A DNA stretch of 64,000 nt, taken from the NCBI GenBank assembly GCA_022824405.1, contig JAJDZZ010000015.1, positions 37,501 through 101,500 on the forward strand, in the 5' to 3' direction. Each line of letters begins with the position of its first letter. Position 1 is the first letter of the stretch. The position numbers and the translations under genes are program-made. This document shows, one piece after another, positions 1 through 64,000 of this stretch. This DNA comes from Opitutales bacterium (GTDB lineage: Bacteria; Verrucomicrobiota; Verrucomicrobiia; Opitutales; UBA2995). A model generated the notes under the pieces. The model saw nothing but the letters and a program-made list of their open reading frames with translations. It made no database searches and was not told where the DNA came from.

Positions 1-8
1 CCCCCGAT

Positions 9-539
9 ATGGAAATCATCTTGCATGACACCATCGCCTGTTTGAAACAAGGCATTCAATTGCTGGGCACCCTGGAGCCGGAACAATACGTGAAGCCCCA
101 TCCCAATTATTATCAATCCACTATCGGCGGACATTTCCGGCACAACCTCGATCATTTTCTCTGTTTTCAAGCCGGGGTGAAGTCCGGCAAAATCGATTAT
201 GATGCCCGTTCCAGGGAAGAATTCCTGGAAACGGAACCGGAATACGCCGCCGGCAAAATGCTGGAACTGACGGAATTCTTCGGGAGCCTGCACGAGGAGG
301 ACCTCGATCGTTCCTTGAAAATTAAGATGGACAGCGGAGCCAACCATCCTGAGACCGGACATTGGAGCAGGTCCAGCCTGAGGCGCGAATTGCAATTTCT
401 CATAAGCCATACCATCCACCATTATGCCTTTATTGCCACTTTGTGCTCCGGGGATGGATCGAATCTGCCAGAAAATTTTGGAGTGGCCCCTTCCACGCTT
501 CGCTTTCGGAACGCCCGCCAACCCCAATGTGCACGGTAA
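9..539 (+). CDS. DinB-like four-helix metalloenzyme family protein
   Basis: A 176-residue soluble protein that reads as a DinB/YfiT-type four-helix bundle. Visible metal-ligand candidates are the cluster H42, H45 and H49 (in a GHFRHNLDHF stretch) and the late H134, H137 and H138 (in HTIHHYAF). The family commonly binds a divalent metal and includes thiol-dependent transferases and many uncharacterised members, so the substrate cannot be named. The ATG lies eight bases from the window edge, so an upstream neighbour cannot be judged. The stop codon lies inside the next gene (13-base overlap), which suggests translational coupling to the NRDE-type gene. Confidence 0.7.
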   Translation: MEIILHDTIACLKQGIQLLGTLEPEQYVKPHPNYYQSTIGGHFRHNLDHFLCFQAGVKSGKIDYDARSREEFLETEPEYAAGKMLELTEFFGSLHEEDLDRSLKIKMDSGANHPETGHWSRSSLRRELQFLISHTIHHYAFIATLCSGDGSNLPENFGVAPSTLRFRNARQPQCAR

Positions 540-1261
540 GCTGGTGCCGACAATCGGCAGGCTACACACTTTTTTTCAACCGGGACGAAAGCAAAAGGCG
601 TAGCGAGGGGCTTCCCCCTCAACCCCATATCAGCGGTTCAGTGGCCTACGTTTGCCCACGGGACCCGGATGGGGGAGGGACCTGGCTTCTGGCCAATTCC
701 CACGGCCTCACCCTGGGTTTGTTGAATTATTATGAAGCCCAGGGGGGGTATCGCCCCAAAGCCCCGCTCTCGCGCGGGCGCCTCCCATTGGACTGCAGTA
801 CTTTCTGCAATCTGGATGAGGTGGAAAATTTCTTTACCTCGGTCGATCTGTCCCCATTCCCCTCCTTTCTTTTTTTGGGCATCGATCCGGCAGGGCGAAC
901 CGTGCTCATCAAATGGGCCGGAAAGTGGCGCCGTATTTCCCATCCCGGTTTTTCCCAGCTTCCCCTCACCACCTCTTCTTTCCAACCCGATGTTGTCGTG
1001 TCCGAGCGCAGAGCCAAATTCAGACGGCAAATTCCAGGCCTCGAATGTGCCCCGGAACGCCTGATCCGATACCACCGAAGTCACGATCCGGACCGGAGCG
1101 CATTTTCTCCGCTGATGACGCGGCCGGACGCCCGCACCGTCAGCCTCAGCCAAGTTACCGTGTCGAGAACAGAGACGCGGTTCACCTATCGGGAGAGGAG
1201 GGGTGATTTTCCCATATTGAGCGATCCGGTATCCGTCTCCATTCCCAGGAAAGCCCCATGA
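527..1261 (+). CDS. NRDE family (TANGO2-like) protein
   Basis: A 244-residue protein. The N-terminus begins MCTVSW and carries the family-defining N18-R19-D20-E21 motif after a hydrophobic strand. The Cys at position 2 is conserved in this family, which resembles N-terminal-nucleophile folds. TANGO2/NRDE proteins are linked to lipid or haem handling in eukaryotes, and bacterial roles are undefined. The ATG at 527 was chosen because the MCTV start is the canonical family start; the frame is open further upstream, but that part is out of keeping with the family. The gene overlaps the DinB-like gene by 13 bases and the fusion gene downstream by ATGA, so the three are probably one operon. Confidence 0.75.
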   Translation: MCTVSWCRQSAGYTLFFNRDESKRRSEGLPPQPHISGSVAYVCPRDPDGGGTWLLANSHGLTLGLLNYYEAQGGYRPKAPLSRGRLPLDCSTFCNLDEVENFFTSVDLSPFPSFLFLGIDPAGRTVLIKWAGKWRRISHPGFSQLPLTTSSFQPDVVVSERRAKFRRQIPGLECAPERLIRYHRSHDPDRSAFSPLMTRPDARTVSLSQVTVSRTETRFTYRERRGDFPILSDPVSVSIPRKAP

Positions 1262-3870
1262 TGGGCGCATCCCTCAAGCATTGGCTCATTTCCGGCAGGG
1301 GATTGCTGCTGATTTACCTGTTGGTTTTAGGGGCCAGTCACTTGGTCCGACGGGGACAGCCTGGAGAGGTGCCCTATATCGAAGGACAAGCCTTTCTCCA
1401 GGTTGAGGAAATGCGCGGAAAGATGCCTGCGGGTCGCTCCATCTCCATGGCTTACCTGGATTGGGTCCCTCCGGAAAATCCCGATGCGCCCGTCCTCGTT
1501 CTTCTGCATGGCAGTCCAATGGCTTCGGCCTCTCTCTTGTCCACGGCCCGCGCCTTGCAGGGCAACTTCCGTCTCATTATTCCGGACCTTCCCGGCTTCG
1601 GAGGTTCTACCTTGCGGGTGGAGGATTACTCCATCCTGGCCCACGCTTATTATCTCGACCAATTGTTGCGCCACCTCGGCGTGGAAAAATGCCATCTCGC
1701 CGGATACAGCATGGGCGGAGGGGTCGCATTGGAATATGCCCATGCCTTTCCGGCCCATTTGAAGTCTCTCCTTCTCATATCCTCCATCGGGGTGCAGGAA
1801 CTGGAACTACTGGGAGACTATACCATCAATCACGCCATCCATGCCTTGCAACTGGGCGCGCTGTGGTTCCTGCAGGAATGCATTCCCCACTTCGGTTGGA
1901 TGGACAACGCAATGCTCAGCGTTCCCTACGCCCGCAATTTCTTCGACACCGACCAACGGCCATTACGGGAGCACCTCATGGCCATCGAGGCACCCACTCT
2001 CATTCTCCACGCCGAGGACGACGGCCTGGTTCCGGTGGAGACGGCGCGGGAACACCACCGCATCGTACCGCATAGCGAACTGCAACTCCTGGAGGAGGGG
2101 CATTTGTTCATCATAACCCGGCCCGATATTACAGCCCCGCCCATCATCGACTTTGTCAACCGGGCCGAAAAGGGTCTGGCTCCCAGGAAAAGCCACGCCA
2201 GTCCCGAACGCATTGCGGCCTCCGTGGTCCCGTTCAATTTCGAACAAATCCAAGCCCGGGGCATCGGCATTGCCGTGGTGGGAATTTTGCTGGCCCTGGC
2301 CACCCTCATTTCGGAGGACCTCACCTGTATCGGAGCTGGGTTGCTGGCAGCCAAAGGGGTCATCGGGTTAATCCCGGCCACCTTGGCCTGCCTCATCGGT
2401 ATTTTCCTCGGCGATATCCTGCTCTACTTTGCCGGCAGGGTTTTGGGCCGGAGAGGGGTGCGAAAAGCGCCCTTGCGCTGGCTCCTTTCGGAAGCCGATT
2501 TGACCCGCAGCGCCCAGTGGTTCGAACGGCGAGGCGTGCTGCTCATCTTCCTGACGCGGTTTTTCCCAGGCACCCGTTTACCCACCTATTTCACGGCCGG
2601 TCTCCTTGGAGTGGGCATCCTGCGGTTTTCCTTTTTCTTCCTTTTGGCCGCCACTGCCTGGACTCCGCTCCTGGTGGGATTGAGCGCATTGCTGGGAGGA
2701 CAAATGCTGGCTTGGTTTGAAGTTTATCAGGATTACGCATTACTGGGGTTTATCGGGGTCGTCCTTACCCTTTTTCTAATTATCAAGGTCATGGTTCCTC
2801 TCCTCAGTCACAGGGGACGACGACTTTTCCTGGGAAAGTGGATCCGGTTTTCCCGCTGGGAGTACTGGCCGTTGTGGAAATTCTACCCCCCGGTGGTTCT
2901 CTATGTCATTTGGCTGGCCTGGAAACACCGCAATCCGGCCTGGTTCACCGCCACCAATCCGGGAATGCCCCTGGGCGGACTGGTGCTCGAATCCAAAAGC
3001 CGCATCCTGCAGGCCCTCCAATCCTCCGGCGAGGCCGTCGCCCCCTTTGCCCTGCTACCCAAGGAACTCGATCCCCAAGAAAAATTCCGGCGCTTCAAAA
3101 AACTCCAATTGCGAAGGGAATTCGATTATCCCGTTATCCTGAAGCCCGACGTGGGTGAACGCGGGGTGGGGGTAGCCATCCTGAAAACGGATCGGGATGC
3201 CCGGGCCTATTTCCTGAAGAGCCTCGACCACATCATCGTCCAGCAATACGTAAAAGGGTTGGAGTTCGGAATCTTTTACTACCGCTTTCCGGAAGAGGAG
3301 ACGGGGCATATTTATTCCATTACGGACAAGAGGTTTATCGCTGTGAGCGGAGACGGTGAAAAAACAGTGGAACAGCTCATCCTGGACGACCCCCGTGCGG
3401 TGGCCATGGCTCCGTTCTTCATAAAAAAGCACGCCGGCAGATTATTCGACGTCCTGTCCCCAAAAACTTTCCTGACGCTGGCGGAAATAGGCACCCACTC
3501 CCGGGGCTGTCTCTTCCTTGATGGAACCCGATTGGCGACTCCGGAACTTACCGCCGCCATCGACCGCATCTCCCAAGCCTACCCCGGTTTCTACTTCGGG
3601 CGATACGACGTCAGGGTTCCCTCGGTTCGACACCTACAGCGCGGGGAAGGCATCCGCGTCATCGAGCTCAACGGAATAACTTCGGAAGCTACCAATATCT
3701 ACGATCCTAAAAACAGTTTGTTCGAGGCTTACCGCATTTTATTCAGGCAATGGGACTTGGCATCTGAAATCGCCCGGCAAAACCGGAAAAGCGGGATCGA
3801 ACCCGCTCCCCTCCGGCATGTCATCCGTCAATGCATGGACTACAGGAAACACAAAAAGGTAGAGGTGTAG
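1258..3870 (+). CDS. Three-domain membrane fusion: alpha/beta hydrolase, DedA/VTT, ATP-grasp
   Basis: An 870-residue protein with three recognisable parts. Residues about 15-30 form a membrane anchor. Residues about 60-305 are an alpha/beta hydrolase with oxyanion HG at 84-85, nucleophile elbow GYSMGG (Ser151), an acid candidate in HAEDDG (254-255) and His282. Residues about 335-520 are a DedA/VTT (SNARE-associated Golgi) membrane domain with SEDLTCIGAGLL and the re-entrant-loop type motif FLTRFFPGTRLPTYFTAGLLG-like (431-451). Residues about 575-850 resemble an ATP-grasp ligase (PVILKPDVGERGVGV, a G-rich lid, and late RVIELNG). VTT proteins act as lipid scramblases or transporters, so a combined envelope lipid or amide role is plausible but inferred. 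It starts within the NRDE stop (ATGA). The substrate is unknown. Confidence 0.85.
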   Translation: MMGASLKHWLISGRGLLLIYLLVLGASHLVRRGQPGEVPYIEGQAFLQVEEMRGKMPAGRSISMAYLDWVPPENPDAPVLVLLHGSPMASASLLSTARALQGNFRLIIPDLPGFGGSTLRVEDYSILAHAYYLDQLLRHLGVEKCHLAGYSMGGGVALEYAHAFPAHLKSLLLISSIGVQELELLGDYTINHAIHALQLGALWFLQECIPHFGWMDNAMLSVPYARNFFDTDQRPLREHLMAIEAPTLILHAEDDGLVPVETAREHHRIVPHSELQLLEEGHLFIITRPDITAPPIIDFVNRAEKGLAPRKSHASPERIAASVVPFNFEQIQARGIGIAVVGILLALATLISEDLTCIGAGLLAAKGVIGLIPATLACLIGIFLGDILLYFAGRVLGRRGVRKAPLRWLLSEADLTRSAQWFERRGVLLIFLTRFFPGTRLPTYFTAGLLGVGILRFSFFFLLAATAWTPLLVGLSALLGGQMLAWFEVYQDYALLGFIGVVLTLFLIIKVMVPLLSHRGRRLFLGKWIRFSRWEYWPLWKFYPPVVLYVIWLAWKHRNPAWFTATNPGMPLGGLVLESKSRILQALQSSGEAVAPFALLPKELDPQEKFRRFKKLQLRREFDYPVILKPDVGERGVGVAILKTDRDARAYFLKSLDHIIVQQYVKGLEFGIFYYRFPEEETGHIYSITDKRFIAVSGDGEKTVEQLILDDPRAVAMAPFFIKKHAGRLFDVLSPKTFLTLAEIGTHSRGCLFLDGTRLATPELTAAIDRISQAYPGFYFGRYDVRVPSVRHLQRGEGIRVIELNGITSEATNIYDPKNSLFEAYRILFRQWDLASEIARQNRKSGIEPAPLRHVIRQCMDYRKHKKVEV

Positions 3871-3935
3871 AGCGCCTTGTCACAAGGATTGACCTCTTTT
3901 CCCGACATGACTAGGCATTATTGTAATACCTGCTC

Positions 3936-5303
3936 ATGGGACAAACACGTCGACAATTTATAAAATCCACCGGGGCCGCGGCTGGAGTCCTATCATTTCC
4001 GTCTATTCTGTCGAACGCGGCAGCGGTTCCGAAGACCTCGGGAAAATTTAATATCCTCCACATCTGTTCGGACCAGCAGCATTGGCAGGCCCAGGGTAGG
4101 GTGGACTCATTTTTTCATACCCCCCATCAGGATGCGCTGACTGCGGAATCGACCGTTTTCCATAATGCCTTTTGTACCACCCCTCAATGCTCCCCCAGTC
4201 GCTCGTCGATGTTGACCGGTTTTTATCCGCACAAAACGGAGATGATGAACAATGCCAATGCCCTGGGAGGGACCGATCTCAAGCTGCCCACCATCGGCAG
4301 TCTCCTCCAGCAAGCCGGTTATACTACCGGATATTTCGGGAAGTGGCATCTGGGCAACCACCCCACCGCAAACGCGGGCTGGGACGAAGAAAATAAACGC
4401 GGGCCCGACTCCAAAACGACCGAGCGGGGTATCGAATTCCTGCAACGGCACGCTCGGGAAGATGCACCATTTGCCCTCTTCCTCATGTATGTGGATCCCC
4501 ACGACATTTACCATTACAAACCAGGGTCCAGCGAAGTTTCCATTGAGGACGCGCGCTTACCGGAATCCTGGAAAAAGCAGGATTTCAAATCCGTCCCCAA
4601 AGTGCATGAGGAATTCATGAGGCACAATCAGGGAGACTTTATCGTGGATGCCGACGAGGAAACCTGGAAGGGCTACCGCGATTTTTACCGTCAGAAAGTC
4701 AAACTTTACGACGACCACTTGGGCAGAGTGCTGGAAAAGCTGAAAGAGCTGGGCCTTTGGGACAATACCATAGTGGTAAATACCTCTGATCACGGGGACA
4801 TGGATACCTTTCACCGCCTGGTGTTCAAGGGGCCATTCATGTATGAGCACATGATGCGCATACCCCTCTCTATTCGCGTCCCGGGGGCGACCGGACCCCG
4901 CAATACGGATTATCATTGGGTCAACGTCGATACGGTTCCAACTTTATTGGAACTCGCCGGTACCCAGGCGCCTCAATGCCATGGCCAGTCTGTCGCCGGT
5001 CTGGTGAACGGAACGGGCATCGTCCCCGACCGCGATTACGTGATCGGCCAATACTACGGCAAACAAACTTGGGTAAACCCCATTCGCACCATCCGCACGC
5101 AGAACTGGAAATACAGCATCTATGCCGATTGGGGAGAAGAGCTGTACCACCTCAAAAATGATCCGGAGGAAATCCAAAATCTGGCTTCCCAGCCAAACTA
5201 CCGGGCTCGCAAACAGGCAATGCGATCCGTCCTGGATCAATGGATAAGGGAGCAGCAGGATCCGTTCTACACCCTTGCCACCACCAAACTGGATAGAAAA
5301 TAG
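3936..5303 (+). CDS. Tat-exported sulfatase (formylglycine type)
   Basis: A 455-residue family S1-type sulfatase. The N-terminus has a twin-arginine signal (TRRQFIK, then a hydrophobic alanine-rich stretch to about residue 30). The catalytic cysteine to be converted to formylglycine is C85 in C-S-P-S-R, followed by SSMLTGFYPHKT. A later NTSDHGD segment supplies metal ligands, and a GKWHLG signature also fits the family. It hydrolyses sulfate esters, probably on polysaccharides, in the periplasm or outside the cell. It needs an anaerobic or FGE-type maturase, which is not in this window. It stands alone between the fusion gene and the convergent dsbD. The substrate is not deducible. Confidence 0.9.
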   Translation: MGQTRRQFIKSTGAAAGVLSFPSILSNAAAVPKTSGKFNILHICSDQQHWQAQGRVDSFFHTPHQDALTAESTVFHNAFCTTPQCSPSRSSMLTGFYPHKTEMMNNANALGGTDLKLPTIGSLLQQAGYTTGYFGKWHLGNHPTANAGWDEENKRGPDSKTTERGIEFLQRHAREDAPFALFLMYVDPHDIYHYKPGSSEVSIEDARLPESWKKQDFKSVPKVHEEFMRHNQGDFIVDADEETWKGYRDFYRQKVKLYDDHLGRVLEKLKELGLWDNTIVVNTSDHGDMDTFHRLVFKGPFMYEHMMRIPLSIRVPGATGPRNTDYHWVNVDTVPTLLELAGTQAPQCHGQSVAGLVNGTGIVPDRDYVIGQYYGKQTWVNPIRTIRTQNWKYSIYADWGEELYHLKNDPEEIQNLASQPNYRARKQAMRSVLDQWIREQQDPFYTLATTKLDRK

Positions 5304-5315
5304 GGGAGGCCCGGG

Positions 5316-7484
5316 TCAGGCGTCCTTGTTAAACGCATCCAGGACGATTCCCGGGGTGAGAACCTCCGGTAACAATCGGGTCGACCCGTCCGGCCAGTAA
5401 ATGACGTTGGTCGGCACTCCGTTGCGGCCAAATTTTTGCAGTTCCCGCGTAATGACCGGATCCCTCTTGGTCCAATCCCCCTTGAGCGGAACAATTGAAT
5501 TGTCTGAAAAGAAACGGACAACCTCATCGCTGCTGAAGGCGACTTTCTTGTTTACCAGGCAGGTCAAACACCAAATAGCGGTGAAATCCACGAATACCGT
5601 CTTGCCCTCCTTCAGGGCACCATCCACCGCCGCGGGGGAATAACTGCCCCAGTCAATTCCGGACGTATCCTTCGCTACCGCTTCTACCTCAATCGGGGCC
5701 AACTGAGCGGACAGGTACTGCAGGTAACCACCGGCCACCAAAAAGAGCAAAGCGATGGAAGAGGCCCATCGGCGGGCGGTTTTAGGCTGGTGGAAAGCTC
5801 CCCAATTGCCTCGGATCCAGGCGGCGGCGCCCATGATTAAAATGCCGAGCAGCAAACCGGCCATTCCCGTCACCCCGACCTGTTTTCCAAAGACCCAGGC
5901 CAGCCAGACAACCGATGCGTAGAGTAAAAAGGCCAATCCCTTCTTGAACGATTCCATCCAGGCGCCAGGCCGGGGAAGGTACTTCAAAAGGGCCGGGAAA
6001 AAGGAAAGGAGAAGGTAGGGGAAGGCCATACCCAGGGCCAGTGACGTGAATACGAGCATTGATTGGTAAGCCGGCATAAATATCACTGTCCCCAAGGCAG
6101 TTCCCATTAGAGGAGCCGTGCAGGGAGTGGCCACGAGGGTGGCCAGCACACCGGAAAAGAAAGAGCCGGAATAGCCCGACTTGGCCTGTAGTTGAGATCC
6201 GGCGCCAGTGAGCGATTCTCCCAACTCGAAAACACCGGACAAATTGAGGCCAAACAAGAAGAGCACACTGGCCAATACAGCTACGAACCCCGGGGATTGC
6301 AGTTGAAACCCCCAACCAATTTCCTCTCCTGCGGCTCTTAAAATCAAAAGCAAACCGGCCAGCAACCAAAACGAAAGGAGCACCCCAAGGGTGAATACAA
6401 GGCCGTGACGTTTGACTTTTGAGGCCTCCTCTCCCGCTTGTTGGACAAACCCCAACACCTTGATGGACAACACTGGAAACACGCAGGGCATGAGGTTGAG
6501 GAGCATTCCCCCCACAAAAGCAAACCATAGGGTGGTGGAAAATCCAATGGCCGGACCAACGGCTGCAACGGCACTGCCTGTCGGATCTACCATTGCGCTT
6601 CCCTCGATTCCGGCAACCCAACCCGATACGGTGAGATCATCCGAAAACGGCGCATCGACGGCCAGGGAAGGGTATCGGTTCCGGGAATCCCAGGGAACCT
6701 CGGATACCAGGATCCCCCTGAACCGGTTCCTGTCCGACTCGGGTTCAAAAGCGCTCTTGGGCAAGACCTGGGTCAGAATCCTGCCCTCGGCCAGGGAGGT
6801 CCGCGGTTCGGAAGCAGCCACCCAGCCGTCCAGGGAAAAATAAGTTATTTTGCGGCCTTCCAGGCGAATTCCCTCCGGTGCAATCACCGTCAGAGCAAAG
6901 GACTCCCCATTGTCCACCACTCCCAACCGGTAGTCGGGCAGCGTTTGGGGAAGCCGGTTTCGGGTTGCGTCAAAGGCGCTCTTCCAGCTCGAAGGCTGCG
7001 GGTCAACGCCCACAGGCAAGGTCAATTCCAGGTTGGCAGAGCCGGGTATGCAAGCCTCCTCACATACGAGAAAGTTGACCTCGGCAGCAAGATCGACCGA
7101 TTGCCCCATGGCCAATGATTCGTCCACTTCGAGGTCCACCGGCAACAACACCTCGCCTTCGTAGGCATACGATACCAAATCGAAATATTCGATCCACAGC
7201 GGAGCCGGCCATTGAATCTCTCCCGCTTCGATCCCCGGGGGTAATTTCCAGGTAATTTCAGTGGCAAGTCCCACCTCTCCCGGATTGGCCCAGTAGGTGT
7301 GCCAGCCCTCCTCCAACTCAAAACGAATCCCCACCGTATTGGTCTTCCCGGGAACCAGGCCGGTCCGCTCCGAAACCAACTCCAAGACGGCGTGATTTGT
7401 TCTAACCGCTTCCGATTGAAGCCCGAATGGGACAAGCGTCAGGAAAAAAGCACAGGTGAAAAAAATAGGCGGAATAAATTTCAT
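5316..7484 (-). CDS. dsbD: Protein-disulfide reductase DsbD
   Basis: A protein of about 722 residues with the three DsbD parts. After a Sec signal peptide comes a periplasmic alpha-like domain with a Cys pair in VCEEACIPG. Next is a CcdA-like multi-pass membrane domain with cysteines in LMPCVFP and ATPCTAP. Last is a thioredoxin-like C-terminus with C-L-T-C at about 639-642. It passes electrons from cytosolic thioredoxin to periplasmic disulfides. The start at 7484 is chosen because MKFIPPIFF begins the signal peptide. Longer starts at 7544 (ATG) or 7547 (TTG) have a GGGGA element upstream but add an awkward 20-residue extension. It is convergent with the sulfatase. Confidence 0.9.
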   Translation of the reverse strand: MKFIPPIFFTCAFFLTLVPFGLQSEAVRTNHAVLELVSERTGLVPGKTNTVGIRFELEEGWHTYWANPGEVGLATEITWKLPPGIEAGEIQWPAPLWIEYFDLVSYAYEGEVLLPVDLEVDESLAMGQSVDLAAEVNFLVCEEACIPGSANLELTLPVGVDPQPSSWKSAFDATRNRLPQTLPDYRLGVVDNGESFALTVIAPEGIRLEGRKITYFSLDGWVAASEPRTSLAEGRILTQVLPKSAFEPESDRNRFRGILVSEVPWDSRNRYPSLAVDAPFSDDLTVSGWVAGIEGSAMVDPTGSAVAAVGPAIGFSTTLWFAFVGGMLLNLMPCVFPVLSIKVLGFVQQAGEEASKVKRHGLVFTLGVLLSFWLLAGLLLILRAAGEEIGWGFQLQSPGFVAVLASVLFLFGLNLSGVFELGESLTGAGSQLQAKSGYSGSFFSGVLATLVATPCTAPLMGTALGTVIFMPAYQSMLVFTSLALGMAFPYLLLSFFPALLKYLPRPGAWMESFKKGLAFLLYASVVWLAWVFGKQVGVTGMAGLLLGILIMGAAAWIRGNWGAFHQPKTARRWASSIALLFLVAGGYLQYLSAQLAPIEVEAVAKDTSGIDWGSYSPAAVDGALKEGKTVFVDFTAIWCLTCLVNKKVAFSSDEVVRFFSDNSIVPLKGDWTKRDPVITRELQKFGRNGVPTNVIYWPDGSTRLLPEVLTPGIVLDAFNKDA

Positions 7485-7576
7485 GGAATAGGAGTGGGAC
7501 AAACGCCCCAACGCATTTATTTCCCACAATTTTTCTACTTTCATCAAATGTTATTCCCCGCGCTCAGCGGCAAATA

Positions 7577-7612
7577 CAAAAAAAGAGCCGGAGGCCACAT
7601 CCTCCGGCTCTT
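7577..7612 (-). terminator. Intrinsic terminator of the hsp20 operon
   Basis: On the minus strand a perfect 12-bp stem (AAGAGCCGGAGG pairing with CCTCCGGCTCTT, six-base loop) runs directly into seven T residues. It lies 20 bases after the stop of the downstream hsp20 gene and before dsbD, so it ends the small heat-shock operon. Confidence 0.9.
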
Positions 7613-7631
7613 CCCTGACGGATAGTAATGT

Positions 7632-8006
7632 CTATTTGATCTTGATTTTCCGCGGTTTTACCGCTTCCGCCTTGGGCAAGGTCAATGCGAGCACGCCATT
7701 TTGCATATCCGCTTCGATGGCCTCACAATCGAGGTAATTGCCCAAATGCAGACGTAGCCGGTAAGTCCGGTCTGCAGATTCGCGGTGCAAGACCTTCCAG
7801 GATTCAGGACGATGGTTGGACGCTCCCGCGACCAGAATCAGGTCCCGTTTTTCCAAGGTGAGGTTGAGATCGTCCTTGGCGACTCCGGGGAGTTCCACCC
7901 ATACGACCGTCTCGCCTTCTTGCTCTTCGATTTGATAATGCGGGCGGTAATAACCCTGGGAGTTGTCTTTCTCGGATTTGGGGGGTTGTTTGGCAAGTTC
8001 GTTCAT
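7632..8006 (-). CDS. Small heat-shock protein Hsp20 (second gene of pair)
   Basis: About 124 residues with an alpha-crystallin domain. It has the beta-strand segment ELPGVAKDDLNLTLEKRDL, the G-V-L motif NGVLALTLPK near the C-terminus, and a short C-terminal tail with I-K-I-K. It is an ATP-independent holdase that forms oligomers with non-native proteins. The ATG at 8006 is chosen because GGAGGA sits seven bases upstream; the in-frame TTG at 8021 and ATG at 8012 lie in or around that Shine-Dalgarno. It is 22 bases downstream of the other hsp20 gene, in the same transcript, and is followed by a strong terminator. Confidence 0.9.
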   Translation of the reverse strand: MNELAKQPPKSEKDNSQGYYRPHYQIEEQEGETVVWVELPGVAKDDLNLTLEKRDLILVAGASNHRPESWKVLHRESADRTYRLRLHLGNYLDCEAIEADMQNGVLALTLPKAEAVKPRKIKIK

Positions 8007-8028
8007 TTTCATTTCCTCCAATCAGGTG

Positions 8029-8457
8029 TTAGTTTTTGACATCGATCCGGCGTGCCTTCTCTGCTTCCGTTTTGGGAACCGTCACAGTCAGAATGCCATT
8101 CTTGTAACGGGCCCCAATTGCTTTGGCATTTACATTTTCCGGCAAGGTAACCGAACGATGGAAAGTTACCTCCGATTCCACACCGTCTCTCGTCGACTGT
8201 CGGGATCCCTTCAAAACGAGTCGATCCCGTTCCAGCTCCACTTCAATTTCCTTCCGGTCATACCCGGGGATTTCGACCTGGATATAATAGTTGCTTTCGT
8301 CCGCATACAAATCCAGGGCCGGCTGTTCAGACTGCGTTCCCCAGTCAAGAATGGAACCGATCCGGGAAAAGGAATGGGGGGAGAGATCGAAGAAGCGATC
8401 AAAGTCACTCCAGAGATCGAATTTTCTCAATGGATTGCGATATTTTACTAATTTCAT
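8029..8457 (-). CDS. Small heat-shock protein Hsp20 (first gene of pair)
   Basis: About 142 residues. The N-terminal arm is followed by the alpha-crystallin domain (YIQVEIPGYDRKEIEVELE, later YKNGILTVTVPKTEAEK). The extended N-terminal region (KFDLWSDFDRFFD) is typical of class A Hsp20s. The ATG at 8457 has AGGAGG six bases upstream. A longer open frame to 8529 is rejected because it would swallow the promoter. Two divergent Hsp20s in tandem suggests co-assembly or division of labour, as with IbpA/IbpB, though this is inferred. Confidence 0.92.
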   Translation of the reverse strand: MKLVKYRNPLRKFDLWSDFDRFFDLSPHSFSRIGSILDWGTQSEQPALDLYADESNYYIQVEIPGYDRKEIEVELERDRLVLKGSRQSTRDGVESEVTFHRSVTLPENVNAKAIGARYKNGILTVTVPKTEAEKARRIDVKN

Positions 8458-8498
8458 GATTTCCTCCTTGGTTAAGGTTATGGTTTTTCCCTTCTTTA

Positions 8499-8515
8499 TG
8501 CCGGTTTCGTGCCAA
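8499..8515 (-). promoter_or_regulatory. Candidate sigma-54 (-24/-12) promoter of the hsp20 operon
   Basis: On the minus strand the sequence reads TTGGCACG-AAAC-CGGCA. It matches the sigma-54 -24 element TGGCACG exactly, keeps the four-base spacer and has the invariant GC of the -12 element (GG to GC spacing is right); TT of the -12 element is replaced by CG. The predicted start of transcription lies near 8488, giving a leader of about 31 bases before the ATG at 8457. Confidence 0.6.
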
Positions 8516-8528
8516 GGACATAAAATCA

Positions 8529-8560
8529 CTTAAACAATTGTTTATCAAAGGCTTAAACAA
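8529..8560. promoter_or_regulatory. Palindrome and direct repeat upstream of hsp20 promoter
   Basis: A perfect 14-bp palindrome TAAACAATTGTTTA at 8531-8544 lies just upstream of the -24 element. CTTAAACAA occurs at 8529-8537 and again at 8552-8560, so the half-site is present three times. It could bind an activator or a heat-shock regulator. No CIRCE element (TTAGCACTC-N9-GAGTGCTAA) is visible. Confidence 0.4.
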
Positions 8561-8677
8561 GAACTTCCCGCGCCTTTAATGCGACATATTGACCCAGTTA
8601 TAGCCAGGTCATAAAAAGGCTGATTCATAGAGTCACACTGACCCAGTGAACCGGAGGATGGGGAGGATGGGGAGGAA

Positions 8678-11149
8678 TCAGGGGATTTGCTTTACCCGGG
8701 GCAGCCAGCCTTTCACCGCGTGCATGGTGCTGTCGAAATCGACCATGGGCAGTTCGTAATACTGCACCACGTCGACCGGGGCCTTGACCAGCCGGGTGTC
8801 CAAGTATCCTTTGATATTCAACCTTACCCGGGTTTCAGCCGATTCCGCATTGGGGGGCAGGATGTCGATATCCAGGGAAGAGTCCTTGAGGTTGGCCAGG
8901 GCGGAATCGACAACGAATCCGTTTCGGTCCCTTGCCGCCATCATTTCCCTATCCTCATCGCGGAAAACCTTCAGGCTCAAATAACCCGTTTCTCCGGTGG
9001 GGGTGCTCAAATTGCCCCGCCCGAGACTGAATTCGTCGTTTCTTAAATCCCATTGGAAGGGAATGACCCCTGAAACGGTTCCTTCGGCCAACCCTACCAC
9101 GTTGGGGATATAGGGGAGCACTTCCTCTGTCTTTATGTCGGTCACTCCGATTTCAGATTCGATGAACATATCCTCGCGCCCCACCGAGATGTCGGCGAGT
9201 TGAATCGATCCGCCCAAGGTTTCGATCCTGGTTTCAAAAACGTTGATTCGCCTATCGATTTCCAGATCGGTCTCAAAATTGTTTCCCTCCCACTCCATTG
9301 CCCGGATGTGGGCTATGGTTACGGACTCACCGGTTTTAAAAGAAAAAGGATCCAGCGATTGCAACTTACCGGAACCGTTAATGGTATCCAGGACCAAACC
9401 TCCCCTTTCGTAATACCCGCCCCTCAGGGTAATGGCTATTTCCGGCCGGAATGACACGGCGTTCAGGGCCAATTCGGCTTGCCCTGACACATTTCCCGAC
9501 AAGTGGAACGGGCTGGACAACCAGCGATCCCAGGCATGGAAATCTTCCAGTTGGTAATCGGGCAAAAACAAGCGGCATAACAGACCTTTCGCCTCATCTG
9601 CCCGCAGGGCGTAATTGAGGTCGATGTTGCCCGGGTTTACGGTCAGAACCCCCGTCAACCTTTGCCAAGTCGATTGTTCGCCCGGCAGGGCGGCCAGGTC
9701 GAGAGATCCCAAGGTTTGAAAGTCGCCCACAATGTTTAATTGCCCGTTTTCGCCGGGAAGCCAGGTCATCGCCACATCGCGGGCCACCTCCTGGTCAAAC
9801 CGGTAGATAGTACCTTCCTCAACCGCCATGCGGGAGAGGTATTGCCGGGGGGCATCCAGGATAAACCGCCCCAAATTTCCCAGCGGAATGGGGTGGTCGA
9901 GGGCGGCGTGAATATCGCCGGTGGCGAAATTGGCCTGTAGAATCGGCGATAGGAACAAGCCCTCTTCGAGCCAAATGTCAGCGGAAGCTTTTTTCAGGGT
10001 ATCGCCCGCTATCCGGGCGTTAATCATGAGGTCTGCTCCCGAGCCCCCCAATTGTTGCGACATCTCGGCGCTCAGGTGCAAATCCAAACCCATGAATTGA
10101 AAGTCCGCCCCATCCTCATCGGCCAGAACGGCCACTTCCACGGGAACGCCTTCGCTTCCGCTACGCTCCAGATGGAGGTCGGCGATGGGGAACTGGGAGG
10201 AAAAGGAAAAGGTATCCAACTGCATCTGGATGGCCGGTCCGGCCTCGACGAAAGTCCTTCCCTGACAATGGAAAGTGGCGTTGAGGAAATCCTCGAAACG
10301 GCCTTCTCCGGCGAAATCCACCGTGGCCAGTCCGGGGGTCCATTTCAAGCTGGACCGGTTGTTGAAGTGGGAAAGCTGCATGCCGTTATAGTGGATGCTC
10401 ACGTCGGAAAATCGGCCCCGCATATGACCCGATTGTATGGCATTGTAGTCCCCTTCGAAATAGTAATCGGTCTGTACCGAACCTCCGTGCCAATCGAACC
10501 AGGGCTCCACGTCGAAAATATCCCAAATGGATTGGCTGAAACGGTGGTCCACCTCAACCTCGCCGGCAAAATGATGCCAACCCGTCTCCCAGTCCAAGAC
10601 TCCGGTCCCGGTCAAGGGATTTCCCTCTGCTTCGATGTCGAGCCTCCAATCCAGTTTGGTCCCCTTTAGGAAAAGCTCGCCATCAACCGTGCCGGCGATC
10701 TGGCGTCCCCGATTCTGGTAATGTAAATCCCCCTTCTCCAGTACGATCCGGACCGGGATGGGCATGGCGAAAGAATCGGCTTCGGGAAGTTCGGAAATGG
10801 CCTTGTTAACGGCCCCGATACCCTGGGGCATTTTGGCGTTTATGCCGGCCCAAAACCCCTTGATCGTCATTTTCAGGGGTAGGTCTTCCCCATAACCCTC
10901 AAAAAGGGAACCGAATTCGATCACTTCGGTGGCCAGATCGAGCCCAGCGATGTGCAGGCGCAAATCTCTCACCACCGGGCGGGATAGCCCTTCGATGCGA
11001 AACTCGATTGAATCGGTCTCAATACCAATTTGTTTGAGTTTTTCGATAAACCGGGTCTCGGCATAGTGGGGGATTACCCACCAGGACGCCACCAAAACCA
11101 CCCCCAAAAAAAGGCCCGGTAGAATCCATAGAAGTTTTTTCAACGTCAC
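8678..11149 (-). CDS. AsmA/YdbH-like envelope protein
   Basis: An 823-residue protein with one N-terminal membrane anchor (LLWILPGLFLGVVLVASWWV) and a long beta-rich periplasmic part without catalytic motifs. The layout, the conserved late region (LDIDILPPNA, KGYLDTRLVKAPVDVVQYY) and the repeated beta-strand pattern resemble YdbH and the wider AsmA group, which bridge the inner and outer membranes and are implicated in phospholipid transport. The family call is by pattern, not alignment. It is transcribed alone, divergent from the gamma-glutamyltransferase gene. No YnbE/YdbL-like partners are seen next to it. Confidence 0.6.
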   Translation of the reverse strand: MTLKKLLWILPGLFLGVVLVASWWVIPHYAETRFIEKLKQIGIETDSIEFRIEGLSRPVVRDLRLHIAGLDLATEVIEFGSLFEGYGEDLPLKMTIKGFWAGINAKMPQGIGAVNKAISELPEADSFAMPIPVRIVLEKGDLHYQNRGRQIAGTVDGELFLKGTKLDWRLDIEAEGNPLTGTGVLDWETGWHHFAGEVEVDHRFSQSIWDIFDVEPWFDWHGGSVQTDYYFEGDYNAIQSGHMRGRFSDVSIHYNGMQLSHFNNRSSLKWTPGLATVDFAGEGRFEDFLNATFHCQGRTFVEAGPAIQMQLDTFSFSSQFPIADLHLERSGSEGVPVEVAVLADEDGADFQFMGLDLHLSAEMSQQLGGSGADLMINARIAGDTLKKASADIWLEEGLFLSPILQANFATGDIHAALDHPIPLGNLGRFILDAPRQYLSRMAVEEGTIYRFDQEVARDVAMTWLPGENGQLNIVGDFQTLGSLDLAALPGEQSTWQRLTGVLTVNPGNIDLNYALRADEAKGLLCRLFLPDYQLEDFHAWDRWLSSPFHLSGNVSGQAELALNAVSFRPEIAITLRGGYYERGGLVLDTINGSGKLQSLDPFSFKTGESVTIAHIRAMEWEGNNFETDLEIDRRINVFETRIETLGGSIQLADISVGREDMFIESEIGVTDIKTEEVLPYIPNVVGLAEGTVSGVIPFQWDLRNDEFSLGRGNLSTPTGETGYLSLKVFRDEDREMMAARDRNGFVVDSALANLKDSSLDIDILPPNAESAETRVRLNIKGYLDTRLVKAPVDVVQYYELPMVDFDSTMHAVKGWLPRVKQIP

Positions 11150-11278
11150 GGATTAAAGTTACAGGGGATTTCATTTCAGACCAAACCTTTTCCACATAAT
11201 TTCCCAAGGATTTTATTCAACGTTTGACCCCTGTGTTCCGTCTCACTGTTGTCCTGACTGGGAATTACCCTTGAGGTC

Positions 11279-12844
11279 ATGCAGGAAGCCCAGGAAATTG
11301 TCCGGCACGGGGCGGTGGCAGCCGGCCACCGGGAGACCGCCCGCGCCGCTATCCGGATGTTGGAGTCCGGCGGTAATGCTTTCGATGCCGCCGCCGCGTC
11401 CTTTTTCGCGGCCTGCGTGGCTGAGCCCATCTTCTGCTCCCCGGCCGGAGGCGGGTTTCTGTTGGCCCGGACCTCCAACGGGGACGTGGTCTACGACTTT
11501 TTCAACCAGACCCCTTTGCGTAAAAGGCCGGAGTGCGAATTCTATCCGATCCTGGCCGACTTTGGAGATTCCGTGCAGGAATTCCATCTGGGTGCGGGTT
11601 CCTGGGCCACACCGGGGGCCATTCCCGGTGTGATTAAATTCCAGCATGACTTGGGACGGTTACCCCTTCAAACGATTGTGGAGCCCGCTGTAAAGCTGGC
11701 CCGGGAAGGGGTGGTCGTAACCCCTTTCCTCCAACACCTCCTGGAAGTGGTATCGGCCATTTACCTGCGTTCGGGAGCGGGGAGAAGGTTATTTGGCAAT
11801 CCCCATCGGCCCCATCAGCCTCTCCGGGCGGGTCAACGGTTTTTGCCGGAAAAAATGGCTGATTTTTTTCTCAATGTGGCTGGGGATCCGCGGTTGGTCA
11901 CGGAAGGGGAAATCGCCCGCGAAATGGCCCGGTCCAGCCGGGAACGAGGTGGTCACTTGACCCGGGAGGACTTTGCCAATTACCGGGTCCGTTTGCGAAA
12001 TCCCCTCGAACTCAAGTACCGCAACGGCGCCATCCGGACAAATCCAGCCCCCTCCATCGGTGGATCGTTGATCGGACTGGCTCTCGATCTCCTCGAGGAT
12101 TACCCCCTGGCCGACTACGGATTCGGCAGCCCCCTTCACCTGGAAGTTCTGGTTCGCGTCCAGAACATTTTAAACCGGAGCAAACGGGGGTTGCATGACC
12201 CTCCTCCAACCAGGGACGAGATGAAGCCGGAAAATTCCGTCCGCTCAAACCTCCGGGCCTCCCTGCGGGATACCCTGAAAAAGCATCCCCTTCGGGCCCG
12301 GGGCACCACCCATGTCAGTGTGCTCGATTCCAATGGAAATGCCGCGGCAATGAGTGTCAGTAACGGATCGGGTTCCGGGTTCGTGCTGGGAGAATACGGA
12401 TTTACCATGAACAATATGCTGGGGGAAGAAGACCTGAACCCCAAGGGCTTTCACCTGTGGAGGCCCAACCGTCGCATCGCCTCCATGATGGCCCCCACCT
12501 TTGTGGAAAAGGGGGGCTCCCTTTACGTCACCGGCTCGGGCGGCTCCAACCGCATACGCACCGCCGTCCTGCAAGTGATTTCCAATCTGATCGATTTCGA
12601 CATGGGTTTGACCACTGCCGTGGAAGCGCCCCGGTTGCACTTCGAACACGGCACCTTGAACGTAGAGCCGGGGTTTCCGGCGCCTTCGATAACCCATCTC
12701 GAGTCCCGCTTTGAGAGGCTCTTGCCCTGGCGGCAAAACGGATTGTTCTTTGGAGGCACGCATTCCGTTCAACAGGAACGGGATAAAGCGGTCTTTCGAT
12801 GCCAGGGAGATGCCCGCAGAGCTGGCGCGGGGCTAAAAAGTTAA
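11279..12844 (+). CDS. Gamma-glutamyltransferase family protein
   Basis: A 521-residue Ntn-hydrolase of the gamma-glutamyltranspeptidase family. The large-subunit start AAGHRETARAAIRMLESGGNAFDAAAA and the glycine pair GGGFLL are typical. The autoprocessing site and nucleophile is T343 in G-T-T-H-V-S-V-L-D, followed by GNAAAMSVSNGSGSG. Processing would give a large subunit of about 342 and a small one of about 178 residues. No clear signal peptide is seen, so it may act in the cytoplasm on glutathione-like or gamma-glutamyl compounds, as some distant family members do. The ATG is not preceded by a strong Shine-Dalgarno. Confidence 0.85.
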   Translation: MQEAQEIVRHGAVAAGHRETARAAIRMLESGGNAFDAAAASFFAACVAEPIFCSPAGGGFLLARTSNGDVVYDFFNQTPLRKRPECEFYPILADFGDSVQEFHLGAGSWATPGAIPGVIKFQHDLGRLPLQTIVEPAVKLAREGVVVTPFLQHLLEVVSAIYLRSGAGRRLFGNPHRPHQPLRAGQRFLPEKMADFFLNVAGDPRLVTEGEIAREMARSSRERGGHLTREDFANYRVRLRNPLELKYRNGAIRTNPAPSIGGSLIGLALDLLEDYPLADYGFGSPLHLEVLVRVQNILNRSKRGLHDPPPTRDEMKPENSVRSNLRASLRDTLKKHPLRARGTTHVSVLDSNGNAAAMSVSNGSGSGFVLGEYGFTMNNMLGEEDLNPKGFHLWRPNRRIASMMAPTFVEKGGSLYVTGSGGSNRIRTAVLQVISNLIDFDMGLTTAVEAPRLHFEHGTLNVEPGFPAPSITHLESRFERLLPWRQNGLFFGGTHSVQQERDKAVFRCQGDARRAGAGLKS

Positions 12845-12860
12845 CCGCTGAGGACAAGGA

Positions 12861-12907
12861 GGCGCCGAGGGCGCCAATTAGGAATGAGGAATTAGGAATG
12901 AGGAATG
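12861..12907 (+). repeat. Dispersed GGCGCC/AATTAGGAATGA repeat, copy 1
   Basis: Starts with two GGCGCC palindromes four bases apart in a row, then AATTAGGAATGA and further near-tandem GGAATGAGGAAT units. A second copy in opposite orientation occurs at 63362-63404. Both lie in gene-free DNA. Confidence 0.7.
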
Positions 12908-12988
12908 TTTCGATTTGGGAGTTGGTGGGTGAAGTGGAGTGAATCTTGGGAAGAACGCGAGTTTCCTGGGATGGTGATTTGGAGAACT

Positions 12989-13056
12989 GTAGGAGGGGGT
13001 TTATCTCCCGATTGCGTTGAGGTATTTGGAAGATCGTGGAATAAACCCGCTTCTAC
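12989..13056. repeat. REP-like long inverted repeat
   Basis: Arms GTAGGAGGGGGTTTAT (12989-13004) and ATAAACCCGCTTCTAC (13041-13056) pair at 14 of 16 positions around a 36-base loop. The arm sequence resembles REP/BIME-type intergenic elements. A partial half-site (CGGGTTTATTCCC) recurs near 16145, downstream of the PEP-CTERM gene. Confidence 0.55.
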
Positions 13057-13153
13057 CGTTTCGTAATGGGTTATCCATAAAACTTCCATGCGGTTTAATT
13101 CCTTCAGCCTTCTTCCTTCTTCCTTTTTTCCCGTCCCCTCCTAGAGTCGTGGC

Positions 13154-15256
13154 ATGGATCATCCTTTTTTAGAAGAGGCCTTTCGGGTGCGTTGGAGCCG
13201 GTTGACCTCGGAGCGGGTCGAGCCGGACATTGCCCATGCCCTGGAACTGGCCCAGGCCAACATCGATGCTCTGGCCGGGCCTGTTCCGGCTAAACCGACT
13301 TTCCAAAATACCATGCTCGCACTGGAAAAAGCGGTTGAGCAGCTCAACCTGGCCTGGGGAAAAGTGGAGCATCTCAACAGTGTGCGCGATAGCAAAAAGC
13401 TGCGCCGGGCTTACCACAGGATGCTGCCCCGTGTAAGCGGCTTCCATGCCCGGATTCCACTCAATCAAGGCTTGTGGAAACGGATCAAGGCTTATGCCGA
13501 GACGGAGGAGGCCCAGGCCCTTACCGGAACCCGAAAACGTTTTCTGGAGGAAACCGTGGCCGCCTTTAAAAGCAAGGGAGCCGATCTGCCGCCCGATGGG
13601 AGAAAGCGGATTGAGGAAATCGAGGCCAAACTGGCCGAGCTGACCCAGAAGTATGCGGAGAATTGCCTCGACGCCATCAACGCGTGGGAGATGGTGATCG
13701 ACAATGAAGAAGACCTCTCCGGCCTCCCTCAACTGGCGCGGGAGCAAGCCCGGCAAAGCGCGCTGGGCAAAGGCCTTGGCGCCGATGCTGAGCCGAGGTG
13801 GAGGTTCACCCTGCAGGCCCCCTCCATGATCCCGGTCTTGCGTTATGCCGATAAGGAGGAATTGCGGAGAAAAATCTGGACTGCCTTCACCGCCATTGCC
13901 ACCCGGGAACCCCATGATAATCACGATCTGGTGGGGGAGATTCTCGCCCTTCGCCAGGAGAAAGCAGTTTTGCTCGGCTTCAGACATTTTGCCGATCTCG
14001 CTCTGCAAAGGCGCATGGCCGGAACAGGGGCGGTGGCGCTCGCCTTTGTGGAAGGGCTGCATGCCAAAATCAAAACCCGGTTTGACAGGGAAAGCGCCGA
14101 GTTGAAGGCATTTCGAGCAAGGAAGCTGGGCATCGAGCCCGAGTTGCTGAAGCCCTGGGACGCGGCTTACTGGGAGGAAAAATTCCGGAAGGAAGCTTTC
14201 GATTTCGATGCGGAACAACTGCGGCCTTACTTCCCGGTGAATAGGGTGTTGGACGGTTTGTTTACCCTCACCCAAACCTTGTTTGGGGTAACCATCAGGG
14301 AAGCCGAGGCGGTTTTTTCCGAGAATCCGACCACCGGGGAGAAAGATGGCGCTTACGAGGTGTGGCACCCGGCGGTCGAAGTCTTTGAACTGCTGGATGA
14401 AACGGGTGCCCACCTGGGGAGTTTTTACACCGACTGGTTTCCTCGTGAATCCAAGCGAAGCGGCGCCTGGATGAATTATACCATCACCGGAGACCGCTGC
14501 AACGGGAGACGGGAACCCCATCTGGGGCAGATACACGGCAATTTGAGCCCGCCTACAGCGGATAAACCCGCCCTGTTGTCACACAACGATGTGCTGACCC
14601 TCTTCCACGAATTCGGCCACCTCATTCACCACCTTTTCGGAGAGGTGGAAATCAAGTCCATGAACGGGGTCAATGTGGCCTGGGACTTTGTAGAACTGCC
14701 TTCCCAGATCATGGAGAACTGGTGTTGGGATAAGAACGGGCTCGATTTATTTGCCCGCCATTACGAAACAGGAGAAACCCTGCCGGATGAACTTTACCGC
14801 AAAATGAAAGCGGCTCGGAATTTCAATGCCGCATCCTTGGCCATGCGTCAGTTGGCCTTTGGCAAGATGGATCTGGAAATGCACCTGAACTACAACGATT
14901 TCCGTGGAAAAGACCTTGAAGCGGCGCTGGAAAAAATCCTTCTCCCTTATCTGACACCTCGTAAAGGCAAAGTGCCGTTGAATCTATACAATTTCAGCCA
15001 CCTCTTTTCCAATCCCATCGGATACGCCGCCGGCTATTACTCCTATAAATGGGCTGAAGTCCTCGATGCCGATGCCTTCACCCGGTTCGAAAAGGAAGGT
15101 CTGCTCAATCCCGAGACGGGGCGCTCCTTCAAGGACAAGGTGCTGAGCCGCGGCAATGCGGAAGATCCCATGCGGCTTTTTGTCGATTTCATGGGCCGCG
15201 AACCGGACCCGGATTCCTACCTCAGGCGGGAGGGGCTGCTCCAGCAGTCGCGGTAG
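13154..15256 (+). CDS. prlC: M3 family oligopeptidase (oligopeptidase A type)
   Basis: A 700-residue zinc metallopeptidase. The thermolysin-like motif H485-E486-F-G-H489 is followed by the glutamate-ligand segment WDFVELPSQIMENWCWD, a hallmark of PrlC/OpdA. The N-terminal helical part and the length (E. coli PrlC is 680 residues) fit. It degrades short peptides, including cleaved signal peptides, in the cytoplasm; no signal sequence is seen. The ATG at 13154 starts MDHPFLEEAF, as expected for the family. It is a single gene after a repeat-bearing spacer. Confidence 0.92.
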   Translation: MDHPFLEEAFRVRWSRLTSERVEPDIAHALELAQANIDALAGPVPAKPTFQNTMLALEKAVEQLNLAWGKVEHLNSVRDSKKLRRAYHRMLPRVSGFHARIPLNQGLWKRIKAYAETEEAQALTGTRKRFLEETVAAFKSKGADLPPDGRKRIEEIEAKLAELTQKYAENCLDAINAWEMVIDNEEDLSGLPQLAREQARQSALGKGLGADAEPRWRFTLQAPSMIPVLRYADKEELRRKIWTAFTAIATREPHDNHDLVGEILALRQEKAVLLGFRHFADLALQRRMAGTGAVALAFVEGLHAKIKTRFDRESAELKAFRARKLGIEPELLKPWDAAYWEEKFRKEAFDFDAEQLRPYFPVNRVLDGLFTLTQTLFGVTIREAEAVFSENPTTGEKDGAYEVWHPAVEVFELLDETGAHLGSFYTDWFPRESKRSGAWMNYTITGDRCNGRREPHLGQIHGNLSPPTADKPALLSHNDVLTLFHEFGHLIHHLFGEVEIKSMNGVNVAWDFVELPSQIMENWCWDKNGLDLFARHYETGETLPDELYRKMKAARNFNAASLAMRQLAFGKMDLEMHLNYNDFRGKDLEAALEKILLPYLTPRKGKVPLNLYNFSHLFSNPIGYAAGYYSYKWAEVLDADAFTRFEKEGLLNPETGRSFKDKVLSRGNAEDPMRLFVDFMGREPDPDSYLRREGLLQQSR

Positions 15257-15359
15257 CACCGCTCTACCGGGTTATCGGGAAGGATTCGTCACGGTTTTCC
15301 ATCCGAAAAAAACTATTATTAAGCTGGAAAACCGTCTGGAGGCGGATTTTATCGGCAGC

Positions 15360-16130
15360 ATGATTCGATTCCTGAAATGGATATTAATAGCCCTGTTCCT
15401 GGGGAATTTCTTCTCCCTGCTCTCTGCCCAAACCATTTTTTGGGAAGATTTCGACAGTTTTCGCGGAGCGGGATTTCAGGCCGACCCGGTGGCCGGTCAA
15501 TTGGATTCCGATTTCTGGTCCATCAGCGGTTTTAGTGATGGCGACCTCGATTTTGGCGGAACCTATACCACGGGAGACTACAGCAGAGGAACGTCTTTCG
15601 GCCCGGCAAGGACCGGGGGGATTTATGGTTTTGAGTTGGGGGAAAACAGCGGGGATTACATCCTGGGGATTCAGCCCGGAAGCACCGATTTTGCACCGGG
15701 AGCTATTCAACTCAAGTTTACCAATACCACCGGGGATACCCTCCGGGGAATAATTGTCCGCTACGAAATCGCCGTTCTCAACGATCAGGAGAGATCGAGT
15801 TCCTTCAACTTCGCCCACAAAGATGACATTGGGGACACCTTTACCTCCATTCCCGCCTTGGATTATTCCACCCCCGAAACTTCCGACAGTACCCCAGCCT
15901 GGAAGACCATCAGGAGATCGACCACCATCACCGGAATAACATTGGCGGCAGGAGACGATTATTTCCTGCAGTGGTCTTCAGATGGTGTAAGCGGCACGGG
16001 AAGCATGGATCAATTTGGTCTCAACAATGTCGTAATCAGCGCTATTCCGGAACCGTCGACCTACGCCTTGTTCTTCGGCAGTATCGCCTTGGGGGTCGCT
16101 ATCTGGAGAAAAAGACGGAGAGCGGATTAG
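15360..16130 (+). CDS. PEP-CTERM sorting domain protein
   Basis: About 256 residues. An N-terminal signal peptide (MIRFLKWILIALFLGNFFSLLSA) leads to a beta-rich secreted domain of unknown function. The C-terminus carries the PEP-CTERM tripartite signal: P-E-P-S-T-Y, a hydrophobic helix and a basic RKRRR tail. An exosortase would cleave this tail and attach the protein to the surface or an exopolysaccharide. The start is set at 15360 because the upstream open frame (to 15156) overlaps the end of the M3 peptidase and does not resemble protein. The EpsI-type partner at 41.6-42.3 kb fits this sorting pathway; no exosortase gene is in the window. Confidence 0.88.
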   Translation: MIRFLKWILIALFLGNFFSLLSAQTIFWEDFDSFRGAGFQADPVAGQLDSDFWSISGFSDGDLDFGGTYTTGDYSRGTSFGPARTGGIYGFELGENSGDYILGIQPGSTDFAPGAIQLKFTNTTGDTLRGIIVRYEIAVLNDQERSSSFNFAHKDDIGDTFTSIPALDYSTPETSDSTPAWKTIRRSTTITGITLAAGDDYFLQWSSDGVSGTGSMDQFGLNNVVISAIPEPSTYALFFGSIALGVAIWRKRRRAD

Positions 16131-16257
16131 TATCCCGCCCGATACGGGTTTATTCCCAGGACCACGCCAGGATTCTCGGGGCCTTCTTATTGAGTAGCGG
16201 GGTTTACGGACAATAAGGGTATCGCTTTCTGCTACATTCCGTATTACCTTTCGTTAT

Positions 16258-16509
16258 ATGAAAACAATCATCATCAAAGTTCCCGAGGATCTGGACGTGC
16301 GATTGGCTAAGTGGGACAAAAGACTGGGGGTATCGAAATCGGAACTAGCCCGTGAGGCGCTGAAACAAAACCTGGAAGAAAATGATTCCAACACACTTAA
16401 TGAAGAACCTTCGGCCTACGATCTGTTAAAAGACGATCTTGGATGTTTCGAAAGTGGTGTTGGCGATCTTTCCACCAATCCAACGCACATGAATGGATTC
16501 GGTAAGTGA
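16258..16509 (+). CDS. Ribbon-helix-helix antitoxin-like protein
   Basis: An 83-residue protein. Residues 1-45 (IIIKVPEDLDVRLAKWDKRLG, then VSKSELAREALKQNL) form a ribbon-helix-helix DNA-binding domain as in CopG/MetJ-type antitoxins. The rest is an acidic, flexible tail that would bind a toxin. Its stop overlaps the GTG of the following PIN-type reading frame (GTGA), the usual antitoxin-toxin coupling. Because that toxin is truncated, this is probably an orphan antitoxin or a decaying module. Confidence 0.75.
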   Translation: MKTIIIKVPEDLDVRLAKWDKRLGVSKSELAREALKQNLEENDSNTLNEEPSAYDLLKDDLGCFESGVGDLSTNPTHMNGFGK

Positions 16510-16679
16510 AAAGGATTACCCTGGTTGATACCGGTCCATTAGTGGCCGCCTTCGACAGGAGTGACCAACATCACGCTGCAGCGGTTCAACGGCTAACCCG
16601 AATTTCCCTTTCGCACTTTTGGATTGAATTTTCTAATGGAACATCGCCTGCTTGTTCGTTTTCCAACAAGATAGCTTAA
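16506..16679 (+). pseudogene. Truncated PIN-domain toxin (VapC-like) remnant
   Basis: From GTG at 16506 the frame gives 57 residues. The first 30 read RITLVDTGPLVAAFDRSDQHHAAAV, the typical first strand and helix of a PIN ribonuclease with its first catalytic Asp (VDTGPL). After about residue 34 the sequence no longer looks like PIN and stops at 16679. PIN toxins are usually 125-140 residues and need three more acidic residues, all missing here. It is a deletion remnant between the RHH gene and the zinc peptidase. Confidence 0.7.
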
Positions 16680-16691
16680 ACCATAAAATTT

Positions 16692-17408
16692 ATGAGCATC
16701 ACACCTGTATTTTCCTTTTTCATATTGCCGGGGGCTTCCGGCCTGTTGTTGTTCGCTGCCGCTTTCATTTTTGCCATGTGGGCCCAGATGAAGGTCAAAT
16801 CGGCCTATGCCAAATATTCACGCATCCCATCCCGTGGAGGGATTACGGGATACGAGGCGGCCGATGCCATCATGCGCAAGGCGGGTATAAGAGATGTGAA
16901 AATCGTGCGCGTACCCGGCCAACTGACCGATCATTACGACCCCATCAACAAAAAATTGGCCCTGAGCGACCACAACTATCGCAGTTCGAGTCTGGCTGCG
17001 GTGGGGGTTGCCGCCCATGAAGCCGGCCATGCCATCCAACACAAGGTGGGTTACGTCATGATGAACATCCGCCAGACCATGGCGCCGGCGGTCAACGTCG
17101 CGGCGAGTTTTCTGCCCTTTATCATGATCGGGGGCATCTTCCTCGGGTTGCTTCCCTGGGGGTTGGCCATCGATCTGGGGATCATTATTTACGCCCTTTT
17201 GACGTTATTTCATCTGGTCACCCTTCCGGTGGAATTCGACGCCACCAGGCGGGCCAAACGCGAATTGGAGGGACTGGGTATCATTGCCCGCGAGGAAGCG
17301 GGCGGAGTAGCCGCCACCCTGAATGCGGCCGGATGGACCTACGTTGCCGCTTTCGCCGGTTCCTTGATGAATCTGGTTTATTTGATTCTGTTGCGCGGAA
17401 GGAATTAA
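16692..17408 (+). CDS. Membrane zinc metallopeptidase (YugP-like, PF04298 type)
   Basis: A 238-residue integral membrane protein with an N-terminal membrane helix, zinc site H109-E110-A-G-H113 in VAAHEAGHAIQHKVGY, then hydrophobic helices (about 135-180 and 215-235). The lead SAYAKYSRIPSRGGITGYEAA and the later DATRRAKRELEGLGI match the neutral zinc peptidase family that includes YugP. The substrate is unknown, and proteolysis at the cytoplasmic membrane is inferred from the family. The ATG follows 12 bases after the truncated PIN frame. Confidence 0.88.
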   Translation: MSITPVFSFFILPGASGLLLFAAAFIFAMWAQMKVKSAYAKYSRIPSRGGITGYEAADAIMRKAGIRDVKIVRVPGQLTDHYDPINKKLALSDHNYRSSSLAAVGVAAHEAGHAIQHKVGYVMMNIRQTMAPAVNVAASFLPFIMIGGIFLGLLPWGLAIDLGIIIYALLTLFHLVTLPVEFDATRRAKRELEGLGIIAREEAGGVAATLNAAGWTYVAAFAGSLMNLVYLILLRGRN

Positions 17409-17465
17409 AAAAAGGCTGAAGGCTGAATAGGCGCTGGATGCGCCTACTTTGTGGTTCCCTCATTT

Positions 17466-17494
17466 CTTGGCGTTCTTGGGGAGCTTGGCGAGAG
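17466..17494 (+). repeat. Dispersed CTTGGCG/TTCTTGG-type intergenic repeat
   Basis: Reads TTGGCGTTCTTGGGGAGCTT then GGCGAGAG, between the convergent ends of the zinc peptidase and cusA genes. Related versions lie at 54478-54508 (opposite strand) and about 63324-63347. An AGGCGC/GCGCCT hairpin at about 17429-17445 lies just before it. Confidence 0.5.
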
Positions 17495-17502
17495 CATCTT
17501 CT

Positions 17503-20500
17503 TCAAGAGGTTCGACCCAGTTTGATTTCTTCGATAAGGGCATAGAGGGCCGGGACGACAAAAATGGTCAGTAAGGCCAGCAGCATTCCCCCGAAGGTGG
17601 GGATGGCCATCGGGACCATGATGTCGGCGCCGCGTCCGGTTGAGGTCAGGACGGGAAGCAGGGCCAGGATGGTGGTGGCGCTGGTCATCAGGGCGGGCCG
17701 GACGCGTTTATTGCCCGCGTAAACCACCGCCTCCCGAATGGCCTGAACGGAGGCGGGCTTTCTTTCCGCAAAGGTCTGCCGCAAGTAAGTGCACACGATT
17801 ACCCCGTTATCTGTAGCGATCCCGAAAAGCGCCAGGAACCCGACCCAGACCGCCACGCTGAGGTTTATCGTTTCCATTTGAAACAGTTGCCGCAAATTGG
17901 TGCCGAAAAGGTCAAAATCGAAAAACCAGGGTTGCCCGTATAGCCAGACAAGGATGAATCCTCCCGACCAGGCGAAGGCTATGCCGGAGAACACCAGCAG
18001 GGAGGTGGAGACCCTGCGGAATTGAAAATAGAGAATGATGAAGATAGCGAACAAGGCCACCGGCAAAACGATCCGGAGCTTTTTTTCGGCTCTGACCTGG
18101 TGCTCATAACTTCCGGTGAACCGGAAACTTACCCCTGGGGGCAGCAGGAGTTCACCGGTTGCCAGTTGCTGCTTGAGATATGCATCCGCACCCTCGACCA
18201 CCTCAACTTCCGAATAACCCGGTCTTTTGTCGAAGATGACGTAACCGACCAGAAAAGTGTCTTCGCTCTTGATCACTTGGGGCCCGCGCTCGTACCTGAT
18301 TTCGGCCAATTGTTTGAGGGGTATTTGCACGCCGTCGGAACCAGCCACCAGGATGTTCCCGATTTCTTCGATGTTGTCTCTCAATTCGCGCAGGTAGCGG
18401 AGACGAACCGGGTAGCGTTCCCTGCCTTCGATGGCCTGGGTGATGGGAATTCCCCCTATGGCCACCTCGATTACGTCCTGTACCGCCCGAATGCTGATGC
18501 CGTAGCGCGCGATAGCCTGGCGGTTGATGTCGATCTCCAGATAGGGCTTGCCCACTACCCGATCGGCAAAAACCGTCGCCGCATTTATGGATGGTATTTT
18601 CTTCAGTTGGGCCTCGATCTGCAGGGCGGCTGATTCCAGGGTCGGAAGATCAGGGCCGAATACCTTGATGCCCATGGGCGCCCGCATGCCGCTTTGCAGC
18701 ATGACCAGGCGGGCTGCAATGGGTTGCAATTTAGGGGCCGAAGTCGTTCCCGTCACCTGGGCAACCTTGACGATTTCATCCCAGATATCGTCCGAACTCG
18801 CAATCGAGTCGCGCCAGTTTCTGAAGGGCCGGCCTCCGGAATCGGGGATGAGTGCGCCATCTGCATCCCTGGGGTAGGTCCGGGTCTTTCCATCGAAAGC
18901 AAACGTGAGGATGTTTCCCTTTTCATCCGTAATGTACTCCGGCTTGTAGTTGATGACGGTCTCAATCATCGATATCGGAGCGGGGTCGAGCGGGCTCTCC
19001 ACTCGCCCCAGCTTTCCCACCACGGTATCCACCTCGGGAATGGTCCGAATGGCCCTGTCCTGTTTCTGAATGACGTCAATGACCTCGCCAATGGAGGCGT
19101 GAGGCATGGTAGTGGGCATCCACAAAAAGGAACCCTCATCCAGGTTGGGCATGAACTCTTCTTTGAGATCTCTCCATATCAGGAATCCGGCGGCAATTAT
19201 CAGGCAACCGGCGCCGAGAAAAACCACTTTGAATTGGAGAACCCATTCCAGCAACCGGGGGTAGAGGCGAATGAAGAGGTGGAAGATGCCCAGCAGACCG
19301 CCGATGGCCAGGAGGACAAATACCAGGTTGGCATTGGAACGTTCCGGCCCCAGTGGAGCCCAGTCTCGGGCAAGCAAAACGGCCACCATCAGGGCTACCA
19401 TGATGTGCAATAAAGCGGAGCCCCACCGGGTAAAGTCGGGGGGCAGGCGGTCCCTGAATATTTGGAAACAGGCAGCGGCTGAAATCACCGCAAACAACCA
19501 CCAGGGAAACCAGCTTACCGTGATTGCCCCGACCAGGCTGAGCACACTCAATGCCGCCCAAAAGCCTTTTCGAATGCTTTCGCCTTTGAATTGGCCCGAA
19601 ATCAACCCGTGGGCCAAGGGAGGGATGACGGTCAGCGCCACCACAATGGATCCGATCAAGGCAAAGGTTTTGGTGTAGGCCAACGGCTTGAACAACTTCC
19701 CTTCCGCCGCTTCCATGGTAAACACCGGCAGGAAACTGATTACGGTGGTCAACACCGCCGTGACCACGGCGCCGCCCACTTCCGAACAGGCGTTGTAGAC
19801 GATCTCCAGGGGGGAAACCCGTCGGCCGGCCGAGGCCTTGGCCGAATCCGAATGTTTGATGATGTTTTCGGTCAGGACGACCCCCATGTCGACAATAGTT
19901 CCGATGGCGATGGCGATTCCGGAAAGCGCCACCAGGTTGGCGTCTATCCCGAAGATACTCATACAAATAAAAGAAAACAGGACCGCCAGGGGTAAAACCC
20001 CGGATATCAAAGCGGCGCTACGCAGGTGAAACAACATGAGCAATACGACCATGATGGTGACGAGGATCTGTTGCCGGACGGCGTTTTCCAAGGTGCCCAA
20101 GGTTTCATGGATCAGACCCGTCCGGTCGTAAAAGGGCACGATGGTCAGCTGGCTCACCCTGCCGTCCTCCAATGTCTTCTTGGGAAGGCCCGGAGAAATC
20201 TGGCGGATCGTTTCTTTGACGGCCTGGATAGTGGAAAGAGGGTTTTCCCCGTAGCGGGTGACCACCACCCCGCCCACGGCTTCGCTGCCCTCCTTATCCA
20301 GCACCCCGCGCCGAACAGCCGGTCCAAATTCGATTTGTGCCACCTGATCCAGGGTGATGGGGACATGCTCGCGCTGGGCGATAACCGTTTGGCCGAGGTC
20401 ATCCAGGCTCCTGATGTAGCCGAGACCGCGGATGACGTATTCGACCCGGTTTATTTCGATGGTGCGGGCTCCGACATCGATATTGCTGTTGCGCACCGCA

Positions 20501-21201
20501 TTTAAAACCTGGTGAAGATTGATGCCGTAAGTGCGGAGAGCGTCCGGGTCGACATCGACCTGGTACTCCTTCACGTAACCTCCTATCGATGCCACCTCCG
20601 AGACCCCGTTTACGCTTTGCAGGGCAAACCGGACATACCAGTCCTGTACACTGCGCAATTCGTGCAGGTCCCAGCCACCGGCCGGATTTCCCTGCTCGTC
20701 GCGGCCTTCCAGGGTATACCAGAACACCTGCCCTACGGCAGTGGCATCGGGACCCAGTTTGGGAGCAACCCCGGTTGGAAGCGTTCCATCGGGAAGGCTG
20801 TTCAACTTTTCCAATATTCGGCTGCGCGTCCAGTAGAACTCGGCTTCCTCCTGGAAAATGATGTAAATGGAGGAGAACCCGAACATGCTGAAGCTCCGGA
20901 TGGCCTTGACCTTGGGTAAACCGAGAAGCGCCGTGGTAAGGGGATAGGTGATTTGGTCCTCAACGTCCTGGGGAGAACGGCCGATCCACTCGGTAAATAC
21001 GATTTGTTGGTTCTCCCCTATGTCGGGTATGGCATCCACTGGTATGGGATTTCGGTCCAGCCAGGAAATGTTCCAGTCGAAAGGAGCGACCCGCAGGCCC
21101 CAAAAAATCAGACCGGCGGCAAAAATGAAGACGACAAGTCTGTTTTTCAGACAAAACCGAATCAGCTTGTCGACGGGATGCGGTGAAGGTTCAGTGTCCA
21201 T
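17503..21201 (-). CDS. cusA: CusA/CzcA-type heavy-metal efflux RND pump
   Basis: A 1232-residue inner-membrane RND transporter. After a short cytoplasmic N-terminus come the first membrane helix, porter domains (WIGRSPQDVEDQITYPLTTA, GLPKVKAIRSFSMFGFSSIY), the NLVALSGIAIAIGTIVDMGV helix of the proton-relay region, and the late ATDNGVIVCTYL. These match the HME-RND clade for Cu/Ag or Zn/Co. It is about 180 residues longer than E. coli CusA. The excess lies at about 535-660, where two or more additional hydrophobic helices are inserted. The start overlaps the end of cusB by 11 bases. No outer-membrane channel gene is next to it. Confidence 0.9.
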   Translation of the reverse strand: MDTEPSPHPVDKLIRFCLKNRLVVFIFAAGLIFWGLRVAPFDWNISWLDRNPIPVDAIPDIGENQQIVFTEWIGRSPQDVEDQITYPLTTALLGLPKVKAIRSFSMFGFSSIYIIFQEEAEFYWTRSRILEKLNSLPDGTLPTGVAPKLGPDATAVGQVFWYTLEGRDEQGNPAGGWDLHELRSVQDWYVRFALQSVNGVSEVASIGGYVKEYQVDVDPDALRTYGINLHQVLNAVRNSNIDVGARTIEINRVEYVIRGLGYIRSLDDLGQTVIAQREHVPITLDQVAQIEFGPAVRRGVLDKEGSEAVGGVVVTRYGENPLSTIQAVKETIRQISPGLPKKTLEDGRVSQLTIVPFYDRTGLIHETLGTLENAVRQQILVTIMVVLLMLFHLRSAALISGVLPLAVLFSFICMSIFGIDANLVALSGIAIAIGTIVDMGVVLTENIIKHSDSAKASAGRRVSPLEIVYNACSEVGGAVVTAVLTTVISFLPVFTMEAAEGKLFKPLAYTKTFALIGSIVVALTVIPPLAHGLISGQFKGESIRKGFWAALSVLSLVGAITVSWFPWWLFAVISAAACFQIFRDRLPPDFTRWGSALLHIMVALMVAVLLARDWAPLGPERSNANLVFVLLAIGGLLGIFHLFIRLYPRLLEWVLQFKVVFLGAGCLIIAAGFLIWRDLKEEFMPNLDEGSFLWMPTTMPHASIGEVIDVIQKQDRAIRTIPEVDTVVGKLGRVESPLDPAPISMIETVINYKPEYITDEKGNILTFAFDGKTRTYPRDADGALIPDSGGRPFRNWRDSIASSDDIWDEIVKVAQVTGTTSAPKLQPIAARLVMLQSGMRAPMGIKVFGPDLPTLESAALQIEAQLKKIPSINAATVFADRVVGKPYLEIDINRQAIARYGISIRAVQDVIEVAIGGIPITQAIEGRERYPVRLRYLRELRDNIEEIGNILVAGSDGVQIPLKQLAEIRYERGPQVIKSEDTFLVGYVIFDKRPGYSEVEVVEGADAYLKQQLATGELLLPPGVSFRFTGSYEHQVRAEKKLRIVLPVALFAIFIILYFQFRRVSTSLLVFSGIAFAWSGGFILVWLYGQPWFFDFDLFGTNLRQLFQMETINLSVAVWVGFLALFGIATDNGVIVCTYLRQTFAERKPASVQAIREAVVYAGNKRVRPALMTSATTILALLPVLTSTGRGADIMVPMAIPTFGGMLLALLTIFVVPALYALIEEIKLGRTS

Positions 21202-23020
21202 GATCTTGGTGCGAGGTCAGGTTTTCCTTCACCGTCCCGCAGGTCAGCATGGCGGCGCCGAAGTAGGGATTGTTCAGGGATTCGGCAGCTTGCAGCCAAT
21301 CGGCTCCTCCATCTTCGTATACCATGGGGCAATGCATGAGCCAGAGATCCCCTTCGTAGCGGAGCGGATCGGATTTTACCGTCTCGATCATGGCGGAGGA
21401 GAGTTGGTCGAAAAACGGCCGGCGTATGCCTTCGAGGGCGCCCGCCGCCCGCATGCTTTGGAGCAGAACGGACAGGGGACCGGTTTGCCCCGCCAACTCC
21501 AATATGGTTTCAATCTGGTCTTGGGCCGCCGGCAAATCATCTGCCGAGAGAGCGGCTTGAAGTTTCAGGTAAGGGCCCAGGATTTGCGGCCCGAGTTCCC
21601 CGGGGATAGCCGGGATGGGGTGGACCGAAACCCGGTCCTCGGCGTTCATCATGCTCGGTTTGGCCTGGATCTGCATTGCGCTGTCGATTTTGAAGGCGCC
21701 TTGGCTGACCACCCGTTCTCCTGCTTCAAGGCCGCTCAGAACGACAAATTGATCCCCGGCCCGAACCCCGACCTCGATTTCGCGTCCTTCGTAATGGATC
21801 GCGTCGTTCAGCTCTTGTTCGACGTAAACTACGGCGCGTTTGCCGGTTCGTAGCACGGCCGAACTGGGGACCAGCAGGGAATGGGTCGCAGAGGCGGTAT
21901 TTCCCAGTCCCATCTCTCGGGCCGGCACCAGATCCATGCCGCACACGTCGCATTGGCCAGGTCCATCCTTGACCACTTCCGGGTGCATGGGACTGATCCA
22001 TTTGCCGGTGAAATCCGCTAGGATGACCTCTCCCTCCGCGTTGAGAGAAGCGGATAATACCCCCCGAACAAACTGCCCCGGTTTTAGAATCCGGTCGGGA
22101 TTGGGGATGGAAACGCGCACTTTGGCAGTGCGGGATGTGGGGTCGATTTCAGGATAGATCAGGGACACTTTTCCGGTAATATTCCGGCCCGGGCTGCCCT
22201 CGGGACTGATGGAAATTTCCTGGCCGTAGTGGACCCACGGAAGGTCGGATTCGTACACGTCCAGAGTGATCCAGACGTGGGTCAAATCGGCGATGGTGAA
22301 AAAGTTGGTTCCCATCTCCACGTGATCTCCCTCCTGAATGGACTTGCCCACCACGGTGCCGCCGATGGGGGCGTCAATTTCCAAATACTCCTGCACGGTC
22401 AGGCTGGTTTCGATGGAGCGAATATCCGCCTCCGAAAAACCCCATTGCCTCAACTGTTCCCGGGGACCTTCCGTTGCATCCGACCCCGTGCTGAACTTCA
22501 GGGAACTCACCAAGTCGGACTGGGCCGCCAACAGGTCCTGACTGTAAACCGAGGCCAGGTGATCCCCTTGTTTTACCTGGATACCGGTGGCGTTGACGTA
22601 GAGTTTTTCAATGCGTGCCGGAAACCGCGCGCTGATGGTTTTCAGTCGGGTTTCATCGTAGGACACCTTGCCGAACAATCTCAGTTCCCTCTGCGCCTCG
22701 CCCTTTCGGACCGGTGTCGTTTGGATGGAGGCCAGGGCTTTTTGCGCAGGGGAAATGTGAAGCGTTGCTCCGACTTCCTCCAAATGACTCTTTCCCAGGG
22801 GAATCAGATCCATGCTGCAGAGCGGACATTTACCCGGGTCCGGCAGTTGGATCTGTGGGTGCATGGAGCAGGTCCAGACTTCGGACGATTCCTGGGCAAC
22901 CGAAGGGGACAATTCGGTTTCCGGGCCAGGACGAAATAAAAGATAGCCGATGAGAAACCCGACCATGGCCCCGGAAATTATCGGTATTATTTTAAGTATT
23001 TTTTTGGTTTGTGAGTACAT
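21191..23020 (-). CDS. cusB: CusB-type periplasmic adaptor with two metal-binding modules
   Basis: A 609-residue membrane-fusion protein. An N-terminal anchor is followed by a heavy-metal-binding module (C51-S-M-H54 then C65-P-L-C68), the barrel-sandwich and beta-barrel adaptor core, and a second module in the middle (MHP then C-D-V-C-G-M-D-L-V-P). The C-terminus is a DUF3347-like helical domain ending MHCPMVYEDGGADW, itself a metal-binding style signature with a late Cys. It delivers metal to CusA in the periplasm. Duplicated Cys/Met/His modules suggest Cu(I)/Ag(I) rather than Zn, though this is inferred. It forms an operon with cusA and probably with the Cys-rich gene upstream. Confidence 0.9.
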   Translation of the reverse strand: MYSQTKKILKIIPIISGAMVGFLIGYLLFRPGPETELSPSVAQESSEVWTCSMHPQIQLPDPGKCPLCSMDLIPLGKSHLEEVGATLHISPAQKALASIQTTPVRKGEAQRELRLFGKVSYDETRLKTISARFPARIEKLYVNATGIQVKQGDHLASVYSQDLLAAQSDLVSSLKFSTGSDATEGPREQLRQWGFSEADIRSIETSLTVQEYLEIDAPIGGTVVGKSIQEGDHVEMGTNFFTIADLTHVWITLDVYESDLPWVHYGQEISISPEGSPGRNITGKVSLIYPEIDPTSRTAKVRVSIPNPDRILKPGQFVRGVLSASLNAEGEVILADFTGKWISPMHPEVVKDGPGQCDVCGMDLVPAREMGLGNTASATHSLLVPSSAVLRTGKRAVVYVEQELNDAIHYEGREIEVGVRAGDQFVVLSGLEAGERVVSQGAFKIDSAMQIQAKPSMMNAEDRVSVHPIPAIPGELGPQILGPYLKLQAALSADDLPAAQDQIETILELAGQTGPLSVLLQSMRAAGALEGIRRPFFDQLSSAMIETVKSDPLRYEGDLWLMHCPMVYEDGGADWLQAAESLNNPYFGAAMLTCGTVKENLTSHQDHGH

Positions 23021-23118
23021 CGAATACGAAAGGTTGCGTTACAATGGAGAAACGGGATGAGCCGAACTTTCCGGCTCCCTTCGGAATAAAGAGACCCGAG
23101 GGTCTCATCGATGATCGC

Positions 23119-23508
23119 TCACAATCTCCGAACGCAATCCGTCTGAACGCTAACCCACTTTTCGATGAAGGGTTCAGGGGACCCCCTCTTCTCCAAGGCT
23201 TTGGGAGCGCGGTGGAATTGCTTCGGATGGGTAGTTGTATTAAAGGTGCCGCCCACCGGAACTACCGAAATCTCCGGCAAGGAAGCGGTGGAGTTGGGTT
23301 TAAGGACCGAATCTTTAAGGGCTTTGTGCTCGCAACGGGCCGCATCATGCCCCGGTTCAGGTGAGGTTTTGGAATCCGGGTCACCGAGGCAGCAGGACAT
23401 GGGGGCCCCGTCGACCGGGTTTGCTTCGGCCAAATCAGCCAAGGTCAAACAGCAGCAAAGTGGATTCAGAACCGCTAGGGTGACGAGCGCTGCCAGTAGT
23501 GTTTTCAT
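23119..23508 (-). CDS. Small Cys-rich exported protein heading the cus operon
   Basis: About 129 residues. The signal peptide MKTLLAALVTLAVLNPLCCC ends in three cysteines. The mature part has a CC pair in MSCCLGDPD and a lone C in ARCEHK. No known domain is recognised. Cys placement and the position 98 bases upstream of cusB suggest a periplasmic metal sensor, carrier or lipoprotein. The ATG at 23508 has GGGAAGG just before it. The C-terminal 50 residues look unstructured. Confidence 0.55.
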   Translation of the reverse strand: MKTLLAALVTLAVLNPLCCCLTLADLAEANPVDGAPMSCCLGDPDSKTSPEPGHDAARCEHKALKDSVLKPNSTASLPEISVVPVGGTFNTTTHPKQFHRAPKALEKRGSPEPFIEKWVSVQTDCVRRL

Positions 23509-23746
23509 CCTTCCCGCCAACTATGGGCTAAGAACAAGAGGAATCAACCCCTCAAATTATTTCCAAGGGATTGGCCAAGGAGCGGCAGCGCATTTTAAGC
23601 GTCCGGTAAAAATAACGGAACAGATGACACGCTGAGATCCATTTCGCGCCAATCCGGCCGACTCTTATTGTCGCCAAGTTCAATTAACGCAAATAAGACC
23701 GGATCTTATTGTTGCGAAATGCACTAATAAATAGACTGAAGGGTGT

Positions 23747-23764
23747 GATATCGAAATGAATATC
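23747..23764. promoter_or_regulatory. HipB operator copy 1
   Basis: GATAT-N8-ATATC, an inverted repeat with perfect 5-bp arms. Layout matches E. coli HipB sites (TATCC-N8-GGATA) in arm length and spacer but not in sequence. Confidence 0.75.
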
Positions 23765-23774
23765 ATACAAGCTT

Positions 23775-23792
23775 GACATAAGAATGAATATC
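23775..23792. promoter_or_regulatory. HipB operator copy 2 (imperfect)
   Basis: GACAT-N8-ATATC; one arm base differs. It begins exactly 28 bp after copy 1, overlapping a TTGACA -35-like hexamer at 23773-23778. Confidence 0.7.
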
Positions 23793-23802
23793 ATAACACT
23801 GC

Positions 23803-23820
23803 GATATACAAATTAATATC
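23803..23820. promoter_or_regulatory. HipB operator copy 3
   Basis: GATAT-N8-ATATC with perfect arms, again 28 bp after copy 2 and ending nine bases before the hipB start codon, so binding would block initiation. Confidence 0.75.
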
Positions 23821-23828
23821 AGCATGTT

Positions 23829-24113
23829 ATGAAAATACCTATCCGAAGTAGCCAGGATCTGGGGGGGCTTATCGCCTCAGCGCGGAGGAAGCGCGGTCTG
23901 TCACAGAGGGATGTAGCCAAAGAATTGGGGGTGACGCAGGCATGGATCTCGCGTGTGGAACGGGGGAATCAGAAATGCTGGATCGGAAAGGTATTTCGAT
24001 TAGCGGCTTTTCTGGCTGTGGACTTGGTGGGGGAGGTATCGCCGGGCAAAAAGAGTGAGGCGCACACTAAAGGCAATTATCCGGATTTGGATACGCTATT
24101 AGGAGAGTCTTAG
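23829..24113 (+). CDS. hipB: HipB-like antitoxin, helix-turn-helix
   Basis: A 94-residue Cro/C1-type HTH protein. Residues 12-65 hold the domain (LIASARRKRGLSQRDVAKEL, then GVTQAWISRVERGNQK), as in HipB. The C-terminal tail is short and would contact HipA. It should dimerise on the three GATAT-N8-ATATC operators immediately upstream and repress its own operon, with HipA as co-repressor. The ATG at 23829 is the in-frame start; an out-of-frame ATG precedes it at 23824. Three bases separate it from hipA. Confidence 0.88.
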   Translation: MKIPIRSSQDLGGLIASARRKRGLSQRDVAKELGVTQAWISRVERGNQKCWIGKVFRLAAFLAVDLVGEVSPGKKSEAHTKGNYPDLDTLLGES

Positions 24114-24116
24114 AGG

Positions 24117-25385
24117 ATGCCTGAAAACGATTCCGTGCTTTTAGTGTATCAAGGTGACCAGCGAATGGGGACCCTTCATCGAATTAAAGGAGGAAAGTTG
24201 GTATTTCGTTATGATGACGAATATCGCAAACGGGAAGCTGCCGTTCCGCTCTCCCTTTCAATGCCATTGATTGAGAAAGAGTATGAGCATGATAAAGTAT
24301 CCCCGTTTCTGTGGGGCTTGCTGCCAGATAATGAACTGATACTTCAACGTTGGGCGCTACGCTTTAGCGTCAGCGCCTCCGATTGCATCGGAATATTGGG
24401 CGGGATCGGAAACGACTGTGCCGGGGCAATTCGATTCTTGAGGCCGGATGAAGCGGATGGCGTAGCTGAAGGAGGAAAGTCACTACTAAAGCCAGAACAA
24501 ATTGAGGAGCGCTTGGCCGAACTAAGACGCGACCCGGCGCTGGGACGAATTTCTGGGGATAGGGGACAGTTCTCCCTGGCCGGCGCACAGGCGAAAACCG
24601 CATTCCAACGTAGAGGCAATCAATGGTATCTTCCCTGGGGCAGTGAGCCAACCACCCATATTCTGAAACCCCCACGTCCGGACTTGAATGGACACGTTGA
24701 GAACGAACATTTTTGTCAGAGCCTGGCCAAGGCACTGGGATTGAGGGCCGCAAACAGTGAAGTAATTCGGTTTGGAAATGAAACGGCCATCTGCGTGGAA
24801 CGCTATGACAGGATGGTGTCGGGTAGAAAAATAATCCGCGTTCATCAGGAGGATGCTTGTCAGGCCCTATCCATTCATCCTATTGGAAAATATGAGAGTG
24901 AAGGCGGTCCGGGTGTCTCTGACATCATGAATCTGCTAAACAGATCGAGCCATTCGATCAAAGATCGCCGGCGATTCATGGAAGCGGTCGTATTTAATTT
25001 TTTGATACTTGGCTCCGACGCACATGCCAAGAATTACAGCCTGTTGCTTGGGGTGGGGGGACAGGTACGCCTCGCTCCTCTCTACGACTTGGCAAGTCTC
25101 CTCCCTTATGTGAAGCAACGGAAGGACCGGCGCTTGGCCATGAAGATCGGCCCCTACTACCGGGATACCCAAATTCGTCCCAGGCATTTTGAAAGAATGG
25201 CCCGGCAATGTGAGTTCCCGTTTGTTGAACTTCGAAAAATGATCGCCGAAATGGCAGCTAAAATCCCGGAACAAGTGAGAAGTGTTCTCAAGGAAATAAA
25301 ATCAAGAGGATTGGATCATCCCATTCTGGAAGAGCTTAAAACAAAACTGATCGCTCGCTCGAAAATCGTATCCAAAGAATTCTGA
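24117..25385 (+). CDS. hipA: HipA serine/threonine kinase toxin
   Basis: A 422-residue intact HipA. The N-terminal subdomain (about 1-110) is followed by the kinase core. S153 in QFS-LAGAQAKTAF aligns with the autophosphorylated Ser150 loop of E. coli HipA; K184 (HILKPP) fits the ATP lysine; D301 (LGSDAHAKNYSLL) is the catalytic Asp; and D324 (APLYDLAS) the metal-binding Asp. The E. coli enzyme phosphorylates glutamyl-tRNA synthetase and causes growth arrest; the target here is presumed, not shown. All key residues are present, so the module is probably active. The partner HipB is directly upstream. Confidence 0.93.
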   Translation: MPENDSVLLVYQGDQRMGTLHRIKGGKLVFRYDDEYRKREAAVPLSLSMPLIEKEYEHDKVSPFLWGLLPDNELILQRWALRFSVSASDCIGILGGIGNDCAGAIRFLRPDEADGVAEGGKSLLKPEQIEERLAELRRDPALGRISGDRGQFSLAGAQAKTAFQRRGNQWYLPWGSEPTTHILKPPRPDLNGHVENEHFCQSLAKALGLRAANSEVIRFGNETAICVERYDRMVSGRKIIRVHQEDACQALSIHPIGKYESEGGPGVSDIMNLLNRSSHSIKDRRRFMEAVVFNFLILGSDAHAKNYSLLLGVGGQVRLAPLYDLASLLPYVKQRKDRRLAMKIGPYYRDTQIRPRHFERMARQCEFPFVELRKMIAEMAAKIPEQVRSVLKEIKSRGLDHPILEELKTKLIARSKIVSKEF

Positions 25386-25412
25386 CTGAAGTTAATACAG
25401 AAAGGAATTTGC

Positions 25413-25430
25413 TTTTTAGCGGTGCAGCCG
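25413..25430 (+). repeat. Short dispersed repeat TTTTTAGCGGNGCAGCCG, copy 1
   Basis: Matches 39444-39461 at 17 of 18 positions, both followed by a G-rich stretch. The copies lie near the left and right parts of the 25-40 kb accessory region. Confidence 0.4.
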
Positions 25431-25485
25431 CCGAGGTGGTGGGGGTTTGTGAGAAATGGGGGCCAGGCAATAGAGTGGCGTGACA

Positions 25486-26175
25486 TCACTCGGAAGGGTC
25501 TTCCTCCAGCAAGCCGGCGAATCGCTTTTCCACGCGACCGGTCGCCAGCATGATACCGATGACGACGAGCCACAAAACGAATGCGGGTCCGGTGATGTAG
25601 TGCACCCCGATCGTGGCGTTGGCCCAGATGAGTTGCATGGCTCCGCCAATGATCGCCGATACCGGCGCCATAGGGCGCATAAAGCCACCCACGCGCCACT
25701 GCCGGTGTGCAGCTGCCATCAGCCCCAAACCAGCCAGACTGAACCCGATCTTGCCGGTTATCCAGAAAAGGTTCAGGACTACGTTCGTAGCCGGCGCCAC
25801 CGAGGCGAGGTCGTCCACCGTGGACGATACGGGCACGACAATGGCCAGGGCGACCCCAAATGCTCCGGACAGGGCGGTGGCCACCCCGGAGATCCCCAGC
25901 AACACCGGCACCGGTCGGGACCCCAGGCGCTGTCGCATGATCCAGGTGCGCAATAGGAAAAATGCTCCCGCGAGCAGGGTGAGCCCGGAAATGAATCGCG
26001 CCGCGCCGCCAATCCCGAATTGCTCCCGGTTGGCCCCGATGGCGGCCAGCGACTGGGTCACTGCAGTGAGATCAGTGGCAGAAATCCGGCCGATGACTGC
26101 AGCGACGGTGGCAATTGCGGTAACGAGAAGCAGCCAACCCGCAGTTCGGGCCGCTGGGTCGCGCGGAGGAATCAT
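25486..26175 (-). CDS. Multi-pass membrane protein, DUF4386-like
   Basis: About 229 residues with six hydrophobic segments (starting TAGWLLLVTAIATVAAVIG, later GAARFISGLTLLAGAFFLL, ISGVATALSGAFGVALAIV and a final FVLWLVVIGIMLATG). The spacing resembles DUF4386 membrane proteins, whose function is unknown. GAGGAGAG lies five bases before the ATG at 26175, so the longer frame to 26214 is rejected. It lies 60 bases downstream of the sulfatase gene on the same strand and may belong to its transcript. Confidence 0.6.
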   Translation of the reverse strand: MIPPRDPAARTAGWLLLVTAIATVAAVIGRISATDLTAVTQSLAAIGANREQFGIGGAARFISGLTLLAGAFFLLRTWIMRQRLGSRPVPVLLGISGVATALSGAFGVALAIVVPVSSTVDDLASVAPATNVVLNLFWITGKIGFSLAGLGLMAAAHRQWRVGGFMRPMAPVSAIIGGAMQLIWANATIGVHYITGPAFVLWLVVIGIMLATGRVEKRFAGLLEEDPSE

Positions 26176-26235
26176 GAAACTCTCCTCTTCAGGCATCAGA
26201 TGTGAACAACGCAATATCCGGTCCCGCAGCCAATG

Positions 26236-27654
26236 CTATTGCGGGCGGCCACGGACTTTCCAGGTGGGGTCCGGCACATGTGCCTCCTCCATGTACGTCA
26301 CCGCCTGGGCTACGATGTCCGGATGCTGAGAGGCCAGGTTGTTGGTCTCTCCCAAATCGGCGCCAAGGTGGAAGAGCTCGACATTGCCATCCAGCATTGG
26401 CTGGCGGACGGCCTTCCAGTCGCCAAAGCGAACGGCTTGCCGGCTGCCTTGTTCGTAGAATTCCCAGTAGAGATAAGCATGCTTCTTCTGATCCTCTTTT
26501 CCTAACAAGGCCGGAAGAAAGCTGATCGATTGAAGACCATCCGGCACTTTTTGACCGGTGAGTTCGCACACCGTGGCATAGAAGTCGCCGAAGTAAGCCT
26601 GGTGGTTGGAGGTCGAACCCGCTTTGATTTTCCCCGGCCAGCGGGCAATGGTGGCGACCCGAATGCCGCCTTCGTATAGGTCGCGCTTCATGCCGCGCAA
26701 CGGTCCGTTGGCATCGAAGAATTCGGGCCGGTTGCCGCCTTCCCGGTGGTGGCCATTATCGGAGGTAAAGATCACCAGGGTGTTTTCATCGATGCCCCAC
26801 TCCTTGAGCTTGGCCAGGAGGGCGCCGATATCCCGATCCATGCGCGTGATCATCGCCGCTTGGCCTTTGTCCGGTTCAGGCCAGTTTTCCGCCTCGTAGA
26901 TGCCGTAGTCCGGAACCTCTTGTCCATTACCCGTGCCGCGAGCGCCCTCGTTATTTGCGTGCGGAATGGTGAAAGGCAGGTAGAGGAAAAAGGGCTTTTT
27001 GTAATTCCTTTCCAGCCACTTCATGCCCTCGTCAAAGATGAGATCGTGCGAGTAGTCGACCCGTTCCTTGGCCCAACCGCCGCCCCTTCGCCCGCCTTTA
27101 TCCATTTCCTGCTCGGGAACATTGCGCAGTTTCACCTCTTCCTTATTTCGAATGAGAAAAGTCGGGTAGTAATTATGGGCATGGAATTGGCTGAGGTAGC
27201 CATAAAATTGATCGAAGCCGTGCAGGTTGGGATGTCCGGTGGATTCGATGAGGTCGCCCAGTCCCCATTTGCCGAACATTCCAGTGACATATCCCACGTC
27301 CTTGAAGGCGGAAGCCACCGTCTTGTCCTCCGGGTGCAAGCGCTGGATGTCGCTGCTGGAATTGCCCCGCACTCGGCAGCGGCCCGTATGTTTGCCCGTC
27401 ATCAAGACACAGCGGGATGGAGCGCACACGGTGGCTCCGGCGTAGAAGTCCGTCAACTTCATGCCCTCCGCGGCCATGCGGTCCAGGTGGGGCGTCTTGA
27501 TTTTTTTCTGTCCAAAACTGCCAAGATCTCCGTAGCCGAGGTCGTCAGCCATGATGAAGATCACGTTCGGTTTCGTCGCATCCTGGGCGACGAGGGTGGG
27601 GGGGAGTAAGGTGGCCGATAGGCCGAGAGCGAGGAGGAGGGAAAGTGTTTTCAT
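26236..27654 (-). CDS. Sec-exported arylsulfatase A-type sulfatase
   Basis: About 472 residues. A Sec signal peptide ([20 protein letters not shown]) is followed by metal ligands D37-D38 ([10 protein letters not shown]), the formylglycine site C77-A-P-S-R81 with [12 protein letters not shown], and a GKWGLGD segment. It hydrolyses sulfate esters outside the cytoplasm. It differs from the Tat-exported sulfatase at 3.9 kb in export route and sequence. The start at 27654 gives the signal peptide; the upstream extension is low-complexity and overlaps the formate dehydrogenase tail. It follows the FDH stop by 16 bases, so co-transcription is likely. Confidence 0.9.
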
Positions 27655-27670
27655 GGAGGAACTGCGCGGG

Positions 27671-28888
27671 TTAGCTCTGCTTGAACTGGGCCGCTTCCTC
27701 AGAGCCGCCCGTGGCGTTCCCCTCGGTGTAGGAGTGGATGCCCGTCCCGGCGAGGCCGCCGCCCTGCACAATGAGGTACTCGTCCCGGATGGGGCGGCCT
27801 TCCAGCCAGCATTCCAGAATCTCGCGGACTCCCGCCGCGTAACGAGCCTGGGCTGAAAGAGACGTGCCGGATGTGTGGGGAGTCATGGCGTGGTTGGGCA
27901 TCGTTCTCCAGGGGTGATCGTTGGGAGGCGGCTGAGGAAACCAGACGTCGCCCGCGTAGCCCGCCAACTGGCCGCTTTCCAAGGCCCTCACAATGGCGTC
28001 CCGGTCGCAGATCTTGCCCCTGGCCGTGTTCACAATGTAGGCCCCGCGCTTCATTTTGCCGATAAGGTCGTCGTTGAACATGTGCTCCGTCTCCGGGTGG
28101 AGCGGGCAGTGGATGCTGACCGCGTCGCACACGCTGACCAGCGACTCGACGTTCTCGTGGAAGGTCAGGCCCAACTCCCGTTCCACCTCCGCGGAGAGCC
28201 GGTGCCTGTCGGTGTAGTGCAGGTTGACGTCGAAGGGCTTCATCCGCTTCAGAAACGCCAAGCCTATCCTGCCGGCAGCCACAACGCCCACGTCCATCCC
28301 CTCGATGTCGTAGGACCTGGAGACGGCGTCGGCGATGTTCCAGCCGCTCCTGACCACCCAGCCGTACTGGGGAATGAAGTCCCTTACCAGCGCCAGCAAC
28401 TGCATGACCGAATGCTCCGCCACGCTTATGCTGTTGCACCACGTCACCTCGGCCACGGTTATGTTCCTGTCGATAGCCGACTGCAGGTCGACGTGGTCCG
28501 AACCTATGCCAGCCGTTATGGCCAGCTTCAGGTTGGGGGCCTTGGCAATGCGCTCCGCTGTCAGATAGCCGGGCCAGAATGGCTGGGAGATGACTACGTC
28601 GGCATCGGCCAACTCTTTTTCGAATACGGAGTCCGGCCCGTCCTTGTCCGAGGTCACTACAAACCGGTGTCCCCGTGCGGTCAGGAAGCTCTCCAATCCG
28701 AGGCCGCCGGAGACGGACCCCAGGAGGTGGCCTCTGGTGAAGTCAATGGAGGACGGCGTGGGCATTGTCTGGCCGTCCGGGTAGTGGGTCAGCGCTGGTA
28801 TATCTTCACGGGAGTAGTTGGGGGGAAAGCCATCCAACGGGTCCGGGTAGAGGACGCACAGCACCTTTTGAGCGGAGGAGGAATTCAT
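27671..28888 (-). CDS. fdh: NAD-dependent, metal-independent formate dehydrogenase
   Basis: About 405 residues of the D-2-hydroxyacid dehydrogenase fold. The sequence shows the FDH-specific features rather than a generic 2-hydroxyacid dehydrogenase: [13 protein letters not shown] start, [32 protein letters not shown], the [14 protein letters not shown] stretch with the catalytic Arg and Asn neighbourhood, the Rossmann [12 protein letters not shown], and late [16 protein letters not shown]. It oxidises formate to CO2 with NAD+ reduction (EC 1.17.1.9). An AGGGA element precedes the ATG at 28888. The open frame continues upstream but leaves the family. Partners are the sulfatase downstream and P450 upstream. 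Confidence 0.92.
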
Positions 28889-29048
28889 ATTGAAATCCCT
28901 AGCAAAAATTGGCTTGGAGTGTACATCAAACCATAATTGCCAGGAATATGCCTTTTGCGGCTCAAGCGCCGGGATGGTCGTATACGTCCCATCCTCAAAC
29001 ATTCCATAGGCCCGCAAATCTTCTTGAAGAGCAGAATCGCTGGGCGGA

Positions 29049-30287
29049 CTATTCCGGTTCCAACCAAAGTTCTTCAAGCCCTCGCAAGGTTATTTGATCG
29101 CGATACCGCGGCTCTTCCACTAGCCGGAAGGACTCGAATCGGGAAAGCAGTCCGGCAAACACGACACGCGCCTCCAACTTGGCCAACGGCGCTCCCAGAC
29201 AGTAATGGATGCCACGGCCGAACGAAAGATGGTTGCGAGGCGCGCGTCCGACATCGAACCGCTCCGGATCAGGAAAGACTTCAGGATCATGGTTCGCCGC
29301 CCCCAGTGCACATAGAATACGTTGGTCAGGCTCGATCCGTTTGCCGCCGATCTCAACAGACTCGCGGGCGATACGGCTGTCCAACTGAACCGGACTGTCG
29401 TAGCGCAGCATTTCGTCGATCGCGGAATCCAGCAGACTGGAATCATCCCGCAATCTCTCCAGTTGGTCAGGGTTCCTCAGTAGCGCCAGGGTACCGTTAC
29501 CGATGAGGTTGCGCGTGGTCTCGTTGCCCGCGACCAGGACCAGGACAATATTGATCAACAAGTCTTCCCGACTCAAGCGTTCACCATCCTCCTCCGCGTT
29601 CACCAAGGCAGTGACCAAATCGTTCCGGGGACGGCGTCGACGATCCTCAGCAATCTTCTCAAGGTAATCGAACAATTCCTCAACAGTACGTTGAAGGTCT
29701 TGGATCTGCTGGCTGTCGAGCAACGGGTCCACGTCGAGGGCAACTACTTCAGACCACTCTCTGAACTGGTCGCGGTCCTCTGGCGGAACACCCAGTAACT
29801 CCGCGATTACGGTGATGGGCAAAGGGAACGCGATGTCTTGAATCAGGTCGAAGCGCGGTTTCCCGGCAACCTCGTCCAGGAGTTCATCAACCATTTTCGC
29901 TATTCTAGGCTCCAACGAATTCACCGCCCGAAGCGTGAAACCATGCGCAACGAGCCCCCTGACCTTGGTATGTTCCGGGGGGTCCAGGTCCAGCATGCTG
30001 ATGTAGGGCAGGTAGCCGAAATCGCGGCCCAGGTTTCCGAATCGACGGTGGTCCCGCAACACCATATCGATATCTTCGTATCTGGTCAGAATCCACCCGT
30101 CGGAGGTCCGCATGCGATGCACCGGGTCTTTGCGTCGCAACTTTTCATACTGCGGTAACGGATTGGCCCTAAGCTCCGACGACAGAGGATTGAAGTCCAC
30201 CCCGGATTCGAGACGCTCAAGGGCCAGCAAAACACGCATGGCAAGCGGTTTGACCACAACGTCAAAAACTCGATAAAAAAAGCTCAA
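29049..30287 (-). CDS. Cytochrome P450
   Basis: A 412-residue bacterial class P450. The I-helix motif is AGNETT (253-258), the K-helix E-M-L-R (292-295), and the haem ligand Cys363 in FGRGIHYCLGAPLA. It would hydroxylate an unidentified substrate using an external redox partner; no ferredoxin or reductase gene is adjacent. The start is uncertain: TTG at 30287 includes a hydrophobic lead, ATG at 30239 is an alternative, and neither has a clear Shine-Dalgarno. It ends 160 bases before the formate dehydrogenase start. Confidence 0.92.
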   Translation of the reverse strand: MSFFYRVFDVVVKPLAMRVLLALERLESGVDFNPLSSELRANPLPQYEKLRRKDPVHRMRTSDGWILTRYEDIDMVLRDHRRFGNLGRDFGYLPYISMLDLDPPEHTKVRGLVAHGFTLRAVNSLEPRIAKMVDELLDEVAGKPRFDLIQDIAFPLPITVIAELLGVPPEDRDQFREWSEVVALDVDPLLDSQQIQDLQRTVEELFDYLEKIAEDRRRRPRNDLVTALVNAEEDGERLSREDLLINIVLVLVAGNETTRNLIGNGTLALLRNPDQLERLRDDSSLLDSAIDEMLRYDSPVQLDSRIARESVEIGGKRIEPDQRILCALGAANHDPEVFPDPERFDVGRAPRNHLSFGRGIHYCLGAPLAKLEARVVFAGLLSRFESFRLVEEPRYRDQITLRGLEELWLEPE

Positions 30288-30394
30288 ACCGATAGAAATT
30301 TACTTTTTGGCGCTGCCTCCGAACAAGGGGTTTAAAGGCAAGAATGATCAAATTCGCATTTGTACATCGCAGATGATTTTCTCATCAGTCAAAA

Positions 30395-30886
30395 TCAGGG
30401 CATCGTTCCATACGGAAATGACGAATGATGCAAATTGATGCGCAGCTTGCCATGCTCGTCCTTGAAGTAGCCAAATGTGTACTCCACCTTGGCTACTTTT
30501 TCGGTATTCGCGTCTGTGAAGAAGTAATTACCCATTACCGTGGCCGAGCCTCCATTGATGATAATGCCAACGTTCTCAAATCGGATTTTGCTCCACGGCC
30601 GGACAGCAAAACCGTGATCTTCAGGCACATTTCCCGTCACAAAATAGGATATGGCTTCTTCTCTTGTTGAACGAAACTGTCTTTCTGACGCCATCGAGGG
30701 CTTAAATAGAACCAGGCCGTTACCATAACCATACAACGTATCGACGACCTCTTCGGCCAGCGCCCTATAGTCCTCTTTTTGTGTATATGCCTGACCGATA
30801 GCGACAATTGCGTCGGCCCAAATTCTTTGGGCCTCCAAGACTTCTTCCTCAACAATACTATTATTTTTTGCCAATACCCTCTCCAT
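30395..30886 (-). CDS. NTF2/SnoaL-like fold small protein
   Basis: About 163 residues. The pattern of an N-terminal helix with ADAIVAIGQAYTQKEDY, LYGYGNGLVLFKPSM, an inner sheet and the late HHSSFPYG resembles CaMKII-association-domain or SnoaL-like proteins, which bind small ligands or oligomerise. No catalytic role can be assigned. GGAGA lies nine bases before the ATG at 30886. It overlaps the last 26 bases of the CRTAC1-family gene, so it is part of the FKBP-CRTAC1 operon. Confidence 0.6.
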   Translation of the reverse strand: MERVLAKNNSIVEEEVLEAQRIWADAIVAIGQAYTQKEDYRALAEEVVDTLYGYGNGLVLFKPSMASERQFRSTREEAISYFVTGNVPEDHGFAVRPWSKIRFENVGIIINGGSATVMGNYFFTDANTEKVAKVEYTFGYFKDEHGKLRINLHHSSFPYGTMP

Positions 30887-33800
30887 GTTGCCTGATCTCC
30901 ACATAGGTCCCGTCAATCTTCTTCCGATGACGGGTAACTTCTCCGGAGGGCCACCGTACTTCAATCTCGATCTCCTCGTTGGGAAGGGTTTCCCCCAGGC
31001 CGAAGAACAAGGTCGAGGTCGACTGGGACAAGTATCCGCCCCCGGCGTAAACCTCAGCCGTCTGCCGTCGACCGCTCGCATCCGTAACCGTAACCCGTGA
31101 ACCCACCGCGGCCAGGTTGCCGGGTTCACCCTTCAGGTTCACAGCCAGCGGCCGGTAACCTGCTTGACCGGTGTTCTCGAAGGCGTGGATGGGACCGTTG
31201 TTGACCCCGACGACAAAATCGACCCATCCGTCCCGGTTGAAGTCGACCGAGGTCAGGCTCTTGGCATCGCCTGGGACGATAAGCCCGCTCCGATGAGGCC
31301 AGACGGCGGAGAATGTTCCGTCTCCGCGTCCTTCCAGGAGGAGACTGACTCCCCCATCCATACGCGTCGTCTCCCTCTGAGGGCTGTGGAAGTTTTGCAC
31401 GACGTAGAGATCGCTGAATCCATCCCCATTCACGTCGGTCAGGGATAATCCGAAACCCGGCGAGATTTGCGCTATGCGCGGAAGAGGTTGGAAGGAGAAG
31501 CTCCCGTCACCCTCGTTGATGAGTATTCCGGAGGCCAGTTCGTTAGCCTCCAATTGCAAGGACGTATCGAGGCATTCGGTGGTGTAGATTTCCTCCAGCG
31601 ACGCCTTGGCGAAATTGTGAAAGGAGACGAACTGTTCCGAGAGGAAAGGCATGGCGGCGGTGGAGCAACTGCGCCCGCGGACCGGGTATAAGGTATCTTG
31701 TTCGTATTTCGCCTCCACCAATCGCATCTCGTCCAGCCCACCGAACTCGCCATAGTAGAGGTAGACCGGCTTCTTCGGACTCGGGTGGTACTTGGTATTG
31801 AGACCGAAGTTGCTCACCGCGTAGTCCATGTCGCCGTCATTGTCGATGTCGCGGCCGGCGATTCCGTTCCACCACCCCTGCAAGTCCGCCAGTCCCGCCA
31901 GTCCCGTCATATCGGTTAACTTTCCACGATGGTTACGGTAATATTTCACCGGTCCCCACTCGTGGGTGACAAACAGGTCCAGCCAACCATCGCCGTCCGC
32001 ATCGGACCACAAGGCCGAAGTGACCAGGCCGGTCTCGACTAATCCAGGGGCCAGCTTTTCCGTTTCGTCCGTAAACGCGCCACCCGAATTGACCAAGAGA
32101 CGGCTGGAGGGCGTTTCGGGATAGCGACGCGGCACCAGCCTGCCGCCGACAAAAAGGTCGAGGTCGCCATCGCGGTCGAAGTCCGCAGCGGCCGCCACGC
32201 TCCCGCTGCTACGATCCGCTGGCAACACATCGCTGCCAACTCGGTCATATGCGCCGGAACCGTCGTTGACATAGAGACGGTCCCCCAGCAGGAAATCACC
32301 CGGCCACCGCCCCAAGCCGCCGCTCACGACGTAGAGATCGTCGTCGCCATCGCCGTCGAAATCAAAGAAGAGTCCACCCATATCCTCTCTCGCCGCATCG
32401 TCCTGAAAAGTTGAAACGCCCATGCCGCCCTGTGCAATCCCGGCTTCCCCTACATGAAACACGCTTCCCGCCTGACCCGATGCTCCTGCCACGAATGCCG
32501 CAAGGTTTCCCGTCCCGTCGTTTCGCGTCCAGGCCATACCGGGTCCCAGCCGCGACATCCGGTTCGGAAGCAGGGGCTGGTCCGCGAAGTCGTTGTAGGC
32601 ATCCTCCTGATGCTCGATGCCGGCAAGACCATTCCAGCGACGGAAACGGGGTTCCTTTGAATCCTTATCGTCGGCCCCGGAGGTCCGGCCATCCTCGGTA
32701 ATGGTGTAGGCCCGGCCCGCCTCGAGACCGTGGTACTCGCTCGTCCCCCCGTTGGGCCACCGCACCGCGAGCTTGCCAACCACGGTGGAGTTTCCGAGCC
32801 CGAAGTGCAGAGCCGTATCGTCCGAGGAAACGTAGCCGGCCACGGGGGAAAGGTAGCGCACCTGGTTGCCCTGGTCGGTCTCGACCCGAACGAAGGCGCC
32901 CAGGGCATACCGGTTGCTGGTGGTTCCTCGAAGATGAACAATGAGCCGGTTTCCCGTTGTCCCTTGATTTCGGTAGATGGAAACCGGTTCATCGAAATTG
33001 TTCACCACCAGATCCAAGTCGCCATCTCCATCGAGGTCGGCGGTGGCGGCGCCGAAACTCACCCCTTCATGATCGAGGCCCCAGCTTTGCGAGACCCTGT
33101 CAAAATGCAGGTCGCCGGTATTGCGAAAGGCCAGATTGCGCTCTCGTAAAACCGGGGAATCGAGAATAGCCCGCCCACCTCCAGGGCTACCAAAGCCACC
33201 CTTCCGCGCCTGCGCAGCGAGCAAATCGCTGTTGAACCAGTTTCGCGTCATGCCATTGCTGACAAAGAGATCCAGCCATCCGTCGTTGTCGAAGTCGTCG
33301 AGCTTGGGCGACCAGGTCCAATCCGTATTGCTCAATCCCGCCAACTGAGCCACTTCCAGGAAGCGTTCGCCGCCGGAGTGGAGGTAAACCGCATTGGCCA
33401 TATACTGACGCGGCTCGGCCGATTCCAGGAACCAGCCGTCGGCATCCATTTCCCCCATGTTCAACTTCTGCTTGTAATGGGAGGTGCCCGCCATGTCCGA
33501 GGCAACGAAATCCAGGAAACCGTCGTTGTTGATGTCTCCGGCATCCGCCCCCATGGAAAACCATGGAGTATGGGGAATAGCCTTCCGAATGACATCCGTG
33601 AAGGTTCCATCCCGATTATTTCGATAGAGTTTGTCCGGGCCTTTGAAGTCGTTGGCGACATAGATGTCCGGCCACCCGTCCCCGTTGTAATCCCACCAGA
33701 CCACGCCAAGACCCATGTCATTGCCTGTGATTCCGGAAGCTTCCGACACGTCGGAAAAGCGGCCTTCCCCGTCATTACGATAGAGCCGGTCCTTCTGTCC

Positions 33801-34613
33801 TACCTTAATGTGAACTCTGGTGCCGTCCGGTTTGGTCATGAATCCTACCGCGTCAGCATAGGCCTCGGGCACGACGCGCTGACCGTCCACTATCTCAAAT
33901 TTGACGAACTGCCCGTAGGTATCGGGATCGATATACCTCCAGGTCAGGAGATAGGCATCGAGATCGCCATCGCGATCGTAGTCGGCGAAAGCCACCTGGG
34001 TGCTCGAACCGACAAAGGCGAGGCCTGCTTTCTCGGCCCGTTCTACAAAGGTGCCGTCTCCCTGGTTGACATAGAGTCGGTTGGGTGAGTCGTAGGAACA
34101 AACGAAAAGGTCGAGATCACCGTCGTTCTCGATATCCGCGAAGGCGGCTCCCATATCCCACGTAGCGTCATCCTCGATCCCGGCTCCTTCGGTCACGTCC
34201 TCGAAGCGAAAGTCTCCCAGGTTTCGGTAGAGACGGCTCCCTCTGAATGCCCGCGTCAGGAATACGTCGACTTTTCCGTCATTATCATAGTCCCCCAGCG
34301 CCACACCGCCTCCGAGGGAACCGTCCAGAAGCCACTCGTTCTTGAACTTCTCCGGCGGATCCCAGGAGAAGGTGAAATCTATGCCGGTACGCTTGGCTTC
34401 GAGCTTTTCGAAGAGAGTATCCCCAGACCCGGGGGAAGCCTTTGCCAAGGGCTTCCAGGAGATATCGGCCGGATGCACGGGAGCTTCCCCGGCCGCCCCG
34501 AGTAACGAAGCCATCAAGGCAAGGGAAGCGACCGGAAATCCGAGCCTAATCCCGGATGGGAAATTGCGGGTTAACGGTCCAGCTGTCAAAGCGGGGGTTT
34601 TATTGTGTCGCAT
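30861..34613 (-). CDS. CRTAC1-family FG-GAP/ASPIC-UnbV secreted protein, duplicated
   Basis: About 1250 residues, exported by an N-terminal signal. Many FG-GAP/VCBS repeats with calcium-style motifs (DYDNDGKVDVFL, DYDRDGDLDAYLL, DLDGDGDLDLVV) build a beta-propeller. An ASPIC/UnbV domain lies at about 555-640 (RYLSPVAGYVSSDDTALHFG) and another at about 1160-1245 (YAGGGYLSQSTSTLFFGLG), each after its own repeat set, so the gene is a head-to-tail doubling of the CRTAC1 layout. The role is probably extracellular binding or adhesion. The start overlaps the FKBP gene stop by 14 bases. Confidence 0.88.
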   Translation of the reverse strand: MRHNKTPALTAGPLTRNFPSGIRLGFPVASLALMASLLGAAGEAPVHPADISWKPLAKASPGSGDTLFEKLEAKRTGIDFTFSWDPPEKFKNEWLLDGSLGGGVALGDYDNDGKVDVFLTRAFRGSRLYRNLGDFRFEDVTEGAGIEDDATWDMGAAFADIENDGDLDLFVCSYDSPNRLYVNQGDGTFVERAEKAGLAFVGSSTQVAFADYDRDGDLDAYLLTWRYIDPDTYGQFVKFEIVDGQRVVPEAYADAVGFMTKPDGTRVHIKVGQKDRLYRNDGEGRFSDVSEASGITGNDMGLGVVWWDYNGDGWPDIYVANDFKGPDKLYRNNRDGTFTDVIRKAIPHTPWFSMGADAGDINNDGFLDFVASDMAGTSHYKQKLNMGEMDADGWFLESAEPRQYMANAVYLHSGGERFLEVAQLAGLSNTDWTWSPKLDDFDNDGWLDLFVSNGMTRNWFNSDLLAAQARKGGFGSPGGGRAILDSPVLRERNLAFRNTGDLHFDRVSQSWGLDHEGVSFGAATADLDGDGDLDLVVNNFDEPVSIYRNQGTTGNRLIVHLRGTTSNRYALGAFVRVETDQGNQVRYLSPVAGYVSSDDTALHFGLGNSTVVGKLAVRWPNGGTSEYHGLEAGRAYTITEDGRTSGADDKDSKEPRFRRWNGLAGIEHQEDAYNDFADQPLLPNRMSRLGPGMAWTRNDGTGNLAAFVAGASGQAGSVFHVGEAGIAQGGMGVSTFQDDAAREDMGGLFFDFDGDGDDDLYVVSGGLGRWPGDFLLGDRLYVNDGSGAYDRVGSDVLPADRSSGSVAAAADFDRDGDLDLFVGGRLVPRRYPETPSSRLLVNSGGAFTDETEKLAPGLVETGLVTSALWSDADGDGWLDLFVTHEWGPVKYYRNHRGKLTDMTGLAGLADLQGWWNGIAGRDIDNDGDMDYAVSNFGLNTKYHPSPKKPVYLYYGEFGGLDEMRLVEAKYEQDTLYPVRGRSCSTAAMPFLSEQFVSFHNFAKASLEEIYTTECLDTSLQLEANELASGILINEGDGSFSFQPLPRIAQISPGFGLSLTDVNGDGFSDLYVVQNFHSPQRETTRMDGGVSLLLEGRGDGTFSAVWPHRSGLIVPGDAKSLTSVDFNRDGWVDFVVGVNNGPIHAFENTGQAGYRPLAVNLKGEPGNLAAVGSRVTVTDASGRRQTAEVYAGGGYLSQSTSTLFFGLGETLPNEEIEIEVRWPSGEVTRHRKKIDGTYVEIRQHGEGIGKK

Positions 34614-35571
34614 CTTTCTTATCCAGATTCTTCTTAATAGAATCAAAGTACTTGTTCGCCTGGGCCCTCATCTGCCGCATGGCATCGTCCGGCACCTGTT
34701 GCGCCGATCCGGGAGGCTGCCCTGGCGACGGACCATCGAGAACCTCGAGGAGTTCAACTTCGAGGGTAAGCGTTTCTCCCGGTTCGATGGGCCCGTATCC
34801 GTTGTCCTTGTAGGCGAGATCGGGTGGCACAAAAAGCGTTGCTTTCCCGCCTTCACGGATGAGCCGGAATCCATCCTGAAGCCCCGGCACGAGCCGTTGC
34901 AGAGGCAGGACGGCCGGCTTCTTGCCCTCGTAGGTGTTGATGTAAGTCTCACCATTCAGACGCGATCCACGGAGATGGAAGCTGACTGTCTTGGAAGGAT
35001 CGGGCGATTTTCCTGTTCCTTTCCGGATGATCATGTAGCGGAGACCACGTTCCGTCTTCAGAGTTGCTCCCTCTGCATCGAGTTGGGCAAAAAAGGCGTC
35101 GCCCTCGGCTCGGTTCTTTTGGTTCGTTTCTTCCCGAATGGTGTTCAACTTCGATTCCGAACGTTTTCGATGCTCCGCCATGAGGGCCGATAGCTCGGAT
35201 ACCCGGGTTTGAGAATCATAGCCGGCCGGCGGTTCCATATCGCTCACATTGCGCTTGAGACCGCGCACTATGGCCTCGAATTCTTCCTCACTCAATTCGG
35301 CGTCGATGCTGAAAATTTCCCCGATTCGGTAGCCGAACGCCTCGTAAGTGGCCAAGTCGAAGGTGCGGGTCTCGGAGGTTGGCGTTCCGCCGGTATTGAC
35401 CGAACCAGGGGTTTTCTCCTTGGAGCTTTCTTCTTCCGCTGCCCCGAGACTGGCGAAGCCGAGGTAGAGGAAGGCGAAGAAGATTCGCCGATTGAGGAAA
35501 GAATCCCTCCGACCGTTGATCGGTTGCACGAATAGGAAATCGCTTTTCTTAAAGGAAAACAGGGGGTCCAT
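34600..35571 (-). CDS. FKBP-type peptidyl-prolyl isomerase, exported
   Basis: About 323 residues. A signal segment (IFFAFLYLGFASLGAA) is followed by an N-terminal helical dimerisation region like Mip/FkpA (FGYRIGEIFSIDA, then a charged helix) and a C-terminal FKBP domain (VSFHLRGSRLNGETYINT, GLQDGFRLIREGGKATLFVPPDLAY, EVELLEV). It isomerises prolyl bonds in the periplasm and acts as a chaperone. The ATG at 35571 is favoured, although a frame extends to 35616. It is the first gene of an overlapping operon with the CRTAC1-type and NTF2-like genes. Confidence 0.88.
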   Translation of the reverse strand: MDPLFSFKKSDFLFVQPINGRRDSFLNRRIFFAFLYLGFASLGAAEEESSKEKTPGSVNTGGTPTSETRTFDLATYEAFGYRIGEIFSIDAELSEEEFEAIVRGLKRNVSDMEPPAGYDSQTRVSELSALMAEHRKRSESKLNTIREETNQKNRAEGDAFFAQLDAEGATLKTERGLRYMIIRKGTGKSPDPSKTVSFHLRGSRLNGETYINTYEGKKPAVLPLQRLVPGLQDGFRLIREGGKATLFVPPDLAYKDNGYGPIEPGETLTLEVELLEVLDGPSPGQPPGSAQQVPDDAMRQMRAQANKYFDSIKKNLDKKDATQ

Positions 35572-35696
35572 CGTGGGGTCAGTGATGACACCGCTGGCAA
35601 TCCGAGGCAATCGCAAATCAACAACCCGTGTTTCCGCCGCCGGCCACGGACTTTTCAGGTGGGATTCGAGTGCTGGTCAATTGAGAGTTGGAAACC

Positions 35697-35742
35697 GGGA
35701 AGTAGTGGATTTATCCCGGATATCTCACAAAATTCGTCGCGA
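35697..35742 (+). repeat. 46-bp dispersed direct repeat, copy 1
   Basis: Matches 39690-39735 at 44 of 46 positions in the same orientation, 3,993 bp away. The core TTTATCCCGGATATCTCACA recurs inverted at 35920-35943. A short GTGAAGCCGG tail follows both copies after differing gaps. Confidence 0.85.
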
Positions 35743-35828
35743 GATTCAGGGGTGAAGCCGGGTCGACACCCTGCAAAGTCCCGAATCCAGGGAAATCCGC
35801 TCCAGTTCCGTCATTCCGGCGCCTACAG

Positions 35829-35857
35829 CGGCAGAGCAAGGATGCTCTCGCCCTACC
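35829..35857 (-). repeat. REP-like hairpin unit A (29 nt)
   Basis: On the minus strand: GGTAGGGCGA, stem GAGCA / TGCTC around loop TCCT, then CTGCCG-type tail. It pairs with unit B at 35871-35899 in inverted orientation. Confidence 0.7.
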
Positions 35858-35870
35858 GTTATTGATGATT

Positions 35871-35899
35871 GGTAGGGCTACTGCGTCCTCGCAGTGCCG
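35871..35899 (+). repeat. REP-like hairpin unit B (29 nt)
   Basis: Same head GGTAGGGC, loop TCCT and tail GTGCCG as unit A, but stem CTGCG / CGCAG. Stem bases differ from unit A in a compensatory way while loop and flanks are kept. Confidence 0.7.
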
Positions 35900-35919
35900 A
35901 CATACCGGAGCTCAGTAGA

Positions 35920-35943
35920 AAATTTCTGAGATATTCGGGTTAA
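35920..35943 (-). repeat. Inverted partial copy of the 46-bp repeat core
   Basis: Matches the complement of the copy-1 core at 20 of 24 positions and overlaps the TAA stop of the subtilase gene. Confidence 0.55.
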
Positions 35944-38840
35944 CTGTCTTCCGGATGTTCCCCCAAGTAGAAAATCAGCGACCAGGCATCAAGGGTGCCA
36001 GCATCGCCCTCCGCTGCATCGATGATTTTGAGCGTCCATTCCCCGGATGGCGGTTCGCCGTAGAAGGCGTTGCTGAGAATCGTCCAGTCCAGGGAACCCC
36101 CGAGGCCGCCCTGGGGGTCGGGCGATACCGAGCCTTCAAGGGGATCCTCGACCCCTAAACCGTCCAGGGCGTCGTTGAAGACCGGATTGAGGATGCTTGG
36201 CGTGCCGGCCGGCGAGATCAGCTCGATACCGAGATCCCGGGGATTGCTGTGGGTCACCTCGATGCGCAGTTGCACCGCTTCTATGTTGGCGGTGGGCGAC
36301 AGCCCCGTGACGTTTTGGGTCTCCGTCAGGCCGCCGCCGTCGTGGTCCGGTATGGCGGTGGCGACGGTCGACCGGAAGGGGTCGGTTTCGGTGAACGGGC
36401 CCAGGCTGTTCGGGGCGTGGGTGGCGGCAAGGGCCACGGCGGCATCCACGTCAACCGCGCCAAAACCATACCAATTGTGGAAAAGATAGCCAGCGGCATT
36501 GGTGATCCAGCCGTGCTGCAGCACCGCCGGCGTGCCGCCGAAGGCCACCCGCACGCGGGGGATGTCCGGGTCCAGTTGGCGCGCCGTCTTGGCCAGGATG
36601 TGCTTCACGTCGCGCCAGGTAAGTTCGGGTTGGGTTTCCAGAAGCAGGGCGATGGCGCCCACCGTATTGGGCGTGGAAGCCGAGGTGCCACTGAAGACGC
36701 TCGTGTAGTCACCAAGCGGATTGGCTTCGGTGCCGCAGGCCAGACCATCGCCGAACAACGGCAAGGAAAAGCCGCTGTCGCAGCCCATCTGGTCGGTGGT
36801 TATCATGGCCGGGCGGTTGCGGCCATCTTCCCCCGCCGGGGCTACCACCCACAAGGTGGAACCGGCCGATGAGTAGCTCGAGCGTTTGCCATCGGCGCTG
36901 AAGCCTCCTGTCACGATGAGGTAGGGTAGGTTGTTTTCGCCGTCCCGGTTGGCCGCGATGCAGCCGAGTTCGGTGCTGAGATCAAGCAACGGCGCAACCG
37001 GCTGTCCATTGTCATCCAGCTCGGTGCATAGGTTGAATTCGTTGCCGGCGGCCTTGACGTAGAGGGCGCCCCGGCCGTCCCGAAGCTGTTTTACGCCGAC
37101 CTCGAAGGTGGTCCTCAGGTCATCTCCCACGTTCTCGGCGGCGCCCTCGCTGCCGAAGCTCATGTTGAAGATGTCCACGTCGTCGGACTTCGGGTTCTCG
37201 GAACTCATGCCGAGGGCATCAAAGATGGTATGGTCCTGGTCCACCCCAAGCCAATTGAAACCGCGAAGGCGCGCATTCGGTGCCACGCCACGCCCGCCGA
37301 CGCCGTTGTTTGCCACTGCCGCGATCAGCCCTGCCACGCTGGTGCCGTGATCGAAAGGAGCGGTCATGGGAAAAAACGGATCCTCGATCCGCGCCCCGTA
37401 CCAGAAATCGGTCTGGAAGTTATAGGATTTGCCGGGTTCGACGTTGGCGGCAAGGTCCGGGTGGCAGATTTCGAGTCCGGAGTCCACCACCGCCACCTGG
37501 ACACCGCGGCCGGTGGGGCGACCATCCGCCAGCGTCTTCATCATGTTCAGATCTTCGCCGACCATGCCACCATTGGCAGCAAAGGATGTCTGGCCGGTAT
37601 TGACGAGCGACCACTGATGCTGGAACAAAGGGTCCGCCGTCCCTGGCTGAGTTTGCCGCTCAAAGCCCGTGCAGGTGGTGCGTATACGGTTATCCGCGGT
37701 CAGAAAAACACCGCTGTAATCCACGGCGCCGCCAGCGCCAATTTCCACCAGGGCGGGGTCCTCTTCGGGGACGGCTTCCACTTCCAGAAGGAAGAAGTTG
37801 TTGGCCCCGGGCGTCAATTCGGTGAAGGGAACATGGATGGTGTCGAGGAAAATCTCAAATGGCCCTGGTCCCAATGCCCTCACCGTCAGGGAGGCGATCT
37901 CCCGGTGGTCTGGGGAAAGCAGGTCCGTGGTGGTCAGCAGGCGCGCCGTGGTCGGGGATGCCAACACCGTGCCGGCGTTCCGGATCAATACGCTGAGGGC
38001 AAGGGAATCTTCCTTGATTCCGGTGGTCTCGAAGCCGAAGAACGGAATGCTCAGGAGTAAAGCCTCGAAAGCCGCGTAGTCGCCCTCCGGTTCTTTCGAC
38101 GGGGCGCCGAGGTCGCGGATGACGACCTCTACCGAGGTTGTCGAGCCCATCTCGGCCTTGCCGTCCACCGAGTCGATTTCAAGGAGGATGGTCTCGTCGC
38201 CTTCCGCTTCCAGATCGCGAATCGGCGCGATCGTTGTCGTGGCGCTGGTGTTGCCTTCCGCGATGGTGAGTTCGGCGCTGGCGAGGTCGAAGTCGCCTCC
38301 CAGCGTAGCCGTGCCGGTGGAGGCCAGGACAACGGTGACCTCACCCGTGACAGCCTGATTCATCGTCACGGTGATGGCGATGGGATTGCGATCTTCCCCT
38401 TCGTTCAGTTCCACAGCCTCTGCCGAGATGTTCACATCGGCAACCGGCTCTACCGCCATATTGAAGGACAGCGAGGCCGAGTCCGGAGCCCAGGCATCGC
38501 TGTCCTTTACCGTGTAGGTGTAAACGATCGCCGGCTCTAGTGTGGTAGGTGTGCCGGACAGCACCCGGGTCGCCGGGTCAAAGACCAGGCCCACCGGCAA
38601 TGGCGGGGAGATGGAATAGGTCAGCGCCCCGTTGCCGCCGGTTGCTTGAGGCAGGGTTTCAGGATCGATGGCAAAGTTTTGGGTGTAGAACTTGTCCGCA
38701 ATGCGGCTGGCGCCGAAGGTCGGGGCGAGGTCTTTCCCATCATCGTCATCGCGGTCGCAGCCGGAAACGCCCAGGAGCAGAGCCATGGCCAGGAGCATGG
38801 CCGGAATCGGGCTGGCGCCCATCGTCCTAGCGCGGTACAC
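35940..38840 (-). CDS. S8 (subtilisin-like) serine peptidase lipoprotein
   Basis: A 966-residue exported protein. A lipobox (LLLGVSGC, Cys28) predicts lipoprotein anchoring. A putative-Ig (He_PIG) repeat at about 40-130, a Calx-beta-like domain at about 135-250 and a CARDB-like region at about 260-390 come before the peptidase. The catalytic triad is D453 (VAVVDSGLE), H498 (FDHGTSVAG) and S720 (FSGTSASTPN). The C-terminus is a P/Homo-B domain (LGIELISPAGT, SGEWTLKIIDAAEGDAG). The GTG at 38840 has AGGAG eight bases upstream; ATG at 38822 is an alternative. No subtilase propeptide lies before the catalytic part. The start overlaps the upstream small gene by 14 bases. Confidence 0.92.
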   Translation of the reverse strand: MYRARTMGASPIPAMLLAMALLLGVSGCDRDDDDGKDLAPTFGASRIADKFYTQNFAIDPETLPQATGGNGALTYSISPPLPVGLVFDPATRVLSGTPTTLEPAIVYTYTVKDSDAWAPDSASLSFNMAVEPVADVNISAEAVELNEGEDRNPIAITVTMNQAVTGEVTVVLASTGTATLGGDFDLASAELTIAEGNTSATTTIAPIRDLEAEGDETILLEIDSVDGKAEMGSTTSVEVVIRDLGAPSKEPEGDYAAFEALLLSIPFFGFETTGIKEDSLALSVLIRNAGTVLASPTTARLLTTTDLLSPDHREIASLTVRALGPGPFEIFLDTIHVPFTELTPGANNFFLLEVEAVPEEDPALVEIGAGGAVDYSGVFLTADNRIRTTCTGFERQTQPGTADPLFQHQWSLVNTGQTSFAANGGMVGEDLNMMKTLADGRPTGRGVQVAVVDSGLEICHPDLAANVEPGKSYNFQTDFWYGARIEDPFFPMTAPFDHGTSVAGLIAAVANNGVGGRGVAPNARLRGFNWLGVDQDHTIFDALGMSSENPKSDDVDIFNMSFGSEGAAENVGDDLRTTFEVGVKQLRDGRGALYVKAAGNEFNLCTELDDNGQPVAPLLDLSTELGCIAANRDGENNLPYLIVTGGFSADGKRSSYSSAGSTLWVVAPAGEDGRNRPAMITTDQMGCDSGFSLPLFGDGLACGTEANPLGDYTSVFSGTSASTPNTVGAIALLLETQPELTWRDVKHILAKTARQLDPDIPRVRVAFGGTPAVLQHGWITNAAGYLFHNWYGFGAVDVDAAVALAATHAPNSLGPFTETDPFRSTVATAIPDHDGGGLTETQNVTGLSPTANIEAVQLRIEVTHSNPRDLGIELISPAGTPSILNPVFNDALDGLGVEDPLEGSVSPDPQGGLGGSLDWTILSNAFYGEPPSGEWTLKIIDAAEGDAGTLDAWSLIFYLGEHPEDS

Positions 38841-39363
38841 GGGGCTTTCTCCTGACCGTCAGCCGCACGTCCGTAACGCCCGGTAACGCTTCTATGGCCT
38901 GGGCGGCGTTCACTGGATTGTCCTCCGGCGATAGATGCACGAGGGCGAAGCCCAGCATCGGATACGCCTTGCCGCCGGTGCCGCCGGCCGTAGCGACAAT
39001 CTGGTCGAGCAGGCTCTCATCCTCCAGGTCCTCCAACTCGACCCGAAGACCGGACGACAGTCGTTCGAAGCGGTTGCGGTTGAGATCGTAGGCTGCATAG
39101 CCCAGTGGGGCGTCCAACGCGACGTAGAGGGTGTGCGTGACGCCTCTGTGGAACACCCGATAGATGCGCGTGTTGTTTTCGACGTCAACCCGGATACGAA
39201 CGTCATCCACGTAGACCTCGCCGGGCGCGTCCGCGATGGTGGGCATGACCAGGAAGGACTGCTCGAGAGTCGATGAGCGCATGACCTGCAACGGCGCGCT
39301 CTGGGCCTGCGCGCCGGTGGTGATGGCTGCGAGCAACAGGAGCATAATGGGCCATGTTCTCAA
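38827..39363 (-). CDS. Exported partner of the S8 peptidase, propeptide-like
   Basis: About 178 residues with a signal peptide (TWPIMLLLLAAITTGAQAQS). The C-terminal segment PVNAAQAIEALPGVTDVRLT resembles the inhibitor-I9/subtilase propeptide pattern that folds and inhibits subtilases. The start is uncertain: TTG at 39363 gives a charged n-region, and ATG at 39345 is also possible. The frame is open to 39588, but that part is repeat-derived. Overlap with the S8 gene suggests coupled translation of a peptidase and its foldase or inhibitor. The identification is by pattern only. Confidence 0.55.
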   Translation of the reverse strand: MRTWPIMLLLLAAITTGAQAQSAPLQVMRSSTLEQSFLVMPTIADAPGEVYVDDVRIRVDVENNTRIYRVFHRGVTHTLYVALDAPLGYAAYDLNRNRFERLSSGLRVELEDLEDESLLDQIVATAGGTGGKAYPMLGFALVHLSPEDNPVNAAQAIEALPGVTDVRLTVRRKPRVPR

Positions 39364-39443
39364 GCCTTGGCAACGCGCCTCGCGTCCATTCGTCGTCGCC
39401 CATTTTTTCTCGTTACCTCCAACGGTTACCGATAGGGAATCGT

Positions 39444-39461
39444 TTTTTAGCGGAGCAGCCG
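39444..39461 (+). repeat. Short dispersed repeat TTTTTAGCGGNGCAGCCG, copy 2
   Basis: Partner of 25413-25430, same orientation, one mismatch in 18. Confidence 0.4.
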
Positions 39462-39689
39462 TGGAGGAGGGGGTTGTCCGTCTGCGGGCCTTGGCTATGC
39501 CGAGCCCCGAAAAAGGAATAGTGAAAGCGGGAAACATGGAAAAAGGAAATATGAAGATCTTTGGGGTTTTACGGATCCGCAACGCCATACAGATTCCTAT
39601 TCATTTCAGACATGCGAAATAAGTAAATTATTCCGGGTATCCTCAAGACCAATTCTTCGCAGGTGGACCGACGGTCGGCAACGGAAAGT

Positions 39690-39735
39690 GGGAAGTAGAG
39701 GATTTATCCCGGATATCTCACAAAATTCGTCCCGA
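39690..39735 (+). repeat. 46-bp dispersed direct repeat, copy 2
   Basis: Partner of 35697-35742 (44 of 46). A 36-base insertion relative to copy 1 lies between the repeat and the shared AGATTC/GTGAAGCCGG tail, and the tail runs straight into the P-loop kinase remnant. Confidence 0.85.
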
Positions 39736-39781
39736 ACGAACGGAGGACGAGTGCTGGTGGGGGTTTCGTGCAGATTCGGAG

Positions 39782-39913
39782 GTGAAGCCGGTCCTTATTA
39801 TTCTGGCCGGTCCGAGCGGAGCTGGAAAAAGCATCTTCTTTGACACCTTGCTGGTTAGTAAGGGGCTCTCCTTTATCCATGCCGATAATTTGGCACGTGA
39901 ATGGGCAGGATGA
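39782..39913 (+). pseudogene. Zeta-toxin/AAA-type P-loop kinase remnant
   Basis: From GTG at 39782 the frame encodes 43 residues: VLIILAGPSGAGKSIFFDTL (Walker A GPSGAGKS) followed by FIHADNLAREW, the usual start of zeta-toxin-like or predicted-ABC kinases, then a stop. The rest of the usual 190-200 residues is missing, so it is a 5' fragment. Confidence 0.65.
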
Positions 39914-39945
39914 CCCTATCCTCTCTTACCCTCCATAAATTCAAG

Positions 39946-39975
39946 TTGACGGGCCAGCGGGGACCGCTTTTTATC
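39946..39975 (+). promoter_or_regulatory. Sigma-70-type promoter for tRNA-Phe
   Basis: TTGACG at 39946-39951 and TTTATC at 39970-39975 with an 18-bp spacer. Transcription would begin near 39982, about ten bases before the mature tRNA. Confidence 0.5.
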
Positions 39976-39992
39976 CGCCTCTTATCCTGGGG

Positions 39993-40069
<77 letters not shown>

Positions 40070-40190
40070 CGGGATGACAACGTGAGGGGTCGCCTTTGCG
40101 GATGGTTGGAAACTGATTTAACCTTCATGCCCGATCGGGTTTTTCACTAGGGTTCCCCTGAAAGTCCGCTTTTCGGGGGCCACGATTACA

Positions 40191-41495
40191 ATGGTAGACT
40201 TCATTTACGATTTCATACGCGGGTTAATTGGACTGGGATGCATCCTGGCCCTGGCCTATGCCTTCGGTTCGAATCGCAAGGCCATAAATTGGTCCCTGGT
40301 TGTAATGGGACTTCTGCTCCAGGCCCTGTTTGCCGTTATTGTCCTGAAGGTATCCTTTGCTTATCGGGTTCTCGAAGCCATTGCGGTTTTTGTTATCCGG
40401 TTGATGGATTTTGCCCAGGAAGGAACGGAATTCCTGTTGGGAACCTTCCTGGTGAATCCGCCCGACCATTGGGGTTACATCTTCGCTTTCCAGGTTTTGC
40501 CCTCCATTATCTTTTTTTCCGCCCTCACTTCGGTCCTGTATTACCTGGGAATTCTTCAGGTCTGTGTTTTCGCCTTTGCCTGGGTAATGAAAAAAACCAT
40601 GCGGCTTTCCGGGGCGGAAAGCCTGGCCGCGGCAGCCAATGTCTTTGTTGGGCAAACCGAGGCCCCGCTCATGGTCAAGCCTTACATCTCCCGCATGACC
40701 CGGTCGGAGATCCTGGCCCTGATGTCGGGGGGGATGGCCACCATTGCCGGAGCCGTGCTGGTCGCCTATACCGGCATGCTGGGCGGGGAAAGCGAGGAGA
40801 TGCGCATATTGTTCGGGACCCACCTAATAACTGCTTCCATCCTGTCCGGTCCGGCTTCCCTGGTTATTGCCAAAATTCTGGTCCCGGAAACCGAACCGGT
40901 GAACCGGGACATGCAAATAGACAAGGCCTCGATCGGGGATAATATTTTCGATGCCCTGTCCAGAGGGACCACGGACGGCATACGCCTGGCCGTCAACATC
41001 GGCGGCGTGTTGCTGGTCTTTACCGCCATGATAGCGATGGTCAACTACATGCTCTCCTCCTGGATCGGGGACTGGACCGGGCTCAACCATCTCATCGCTC
41101 AATCTACCGGGGGAAGGTTTGACGGTCTCACCCTTCAGTTTCTACTCGCCCTTTTATTCTCCCCCCTGGCTTTTCTCATCGGAGTGCCCGTCCAGGACCT
41201 GTTGTTTGTGGGGCAACTGTTGGGGGAAAAAACCGTCATTAATGAATTCGTTGCCTATGCTACGTTGGGAGGAATGAAAGAGGCGGCCGTCTTTTCCCAT
41301 CCCAAATCCGTCATAATCGCGGCTTACGCCTTATGCGGGTTTGCCAACTTTGCCTCCATCGGGATCCAGATATCCAATATCAGTATTCTCGCGCCAAATC
41401 AGCGCGGCAATCTGGCCGCCCTGGGATTCAAAGCCCTCATAGCAGGTACCCTGGCCTGCCTCATGACGGCTTGTTTCGCCGGAATTCTGGCCTGA
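40191..41495 (+). CDS. NupC/CNT-family nucleoside transporter
   Basis: A 434-residue multi-pass inner-membrane protein. N-terminal helices are followed by GSNRKAINWSLVVMGLLLQA, AANVFVGQTEAPL, NIGGVLLVFTAMIAMVNYML and GEKTVINEFVAYA, the typical concentrative nucleoside transporter segments that bind nucleoside and Na+ or H+. It takes up nucleosides. It lies downstream of the tRNA with a CCCGATCGGG/TTTTT hairpin-like element at about 40131-40145 between them. The Na+/H+ dependence cannot be read reliably. Confidence 0.9.
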   Translation: MVDFIYDFIRGLIGLGCILALAYAFGSNRKAINWSLVVMGLLLQALFAVIVLKVSFAYRVLEAIAVFVIRLMDFAQEGTEFLLGTFLVNPPDHWGYIFAFQVLPSIIFFSALTSVLYYLGILQVCVFAFAWVMKKTMRLSGAESLAAAANVFVGQTEAPLMVKPYISRMTRSEILALMSGGMATIAGAVLVAYTGMLGGESEEMRILFGTHLITASILSGPASLVIAKILVPETEPVNRDMQIDKASIGDNIFDALSRGTTDGIRLAVNIGGVLLVFTAMIAMVNYMLSSWIGDWTGLNHLIAQSTGGRFDGLTLQFLLALLFSPLAFLIGVPVQDLLFVGQLLGEKTVINEFVAYATLGGMKEAAVFSHPKSVIIAAYALCGFANFASIGIQISNISILAPNQRGNLAALGFKALIAGTLACLMTACFAGILA

Positions 41496-41608
41496 GATGC
41501 ATATTCCAAGGGATGGGGCCGTCGGGTGATTTTTGACATGTCCCCATGTTGAAAATCCAGGACTGACCCCATGGCGCATGCTCTATCCTCCTCCCTGATT
41601 TGCGAGCC

Positions 41609-42274
41609 TCACAATTGGTAAGCTGTCAGGATATCGACGAGCAGTCTTTCCATGTCCGGATGGTTCCTGACGCTTTCGGCCGGCAAGGAGGAACAGGGGA
41701 AAGTCAACCTTACCAGGAGTTGTCGTTTTTTAAAATTCAACTCTCCGGACAGGAATCGTTTGAGATAGCTTCCGAACTCCGGAGAGCCGGACCGGCCATG
41801 TTTTACAACCCTGTCATCGGCCAAGTGGAAATAGACCAAGGATAAGGCCTCTCCGCGATGGGAAAATTCGAGCAGCCACATGGGGATGTCGATGGTCCGG
41901 TTGGAAATCTCTGATTTCCGGTCGAGGTTCAACCCTTGACGGGTATAACATATTTCCGGGGTATGCCCGGCTACTTCCCTTTCCGAAACACTTCCCTTTT
42001 CCCAAAACGACAGGAAAACCTCAAAACACTCCGACCTGCGTCGGAACCTGAAATTGCGGCAATAGGAGAACCCCAATATTTCCTCGGTGATCTCCTCGAG
42101 GAATTCATTGGGGCCGATGGGCAACTCCTTCACCTGCCAACCCTCGAGGATTGGGGCGTAATGGAAGCCTGTTTCAGGAATTCCCGCATTTTTCAGAGCG
42201 AAGATTGCCGTGGCCGCTACCGAGGCCAGAAGAACCGAAAATGCGGCGACCAGGCAGAGCAACTTAGATCTCAT
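41609..42274 (-). CDS. EpsI/exosortase-associated protein (DUF3485-like)
   Basis: A 221-residue exported protein with one N-terminal helix (LLCLVAAFSVLLASVAATAI). The segment GHTPEICYTRQG matches the conserved H-x-P-E-x-C-Y motif of EpsI-type proteins that accompany exosortases in polysaccharide and PEP-CTERM systems. It is the last gene of the polysaccharide operon and overlaps the glycosyltransferase by 11 bases. The exosortase itself is not in the window. It links the sugar operon to the PEP-CTERM protein at 15.4 kb by pathway, not by location. Confidence 0.8.
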   Translation of the reverse strand: MRSKLLCLVAAFSVLLASVAATAIFALKNAGIPETGFHYAPILEGWQVKELPIGPNEFLEEITEEILGFSYCRNFRFRRRSECFEVFLSFWEKGSVSEREVAGHTPEICYTRQGLNLDRKSEISNRTIDIPMWLLEFSHRGEALSLVYFHLADDRVVKHGRSGSPEFGSYLKRFLSGELNFKKRQLLVRLTFPCSSLPAESVRNHPDMERLLVDILTAYQL

Positions 42275-43367
42275 GGTCTAATAGGGCACGATAAAGGGAC
42301 AAATAGTCGGCCAGCATGCGATCATAGGTAAACTTCCGCCTGAATGCTTCTCGGGACCTTTTCCCGAATTGCAAAATGAGTTTCGGATTTGACAAAAATC
42401 GGTCCATGGATTGGGCCAGGGCCTGGGAATCTTCACGCATGAACATATGCCCGGTCCTGCCTTCGCTAACCAGTTCGGGAATTCCGCCAACCCTGGTGGC
42501 AATTATGGGCATTCCCGCCCCCATGGCCTCGATGATACTCCTGGGCAACCCTTCCCAATGGGTAGAAAGAATATAAACCCGGCCCTGGCGCAAAAAATTT
42601 TCCACGTCTCTCCGCTGGCCATAGAAAATTACCTTATCTCCGAGGCCCATTTGCTCGACCTTTTGAAGAGCCTTTTCCCTCAGGGGTCCTTCCCCAATCA
42701 GGTGCACGACAAAAGATCGATCCCGCAAAAGGTCGATTGCCGATAACAAGGTATCGAAGTCCTTTTGCTCTTCAAAGCGGGCAATTTGAACAAAATTCAG
42801 CTCCTTATCGTCGGATGGATTTTTCGGTTCCCTGACCACCTTCATCCCATTGTGAATGACCAACACCCTGGACTTGCTCATCAGCCTCTCCGATTCGATC
42901 ACGTTCTTCTCATGCTTTGATACACAAACAATTATGGAGGAAAACAAGGTCATCGCAATTTCCATCAGTTTGTAGATTCCGGCCGGTTTTCCCGTTTGGG
43001 AAAAAGACCAACAATGTGGAGTATAAATATTGGTATGCCCCAGGAGATAACACGATATCCTCACCAACATACCGACCTTGGAGGTGTGGGAGGAAACGAT
43101 ATCCGGTTTCTCCCGATGGATGCGCCAGATTATGTATAAGAAGGCGAAGAGGTCTTTGGCAGGTGATACCTTTCGGCTGAGAAAGGGCACGCTGTCAACC
43201 TCGACCTCATCATTTTCAAAAAGGTTTCGAACCGGTCCGTCCCCTCCCATAAGAACCGTCACCTTCATGCCAATTTCCGACAGGCTGTCACTCAAATCAG
43301 CTACATGGACAGCGGCGCCTCCGAGGGCATCGCTCCTGGTCAGGAAAAACAAAACCTTAGGCTTCAT
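42264..43367 (-). CDS. GT4-type glycosyltransferase
   Basis: A 367-residue GT-B enzyme. The acceptor-side N-terminus GGAAVHVADLSDSL, then VSKHEKNVIESE, and the C-terminal donor site with an E-x7-E motif (EGLPRSIIEAMGAGMPIIAT) are typical of family 4. It adds a sugar from a nucleotide donor to a lipid-linked glycan at the cytoplasmic face. It overlaps the previous GT4 gene by 11 bases. The donor sugar cannot be told. Confidence 0.9.
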   Translation of the reverse strand: MKPKVLFFLTRSDALGGAAVHVADLSDSLSEIGMKVTVLMGGDGPVRNLFENDEVEVDSVPFLSRKVSPAKDLFAFLYIIWRIHREKPDIVSSHTSKVGMLVRISCYLLGHTNIYTPHCWSFSQTGKPAGIYKLMEIAMTLFSSIIVCVSKHEKNVIESERLMSKSRVLVIHNGMKVVREPKNPSDDKELNFVQIARFEEQKDFDTLLSAIDLLRDRSFVVHLIGEGPLREKALQKVEQMGLGDKVIFYGQRRDVENFLRQGRVYILSTHWEGLPRSIIEAMGAGMPIIATRVGGIPELVSEGRTGHMFMREDSQALAQSMDRFLSNPKLILQFGKRSREAFRRKFTYDRMLADYLSLYRALLDHEI

Positions 43368-44409
43368 AAAGCGACTGCAATTGCCGCATCTTCTCCCTCA
43401 AGTCGAAATTTTCCATGACCGATATTCTCGATCGCCGGGCGACAGTTGCCAGGGTTACGGGATCGGAATCGAGTTCGACCAGCCGCTCCACAAAGCCGTC
43501 AATGCCGGGACACAGATACCCGTTGTTACCATCCTCTAAGATGTCCGCCAAACCACCCACCGGGCGAGCCAATACACAGACTTCAAAGGACATGGCTTCA
43601 ACAGCGACGAGCCCAAAACCCTCCATTGAACTGGTGACCAACAGCACATCGGAGTCTAGGTAGTAGTCTGGAACATGGGCCTTCCCGCCGACAAATGAGA
43701 TCAGTCGATCCAATCCCTCTGCCCGACATTTTCTTTTCAGATCGTTGAGCAAATATCCATCACCCACTATCGTGACCGAGAAGGAGATGCCCCTCGCTTG
43801 CAGGCGCCTACAAATTTCCAATACCGAAAAGGGATTCTTCTGTCGCACCAGGCGCCCAACAAACAGAATTCGCAATTTCTCCTTTCTTTCCTTTCTATTG
43901 AATCCGACGGGAATACGCACCCCGTTGTGAATAATTGCAAAATTGCCCTTTCCGATCCCAGCCTTCGATTGCATATGGTCCCTTACCGCATTCGAGATAA
44001 AAATGTATTTATGTCGACCGGCAAAACGCATCTCGATGAGTTTGTATATCCTGTCTGCGACCCAATCGCGAACGACCTTCCCCTTCCCCAGGTTATGGAT
44101 GGTGGTATAATACTTGATATTTCTACTTTTCCTCAAAAACAATAGATTGATATCTGCGGGCAACAAATGAGTATGAATTACGTCCGGGTCGAACCGTTTA
44201 ACAATTCTATTTATTCTGTGAAATCCCTTCCACCCCAGCGAGGCCTTCGTAACATTGACCGTTGGATCGAAATCGGCGGCAAGTATTCCCTCTCCCCGTA
44301 AATATACAACCTCAATTTCATTCTTTTCGGCCAGGCAGGTAGACGTTTCCTTCAAGAGAATCTCCGCCCCTCCAAGGTCGAGGGAACTGATCATATATAG
44401 AATCTTCAT
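43357..44409 (-). CDS. GT4-type glycosyltransferase
   Basis: About 350 residues of GT-B fold. The start MKILYMISSLDLGGAE is the classic acceptor-side motif. The C-terminal site holds E-x7-E in EGFGLVAVEAMSFEVC. The ATG at 44409 is favoured over a longer frame to 44436. It overlaps the polymerase-like gene by 92 bases, unusually long for this operon. It acts next to the other GT4 in building the repeat unit. Confidence 0.9.
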   Translation of the reverse strand: MKILYMISSLDLGGAEILLKETSTCLAEKNEIEVVYLRGEGILAADFDPTVNVTKASLGWKGFHRINRIVKRFDPDVIHTHLLPADINLLFLRKSRNIKYYTTIHNLGKGKVVRDWVADRIYKLIEMRFAGRHKYIFISNAVRDHMQSKAGIGKGNFAIIHNGVRIPVGFNRKERKEKLRILFVGRLVRQKNPFSVLEICRRLQARGISFSVTIVGDGYLLNDLKRKCRAEGLDRLISFVGGKAHVPDYYLDSDVLLVTSSMEGFGLVAVEAMSFEVCVLARPVGGLADILEDGNNGYLCPGIDGFVERLVELDSDPVTLATVARRSRISVMENFDLREKMRQLQSLYEA

Positions 44410-45532
44410 TATAGAGAATTGCCAGGCTGGTCCCAACCGTCAGACCAAAGATATTGCGCCAAAATCCGGTAAAGGGACTGAGAAAAAAACTGTAGCCCGA
44501 ATGAACCAGCAGGAATGTTAGAGGGTAAATAAATCTGCCGAGATACTCCTTGCAAAAAATAATCTTCAATCGCTTTACGAACAACAGGCCGATCGGTCCG
44601 ATAAAGTACACGAAAGAAAACAGGCCTCCCAGAATGCCGTATTCGGCGAGTACTTGCAGAAATATTGAGTGAACCCCTGTAAAATAACTCGAATCCAAGG
44701 CGTCGAAATGACGGAACGATTGTGAATAGGATCCGTTGCCGATAATGGGAGACTCTCGAAATTGTTCTACAGCATCCAAAACCATATTATAACGGGTTTC
44801 CGTAGATGCCGTATCACGAATAATCGTCCCCTTGATCTCGGAGTAATATTGAAAATAATTGTAAACCAACCATGAGGAGGCTAAAACCGCCGTTCCGAGG
44901 ATTATGACGGTCAGAGTCGGATTCTTCTTCCCCAGAAACCTTCCTAGAAAGGGGAGAATTCCGGTGACAATTCCCATCAATATGATCCCTCTGTAGTGGT
45001 AGTAAACCCCCAGGTACGGAAAAATGACGGCATATAATGCACAACTGACAAGGTGATTGGGAGAAAGGAGAGGCAGACTGTTCAAGGTGTAATAGCCACC
45101 TCCGTATTTCAAGGACTGCCTGATGGAGTAACCGAAGATTTGATGAGCGAAAAAATTGTAAAGACTGAAAGAAACTGAAATGATTAAAATCAGGAGCAAT
45201 CCTTTCTTCAATCCTAGCCGGGATACCATGAAGAAACCGATAATGACGGAAAAAACATAACCCAGATTCCTGGCCGCCCCTTTAAGGATCTCATAGGAGG
45301 TAAGTTCGCCCTGAGTGTCGAAAAGGACAAAGACAAGGACACAAAATATCCCGAATACAAGGTAGGTGAATATCCCCTTGCCAATCTTCCAGGTAAATAA
45401 TAAGCACAGGGGACCCAGAAACAAAGAGGCCAAATCCATAACATACAACCTGGTTGTAATAGTCAGTTCATACCCCATGAACAGACAAAGGATGCAGAGC
45501 ATGGCATACTTGGCATTACTTACCTTTTGCAT
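44318..45532 (-). CDS. O-antigen polymerase/ligase-like membrane protein
   Basis: A 404-residue protein with about ten hydrophobic helices. The late periplasmic-loop sequence GNGSYSQSFRHFDALDSSYF, HSIFLQVLAEYGILGG resembles the Wzy/WaaL (PF04932-type) signature. It probably polymerises repeat units in the operon. The last 31 codons lie in the following GT4 gene in another frame, so either end could be shorter in vivo. It overlaps the GT2 gene by 17 bases upstream. Confidence 0.85.
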   Translation of the reverse strand: MQKVSNAKYAMLCILCLFMGYELTITTRLYVMDLASLFLGPLCLLFTWKIGKGIFTYLVFGIFCVLVFVLFDTQGELTSYEILKGAARNLGYVFSVIIGFFMVSRLGLKKGLLLILIISVSFSLYNFFAHQIFGYSIRQSLKYGGGYYTLNSLPLLSPNHLVSCALYAVIFPYLGVYYHYRGIILMGIVTGILPFLGRFLGKKNPTLTVIILGTAVLASSWLVYNYFQYYSEIKGTIIRDTASTETRYNMVLDAVEQFRESPIIGNGSYSQSFRHFDALDSSYFTGVHSIFLQVLAEYGILGGLFSFVYFIGPIGLLFVKRLKIIFCKEYLGRFIYPLTFLLVHSGYSFFLSPFTGFWRNIFGLTVGTSLAILYNEDSIYDQFPRPWRGGDSLEGNVYLPGRKE

Positions 45533-46226
45533 AACTCAACAGGACCCGGACATAGTAAATCACATCGAATAAAACCGGTATTTCATACTCCTTCTTAAGT
45601 ATTTCTCTATATTCGTTATAACCCGTTTTTTGATAAGTTCCCGAAATACCTGACTTCCCCATTTTCACCAAAACTCTGGGAATGCTGAGTAAATTGAAAT
45701 GTCGCATACAACGGAATATGTACTCGGAATCACCGGCGACCTTATAATTTTCCTTGTAAGAACCCACCGCCTTTATCAAATTCCTCGAAAGAATTAATCC
45801 GGGATGGGGAAGATGGCGCTGATTGAGGAATAAACGCCACTTCCCAAATGGCTTTCCCCCACACTTCCCCCTTTCGAAGGTTTCAACGGCGCAGGCATTA
45901 ATCCTGTCTTTTCTCAGGTCCTTCGACACCCTGTTGAGAATATTATTACTCATATACCCATCGCTCAGGTTGAGAATATGAATATAGTCACCCCTAGTCA
46001 CGGAAATGCCATTGTTTATGCCTTGGTAGAACCCGTTATCGGGTTTCCACAGGTAACGGCTGCCGGTATCCTTTATCCCCTTCTGCAAGGAGGCCGCCAA
46101 GGGACGTTCCGAACCATCCGCCACGATGTGTTCAATTTCCACCCCTCTTTGGCTTTGGACTTCACGGCAATGCGCAACAATACCGGCCGAGGGATTCTTC
46201 ACCGACGTGATTACGGAAATTACCAT
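45516..46226 (-). CDS. GT2-family glycosyltransferase
   Basis: A 236-residue GT-A enzyme. The start ISVITSVKNP, nucleotide-binding DGS (HIVADGSERP), a DxD-like region around NLSDGY and later acceptor residues (AGDSEYIFRC) match family 2 transferases that use NDP-sugars. The protein is short but complete. It lies 40 bases after the sulfotransferase. Confidence 0.9.
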   Translation of the reverse strand: MVISVITSVKNPSAGIVAHCREVQSQRGVEIEHIVADGSERPLAASLQKGIKDTGSRYLWKPDNGFYQGINNGISVTRGDYIHILNLSDGYMSNNILNRVSKDLRKDRINACAVETFERGKCGGKPFGKWRLFLNQRHLPHPGLILSRNLIKAVGSYKENYKVAGDSEYIFRCMRHFNLLSIPRVLVKMGKSGISGTYQKTGYNEYREILKKEYEIPVLFDVIYYVRVLLSYAKGK

Positions 46227-46265
46227 CTGGAAGAACCTTCCCCTAAACCCCTCCGGTCTGTTTCC

Positions 46266-47042
46266 TCAATAACCCAGTTCTGCCATGACATGATCGAATT
46301 CTAATCTCAGACCCTCCTCCTGCCTTTCATTCAGGTAATTCCCTTTCAAATTTTCCGAGGAATCCATGAACCTCAGGTCTCCCCGGGTTCCGGAAGTTGA
46401 ACTCCACGATCTCCATTGTGAATCTTCCAATTTTTTCAGCCGGTCCATGGAACAAAGTTGAATGACTTCTTCCAGGTGTGTCCGATCCGATTCAATACCA
46501 AGAAAATTTGCCAATCTTCCAACTTCTCCCATGGGGTCCTTTCTCATCAGGTCGTAATTCAGAAGGAGGAACTTTCGGTTATTTTTGCGGGCGTATACCC
46601 AACTGGCTACATTTTCCTTCCAACTCCCATAGTTATCCAATTCGCCTTTCAGAAATTTGCTGAAATATATACCAAAGTCATTTTCATTTTCATAGGTTCC
46701 GGTCTTCAAAAAGTATCTGAAGTAAGAATTACACACGGCAAAGGGATTTCTTACCATGTATACCACATATTCATACAATTTGTTATAGGGCTCGTGGGAC
46801 TTGAAAACCCTGGGAGGCCTTTGTCTGTCTATGCGCCAGGAATTCCGCGCGTATATGTCCGGTATCAGATCATCAATGGTTTTAAGGCTGATTTCCTTTT
46901 TCCGGTAAATCAGATTGGCGACGATAAACCTCAGCCATGTATTTCCCGACCTGGGATAGGATACCAGCCAACAATCGCCTTTCTTGGGTTCGATATTTCC
47001 GGGAGGTTTAAGGTTTAATAATCGTTTTATTTGGGATTTCAA
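46266..47042 (-). CDS. PAPS-dependent sulfotransferase
   Basis: A 258-residue sulfotransferase domain. The 5'-phosphosulfate loop is YPRSGNTWLRF and the 3'-phosphate site YMVRNPFAVCNSYFRYF, both well kept. The enzyme transfers sulfate from PAPS to a hydroxyl, here most likely on the operon's polysaccharide. It overlaps the flippase gene by four bases (ATGA). Together with two sulfatases in the window it points to sulfated glycans. Confidence 0.9.
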   Translation of the reverse strand: MKSQIKRLLNLKPPGNIEPKKGDCWLVSYPRSGNTWLRFIVANLIYRKKEISLKTIDDLIPDIYARNSWRIDRQRPPRVFKSHEPYNKLYEYVVYMVRNPFAVCNSYFRYFLKTGTYENENDFGIYFSKFLKGELDNYGSWKENVASWVYARKNNRKFLLLNYDLMRKDPMGEVGRLANFLGIESDRTHLEEVIQLCSMDRLKKLEDSQWRSWSSTSGTRGDLRFMDSSENLKGNYLNERQEEGLRLEFDHVMAELGY

Positions 47043-48358
47043 AAAATTCGAGATTCAAATTGCCGCCCTTTCCAAGGGATGGAAGCAATCCCCTGGGTCA
47101 ACCGCATTTGCAAATCATAATTTCTGTAAATATACCGATACAGAATGAGGTTGAACAAAAAATAATGAATCATAAGAGCAATAGGCGCCCCCATGAGGCC
47201 CAACCAGTGGGTGAGGACAGCCATGTTGACGGCGAAAATGGCCAGGGTTAATACCCCCACCTTGGCCACAAATACGGATTTCATCATCAAGATGAGAAAC
47301 AGGCCTGTAAACATAAAATAAAAATTGACCATGGCGGCTAAGAAAAAAATCGATATGAACAAGTAATTTTTGCTTTCTATCCCCACCATCGTTTTTGAAA
47401 TGAAGGGCCAAAACAGGACAAACAAGATGCCGGCCAGACCGCACAAGATGAAATTAATCCTCCCGTAGCGCTGAAGAATTGTTTCACGTCGGCCAATTTG
47501 CCCGATCCTACTCAAAATCACGATCCCTGGCGCGACCAAATTGGCCATTGCCTGAGAAATAGTGTTCAACAACTGGACAATCTTTTTCCCAATGGCAAAA
47601 ACAAGGAAGTCGGTTTCCTTGAAGATGGCACCGGCAATCCAGATATCGATATTTGCGGACAAACCGAGTATCTGCTGAGCCAGGATCACATCTTTACTGG
47701 ATTTTGCCAGCCTGCCGATTTCGCTCCCAAGTCGACTAAAGGATATCTTTCCTCTCGAAATCGCCAACAAACTTGACGCAGCAAGGGCATGAACAACAAA
47801 TAAGGCCATAAATACCGAATGCAATTCGGCCTTAATCGGCAGCAAGGTTGCCATAACCCAAAAAATACAAATGTAGAGGCCATGGTTGTTTGAGCTCGTC
47901 ACCCCGGCCAACCCAAACCTTCTTTCAGCCCTGAACCGTTCAGAAATGACCATCTGGATATTTCCGAAAATGATTATCCCCATAGCGGAAAGGGCGGTAG
48001 TATTATCGATTTCGAATCCGAAAATCCAGGCAAACCATTCGCTTTTCAAAAACATATATAAGCCGGTGGAAATTATTAAGCTGAACGCAGTTACAACAAA
48101 CAATAATCCTCCAACTTTTCGGGCAATTTTATCTGGATCCTTTTCCCCGGATATCGAGGAGATCATCTGAAACTCAAGGCCGGCCTGACTCAGGTACTTG
48201 GAAAAAAGCAGTATGCTGAGCAGGAGGATGTACAAGGAAAGCTGGGAAACGGAAAAAAGGGCGCTTAACAATCCAATACTGGCAAATCCAAAAAGGGATT
48301 GTGAAAGTTTGCCCAAAAAGTAAATCGATTCCTCGAACTTTGGCAGTCTGTTATTCAC
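47039..48358 (-). CDS. Wzx-type polysaccharide flippase
   Basis: About 439 residues with twelve or so predicted membrane segments, as in the MOP flippase superfamily that moves undecaprenyl-linked repeat units across the membrane. Segments such as SLFGFASIGLLSALFSVSQL open the protein. The GTG at 48358 (NNRLPKFEESIYFLGK) is preferred, with TTG at 48385 also possible. It is the first gene of the operon. Confidence 0.85.
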   Translation of the reverse strand: MNNRLPKFEESIYFLGKLSQSLFGFASIGLLSALFSVSQLSLYILLLSILLFSKYLSQAGLEFQMISSISGEKDPDKIARKVGGLLFVVTAFSLIISTGLYMFLKSEWFAWIFGFEIDNTTALSAMGIIIFGNIQMVISERFRAERRFGLAGVTSSNNHGLYICIFWVMATLLPIKAELHSVFMALFVVHALAASSLLAISRGKISFSRLGSEIGRLAKSSKDVILAQQILGLSANIDIWIAGAIFKETDFLVFAIGKKIVQLLNTISQAMANLVAPGIVILSRIGQIGRRETILQRYGRINFILCGLAGILFVLFWPFISKTMVGIESKNYLFISIFFLAAMVNFYFMFTGLFLILMMKSVFVAKVGVLTLAIFAVNMAVLTHWLGLMGAPIALMIHYFLFNLILYRYIYRNYDLQMRLTQGIASIPWKGRQFESRIF

Positions 48359-48465
48359 GAACAATACATTACACCCTATCCACAACTTCAGGGAAACTGC
48401 ATGGGGGAGACAATGTCAAGGTTTCGGTCCGGTCCACTTCAACATATGATGTGGGATGGGACGGT

Positions 48466-48499
48466 CGGACGTTTCGGGTTTGAAACCTCAAATCGTCCG
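48466..48499. promoter_or_regulatory. Leader hairpin before O-antigen ligase gene
   Basis: CGGACG pairs with CGTCCG and the inner arms TTTCGGGTT and AACCTCAAA pair partly, giving a 34-base imperfect hairpin 15 bases before the start codon. It could be a regulatory leader; no T-run follows. Confidence 0.35.
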
Positions 48500-48514
48500 T
48501 AAGATACCTGATAG

Positions 48515-50083
48515 ATGCCCGGAGACAGGCCATCCAAGCGCTTGCACAACCACCTGAAGTTTTGGCTTCCGGCCGGTTTGATATTGATCCTGCCCTGGAT
48601 ATTGGGGGGACAAAATCCCACCCTTCAATTACTGGCGCTGGGAACGGCTACCTTGGCATTTATGGGCTCCCTTTGGGGAAAGGGTCCCTCCATTCGGATT
48701 CCGTTGATAATCGGCGGATTCCTGACCGGTTACATTTTGGTTCAGAGCTGGAATCCGGCGTGGATTCAGGTTTGGCATACCGGCCTGCGTATTTGGGAAT
48801 TACAAGCGGTCGATTTTATTCCGTGGCTTCCCTCCTCCATCCGATCGGATTTCGAAGATGCATCTCCCATGCGCTTTCTGGTTTTCCATGGGACAGCCTT
48901 TTTGACGGCATTAGCCTGTTACCGCTCCTTTGCCCGGTCCGGGCTAAAGCTGCTCGTGGCTTTTTTGGCCCTGAATGCCGGGTTTATCGGACTGGCCGGG
49001 CTGATCCAATTGGCTCTCGGCAGTCAAACCATTCTAGGGGTCTATCCCGCCTTAAATGAGGGCCAAGGACTTTATTTTGCCACTTTTTTATACAAAAATC
49101 ATGCGGCTGCGTTTCTCAATCTGGGTCTTGCCGCGAGTTTGGCCGCCTATTTCTATTTCACAAAAAATTTCGCCTCCAACCCTTCCACTCCGAGACCCGT
49201 ATTTGTCATCTTGGGGCTGGTCATACTGGCGGCGGTGATTTTTTCCAAATCCCGGTTCGGATTTTTGGGTTCGCTGGGAATAGTGGCCATATTTTTGTTT
49301 TTGGCGCTGGCGGAGTTTCATAAATCCGGGATCTCAAAGCGATGGCTTGCCATTGGGGTCGGGGTAACTGCACTCATGGCGATTGCGGGAGGAAGCTATC
49401 TTCTGAAAAACCCCAAGACAGACCATCTCGATACTCTGAACCGGGAAATAATGGAAGACATCTCCTTCAAACAACGCAAATCAGGTTATCAAAATGGATG
49501 GGCGATGTTTGCAGAAAAACCCATCCTGGGCTGGGGGGCGGGCAACTTCAGGCATGGATTTCGTGGTTCTCAGGATCTGAAAAAGGAGAAGGAGGAAATC
49601 GTGTACCCCTGGATGGCCCGCAGAAATCAAAACTTCTTCTGGGAGCACATGCACAATGATTACCTTGAATCCCTTATCGAGCTGGGGGTGGTCGGCACGG
49701 CGCTCTTGTTTTCCATTCCCGGATACTTCTTCTGGATCATCCTGAAGTCCAAGCGATGGAAGGACCCGGTCATTATCATGCTGCTGGCTGGATTGGGAAG
49801 TACGGCGGGGCACGCCCTGGTAGATTTTCCATTCAGAAATCTGGCGGTCCTGGTGACCTGGTTCAGTTTGCTGATAATTACGGCACGTTTGGCCGCCGAT
49901 GGAACGTATAAAACGTCAGGTGCGGGCGGGGAATACCTGCCTTCCCAGGCCGAGGAGGAACAAACCGATAACGCTGGCCCAGAAATACCAGGGCCTATCG
50001 GCCAGCACCTGCAGGCCGCCGCCGGATTCACCCAGCATTTGCTCCCAGGGGAGGAGAAAGGGCGACAACTTGAAGAGGAATAA
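48515..50083 (+). CDS. O-antigen ligase family membrane protein
   Basis: A 522-residue multi-pass protein. A long hydrophobic array surrounds a periplasmic loop with the O-antigen-ligase signature GWGAGNFRHGF, HMHNDYLESLIELGVVGTAL. It is divergent from the seven-gene operon and is the second such protein in the cluster. The final 55 codons overlap, on the opposite strand, the end of the DUF4203-like gene; that tail is hydrophilic and reads as poorly conserved, so its true end or the rival gene's end deserves care. Confidence 0.88.
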   Translation: MPGDRPSKRLHNHLKFWLPAGLILILPWILGGQNPTLQLLALGTATLAFMGSLWGKGPSIRIPLIIGGFLTGYILVQSWNPAWIQVWHTGLRIWELQAVDFIPWLPSSIRSDFEDASPMRFLVFHGTAFLTALACYRSFARSGLKLLVAFLALNAGFIGLAGLIQLALGSQTILGVYPALNEGQGLYFATFLYKNHAAAFLNLGLAASLAAYFYFTKNFASNPSTPRPVFVILGLVILAAVIFSKSRFGFLGSLGIVAIFLFLALAEFHKSGISKRWLAIGVGVTALMAIAGGSYLLKNPKTDHLDTLNREIMEDISFKQRKSGYQNGWAMFAEKPILGWGAGNFRHGFRGSQDLKKEKEEIVYPWMARRNQNFFWEHMHNDYLESLIELGVVGTALLFSIPGYFFWIILKSKRWKDPVIIMLLAGLGSTAGHALVDFPFRNLAVLVTWFSLLIITARLAADGTYKTSGAGGEYLPSQAEEEQTDNAGPEIPGPIGQHLQAAAGFTQHLLPGEEKGRQLEEE

Positions 50084-50548
50084 AACGCCTTGAACGGCAT
50101 GCCAGGCGCCAAGGAAGGAAGTGGCCGCCTTCATGGTCCACTTTTCCAAATACAGACCCAGAACTCCACCGGCCAGCCCGGCCAGGATGAGGAGGGCCCA
50201 TTTTGCCGTTTCCTGCAGGTGCGGGGCAAAATTGAGCGTGAGCGCCACCCCGAGGCAGGCCCCCAAAATAAAAACGCCGCAGCGGTAAAAGACGTAAATG
50301 AGGAACCCGGCGGCCAAGCCCAGGACCAGGGACGCGATACCCCACACGTAGAGGGGTTGGTCGGGATACAACCCGGGACCGTACAAGAAGGTGAAATACG
50401 CGCCCAGGTAGAACCCCAGGAGAAATAACACGATCTTCATAATCCTGTAGCCCCAAAAACAAACCAGCAGGCCCAACGCCAAAACCAGCAACCCGGGAAC
50501 CCACCAAGGCAAGGTCGTCAAAAGGGGGGAGAGAGCTTGGGGGTTCAT
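49916..50548 (-). CDS. DUF4203/TMEM198-like membrane protein
   Basis: About 210 residues with about seven hydrophobic helices (PGLLVLALGLLVCFWGYRIM, KIVLFLLGFYLGAYFTFL, SLVLGLAAGFLIYVFYRCGV). The repeated G-rich helices fit the DUF4203 family, of unknown function. The start at 50548 (MNPQALSPLL) is chosen on the signal of the first helix. Its 3' part overlaps the O-antigen-ligase gene by 168 bases, convergently. Confidence 0.6.
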   Translation of the reverse strand: MNPQALSPLLTTLPWWVPGLLVLALGLLVCFWGYRIMKIVLFLLGFYLGAYFTFLYGPGLYPDQPLYVWGIASLVLGLAAGFLIYVFYRCGVFILGACLGVALTLNFAPHLQETAKWALLILAGLAGGVLGLYLEKWTMKAATSFLGAWHAVQGVLFLFKLSPFLLPWEQMLGESGGGLQVLADRPWYFWASVIGLFLLGLGRQVFPART

Positions 50549-50705
50549 TAAGCAACGATTTTTACAGGGAAAAACCCGGCTTACAAGATTTACAATCCCA
50601 TGAAATTTTCCTCGCCCTTTGCCAGCCCATCCTTTGCATGGTGGCTCCCTGGACTTATTCTCCGGGACCCCACCTCCGAGACTTTCGAACACTACTACAG
50701 CGCCC

Positions 50706-52691
50706 ATGAATAAAGAAATCCTTGCCCAAGCAGCCACCATAGCGCGCGGATTGGCCATCGACGCGGTTACAGGATGCAAATCGGGACATTTGGGCCTTCC
50801 CCTGGGAGCGGCGGAAATCGGCGCGGTCCTTTTTGGGGAAACCCTTTCCCTCAATCCCCGTCAACCCGGGTGGATCAATCGCGATCGATTTGTGCTGTCG
50901 GCCGGTCACGGCAGCATGTTCCTTTATGCCTGGCTGCATTTGTCGGGATACGATCTCACATTGGAGGACCTCAAGAGCTTCCGCCTTTTGCACAGCAAGA
51001 CGCCGGGACATCCGGAATTCGGGGAGACTCCAGGGGTGGAATGCACCACCGGTCCCCTCGGGCAGGGGGTGGGGAACGCCGTGGGTATGGCCGTAGCGGC
51101 CAAGATGGCCGCGGCCAAATTCAATACCCCGGAGCATAGCATCATCGACCATCACGTCGTTTGCCTGGCGGGCGACGGGTGTCTGCAGGAGGGAGTAGCG
51201 GCCGAGGCCAGTTCTTTCGCGGGGCATTTCGGTCTCGATAACCTCATCATGATTTACGATTCCAATGACGTGACCCTGGACGCCCCGGCCGATGCCACTC
51301 AGAGCGAGGACACGGCAAAACGATACGAGGCCTACGGTTGGGAGGTGGAGACCATCGACGGTTACGATATGGACGCGGTAAAATCCGCCTTGGACCGGGC
51401 TCGCGCCGCCGACAATGGCAAACCCAAATTGATTGTGGCCAAGACCCTCATTGCCAAGGGCATACCGGAAGTGGCCGGAACTTTTAAGGGACACGGAGAA
51501 GCCGGGGTGAATTTCGCGGCGGAGGCGAGGGCCGGACTGGGCCTGCCGGAGGAAACCTTCCACGTGTCCGAATCCGTCCGGAACTACTTCGACCGTCGCC
51601 TGAGGGAACGGGTCCGGCAATACGAGGATTGGAAGCAGACTTACCGTGCCTGGAGGTCGAACCATCCGGACCTGGCGAAACTTCTGCAAGACGCTCTGAA
51701 CGGAAAGGGGTTGAAGGAGGAGGAACTCTTCGCCTCCATCCCCGAAGCGGATCCCGAAAAATCCATGGCCACGCGGGTGGCTGGCGGCCACGTCATAAAC
51801 GCTCTGGGCCGGGCCTTGCCCCTTCTCGTAAGCGGAAGCGCCGACCTCCATGGCTCCACCAAAAACTATCTGGCCGAGGCGGGAGAATTTACCCGGGACA
51901 ACCCTTCGGGAAGAAATTTCCGGTTCGGAATTCGGGAACACGCCATGGGGGCGATTGTCAACGGCATGGCCTATTACGGAATCTTTATCCCCTCGGGAGC
52001 CACCTTTACCACCTTTGCCGATTATATGCGGCCGGCCCTGCGCCTCGCCGCTCTGTCCAAGCTGGCAAACTTCCACGTGTTCACCCATGATTCCGTCGCG
52101 GTCGGTCAGGACGGCCCAACCCACCAGCCGGTGGAAGTGGTGAGCGCCCTGCGCCTTATTCCGAATATGGATGTAATACGGCCGGCCGACCCGGAGGAGA
52201 CAGCCGGAGCCTTTGTGGCGGCCCTGGAAAAACGCGATGGGCCAACCGCTATCGTTCTTTCCCGGCAAGGAGTTCCCAACCTGACCGAGATTGCGGTCCG
52301 GGAGCGCCGCCAAGGCGTCCTGAAGGGGGGTTACATCGCCAGAATGGAGTCGGGAAATTTGACCGCCATTCTTATCGGCACCGGCAGCGAGTTGCAGCTT
52401 GCCCTCAGGGCGGCCGAAGAGCTGGGAGCCGGAGTTCGGGTGGTCTCCCTGCCCTGTTTCGAACGTTTCGAACGGCAAAGCGCCGCCTATCGCGAATACG
52501 TCCTTCCCTCCCACTGCAAACAGCGGGTGGCCGTGGAGGCGGGGGTTTCGCAAACCTGGTACCAATACGTCGGTCTGGAAGGCAAGGTTGTGGGTATCGA
52601 CCGTTTCGGTCTTTCCGCCGATGGCGGTCTCGTATTAAGGGAACTCGGCGTCTCTGTGGAAAACGTGGTATCGGCCGCACGGTCATTTTAA
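50706..52691 (+). CDS. tkt: Transketolase
   Basis: A 661-residue TPP enzyme. The N-terminal [29 protein letters not shown], the metal/TPP motif GDGCLQEG and the C-terminal [11 protein letters not shown] with GIDRFG match transketolase. It moves two-carbon units between ketose and aldose phosphates in the pentose phosphate pathway. The ATG at 50706 begins [19 protein letters not shown] as expected; an upstream extension is rejected. Confidence 0.95.
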
Positions 52692-52743
52692 TCCCACCGG
52701 CGTCGGGGATACCCGGGTCGGTCCGGGCCGTCTCCCTATCGGG

Positions 52744-54453
52744 GTGAAACATTTTATCCAACTCACCGTATTTCTCGCAATTGTGGCGGAGGCCTGCGCT
52801 CGGGCCGTCATCCCCATTGGTGAAATACAGGGGGCGGCTCACAGGTCCCCCCTGGAAAGCCGGGAAGTGTCAACGGAAGGCATTGTAACCTTCGTGGATG
52901 ACAAGGGTTTCTGCCTGCAATCCGCCCTGCCGGATAAATCTTCGAAAACTTCCGAAGCCATTTACGTCTATCGAAGAAATCCCAATGTGGAGGTGGGCGA
53001 CCGCCTGCGCGTCGACGGCCTGGTCGAGGAATGGAAACCGGGAAAGAAGGAAGACCACGGTCTCACCCTCACCCAACTGCGGGGGAGGAACATTCGCATC
53101 CTGAGCAAACGGGTCGTCTTGCCCGAGGCAAAGGTCCTGGACACCCTCCTGGGTGATTTTCCGGAAGCCGTCAAAATTCCCGGATCCCCCTTTGACCCGG
53201 ACCTCAACGCCATGGACTTCTGGGAAAGCCTGGAATACATGCGGGTAGTCATCCGGAATTCCATGGTTGTCGGTCCCCGTAGCGTCTACCGTGAAATCGC
53301 GGTCCGCGTAACCCGGACCAGGACGGGACCGGTGACGAAAAAGGGCGGCCTCAAATTGGACGACTTCGAGGCCAATCCGGCCCGAATATTGGTGGCCCTG
53401 AAATCCGAAAACGAGAGGAGATACAACACGGGCGATCGCATTCGAATACCCATTGAGGGGGTAGTGACCTATTCTTTTTCCAATTATAAAGTAGTCCCCA
53501 CGGCCATAACGGCCCCACCGACCCCGGCTAGGGCGACAGTCCCCCAGGTTCCCTCCATACCCCAAGGCGCTCTCACTGTGGCCAGCTTCAACGTGGAGAA
53601 CCTGTTCCCCGAATCTCCGGACGAAAAATTTGCCGCTCTGGCCGGCATCGTCACGGGCCAACTCCAATCTCCCGTCATTCTGGGGCTACAGGAAATACAG
53701 GATAATTCGGGACCGATGGATGACAATGTCGTCGATGCCGACGCAACCCTGAAAAAACTGATCCGGTTTATCCGGGAGGCCGGGGGTCCGCACTATCGTT
53801 TTACCCAGATCAACCCGTCCAACCGGGCCGATGGGGGTAGACCCGGCGGCAATATTCGCAATGCCTTTCTCTATGATCCGCGTGAGGTAAAGTGGAAGGG
53901 GAGTTACCTGCTGCGGCACGCTTCCTTCAATATATCCGAAGCGAGGAATTACACCGGCACCCGCAAGCCATTGGTGGCTGAATTCACCTTTGGGGACAAA
54001 GCGTTGATCGTGATAAATTGCCACCTCCGAAGCAAATTCGGCGATGAGATCGGCTACGGGTCTCTTCGGCCCCCGGTTCGATTTACCGAACCCCAACGCC
54101 TGGAACAAACCCGCCGGATCCGCGCCCACGTGGCCCAACTCAGGGCGAACCGTCCCCAAGCCGGGATCGTGGTCCTGGGCGATTTGAATGATTTCGAATT
54201 TTCCCCGCCCTTGCGGGAATTGAGCGGGCAGGGCGATCTTTTCAACCTAATGGAAGCCTTGCCCATCGAGGATCGTTATACCTACATCTTCCAGGGGATG
54301 TCCCAAGCGCTGGATCACATTTTGGTCACTCCCGACCTGGCCCGCCGGGCCGGCATTTTCATAGCCCATGTAAATGCCGACAAAAGCGTTCAAATCCGTC
54401 CCAGCGACCACGATCCTCTCATGGCCTGGTTTCCATTTCCCTCACCGGAATGA
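52744..54453 (+). CDS. Secreted endonuclease/exonuclease/phosphatase (ExeM-like)
   Basis: A 569-residue exported protein beginning at GTG. A signal segment and an OB-fold-like region at about 35-250 (VSTEGIVTFVDDKGFCLQS) precede an EEP nuclease domain with the usual residues: ASFNVENLFP, LGLQEIQDN, INCHLRSK, LGDLNDFE, DHILVTPD and the final SDHDPL. It would degrade extracellular DNA or hydrolyse phosphate esters using Mg2+. Nutrient scavenging or biofilm turnover is inferred. Confidence 0.88.
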   Translation: MKHFIQLTVFLAIVAEACARAVIPIGEIQGAAHRSPLESREVSTEGIVTFVDDKGFCLQSALPDKSSKTSEAIYVYRRNPNVEVGDRLRVDGLVEEWKPGKKEDHGLTLTQLRGRNIRILSKRVVLPEAKVLDTLLGDFPEAVKIPGSPFDPDLNAMDFWESLEYMRVVIRNSMVVGPRSVYREIAVRVTRTRTGPVTKKGGLKLDDFEANPARILVALKSENERRYNTGDRIRIPIEGVVTYSFSNYKVVPTAITAPPTPARATVPQVPSIPQGALTVASFNVENLFPESPDEKFAALAGIVTGQLQSPVILGLQEIQDNSGPMDDNVVDADATLKKLIRFIREAGGPHYRFTQINPSNRADGGRPGGNIRNAFLYDPREVKWKGSYLLRHASFNISEARNYTGTRKPLVAEFTFGDKALIVINCHLRSKFGDEIGYGSLRPPVRFTEPQRLEQTRRIRAHVAQLRANRPQAGIVVLGDLNDFEFSPPLRELSGQGDLFNLMEALPIEDRYTYIFQGMSQALDHILVTPDLARRAGIFIAHVNADKSVQIRPSDHDPLMAWFPFPSPE

Positions 54454-54477
54454 ACATCGGGTTGAGGGGTTGAATCT

Positions 54478-54508
54478 CGCCGAGGTCGCGAAGAACCCAG
54501 AGAAATGC
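54478..54508 (-). repeat. Dispersed CTTGGCG/TTCTTGG-type repeat
   Basis: Complement reads like the element at 17466-17494 (CTGGGTTCTTCGCGACCTCG and GGCGAGA). Lies at the convergent ends of the EEP nuclease and xseA genes. Confidence 0.45.
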
Positions 54509-54511
54509 GGA

Positions 54512-55894
54512 TTAGTCGACCCGACCTGAGCCTTCACTGTTCTTCAATCGGTTCAGTCGCACTTCTCCATCCTTGAACTCGGCCCATACCGTGTCCCCGG
54601 GCAGGATGGATTGCCTGGATACGATGGGGCGGCGCATGCCGTCTCGGACAATGGCAAAACCCCGATTGAGCACAGACCGGGGGCTGAGAGATCCCAAAAG
54701 CGACCGGGCCCGCTGGAGGTTTGATTTTTTCCCCGAGAGTTCCGCGGCCAGGGCGTTGTGCAACCGATGACCCATGGTTTGGGCGGTCAATCGGGCCCGA
54801 TGAATAAGGGGCAGGGGCTCCATTTTTTGAATTTCCCGGGAGACTTCGGATAACCGATGCCGTCTCTGCAAAATCCTCGAATTCACCGCCCCATTCAATC
54901 GGATTTCCAGGTCGTCCAAGCGCAGGTATCCCCGTTCGATTTTGTCGAGAGGCTCCACCCTTTGCAGTCTGCGGCCCAATCCATCCAGATGTTCCCCCCT
55001 GGATTGAAGCCCCTGAGACACCCAGCGGGCCAAGTCCTCTGCGGCCCTATGGCAGCGATCCCGCACCTCGCGGTAATGGGTGGAAATAATTTCGGCGGCG
55101 GCGGAAGGGGTCTCGGCCCGCAAGTCGGCCACAAAGTCGGAAAGCGTAAAATCGACCTCGTGACCCACCGCGGAAATGACCGGAATAGCGGATGCCGCCA
55201 GGGCCAGGACGACTCTTTCGTCGTTGAAACACCAAAGGTCTTCCATGCTGCCCCCACCACGGCCAACGACCAGCAGATCGAGTCCGGCCAAGGTTTGGGC
55301 GCGTTCAATCATGCGGACAATTTCTTCGGCCGATCCGCTTCCCTGAACCCTGGCCGGAAGAATGAGAATGCGTCCAACCCATTCCCGCCGTTTCAAGATC
55401 CGGATAAAATCCTGCACCGCCGCCCCGGTCGGGGAGGTCACAATTCCGATGGCTCGGGGAAACAGGGGGATAGGCCTTTTCCTCTGGGCGTCGAAGAGGC
55501 CTTGCTTCTGCAATTTGGCCTTCAACCGTTCGAATTCCTGCTGGAGCGTCCCGAGGCCATCGGGCGCCGCCAAGCGAATGATGAGTTGGTAATTGCCCCG
55601 CGGCTCGTAAACACTTACCTGGCCGAAAACGATTACCTGCAGGCCGTCCTTCAATTGGATGGTTTGCTTCAGCGCATCGCTTCGGAACAACACCGCCGAT
55701 ACTTGGCTATCGGCGTCTCTCAGGGAAAAATAAACGTGCCCGCTTTGCTGACGTCGGAAATTGGAAATTTCACCTCGGATCCAAACCCCTCCGATTACGG
55801 TCTCCAACAGATACTTTACCTCGCTGGTAAATTCGGAGACGGACTTGATCTCATCCGACGGAGGTATCGGGTAGTTTTGTCTTGGATTGTGCAT
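54512..55894 (-). CDS. xseA: Exodeoxyribonuclease VII large subunit
   Basis: About 460 residues. An N-terminal OB fold (VSEFTSEVKYLLETVIGGVW, FSLRDADSQVSAVLFRSD) and the catalytic core with LILPARVQG, DLLVVGRGGGSMEDLWCFND and AVGHEVDFTLSDFVAD are typical. It digests single-stranded DNA with XseB, which is not adjacent here. The ATG at 55894 gives MHNPRQN; a longer frame to 55951 is rejected. It overlaps the VTT gene by 44 bases. Confidence 0.95.
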   Translation of the reverse strand: MHNPRQNYPIPPSDEIKSVSEFTSEVKYLLETVIGGVWIRGEISNFRRQQSGHVYFSLRDADSQVSAVLFRSDALKQTIQLKDGLQVIVFGQVSVYEPRGNYQLIIRLAAPDGLGTLQQEFERLKAKLQKQGLFDAQRKRPIPLFPRAIGIVTSPTGAAVQDFIRILKRREWVGRILILPARVQGSGSAEEIVRMIERAQTLAGLDLLVVGRGGGSMEDLWCFNDERVVLALAASAIPVISAVGHEVDFTLSDFVADLRAETPSAAAEIISTHYREVRDRCHRAAEDLARWVSQGLQSRGEHLDGLGRRLQRVEPLDKIERGYLRLDDLEIRLNGAVNSRILQRRHRLSEVSREIQKMEPLPLIHRARLTAQTMGHRLHNALAAELSGKKSNLQRARSLLGSLSPRSVLNRGFAIVRDGMRRPIVSRQSILPGDTVWAEFKDGEVRLNRLKNSEGSGRVD

Positions 55895-56534
55895 AACGTT
55901 TGCGCAGCAGGGCAAAAACGATAAAGGCGATGGCCAAGACGGCCAGACCAATCAGGGCGGTTCCCATCTTTCCCGAGACGAAAGACTCGCCGAAAACGAC
56001 GAAACCGACGACGAAAAAGGTTTGCGAAATGACAGAATAAACGAGGTAGGGCCAGAAAGGGGCGCGGGCCAGTCCCAGCACGTAATTCTGAACCACCAAT
56101 GGAGTACCGGAAAAGCGAACCGCAACGATCCATTTCGACGCATCCTCCGGTTTGATCCTCGGTATGGAATAATTCCCCCAACGGAGCAGTCTCTCTAGGA
56201 ATCCGTGCAGCACCTTGCTGGACAACCAGTAGGCCAAGACCATATTGACCGCAACGGCAGCCAACGAAAACGGAATTCCCCAGGCCACTCCAAACCGGAT
56301 ACTGGCCACGATGAACAAAGGGGATATGGGAATTCCGGTCAGGGGCAGAACCGCCGTGGCAAGGAAGAAGAGATAAGCCGGCCAGGATTTAATTTCATCC
56401 ACCCAACCGGAAATCCAGGTCTTGATTTCATCGATACTCCAACCGCCCCACAAGACCCAGATGAGGAAGCCGACAACCCCCAAGAGGGAGGCCAACAGGA
56501 TGATTTTTCCCTTATGTAGCTTCAGCCATTCCAT
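55851..56534 (-). CDS. VTT-domain (TVP38/TMEM64, DedA-type) membrane protein
   Basis: A 227-residue membrane protein. The VTT core has LTGIPISPLFIVASIRFG, then VAVNMVLAYWLSSKVL, with a re-entrant loop RFSGTPLVVQNYVLGLA. VTT proteins act in lipid scrambling or transport; the exact role here is unknown. It overlaps the xseA start by 44 bases. The same domain occurs in the fusion protein at 1.3 kb. Confidence 0.85.
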   Translation of the reverse strand: MEWLKLHKGKIILLASLLGVVGFLIWVLWGGWSIDEIKTWISGWVDEIKSWPAYLFFLATAVLPLTGIPISPLFIVASIRFGVAWGIPFSLAAVAVNMVLAYWLSSKVLHGFLERLLRWGNYSIPRIKPEDASKWIVAVRFSGTPLVVQNYVLGLARAPFWPYLVYSVISQTFFVVGFVVFGESFVSGKMGTALIGLAVLAIAFIVFALLRKRYAQSKTKLPDTSVG

Positions 56535-56624
56535 GGGTTAGCGCTCTGGGAAATTGAATGGACCAACCGGGGGAAGGCGACAAGGCCAAGTTTTGCTTCC
56601 TCGACAAAAAATCGATGATGGGGG

Positions 56625-57995
56625 CTAAAGCGATTCCACGAAGGCGATGAGGAGTTGTCGATTTTCCGCCGACATTGCCTTGAAGGCGCCTTTGCTTTTT
56701 TCCGCTTCCCCGCCGTGCCAAAGAATGGCTTCTTCCACGTTTCGAGCCCTGCCATCGTGGAGGAGCCGGGAATGACCGTTTACCGTTGGCAACAAACCAA
56801 TGCCCCAAAGGGGCGGTGTGCGCCATTCCCGCCCGGTGGCCAGGAAATCCCTCCTTCCATCGGACAAGGCTTCTCCCATGTCGTGCAGCAACAGGTCCGT
56901 GTAAGGGCGAATGGTCTGTCCGGCCAGGGCGGGGATGGGATAATGGGGATCGGTGTTTATTTCCGGTATGTGGCAGGAAGAGCATCGTGCCGATTCAAAG
57001 AGGGCCTTTCCTTTTTGAAATTCCTCCGGATCGTCGATGCGGCTGGCTGGAACCCCCAAAGTCTTCAAGTAAAATACGAGGTCCTCGAGTTCCGGGTCGG
57101 CCAATTCGGGGGATCCGGCGTCGGCGAACGAGCCGGTTGGGGCCTGGACCGCGCTATGGTTCTCCTCGGGGAAAAGGGTGGTGGTTATTCCGATGTCGCC
57201 GACAAAAGCCCCGGCAACTTGGTCGATAAGTTCCGCTTTATTGGCCTTCCAACCATAACGGCCGATTGCATCGCTATTTTTGCTCGAGCTCCAGACCCGG
57301 TTGGGTCTGCCCGAGATGCCATCGCCATCCCTGTCGTCGGGATCGGCCCGTTGCTCCAGGTCCGATTCACTTATGGCGTCCAGCAACCCGAGTCCGAAAA
57401 CCGGAGAGGCCACTCGTGGGGAAAATTGCAACGCCTCTTGTGGCTCGCCGTATCCCCAATGGTCGAACGCATAGTGGGGTTTCAACAGTGAATAGACGCT
57501 TCCATCGGGATAGGCTCCCGTTATTTCTTCCCATTTCAGGACTATCCGAGCCTCCGGTTTTTGTCCCGGCAAGGCCCGAACGCTCACCTGGTTTCCATAA
57601 ATTGGATCCGGTAACGGACCCCCGTTTTCTCCGAGGCCGGGAATACCGATACGCAATATCAGCCCGATGGGGATCTCCTCGGGCGTCGGCGGACGTCCCC
57701 GGCCGTCCTTGAAGTGGCAAGCTGAGCAGGATCGCGCATTGAAGAGGGGGCCCAGACCATCCCGTCCATCCACGACCGAGGTTGCAGCCACCCAATTCAC
57801 ATTGAAAATGGCATTGCCGGCAAAAAAGCGCGGGAGATCCCCCAAGGGCAGATTATGGGCCGGCAGGCTGAAAGCGAGGCTGGACCGGATGAACACGGTT
57901 GTATCGCCACCGGACAATTCCTCGTCGGCCACGGCGGACCAACAAAGGAGGGTTAGCAGGACCTGGCAAATGAGCCCCTTGGCTACGCGTTTCAT
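56625..57995 (-). CDS. Di-haem oxidoreductase, DUF1111 family
   Basis: A 456-residue exported c-type cytochrome. A signal peptide (ICQVLLTLLCWSAVADE) precedes two CxxCH sites: CSACHFKDGRG in the N-terminal half and CSSCHIPE in the C-terminal half. The late RDFLATGREWRTPPLWG fits DUF1111 proteins (di-haem peroxidase-like). It lies next to an imelysin gene, as in iron-regulated periplasmic cassettes. It would pass electrons in the periplasm. Confidence 0.88.
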   Translation of the reverse strand: MKRVAKGLICQVLLTLLCWSAVADEELSGGDTTVFIRSSLAFSLPAHNLPLGDLPRFFAGNAIFNVNWVAATSVVDGRDGLGPLFNARSCSACHFKDGRGRPPTPEEIPIGLILRIGIPGLGENGGPLPDPIYGNQVSVRALPGQKPEARIVLKWEEITGAYPDGSVYSLLKPHYAFDHWGYGEPQEALQFSPRVASPVFGLGLLDAISESDLEQRADPDDRDGDGISGRPNRVWSSSKNSDAIGRYGWKANKAELIDQVAGAFVGDIGITTTLFPEENHSAVQAPTGSFADAGSPELADPELEDLVFYLKTLGVPASRIDDPEEFQKGKALFESARCSSCHIPEINTDPHYPIPALAGQTIRPYTDLLLHDMGEALSDGRRDFLATGREWRTPPLWGIGLLPTVNGHSRLLHDGRARNVEEAILWHGGEAEKSKGAFKAMSAENRQLLIAFVESL

Positions 57996-58024
57996 TGGCT
58001 CCGCATGGCCGCTCCAAATCCTCC

Positions 58025-59212
58025 CTAGCTCCGCTTTACATCGAGTTGAAGGACTTCATCGGCATCGGCCAAAGCATAGACCAAAGTCCATAAGGCTTGT
58101 ACGGCGGCTTTTACATTTTGAAAGGGGGGAGTATGTTCCTCCGCCATAATGGCTTGGTCAAAGGGGGGCTCGATGGCTTCAACCCTTTCTTTCACTGCAA
58201 CGAATTTCTCCCATACGGTATCGGCAGCTTCCCGGTCGGCGTCGGCGATCAAATCCAGCAGGCCCTTCCCCGCCACGGGAGGGGCATAGACCGGATCGAA
58301 TTCGCCGGTGAGAATGGCCTCGAGGCCCTCGACGTTGGCAATGAGATCGAGGTGGGTCGTATCGCTGAAGCAAGAGTGTTCGTCCTCCTGAGATTTGGAC
58401 CGCAGGGCCAGGGACATGCGTTCCGCGGCCAATTCCCGGCCGGCCAGGGATGTAACCCCCCGCATGATTTGCTTTATCAATGTGGTCGGGCGTTTCAGGA
58501 AGAAGTCGCCCGTGTGGTTATCGTAATTGGCGAGGCTCCATTCCTGGGCGACCGCCACCAATTGGCTGCGCAGGAGTTCGGTCGAGGCCACGAGGTAGGC
58601 CATGCGTCGATCGGCATTGGGAGCGGTGGTATAATCGGTCCATTGCCTGCGCCCCGGGCCATCGGCGAAGTGATCCTGCCCCCAAAGCAGAAATTCAATG
58701 GCGTGCCAGCCGGTTGAAACATTGGCTTCCCCACCGGCTTGGTTCAGTTTCCTCAATTCCAGGCTGGTTATTCTGGGTAACATTTCGGGCCGGTTTACAA
58801 TTCCGGAATGGGGATCGTCGCGCGTGTAGTCGATATAACTCTCGTCGATGGGCCATGCGTTAATCAGGATCTCGAGTTCCATATTGTCTATGGGGCCCTC
58901 GGAGAACCGGTACACCTCGGTGCGCCCGTAAATCTTGCGGGCTTCCACCCAAGTCGCTTTGGCTGCCGCAAAAGTTTCCGCGCCGGGCTCCTTGCGGAAC
59001 CGGTAGACGGCCATGTTAAACTCCACGGCGGACCTGACCGCGTCGGAATAAAGGTACCAAGCCAGGGTGGCGTAATTGCTGAGGAATTCAAAGGCCACCT
59101 TGTTGGAAAAAGGTTGGCCCTCCGGAGTTTCAATAAAATACTCGAAATCTGCTCTAAGCGAGGAGACCCCCAGGAGGAAGGCGAGGATGATGCTGAGTAA
59201 TCGGAACCTCAT
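58025..59212 (-). CDS. Imelysin-family periplasmic protein
   Basis: About 395 residues. A signal peptide (FRLLSIILAFLLGVSSLRA) is followed by a helical imelysin fold with the G-x-H-x-x-E motif in GWHAIEFLLWGQD. The family (EfeO, IrpA, insulin-cleaving protein-like) is tied to iron uptake. The start at 59212 gives the signal peptide. It is 29 bases upstream of the DUF1111 gene and likely co-transcribed. Confidence 0.88.
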   Translation of the reverse strand: MRFRLLSIILAFLLGVSSLRADFEYFIETPEGQPFSNKVAFEFLSNYATLAWYLYSDAVRSAVEFNMAVYRFRKEPGAETFAAAKATWVEARKIYGRTEVYRFSEGPIDNMELEILINAWPIDESYIDYTRDDPHSGIVNRPEMLPRITSLELRKLNQAGGEANVSTGWHAIEFLLWGQDHFADGPGRRQWTDYTTAPNADRRMAYLVASTELLRSQLVAVAQEWSLANYDNHTGDFFLKRPTTLIKQIMRGVTSLAGRELAAERMSLALRSKSQEDEHSCFSDTTHLDLIANVEGLEAILTGEFDPVYAPPVAGKGLLDLIADADREAADTVWEKFVAVKERVEAIEPPFDQAIMAEEHTPPFQNVKAAVQALWTLVYALADADEVLQLDVKRS

Positions 59213-59270
59213 GGAAGGACGGGGAAAGGCCAAACCCTAGGACCTGACCCTTGACAAGGCCAGTCCATTT

Positions 59271-61250
59271 TCAAACCACGGCGGAGGCGGCTTTTCGGTT
59301 GGCCCGCGCCACGCGCCGGACGGTGTTTTTGGTGACGATATTACCCTGGCTGCCCCGGCTTCGGAGGGTGAAATCGGCAAAGTCGAAAGGAACCACCAAT
59401 TTGCGAAGGCGTGGAACAGGTTTGTGGTAGACGTTGACAAACGGGCAGGCCGCTTCGGTTTTGTCCGCCGAAAAAAACAATACGCGGGATCCTGGAGCGC
59501 CTTTGGTCAGGTCGTATTCCTTGTCGCGCGTAATTCCACCGATGCGGAATTTCTTGGCATAGGTTGCCCCCTGTTTGCCGTCGCGATACACCATGGAATA
59601 GACCGATTTGTCATCTCGGCTGAAAACAGCCAGGTGGATGATGTTTTTGCCCATGAACACCTTATCGGCGACCTTGACCACCTTCATGGTTCCCTGACGG
59701 GTAAAGGCGATGATATGATCGAGCTGGGAACATTTCAGAACGGACTCCTCACGCTTCATGCCCGTGCCGATAAAACCGTCTTTGCGGTTTACATAGAGTG
59801 TTTCGTTGGCCACAGCCACCCTGACCGCCTCGACCCGTTCGAATGAGGTCAATTTGGTTTTTCGTTCCCGGCCTTTGCCGTATTTGTCCTTCAGGGCTTG
59901 GTAGAACCGTATGGTGAAGCGGGTCAGGTTTCGGAGGTGACGGTTTACCTCTCTCATGCGATCTTCCAAGCCCTTGATATGCTCCTCGGTCCGGAAGGCG
60001 TCGTACCTGGAAATTCGCTTTATTTTTATTTCGGTCAGGCGAATGATATCCTCTCTGGTAACCGTTCTATAGAGCAGGCGGTGGAAGGGTTTGAGGCCCC
60101 GGTCTATGGTGGCGATGACGCTCTCCCAGGTGGTGCATTCCTCGATATCCCGGTAAATCCTGTTCTCGATGAAAATCTTTTCCAGGCTGCTGCGGTGCCA
60201 TTTTTCCTGCAGCTCCCTCAGTTCGATCTGCAGCTCCAGCTTGAGCAGGGCCTTGGTCCGCCCGACCGATCTTCGGAGCAATTCCTTTACCGATAAGAAT
60301 TCCGGACGGTTGTTTTCGATAATGCAGGAATTGGGAGAGAGCGATACTTCGCAATCGGTAAAGGCATAAAGGGCCTTGATCATGGTCTGGGGATCGATTC
60401 CCTGAGCGCCTTGGATGAGGATCTCCACCTTTTCGGCGGTATGATCCTCGATCCGGTTAAACTTGATTTTTCCTTTTTCGCGGGCGTTGACGATGGAATC
60501 GATCAGGGAAGCGGTGGTGGTGCCGTAGGGAATTTCCCTTATGACCAGTTTCCGTCCCTTGAGGACTTCTATCTTTGCGCGCAGGCGAATGCGTCCCCCG
60601 CGCAGGCCTTCATTGTATTCGGAAACGTCGGCCATGCCGCCGGAGGGGAAATCCGGATACAATTCGAAGTCCTCGCGTTTCAAAAATGCGATGGAAGCGT
60701 CGATCAATTCGACAAAGTTGTGAGGGAAAATCTTGCAGGCGAGTCCCACTGCTATGCCTTCGATCCCCTGGGCCAGGGCCAGGGGGAACTTGGCGGGAAG
60801 GACGACCGGCTCTTTGTTGCGGCCGTCATAGGAATCCTGGTATTCAGTGGTCTTGGGGTTGAACAGCACTTCCAGGGCGAATTTGGAGAGACGCGCTTCG
60901 ATGTAGCGGCTGGCCGCGGCCCGATCCCCGGTAATGGGGTCTCCGAAGTTGCCTTGGGTTTCAATCAACAGATTGCGTTGGGCGATCTGGACGAGAGCAT
61001 CGGTAATGGCGGCATCTCCGTGCGGGTGCAATTTCATGGTTTCACCCACGATGCTGGCCACTTTGTGAAAACGCCCGTCATTCACCTTGAACAGGGTGGT
61101 CAGAATGCGCCGCTGCACCGGCTTCAGGCCATCGTGGATGGAGGGCACGGCCCGGTCGAGGATGACATAGGAAGCGTACTCGAGGTAATATTTCTTGTAC
61201 AGGTCCGGAACCTTGAGGAGATCCGAGTTCAATTGCAGGGGTTTATTCAT
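59271..61250 (-). CDS. parC: DNA topoisomerase IV subunit A
   Basis: A 659-residue type IIA topoisomerase A subunit. The breakage-reunion domain has DRAVPSIHDGLKPVQRRIL, HPHGDAAI and the catalytic tyrosine Y116 in AASRYIEARLS. The C-terminal beta-pinwheel is short (about 440-640), so the protein is shorter than E. coli ParC (752). It makes and religates double-strand breaks for chromosome decatenation. It begins three bases after the parE stop, in the same operon. Confidence 0.95.
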   Translation of the reverse strand: MNKPLQLNSDLLKVPDLYKKYYLEYASYVILDRAVPSIHDGLKPVQRRILTTLFKVNDGRFHKVASIVGETMKLHPHGDAAITDALVQIAQRNLLIETQGNFGDPITGDRAAASRYIEARLSKFALEVLFNPKTTEYQDSYDGRNKEPVVLPAKFPLALAQGIEGIAVGLACKIFPHNFVELIDASIAFLKREDFELYPDFPSGGMADVSEYNEGLRGGRIRLRAKIEVLKGRKLVIREIPYGTTTASLIDSIVNAREKGKIKFNRIEDHTAEKVEILIQGAQGIDPQTMIKALYAFTDCEVSLSPNSCIIENNRPEFLSVKELLRRSVGRTKALLKLELQIELRELQEKWHRSSLEKIFIENRIYRDIEECTTWESVIATIDRGLKPFHRLLYRTVTREDIIRLTEIKIKRISRYDAFRTEEHIKGLEDRMREVNRHLRNLTRFTIRFYQALKDKYGKGRERKTKLTSFERVEAVRVAVANETLYVNRKDGFIGTGMKREESVLKCSQLDHIIAFTRQGTMKVVKVADKVFMGKNIIHLAVFSRDDKSVYSMVYRDGKQGATYAKKFRIGGITRDKEYDLTKGAPGSRVLFFSADKTEAACPFVNVYHKPVPRLRKLVVPFDFADFTLRSRGSQGNIVTKNTVRRVARANRKAASAVV

Positions 61251-61253
61251 GGG

Positions 61254-63152
61254 TCAGGCGGCGGCCGTGTCCGCTACCTGGCTGTCCTCGTTGGTTTCCG
61301 CTGTCGCGCTGTCGTTGATCGGTTCTTCCACCACCAGATTCTCCACGATGAAGTCGCGTCGTTTCGGCGTGTTTTTTCCCATGTAAAACCGCAGCATGTC
61401 ATCGAGGTGCGATTTCTTGCCGATGACAACCGGTTCAAGCCGTATTTGCTCGCCGATAAATTGTTTGAACTCGGATGGGGATATTTCCCCCAGGCCCTTG
61501 AAACGGGTGACTTCCGCCTTCCGGCCGAGCTTGGCCATGGCTTCCCGTTTTTCCCCTTCCGAATAGCAGTAAAGCGTGTTCCCTTTATTGCGCACGCGAA
61601 AAAGTGGGGTCTGCAGGATGAAGAGGTGTCCCCGGCGGACCAGTTCCGGAAAAAACTGCAGGAAATAGCACATCAGCAGGATGCGTATGTGAAATCCATC
61701 CACGTCCGCGTCCGTAGCGAGAATGATCTGTTTGTAGCGGAGGTTTTCCAATCCATCCTCAATGTCGAGAGCGTCCTGGAGCAGGTAAAATTCTTCGTTT
61801 TCGTAAATGACCCGACGTTTCATGCCGTAGGTGTTGAGGGGCTTTCCCCGCAGGGAGAAGACGGCCTGGATCATGGGATCGCGCGACTTGGTGATGGAAC
61901 CCGAAGCCGAGTCGCCTTCGGTGATAAAAATCGAACTCGACTCGGCCAGTTTGTGCCGGGTGTTGTAGTGCGCCTTGCAATCGCGCAGTTTTCGGTTCAC
62001 CACCTTGGCCTTTTTGGCCCGCGCTTTGGCGATTTTTTGTACCCCCATGAGTTCGGTGCGTTCACGCTCGGACTGGTGAATGCGTTTTTGGATGGCTTCA
62101 ACCGTACGGGGATGGCGGTGCAGGTAGTTGTCGAGGTGCGTTCTGAGGAAACTGGAAATCCCCTGTCGGATGCTCGGACCGTTCGGGCCAAAACTGTCGC
62201 TACCCAACTTGACCTTGGTCTGGCTTTCAAAAGTGGGCTCCTGGATGCGCACCGCCACCGCTCCGACCATGCCGCCGCGTATGTCCTTGACGTGGTAATC
62301 CTTTTTGAAGAAACCGCGCAGGGTTTCCACTATGGCCTGTTTGAAATATATTTCGTGGGTTCCGCCCAGAGTGGTATGTTGGCCGTTGACGAAGGAGAAA
62401 TATTCTTCCCCGTACTGGTTGGTATGGGTGAAGGCGATTTCGATATCGTCGGTTTTGAAGTGAAGGATGGGATAGTTGGGTTCGGATTCCAAATTCTCCG
62501 TCAGCAGATCGAGCAGTCCGTTTTTGGAATAATACCGTTCTCCGTTAAGGGTCAGGGTGAGGCCGGTGTTGAGATAGGCGTAATTCCAAAGGAGCTTTTC
62601 GATGTATTCCTTGCGGAACCGGTAGCGGCCAAAAATTTCCGGATCGGGAACAAACCGGGTTAGAGTGCCGTTTCTTTCCCGGCAGGCTCGTGGCCATTTG
62701 TCCTCCCGAATCAGGGCGCCCCGTTCGAATTCAACCCGGACGGATTCGCCATCGCGGAAGGATTGGGTCATGAAGTGAGAGGACAGGGCGTTGACTGCTT
62801 TTGAGCCCACCCCGTTGAGTCCGATGGATTTCTGGAAGGCCTCCGTGTCGTATTTTCCTCCGGTATTGATTTTGCTGACGCACTCCTTGACCTTCCCCAG
62901 AGGGATGCCGCGGCCGTAATCCCTCACGGTGATTTGGGTGTCATCCAATTTGATCTCGATGCGCTTCCCGTAACCCATGGTAAATTCGTCCAGGGAATTG
63001 TCCGCCACCTCCTTGATAAGCATATACAATCCTTCGTCGGGCGAAGCGCCCTTCCCGGAAACGTTGCCGATATACATGCCGGGGCGCTTGCGGATGTGCT
63101 CACGCCAATCAAGGGATTTAATAGACTTTTCGTCGTAAATGGGCTCGGCCAT
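61254..63152 (-). CDS. parE: DNA topoisomerase IV subunit B
   Basis: A 632-residue GHKL ATPase subunit. It has the ATP site EVADNSLDE, DYGRGIPLG, the lid GLNGVGSKAVNALS, the transducer QTKVKLGS, and the TOPRIM residues EGDSASGS and DADVDG. It supplies ATP-driven strand passage to ParC. It lies directly upstream of parC. No Shine-Dalgarno is obvious before the ATG at 63152. Confidence 0.95.
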   Translation of the reverse strand: MAEPIYDEKSIKSLDWREHIRKRPGMYIGNVSGKGASPDEGLYMLIKEVADNSLDEFTMGYGKRIEIKLDDTQITVRDYGRGIPLGKVKECVSKINTGGKYDTEAFQKSIGLNGVGSKAVNALSSHFMTQSFRDGESVRVEFERGALIREDKWPRACRERNGTLTRFVPDPEIFGRYRFRKEYIEKLLWNYAYLNTGLTLTLNGERYYSKNGLLDLLTENLESEPNYPILHFKTDDIEIAFTHTNQYGEEYFSFVNGQHTTLGGTHEIYFKQAIVETLRGFFKKDYHVKDIRGGMVGAVAVRIQEPTFESQTKVKLGSDSFGPNGPSIRQGISSFLRTHLDNYLHRHPRTVEAIQKRIHQSERERTELMGVQKIAKARAKKAKVVNRKLRDCKAHYNTRHKLAESSSIFITEGDSASGSITKSRDPMIQAVFSLRGKPLNTYGMKRRVIYENEEFYLLQDALDIEDGLENLRYKQIILATDADVDGFHIRILLMCYFLQFFPELVRRGHLFILQTPLFRVRNKGNTLYCYSEGEKREAMAKLGRKAEVTRFKGLGEISPSEFKQFIGEQIRLEPVVIGKKSHLDDMLRFYMGKNTPKRRDFIVENLVVEEPINDSATAETNEDSQVADTAAA

Positions 63153-63462
63153 TTCCGGAAAGTTCCTGAACGGAAAAAAGGATTAAATGAGGTTGGTTGT
63201 TGGGTTTGGAAGGGAGTTGGTCACCAATATTGGGGAAACCAAGACGCTTGGGCAAGGAATTTTTGAGGCACAAAATTGCTGGATGCTGGATGCTGGATCA
63301 GCCACATCTCCGCGCTCTCTGCGCTCTTTGCGAGAGTCAATTCTTAATCGTTCCTATCTCCCCAATTCCTCATTCTTCATTCCTAATTGGCGCCTTTGGG
63401 CGCCTTTTCCCCCCCTGTGGTAAATCTTCTTTTTTCCTGAGCTATTGGTAGATCCGGAAAAT
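63153..63462. other. Repeat-bearing spacer between parE and the oxidoreductase
   Basis: A 310-bp gene-free stretch with a GCTGGAT triplet tandem at 63278-63300, a CTCTGCGCTCTTTGCGAGAG-type repeat at about 63324-63347, and the AATTAGGAATGA repeat copy 2. Nothing coding is seen. Confidence 0.6.
63362..63404 (-). repeat. Dispersed GGCGCC/AATTAGGAATGA repeat, copy 2
   Basis: The minus strand matches 12861-12907: two GGCGCC motifs separated by four bases, AATTAGGAATGA and GAATGAGGAATT. It is the opposite orientation to copy 1. Confidence 0.7.
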
Positions 63463-64000
63463 TTACAGATCGGGGAATCGGGTCCACTTGTCTTCCCCTT
63501 TGGAGGACTTTACCACGGTTTCAATAAAGGCCATTCCATAGACGCCGTCATCGACAGTGGGGAAGTCGTATTCCCGTTCGGTTTGAATTCCGTTTACCTC
63601 ATCCCAGATGGCTGCCGCTGCCGCCAGATATACGTTGGCAAAGGCCTCGATAAAACCTTCCGGGTGGGCAAATGGGGTCCGGGAATTGCCCTGCGCCGCA
63701 TTGCCGAGGTATTCATTGCCTCGCCGGTAGATCTGGCGCGGTTTATCCGCATATTTCACTATGAGGTCGTTGGGCTCCTCCTGATGCCACTCCAAGGAGG
63801 CTTTGGTCCCATAGATACGTATATTCAGGTTGTTTTCGTCACCATTTGAAATCTGGGATGCGTAAAGAATGCCTCTGGCGCCTCCCTTGTACCGAATCAG
63901 CACGTTGCCGTCATCGTCCAGTTCCCGTCCGGGAATGAAGGTGGTCAGATCGGCGCAGAGTTCCTCGATCTCCAACCCGGTAATGTAACGTCCCAGGTTT
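63463..64000 (-). CDS. Gfo/Idh/MocA-type oxidoreductase, C-terminal part (cut by window)
   Basis: The last about 178 codons of a gene that runs off the right edge in frame. The visible sequence GRYITGLEIEELCADLTTF, RIYGTKASLEWHQEEPNDL and HPEGFIEAFANVYLA matches the substrate-binding domain of NAD(P)-linked sugar or inositol dehydrogenases of this family. The Rossmann N-terminus is outside the window. Confidence 0.85.
   Translation of the reverse strand, partial: NLGRYITGLEIEELCADLTTFIPGRELDDDGNVLIRYKGGARGILYASQISNGDENNLNIRIYGTKASLEWHQEEPNDLIVKYADKPRQIYRRGNEYLGNAAQGNSRTPFAHPEGFIEAFANVYLAAAAAIWDEVNGIQTEREYDFPTVDDGVYGMAFIETVVKSSKGEDKWTRFPDL

Follow-up and report, generated by a model that had tools for sequence, protein, structure and literature searches.

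The window, a 64,000-nucleotide stretch from an Opitutales bacterium, opens with three overlapping genes on the forward strand. The first (9-539, 176 aa) encodes a DinB-like protein that falls below the Pfam cut-off (DinB_2, E=6.4e-4) and recurs beside the fusion gene described here, the second (527-1261, 244 aa) a protein of the NRDE/TANGO2 family with a Met-Cys-Thr start and an FNRDE motif, and the third (1258-3870) an 870-residue protein in which an α/β-hydrolase, a VTT membrane domain and an ATP-grasp domain are joined in a single uninterrupted reading frame. The NRDE start codon (ATG at 527) lies inside the DinB-like gene, whose TAA stop occupies 537-539, giving a 13-nucleotide overlap, while the NRDE stop codon overlaps the start of the fusion gene as ATGA (1258-1261). 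These overlaps (527-539 and 1258-1261) bear out the coupling of the fusion gene to the DinB-like and NRDE genes that had been proposed in the initial annotation. The sequence that precedes window position 1 is given as N, which hides the beginning of the operon. A sulfatase gene at 3936-5303 was rejected as an operon member because it is absent downstream of the fusion gene in a close relative (L033), and a phage or viral origin was rejected as well, with no match among phages or viral contigs.

Family profiles place the hydrolase at residues ~42-319, the VTT domain at ~335-515 and the ATP-grasp domain at ~517-857. The initial reading of a three-part protein in one frame holds, the frame being open and each part being matched by Pfam or by profile, and the limits it had assigned (335-520 for VTT and 575-850 for ATP-grasp) lie near those of the family profiles. 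The identical full-length domain order is present in two other assemblies (Opitutia/Opitutales MAGs, 87% and 62% identity) and the three-domain order is also seen in tens of further genomes; the fusion is therefore no assembly artefact. Structure predictions of the whole chain and of the ATP-grasp domain, based on the window protein together with two near relatives, gave pLDDT values of 36 and 39 and were too poor for a fold search.

The α/β-hydrolase domain (1489-2157, residues ~78-300) matches Abhydrolase_1 (E=2.7e-26 at 78-176) and Abhydrolase_6 (at 80-292), both over the curated Pfam cut-offs. Alignment shows an intact Ser-Asp-His triad in the window protein, formed by S151 (1708-1710), D255 (2020-2022) and H282 (2101-2103), which agrees with the Ser151/His282 pair picked out beforehand and supplies the acid residue. 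The hydrolase is an optional part of the module: it is absent in about a third of the 67 verrucomicrobial loci, and among the 47 hydrolase-bearing relatives the catalytic Ser is kept in 30 and replaced by Gly in 17. In Paracoccus the counterpart is encoded separately and is soluble, having neither a signal nor a membrane segment. Against the OlsI equivalog model (NF052614) the hydrolase reaches 30.2 bits, far from the cut-off of 385.

The VTT/DedA membrane domain (2248-2796, residues ~331-513) was delimited by Pfam, conservation and hydrophobic segments. It matches VTT_dom at residues 361-476 (E=2.1e-16, 61 bits, above the cut-off of 33.9), and E353, D354, D386, R434, P437 and R440 are conserved across 70 sequences, with the motif R-x-x-P-G-x-R; the score together with the conserved acidic and Arg residues assigns it to the DedA/VTT family. 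UptA is the nearest NCBIfam model, yet the match reaches 62.4 bits against an equivalog cut-off of 250. Like UptA and other DedA/VTT transporters, the protein has a VTT domain with conserved acidic and Arg residues, and it differs from them in that this domain is fused to enzymes. VTT proteins move lipids, and we infer that this one would mediate transbilayer lipid movement.

The ATP-grasp ligase domain (2815-3852, residues ~520-865, including its own hydrophobic lead-in, with a putative membrane-facing segment at 535-560) is defined by a profile match and by invariant residues, the Pfam matches over this region being only sub-threshold (Dala_Dala_lig_C, E=0.019; RimK, E=0.024). A profile of 14 relatives from two phyla detects the glutathione synthase GshF (E=3.5e-13) and several cyanophycin synthetases (best E=2.3e-10), in each case over ~200 residues, the match running from the Lys and glycine loop through a GDG-x-[ST]-x-x-x-L-I stretch to a C-terminal E-x-N. 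Ten residues are invariant in the alignment (K629, G633, G636, G638, Q662, E669, R782, D784, E803 and N805), of which K629 is encoded at 3142-3144, E803 at 3664-3666 and N805 at 3670-3672. The domain thus has the ATP Lys and glycine loop, the acidic hinge and the metal-binding D...E-x-N of an ATP-grasp carboxylate-amine ligase; a lack of ATP-binding residues, which the initial annotation had named as evidence against its reading, is not observed, ATP and metal residues being invariant in all 14 sequences. GshF/CphA-type ATP-grasp enzymes convert a carboxylate to an acyl phosphate and then couple it to an amine. The window protein has in common with CphA and GshF the ATP-grasp catalytic residues, the GDG-containing stretch and the C-terminal E-x-N, but its relatives are free-standing or VTT-fused, carry the hydrophobic lead-in and contain neither a Mur-ligase nor a γ-glutamylcysteine part. 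The cyanophycin synthetase model TIGR02068 reaches 26.4 bits against a cut-off of 850, with ~90 of 862 positions matched. Assignment as a D-Ala-D-Ala ligase was rejected (14.9 bits against 24 in Pfam; 12-20 against 243-489 in NCBIfam): superfamily and type of ATP/metal residues are shared, whereas the sequence past E-x-N differs and every Ddl cut-off is missed. The Ddl-type protein of this genome is encoded elsewhere, apart from the fusion gene. Some of the ATP-grasp relatives carry the annotation D-alanine--D-alanine ligase.

Both partner proteins show family features. The window DinB-like protein scores 20.6 bits with Pfam DinB against a cut-off of 24.8, which a relative (L059) exceeds at 27.0, and the His residues that are invariant in the DinB alignment would fit a metal site. 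The NRDE protein belongs to the NRDE/TANGO2 family by Pfam TANGO2 score (26.5 bits against 22.6), N-terminal Cys and NRDE motif. The Cys of its Met-Cys-Thr start is conserved in 46-47 of 47 members and therefore suggests an N-terminal nucleophile. The human family member, TANGO2, is a cause of disease. Human TANGO2 binds acyl-CoA (PMC11867700). Across 273 genomes of the order, the DinB-like and NRDE genes are found together in 46 and one alone in 3 and 2. They lie within 3 kb of the ATP-grasp gene and on the same strand in 41 of the 67 verrucomicrobial loci, and they occur as separate genes in Vibrio, Photobacterium and Salinivibrio; the recurrence of these neighbours, suggested earlier as a check, is thus seen both inside and outside the phylum.

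A protein search of 289 sampled genomes from the phylum (Verrucomicrobiota) found relatives in 28, and a profile search detected the ATP-grasp protein in 39 of 388 genomes from the phylum and in 78 of the 273 from the order. Neighbouring genes were detected by six-frame HMM search. The 67 verrucomicrobial loci comprise 42 with the hydrolase-VTT-ATP-grasp architecture, 18 with VTT-ATP-grasp, 6 with ATP-grasp alone and 1 with a variant of VTT-ATP-grasp. The three-domain order to which attention had been drawn therefore recurs widely, but as a common lineage fusion within one phylum and not as a one-off. In Proteobacteria, relatives of the ATP-grasp protein with 30-37% identity are encoded on plasmids and chromids: the protein is fused to VTT in Azospirillum, adjoins separate hydrolase and VTT genes in Paracoccus (PDEN_RS24485 in P. 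denitrificans PD1222), and stands in Salinivibrio in the annotated order VTT, "D-alanine--D-alanine ligase", DinB family, NRDE family. The parts are separate neighbouring genes in Vibrio and Photobacterium as well as in Salinivibrio and Paracoccus, and because such neighbourhoods and the fusion support each other, the hydrolase, VTT and ATP-grasp proteins probably work together. The conserved core consists of VTT, ATP-grasp, DinB and NRDE.

Clustering of the genes around the ATP-grasp loci brings out PlsC-type and GNAT acyltransferases, which NCBIfam models relate to the ornithine-lipid synthases OlsF (428 and 370 bits), OlsB (137-175 bits) and OlsA (149 bits); every one lies below its equivalog cut-off, so that they can be placed in a family but not assigned an amino acid. 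Ols-type genes (OlsF or OlsB/OlsA) are located ≤3 kb from ATP-grasp in 10 of the 67 verrucomicrobial loci. In Vibrio sp. THAF191d and Photobacterium sp. GJ3, VTT, ATP-grasp, DinB, NRDE, YHS and OlsF follow one another on one strand, and in Variovorax an OlsB-like gene comes directly after ATP-grasp. N-acyl- and O-acyltransferases of Ols type are thus part of the cluster in the ten verrucomicrobial loci, Vibrio and Photobacterium; they are absent from the window, and the complete OlsF-like gene of this genome (617 aa) is on contig C38. In genomes without ATP-grasp (L171-L175 and L183), DinB-NRDE is followed directly by OlsF, an independent tie to lipid synthesis. Of the 273 genomes of the order, 78 have ATP-grasp, and OlsB/OlsF accompanies it in 63 of them; among the 195 that lack ATP-grasp, 53 have OlsB/OlsF (odds ratio 11, kinship ignored). 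Counted by genus, the figures are 27 of 28 and 20 of 60, again with kinship ignored. The envelope-lipid connection put forward initially gains support from these nearby ornithine-lipid-type synthases. Exceptions exist at several levels: Ols genes were not found within 3 kb in any of the 42 three-domain loci, OlsB/OlsF was not detected in the eight genomes of genus g21, which have the ATP-grasp protein, and no Ols gene was found near ATP-grasp in Paracoccus, Azospirillum and Komagataeibacter, where the search covered the neighbourhood of the locus. Because of these exceptions we regard the lipid assignment as strong when the module is taken as a whole, and as weaker when any one member is considered by itself. 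In Vibrio cholerae the row of four genes VCA0649-VCA0646 ends with VCA0646, which a 2025 study shows to be a functional OlsF (PMC12186959); the text of that paper leaves VCA0647-VCA0649 undescribed, and the approximate length they cover would leave room for DinB, NRDE and YHS.

Gene neighbourhoods and sequence make it probable that the three-part protein is an enzyme, so far undescribed, which adds to and transports phosphorus-free lipids of the ornithine type. Ornithine lipids have one free carboxylate, and its amidation would therefore be the simplest fitting reaction. The ATP-grasp domain, at the inner face of the membrane, would most likely convert a carboxylate to an acyl phosphate and couple this to an amine. 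The leading candidate for its substrate is an ornithine-lipid-type acyloxyacyl aminolipid made by the OlsF of this genome; the free α-carboxylate of the lipid would form an amide with an amino acid or another amine. The VTT domain would carry the product or a precursor across the membrane, and the intact hydrolase could remove or transfer an acyl chain, with assistance from the NRDE protein, which may be acyl-binding or N-terminal-Cys hydrolase-like, and from the putatively metal-binding DinB protein. The hydrolase could also be an O-acyltransferase, as OlsI is, yet by score it is no OlsI. That the protein forms the fused core of a membrane-lipid module, with an ATP-dependent carboxylate-amine ligase and a flippase acting on ornithine-lipid-type aminolipids, is a reading to which we give slightly less than even confidence. 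More tentatively, the protein may represent a new family, whose membrane-bound ATP-grasp ligases amidate ornithine-lipid-type head groups, are physically joined to a VTT flippase and usually have DinB and NRDE proteins as partners.

The ligase might instead make a small peptide-like or other envelope compound that does not derive from ornithine lipid, for example a capped isoprenoid or a peptidoglycan precursor, the nearness of Ols genes then reflecting joint regulation in envelope or phosphate stress. The nearest VTT model, UptA, is an undecaprenyl-phosphate transporter, although the match is only 62 bits against 250, the nearest solved ATP-grasp relatives act on peptides, and several loci have no Ols gene nearby; we nevertheless consider this unlikely, as the DinB-NRDE-OlsF rows lacking ATP-grasp and the correlated presence of ATP-grasp and OlsB/OlsF both point to the lipid itself. 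A fourth aminolipid route, in which ATP-grasp would form an N-acyl amino acid out of a fatty acid and an amino acid, the hydrolase would O-acylate it and VTT would flip the product in place of OlsF, has a precedent in the ATP-dependent synthesis of ornithine lipid by OlsH and the α/β-hydrolase OlsI (PMC12493201). Either VTT-ATP-grasp or OlsF follows DinB-NRDE, and g21 has the fusion without OlsB/OlsF, both as expected of a replacement; the route is improbable even so, since OlsF/OlsB shares a gene row with ATP-grasp in Vibrio, Photobacterium and ten verrucomicrobial loci and occurs in all but one of the 28 genera having ATP-grasp, the hydrolase Ser is Gly in g21 itself (L054 and L055), and the similarity to OlsI is slight (30 bits against 385). 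The original proposal, a single enzyme that cuts an envelope lipid with its hydrolase, translocates it by VTT and rejoins it by means of ATP-grasp, draws on the intact domains seen here and on their fusion in 42 of 67 loci, but is very unlikely given a hydrolase that is missing from about a third of the loci, has lost its Ser in 17 of 47 relatives and is separate and soluble in Paracoccus.

The preferred reading, a ligase and flippase for ornithine-lipid-type aminolipids, can be set beside several described systems. MprF combines a lysyl-phosphatidylglycerol synthase and a flippase in one polypeptide and uses aminoacyl-tRNA and phosphatidylglycerol; its synthase-flippase logic is the same, its flippase fold is unrelated, and the likeness is one of analogy only. 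With OlsF, OlsB/OlsA and the modifying enzymes, the ATP-grasp module has gene rows and co-occurrence in common, and no ATP-grasp or VTT protein was found among the described ornithine-lipid enzymes in open-access PMC text. The OlsH/OlsI route of planctomycetes (PMC12493201) resembles the module in ATP-dependent amide formation and in an α/β-hydrolase O-acyltransferase, but OlsH is GH3-like and has no ATP-grasp, and the route is without VTT. No paper joining ATP-grasp with DedA or ornithine lipid, or DinB, NRDE or YHS with ornithine lipid, was found in open-access PMC text, nor any prior account of the three-domain order, in keeping with the initial suggestion of a candidate undescribed pathway. 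Parts of each kind are known already; what is undescribed, as far as the search reached, is the way they come together in one module linked to ornithine lipids.

Taurine-ornithine lipid was described in 1976, and we know of no established mechanism by which ornithine-type lipids cross the inner membrane. The open-access literature searched names neither a gene for the amidation of taurine-ornithine lipid nor an ornithine-lipid flippase. About half of sequenced bacterial species are estimated to be able to make ornithine-type lipids, and taurine-ornithine lipid is among the known aminolipids (PMC12493201); links have been drawn between ornithine-type lipids and both phosphate shortage and tolerance of polymyxin (PMC12186959). 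The cluster of ATP-grasp, VTT, DinB and NRDE beside Ols synthases opens questions of lipid transport and amidation to genetics, and the module may supply a bacterial context for the TANGO2 family. If the proposed function is correct, the ATP-grasp ligase family would offer a candidate gene for the taurine-ornithine lipids of acetic acid bacteria.

Directly 3' of the fusion gene, on the same strand, lies a sulfatase gene (window 3936-5303, + strand) whose product shows a weak match to a TAT signal; at L033, the locus of a close relative that bears the fusion gene, the position following that gene was checked and the sulfatase was not found there. Elsewhere in the window, positions 55851-56534 (- strand) encode a second, stand-alone VTT/DedA protein of 227 aa, which scores 41.8 bits to the VTT family. 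The source genome additionally carries on contig C31 (locus L072, 985-3366) a 793-aa frame consisting of a tandem pair of D-Ala-D-Ala-ligase-like halves, the first of which, as judged by eye, is missing the usual E-x-N metal motif.

Across the loci examined, a YHS-domain protein of ~150 aa recurs in the gene cluster (L045, L047, L049, L052, L059, L069, L126, L130, L166). The ATP-grasp gene is split over several frames at L061 (genome G224), L046 (G074) and L057 (G121), and is therefore decayed or mis-assembled at those loci. Tight DinB-NRDE-OlsF rows are present at L171, L172, L173, L174, L175 and L183, in genomes that lack this ATP-grasp gene; the lipid cluster thus has a second, distinct version.
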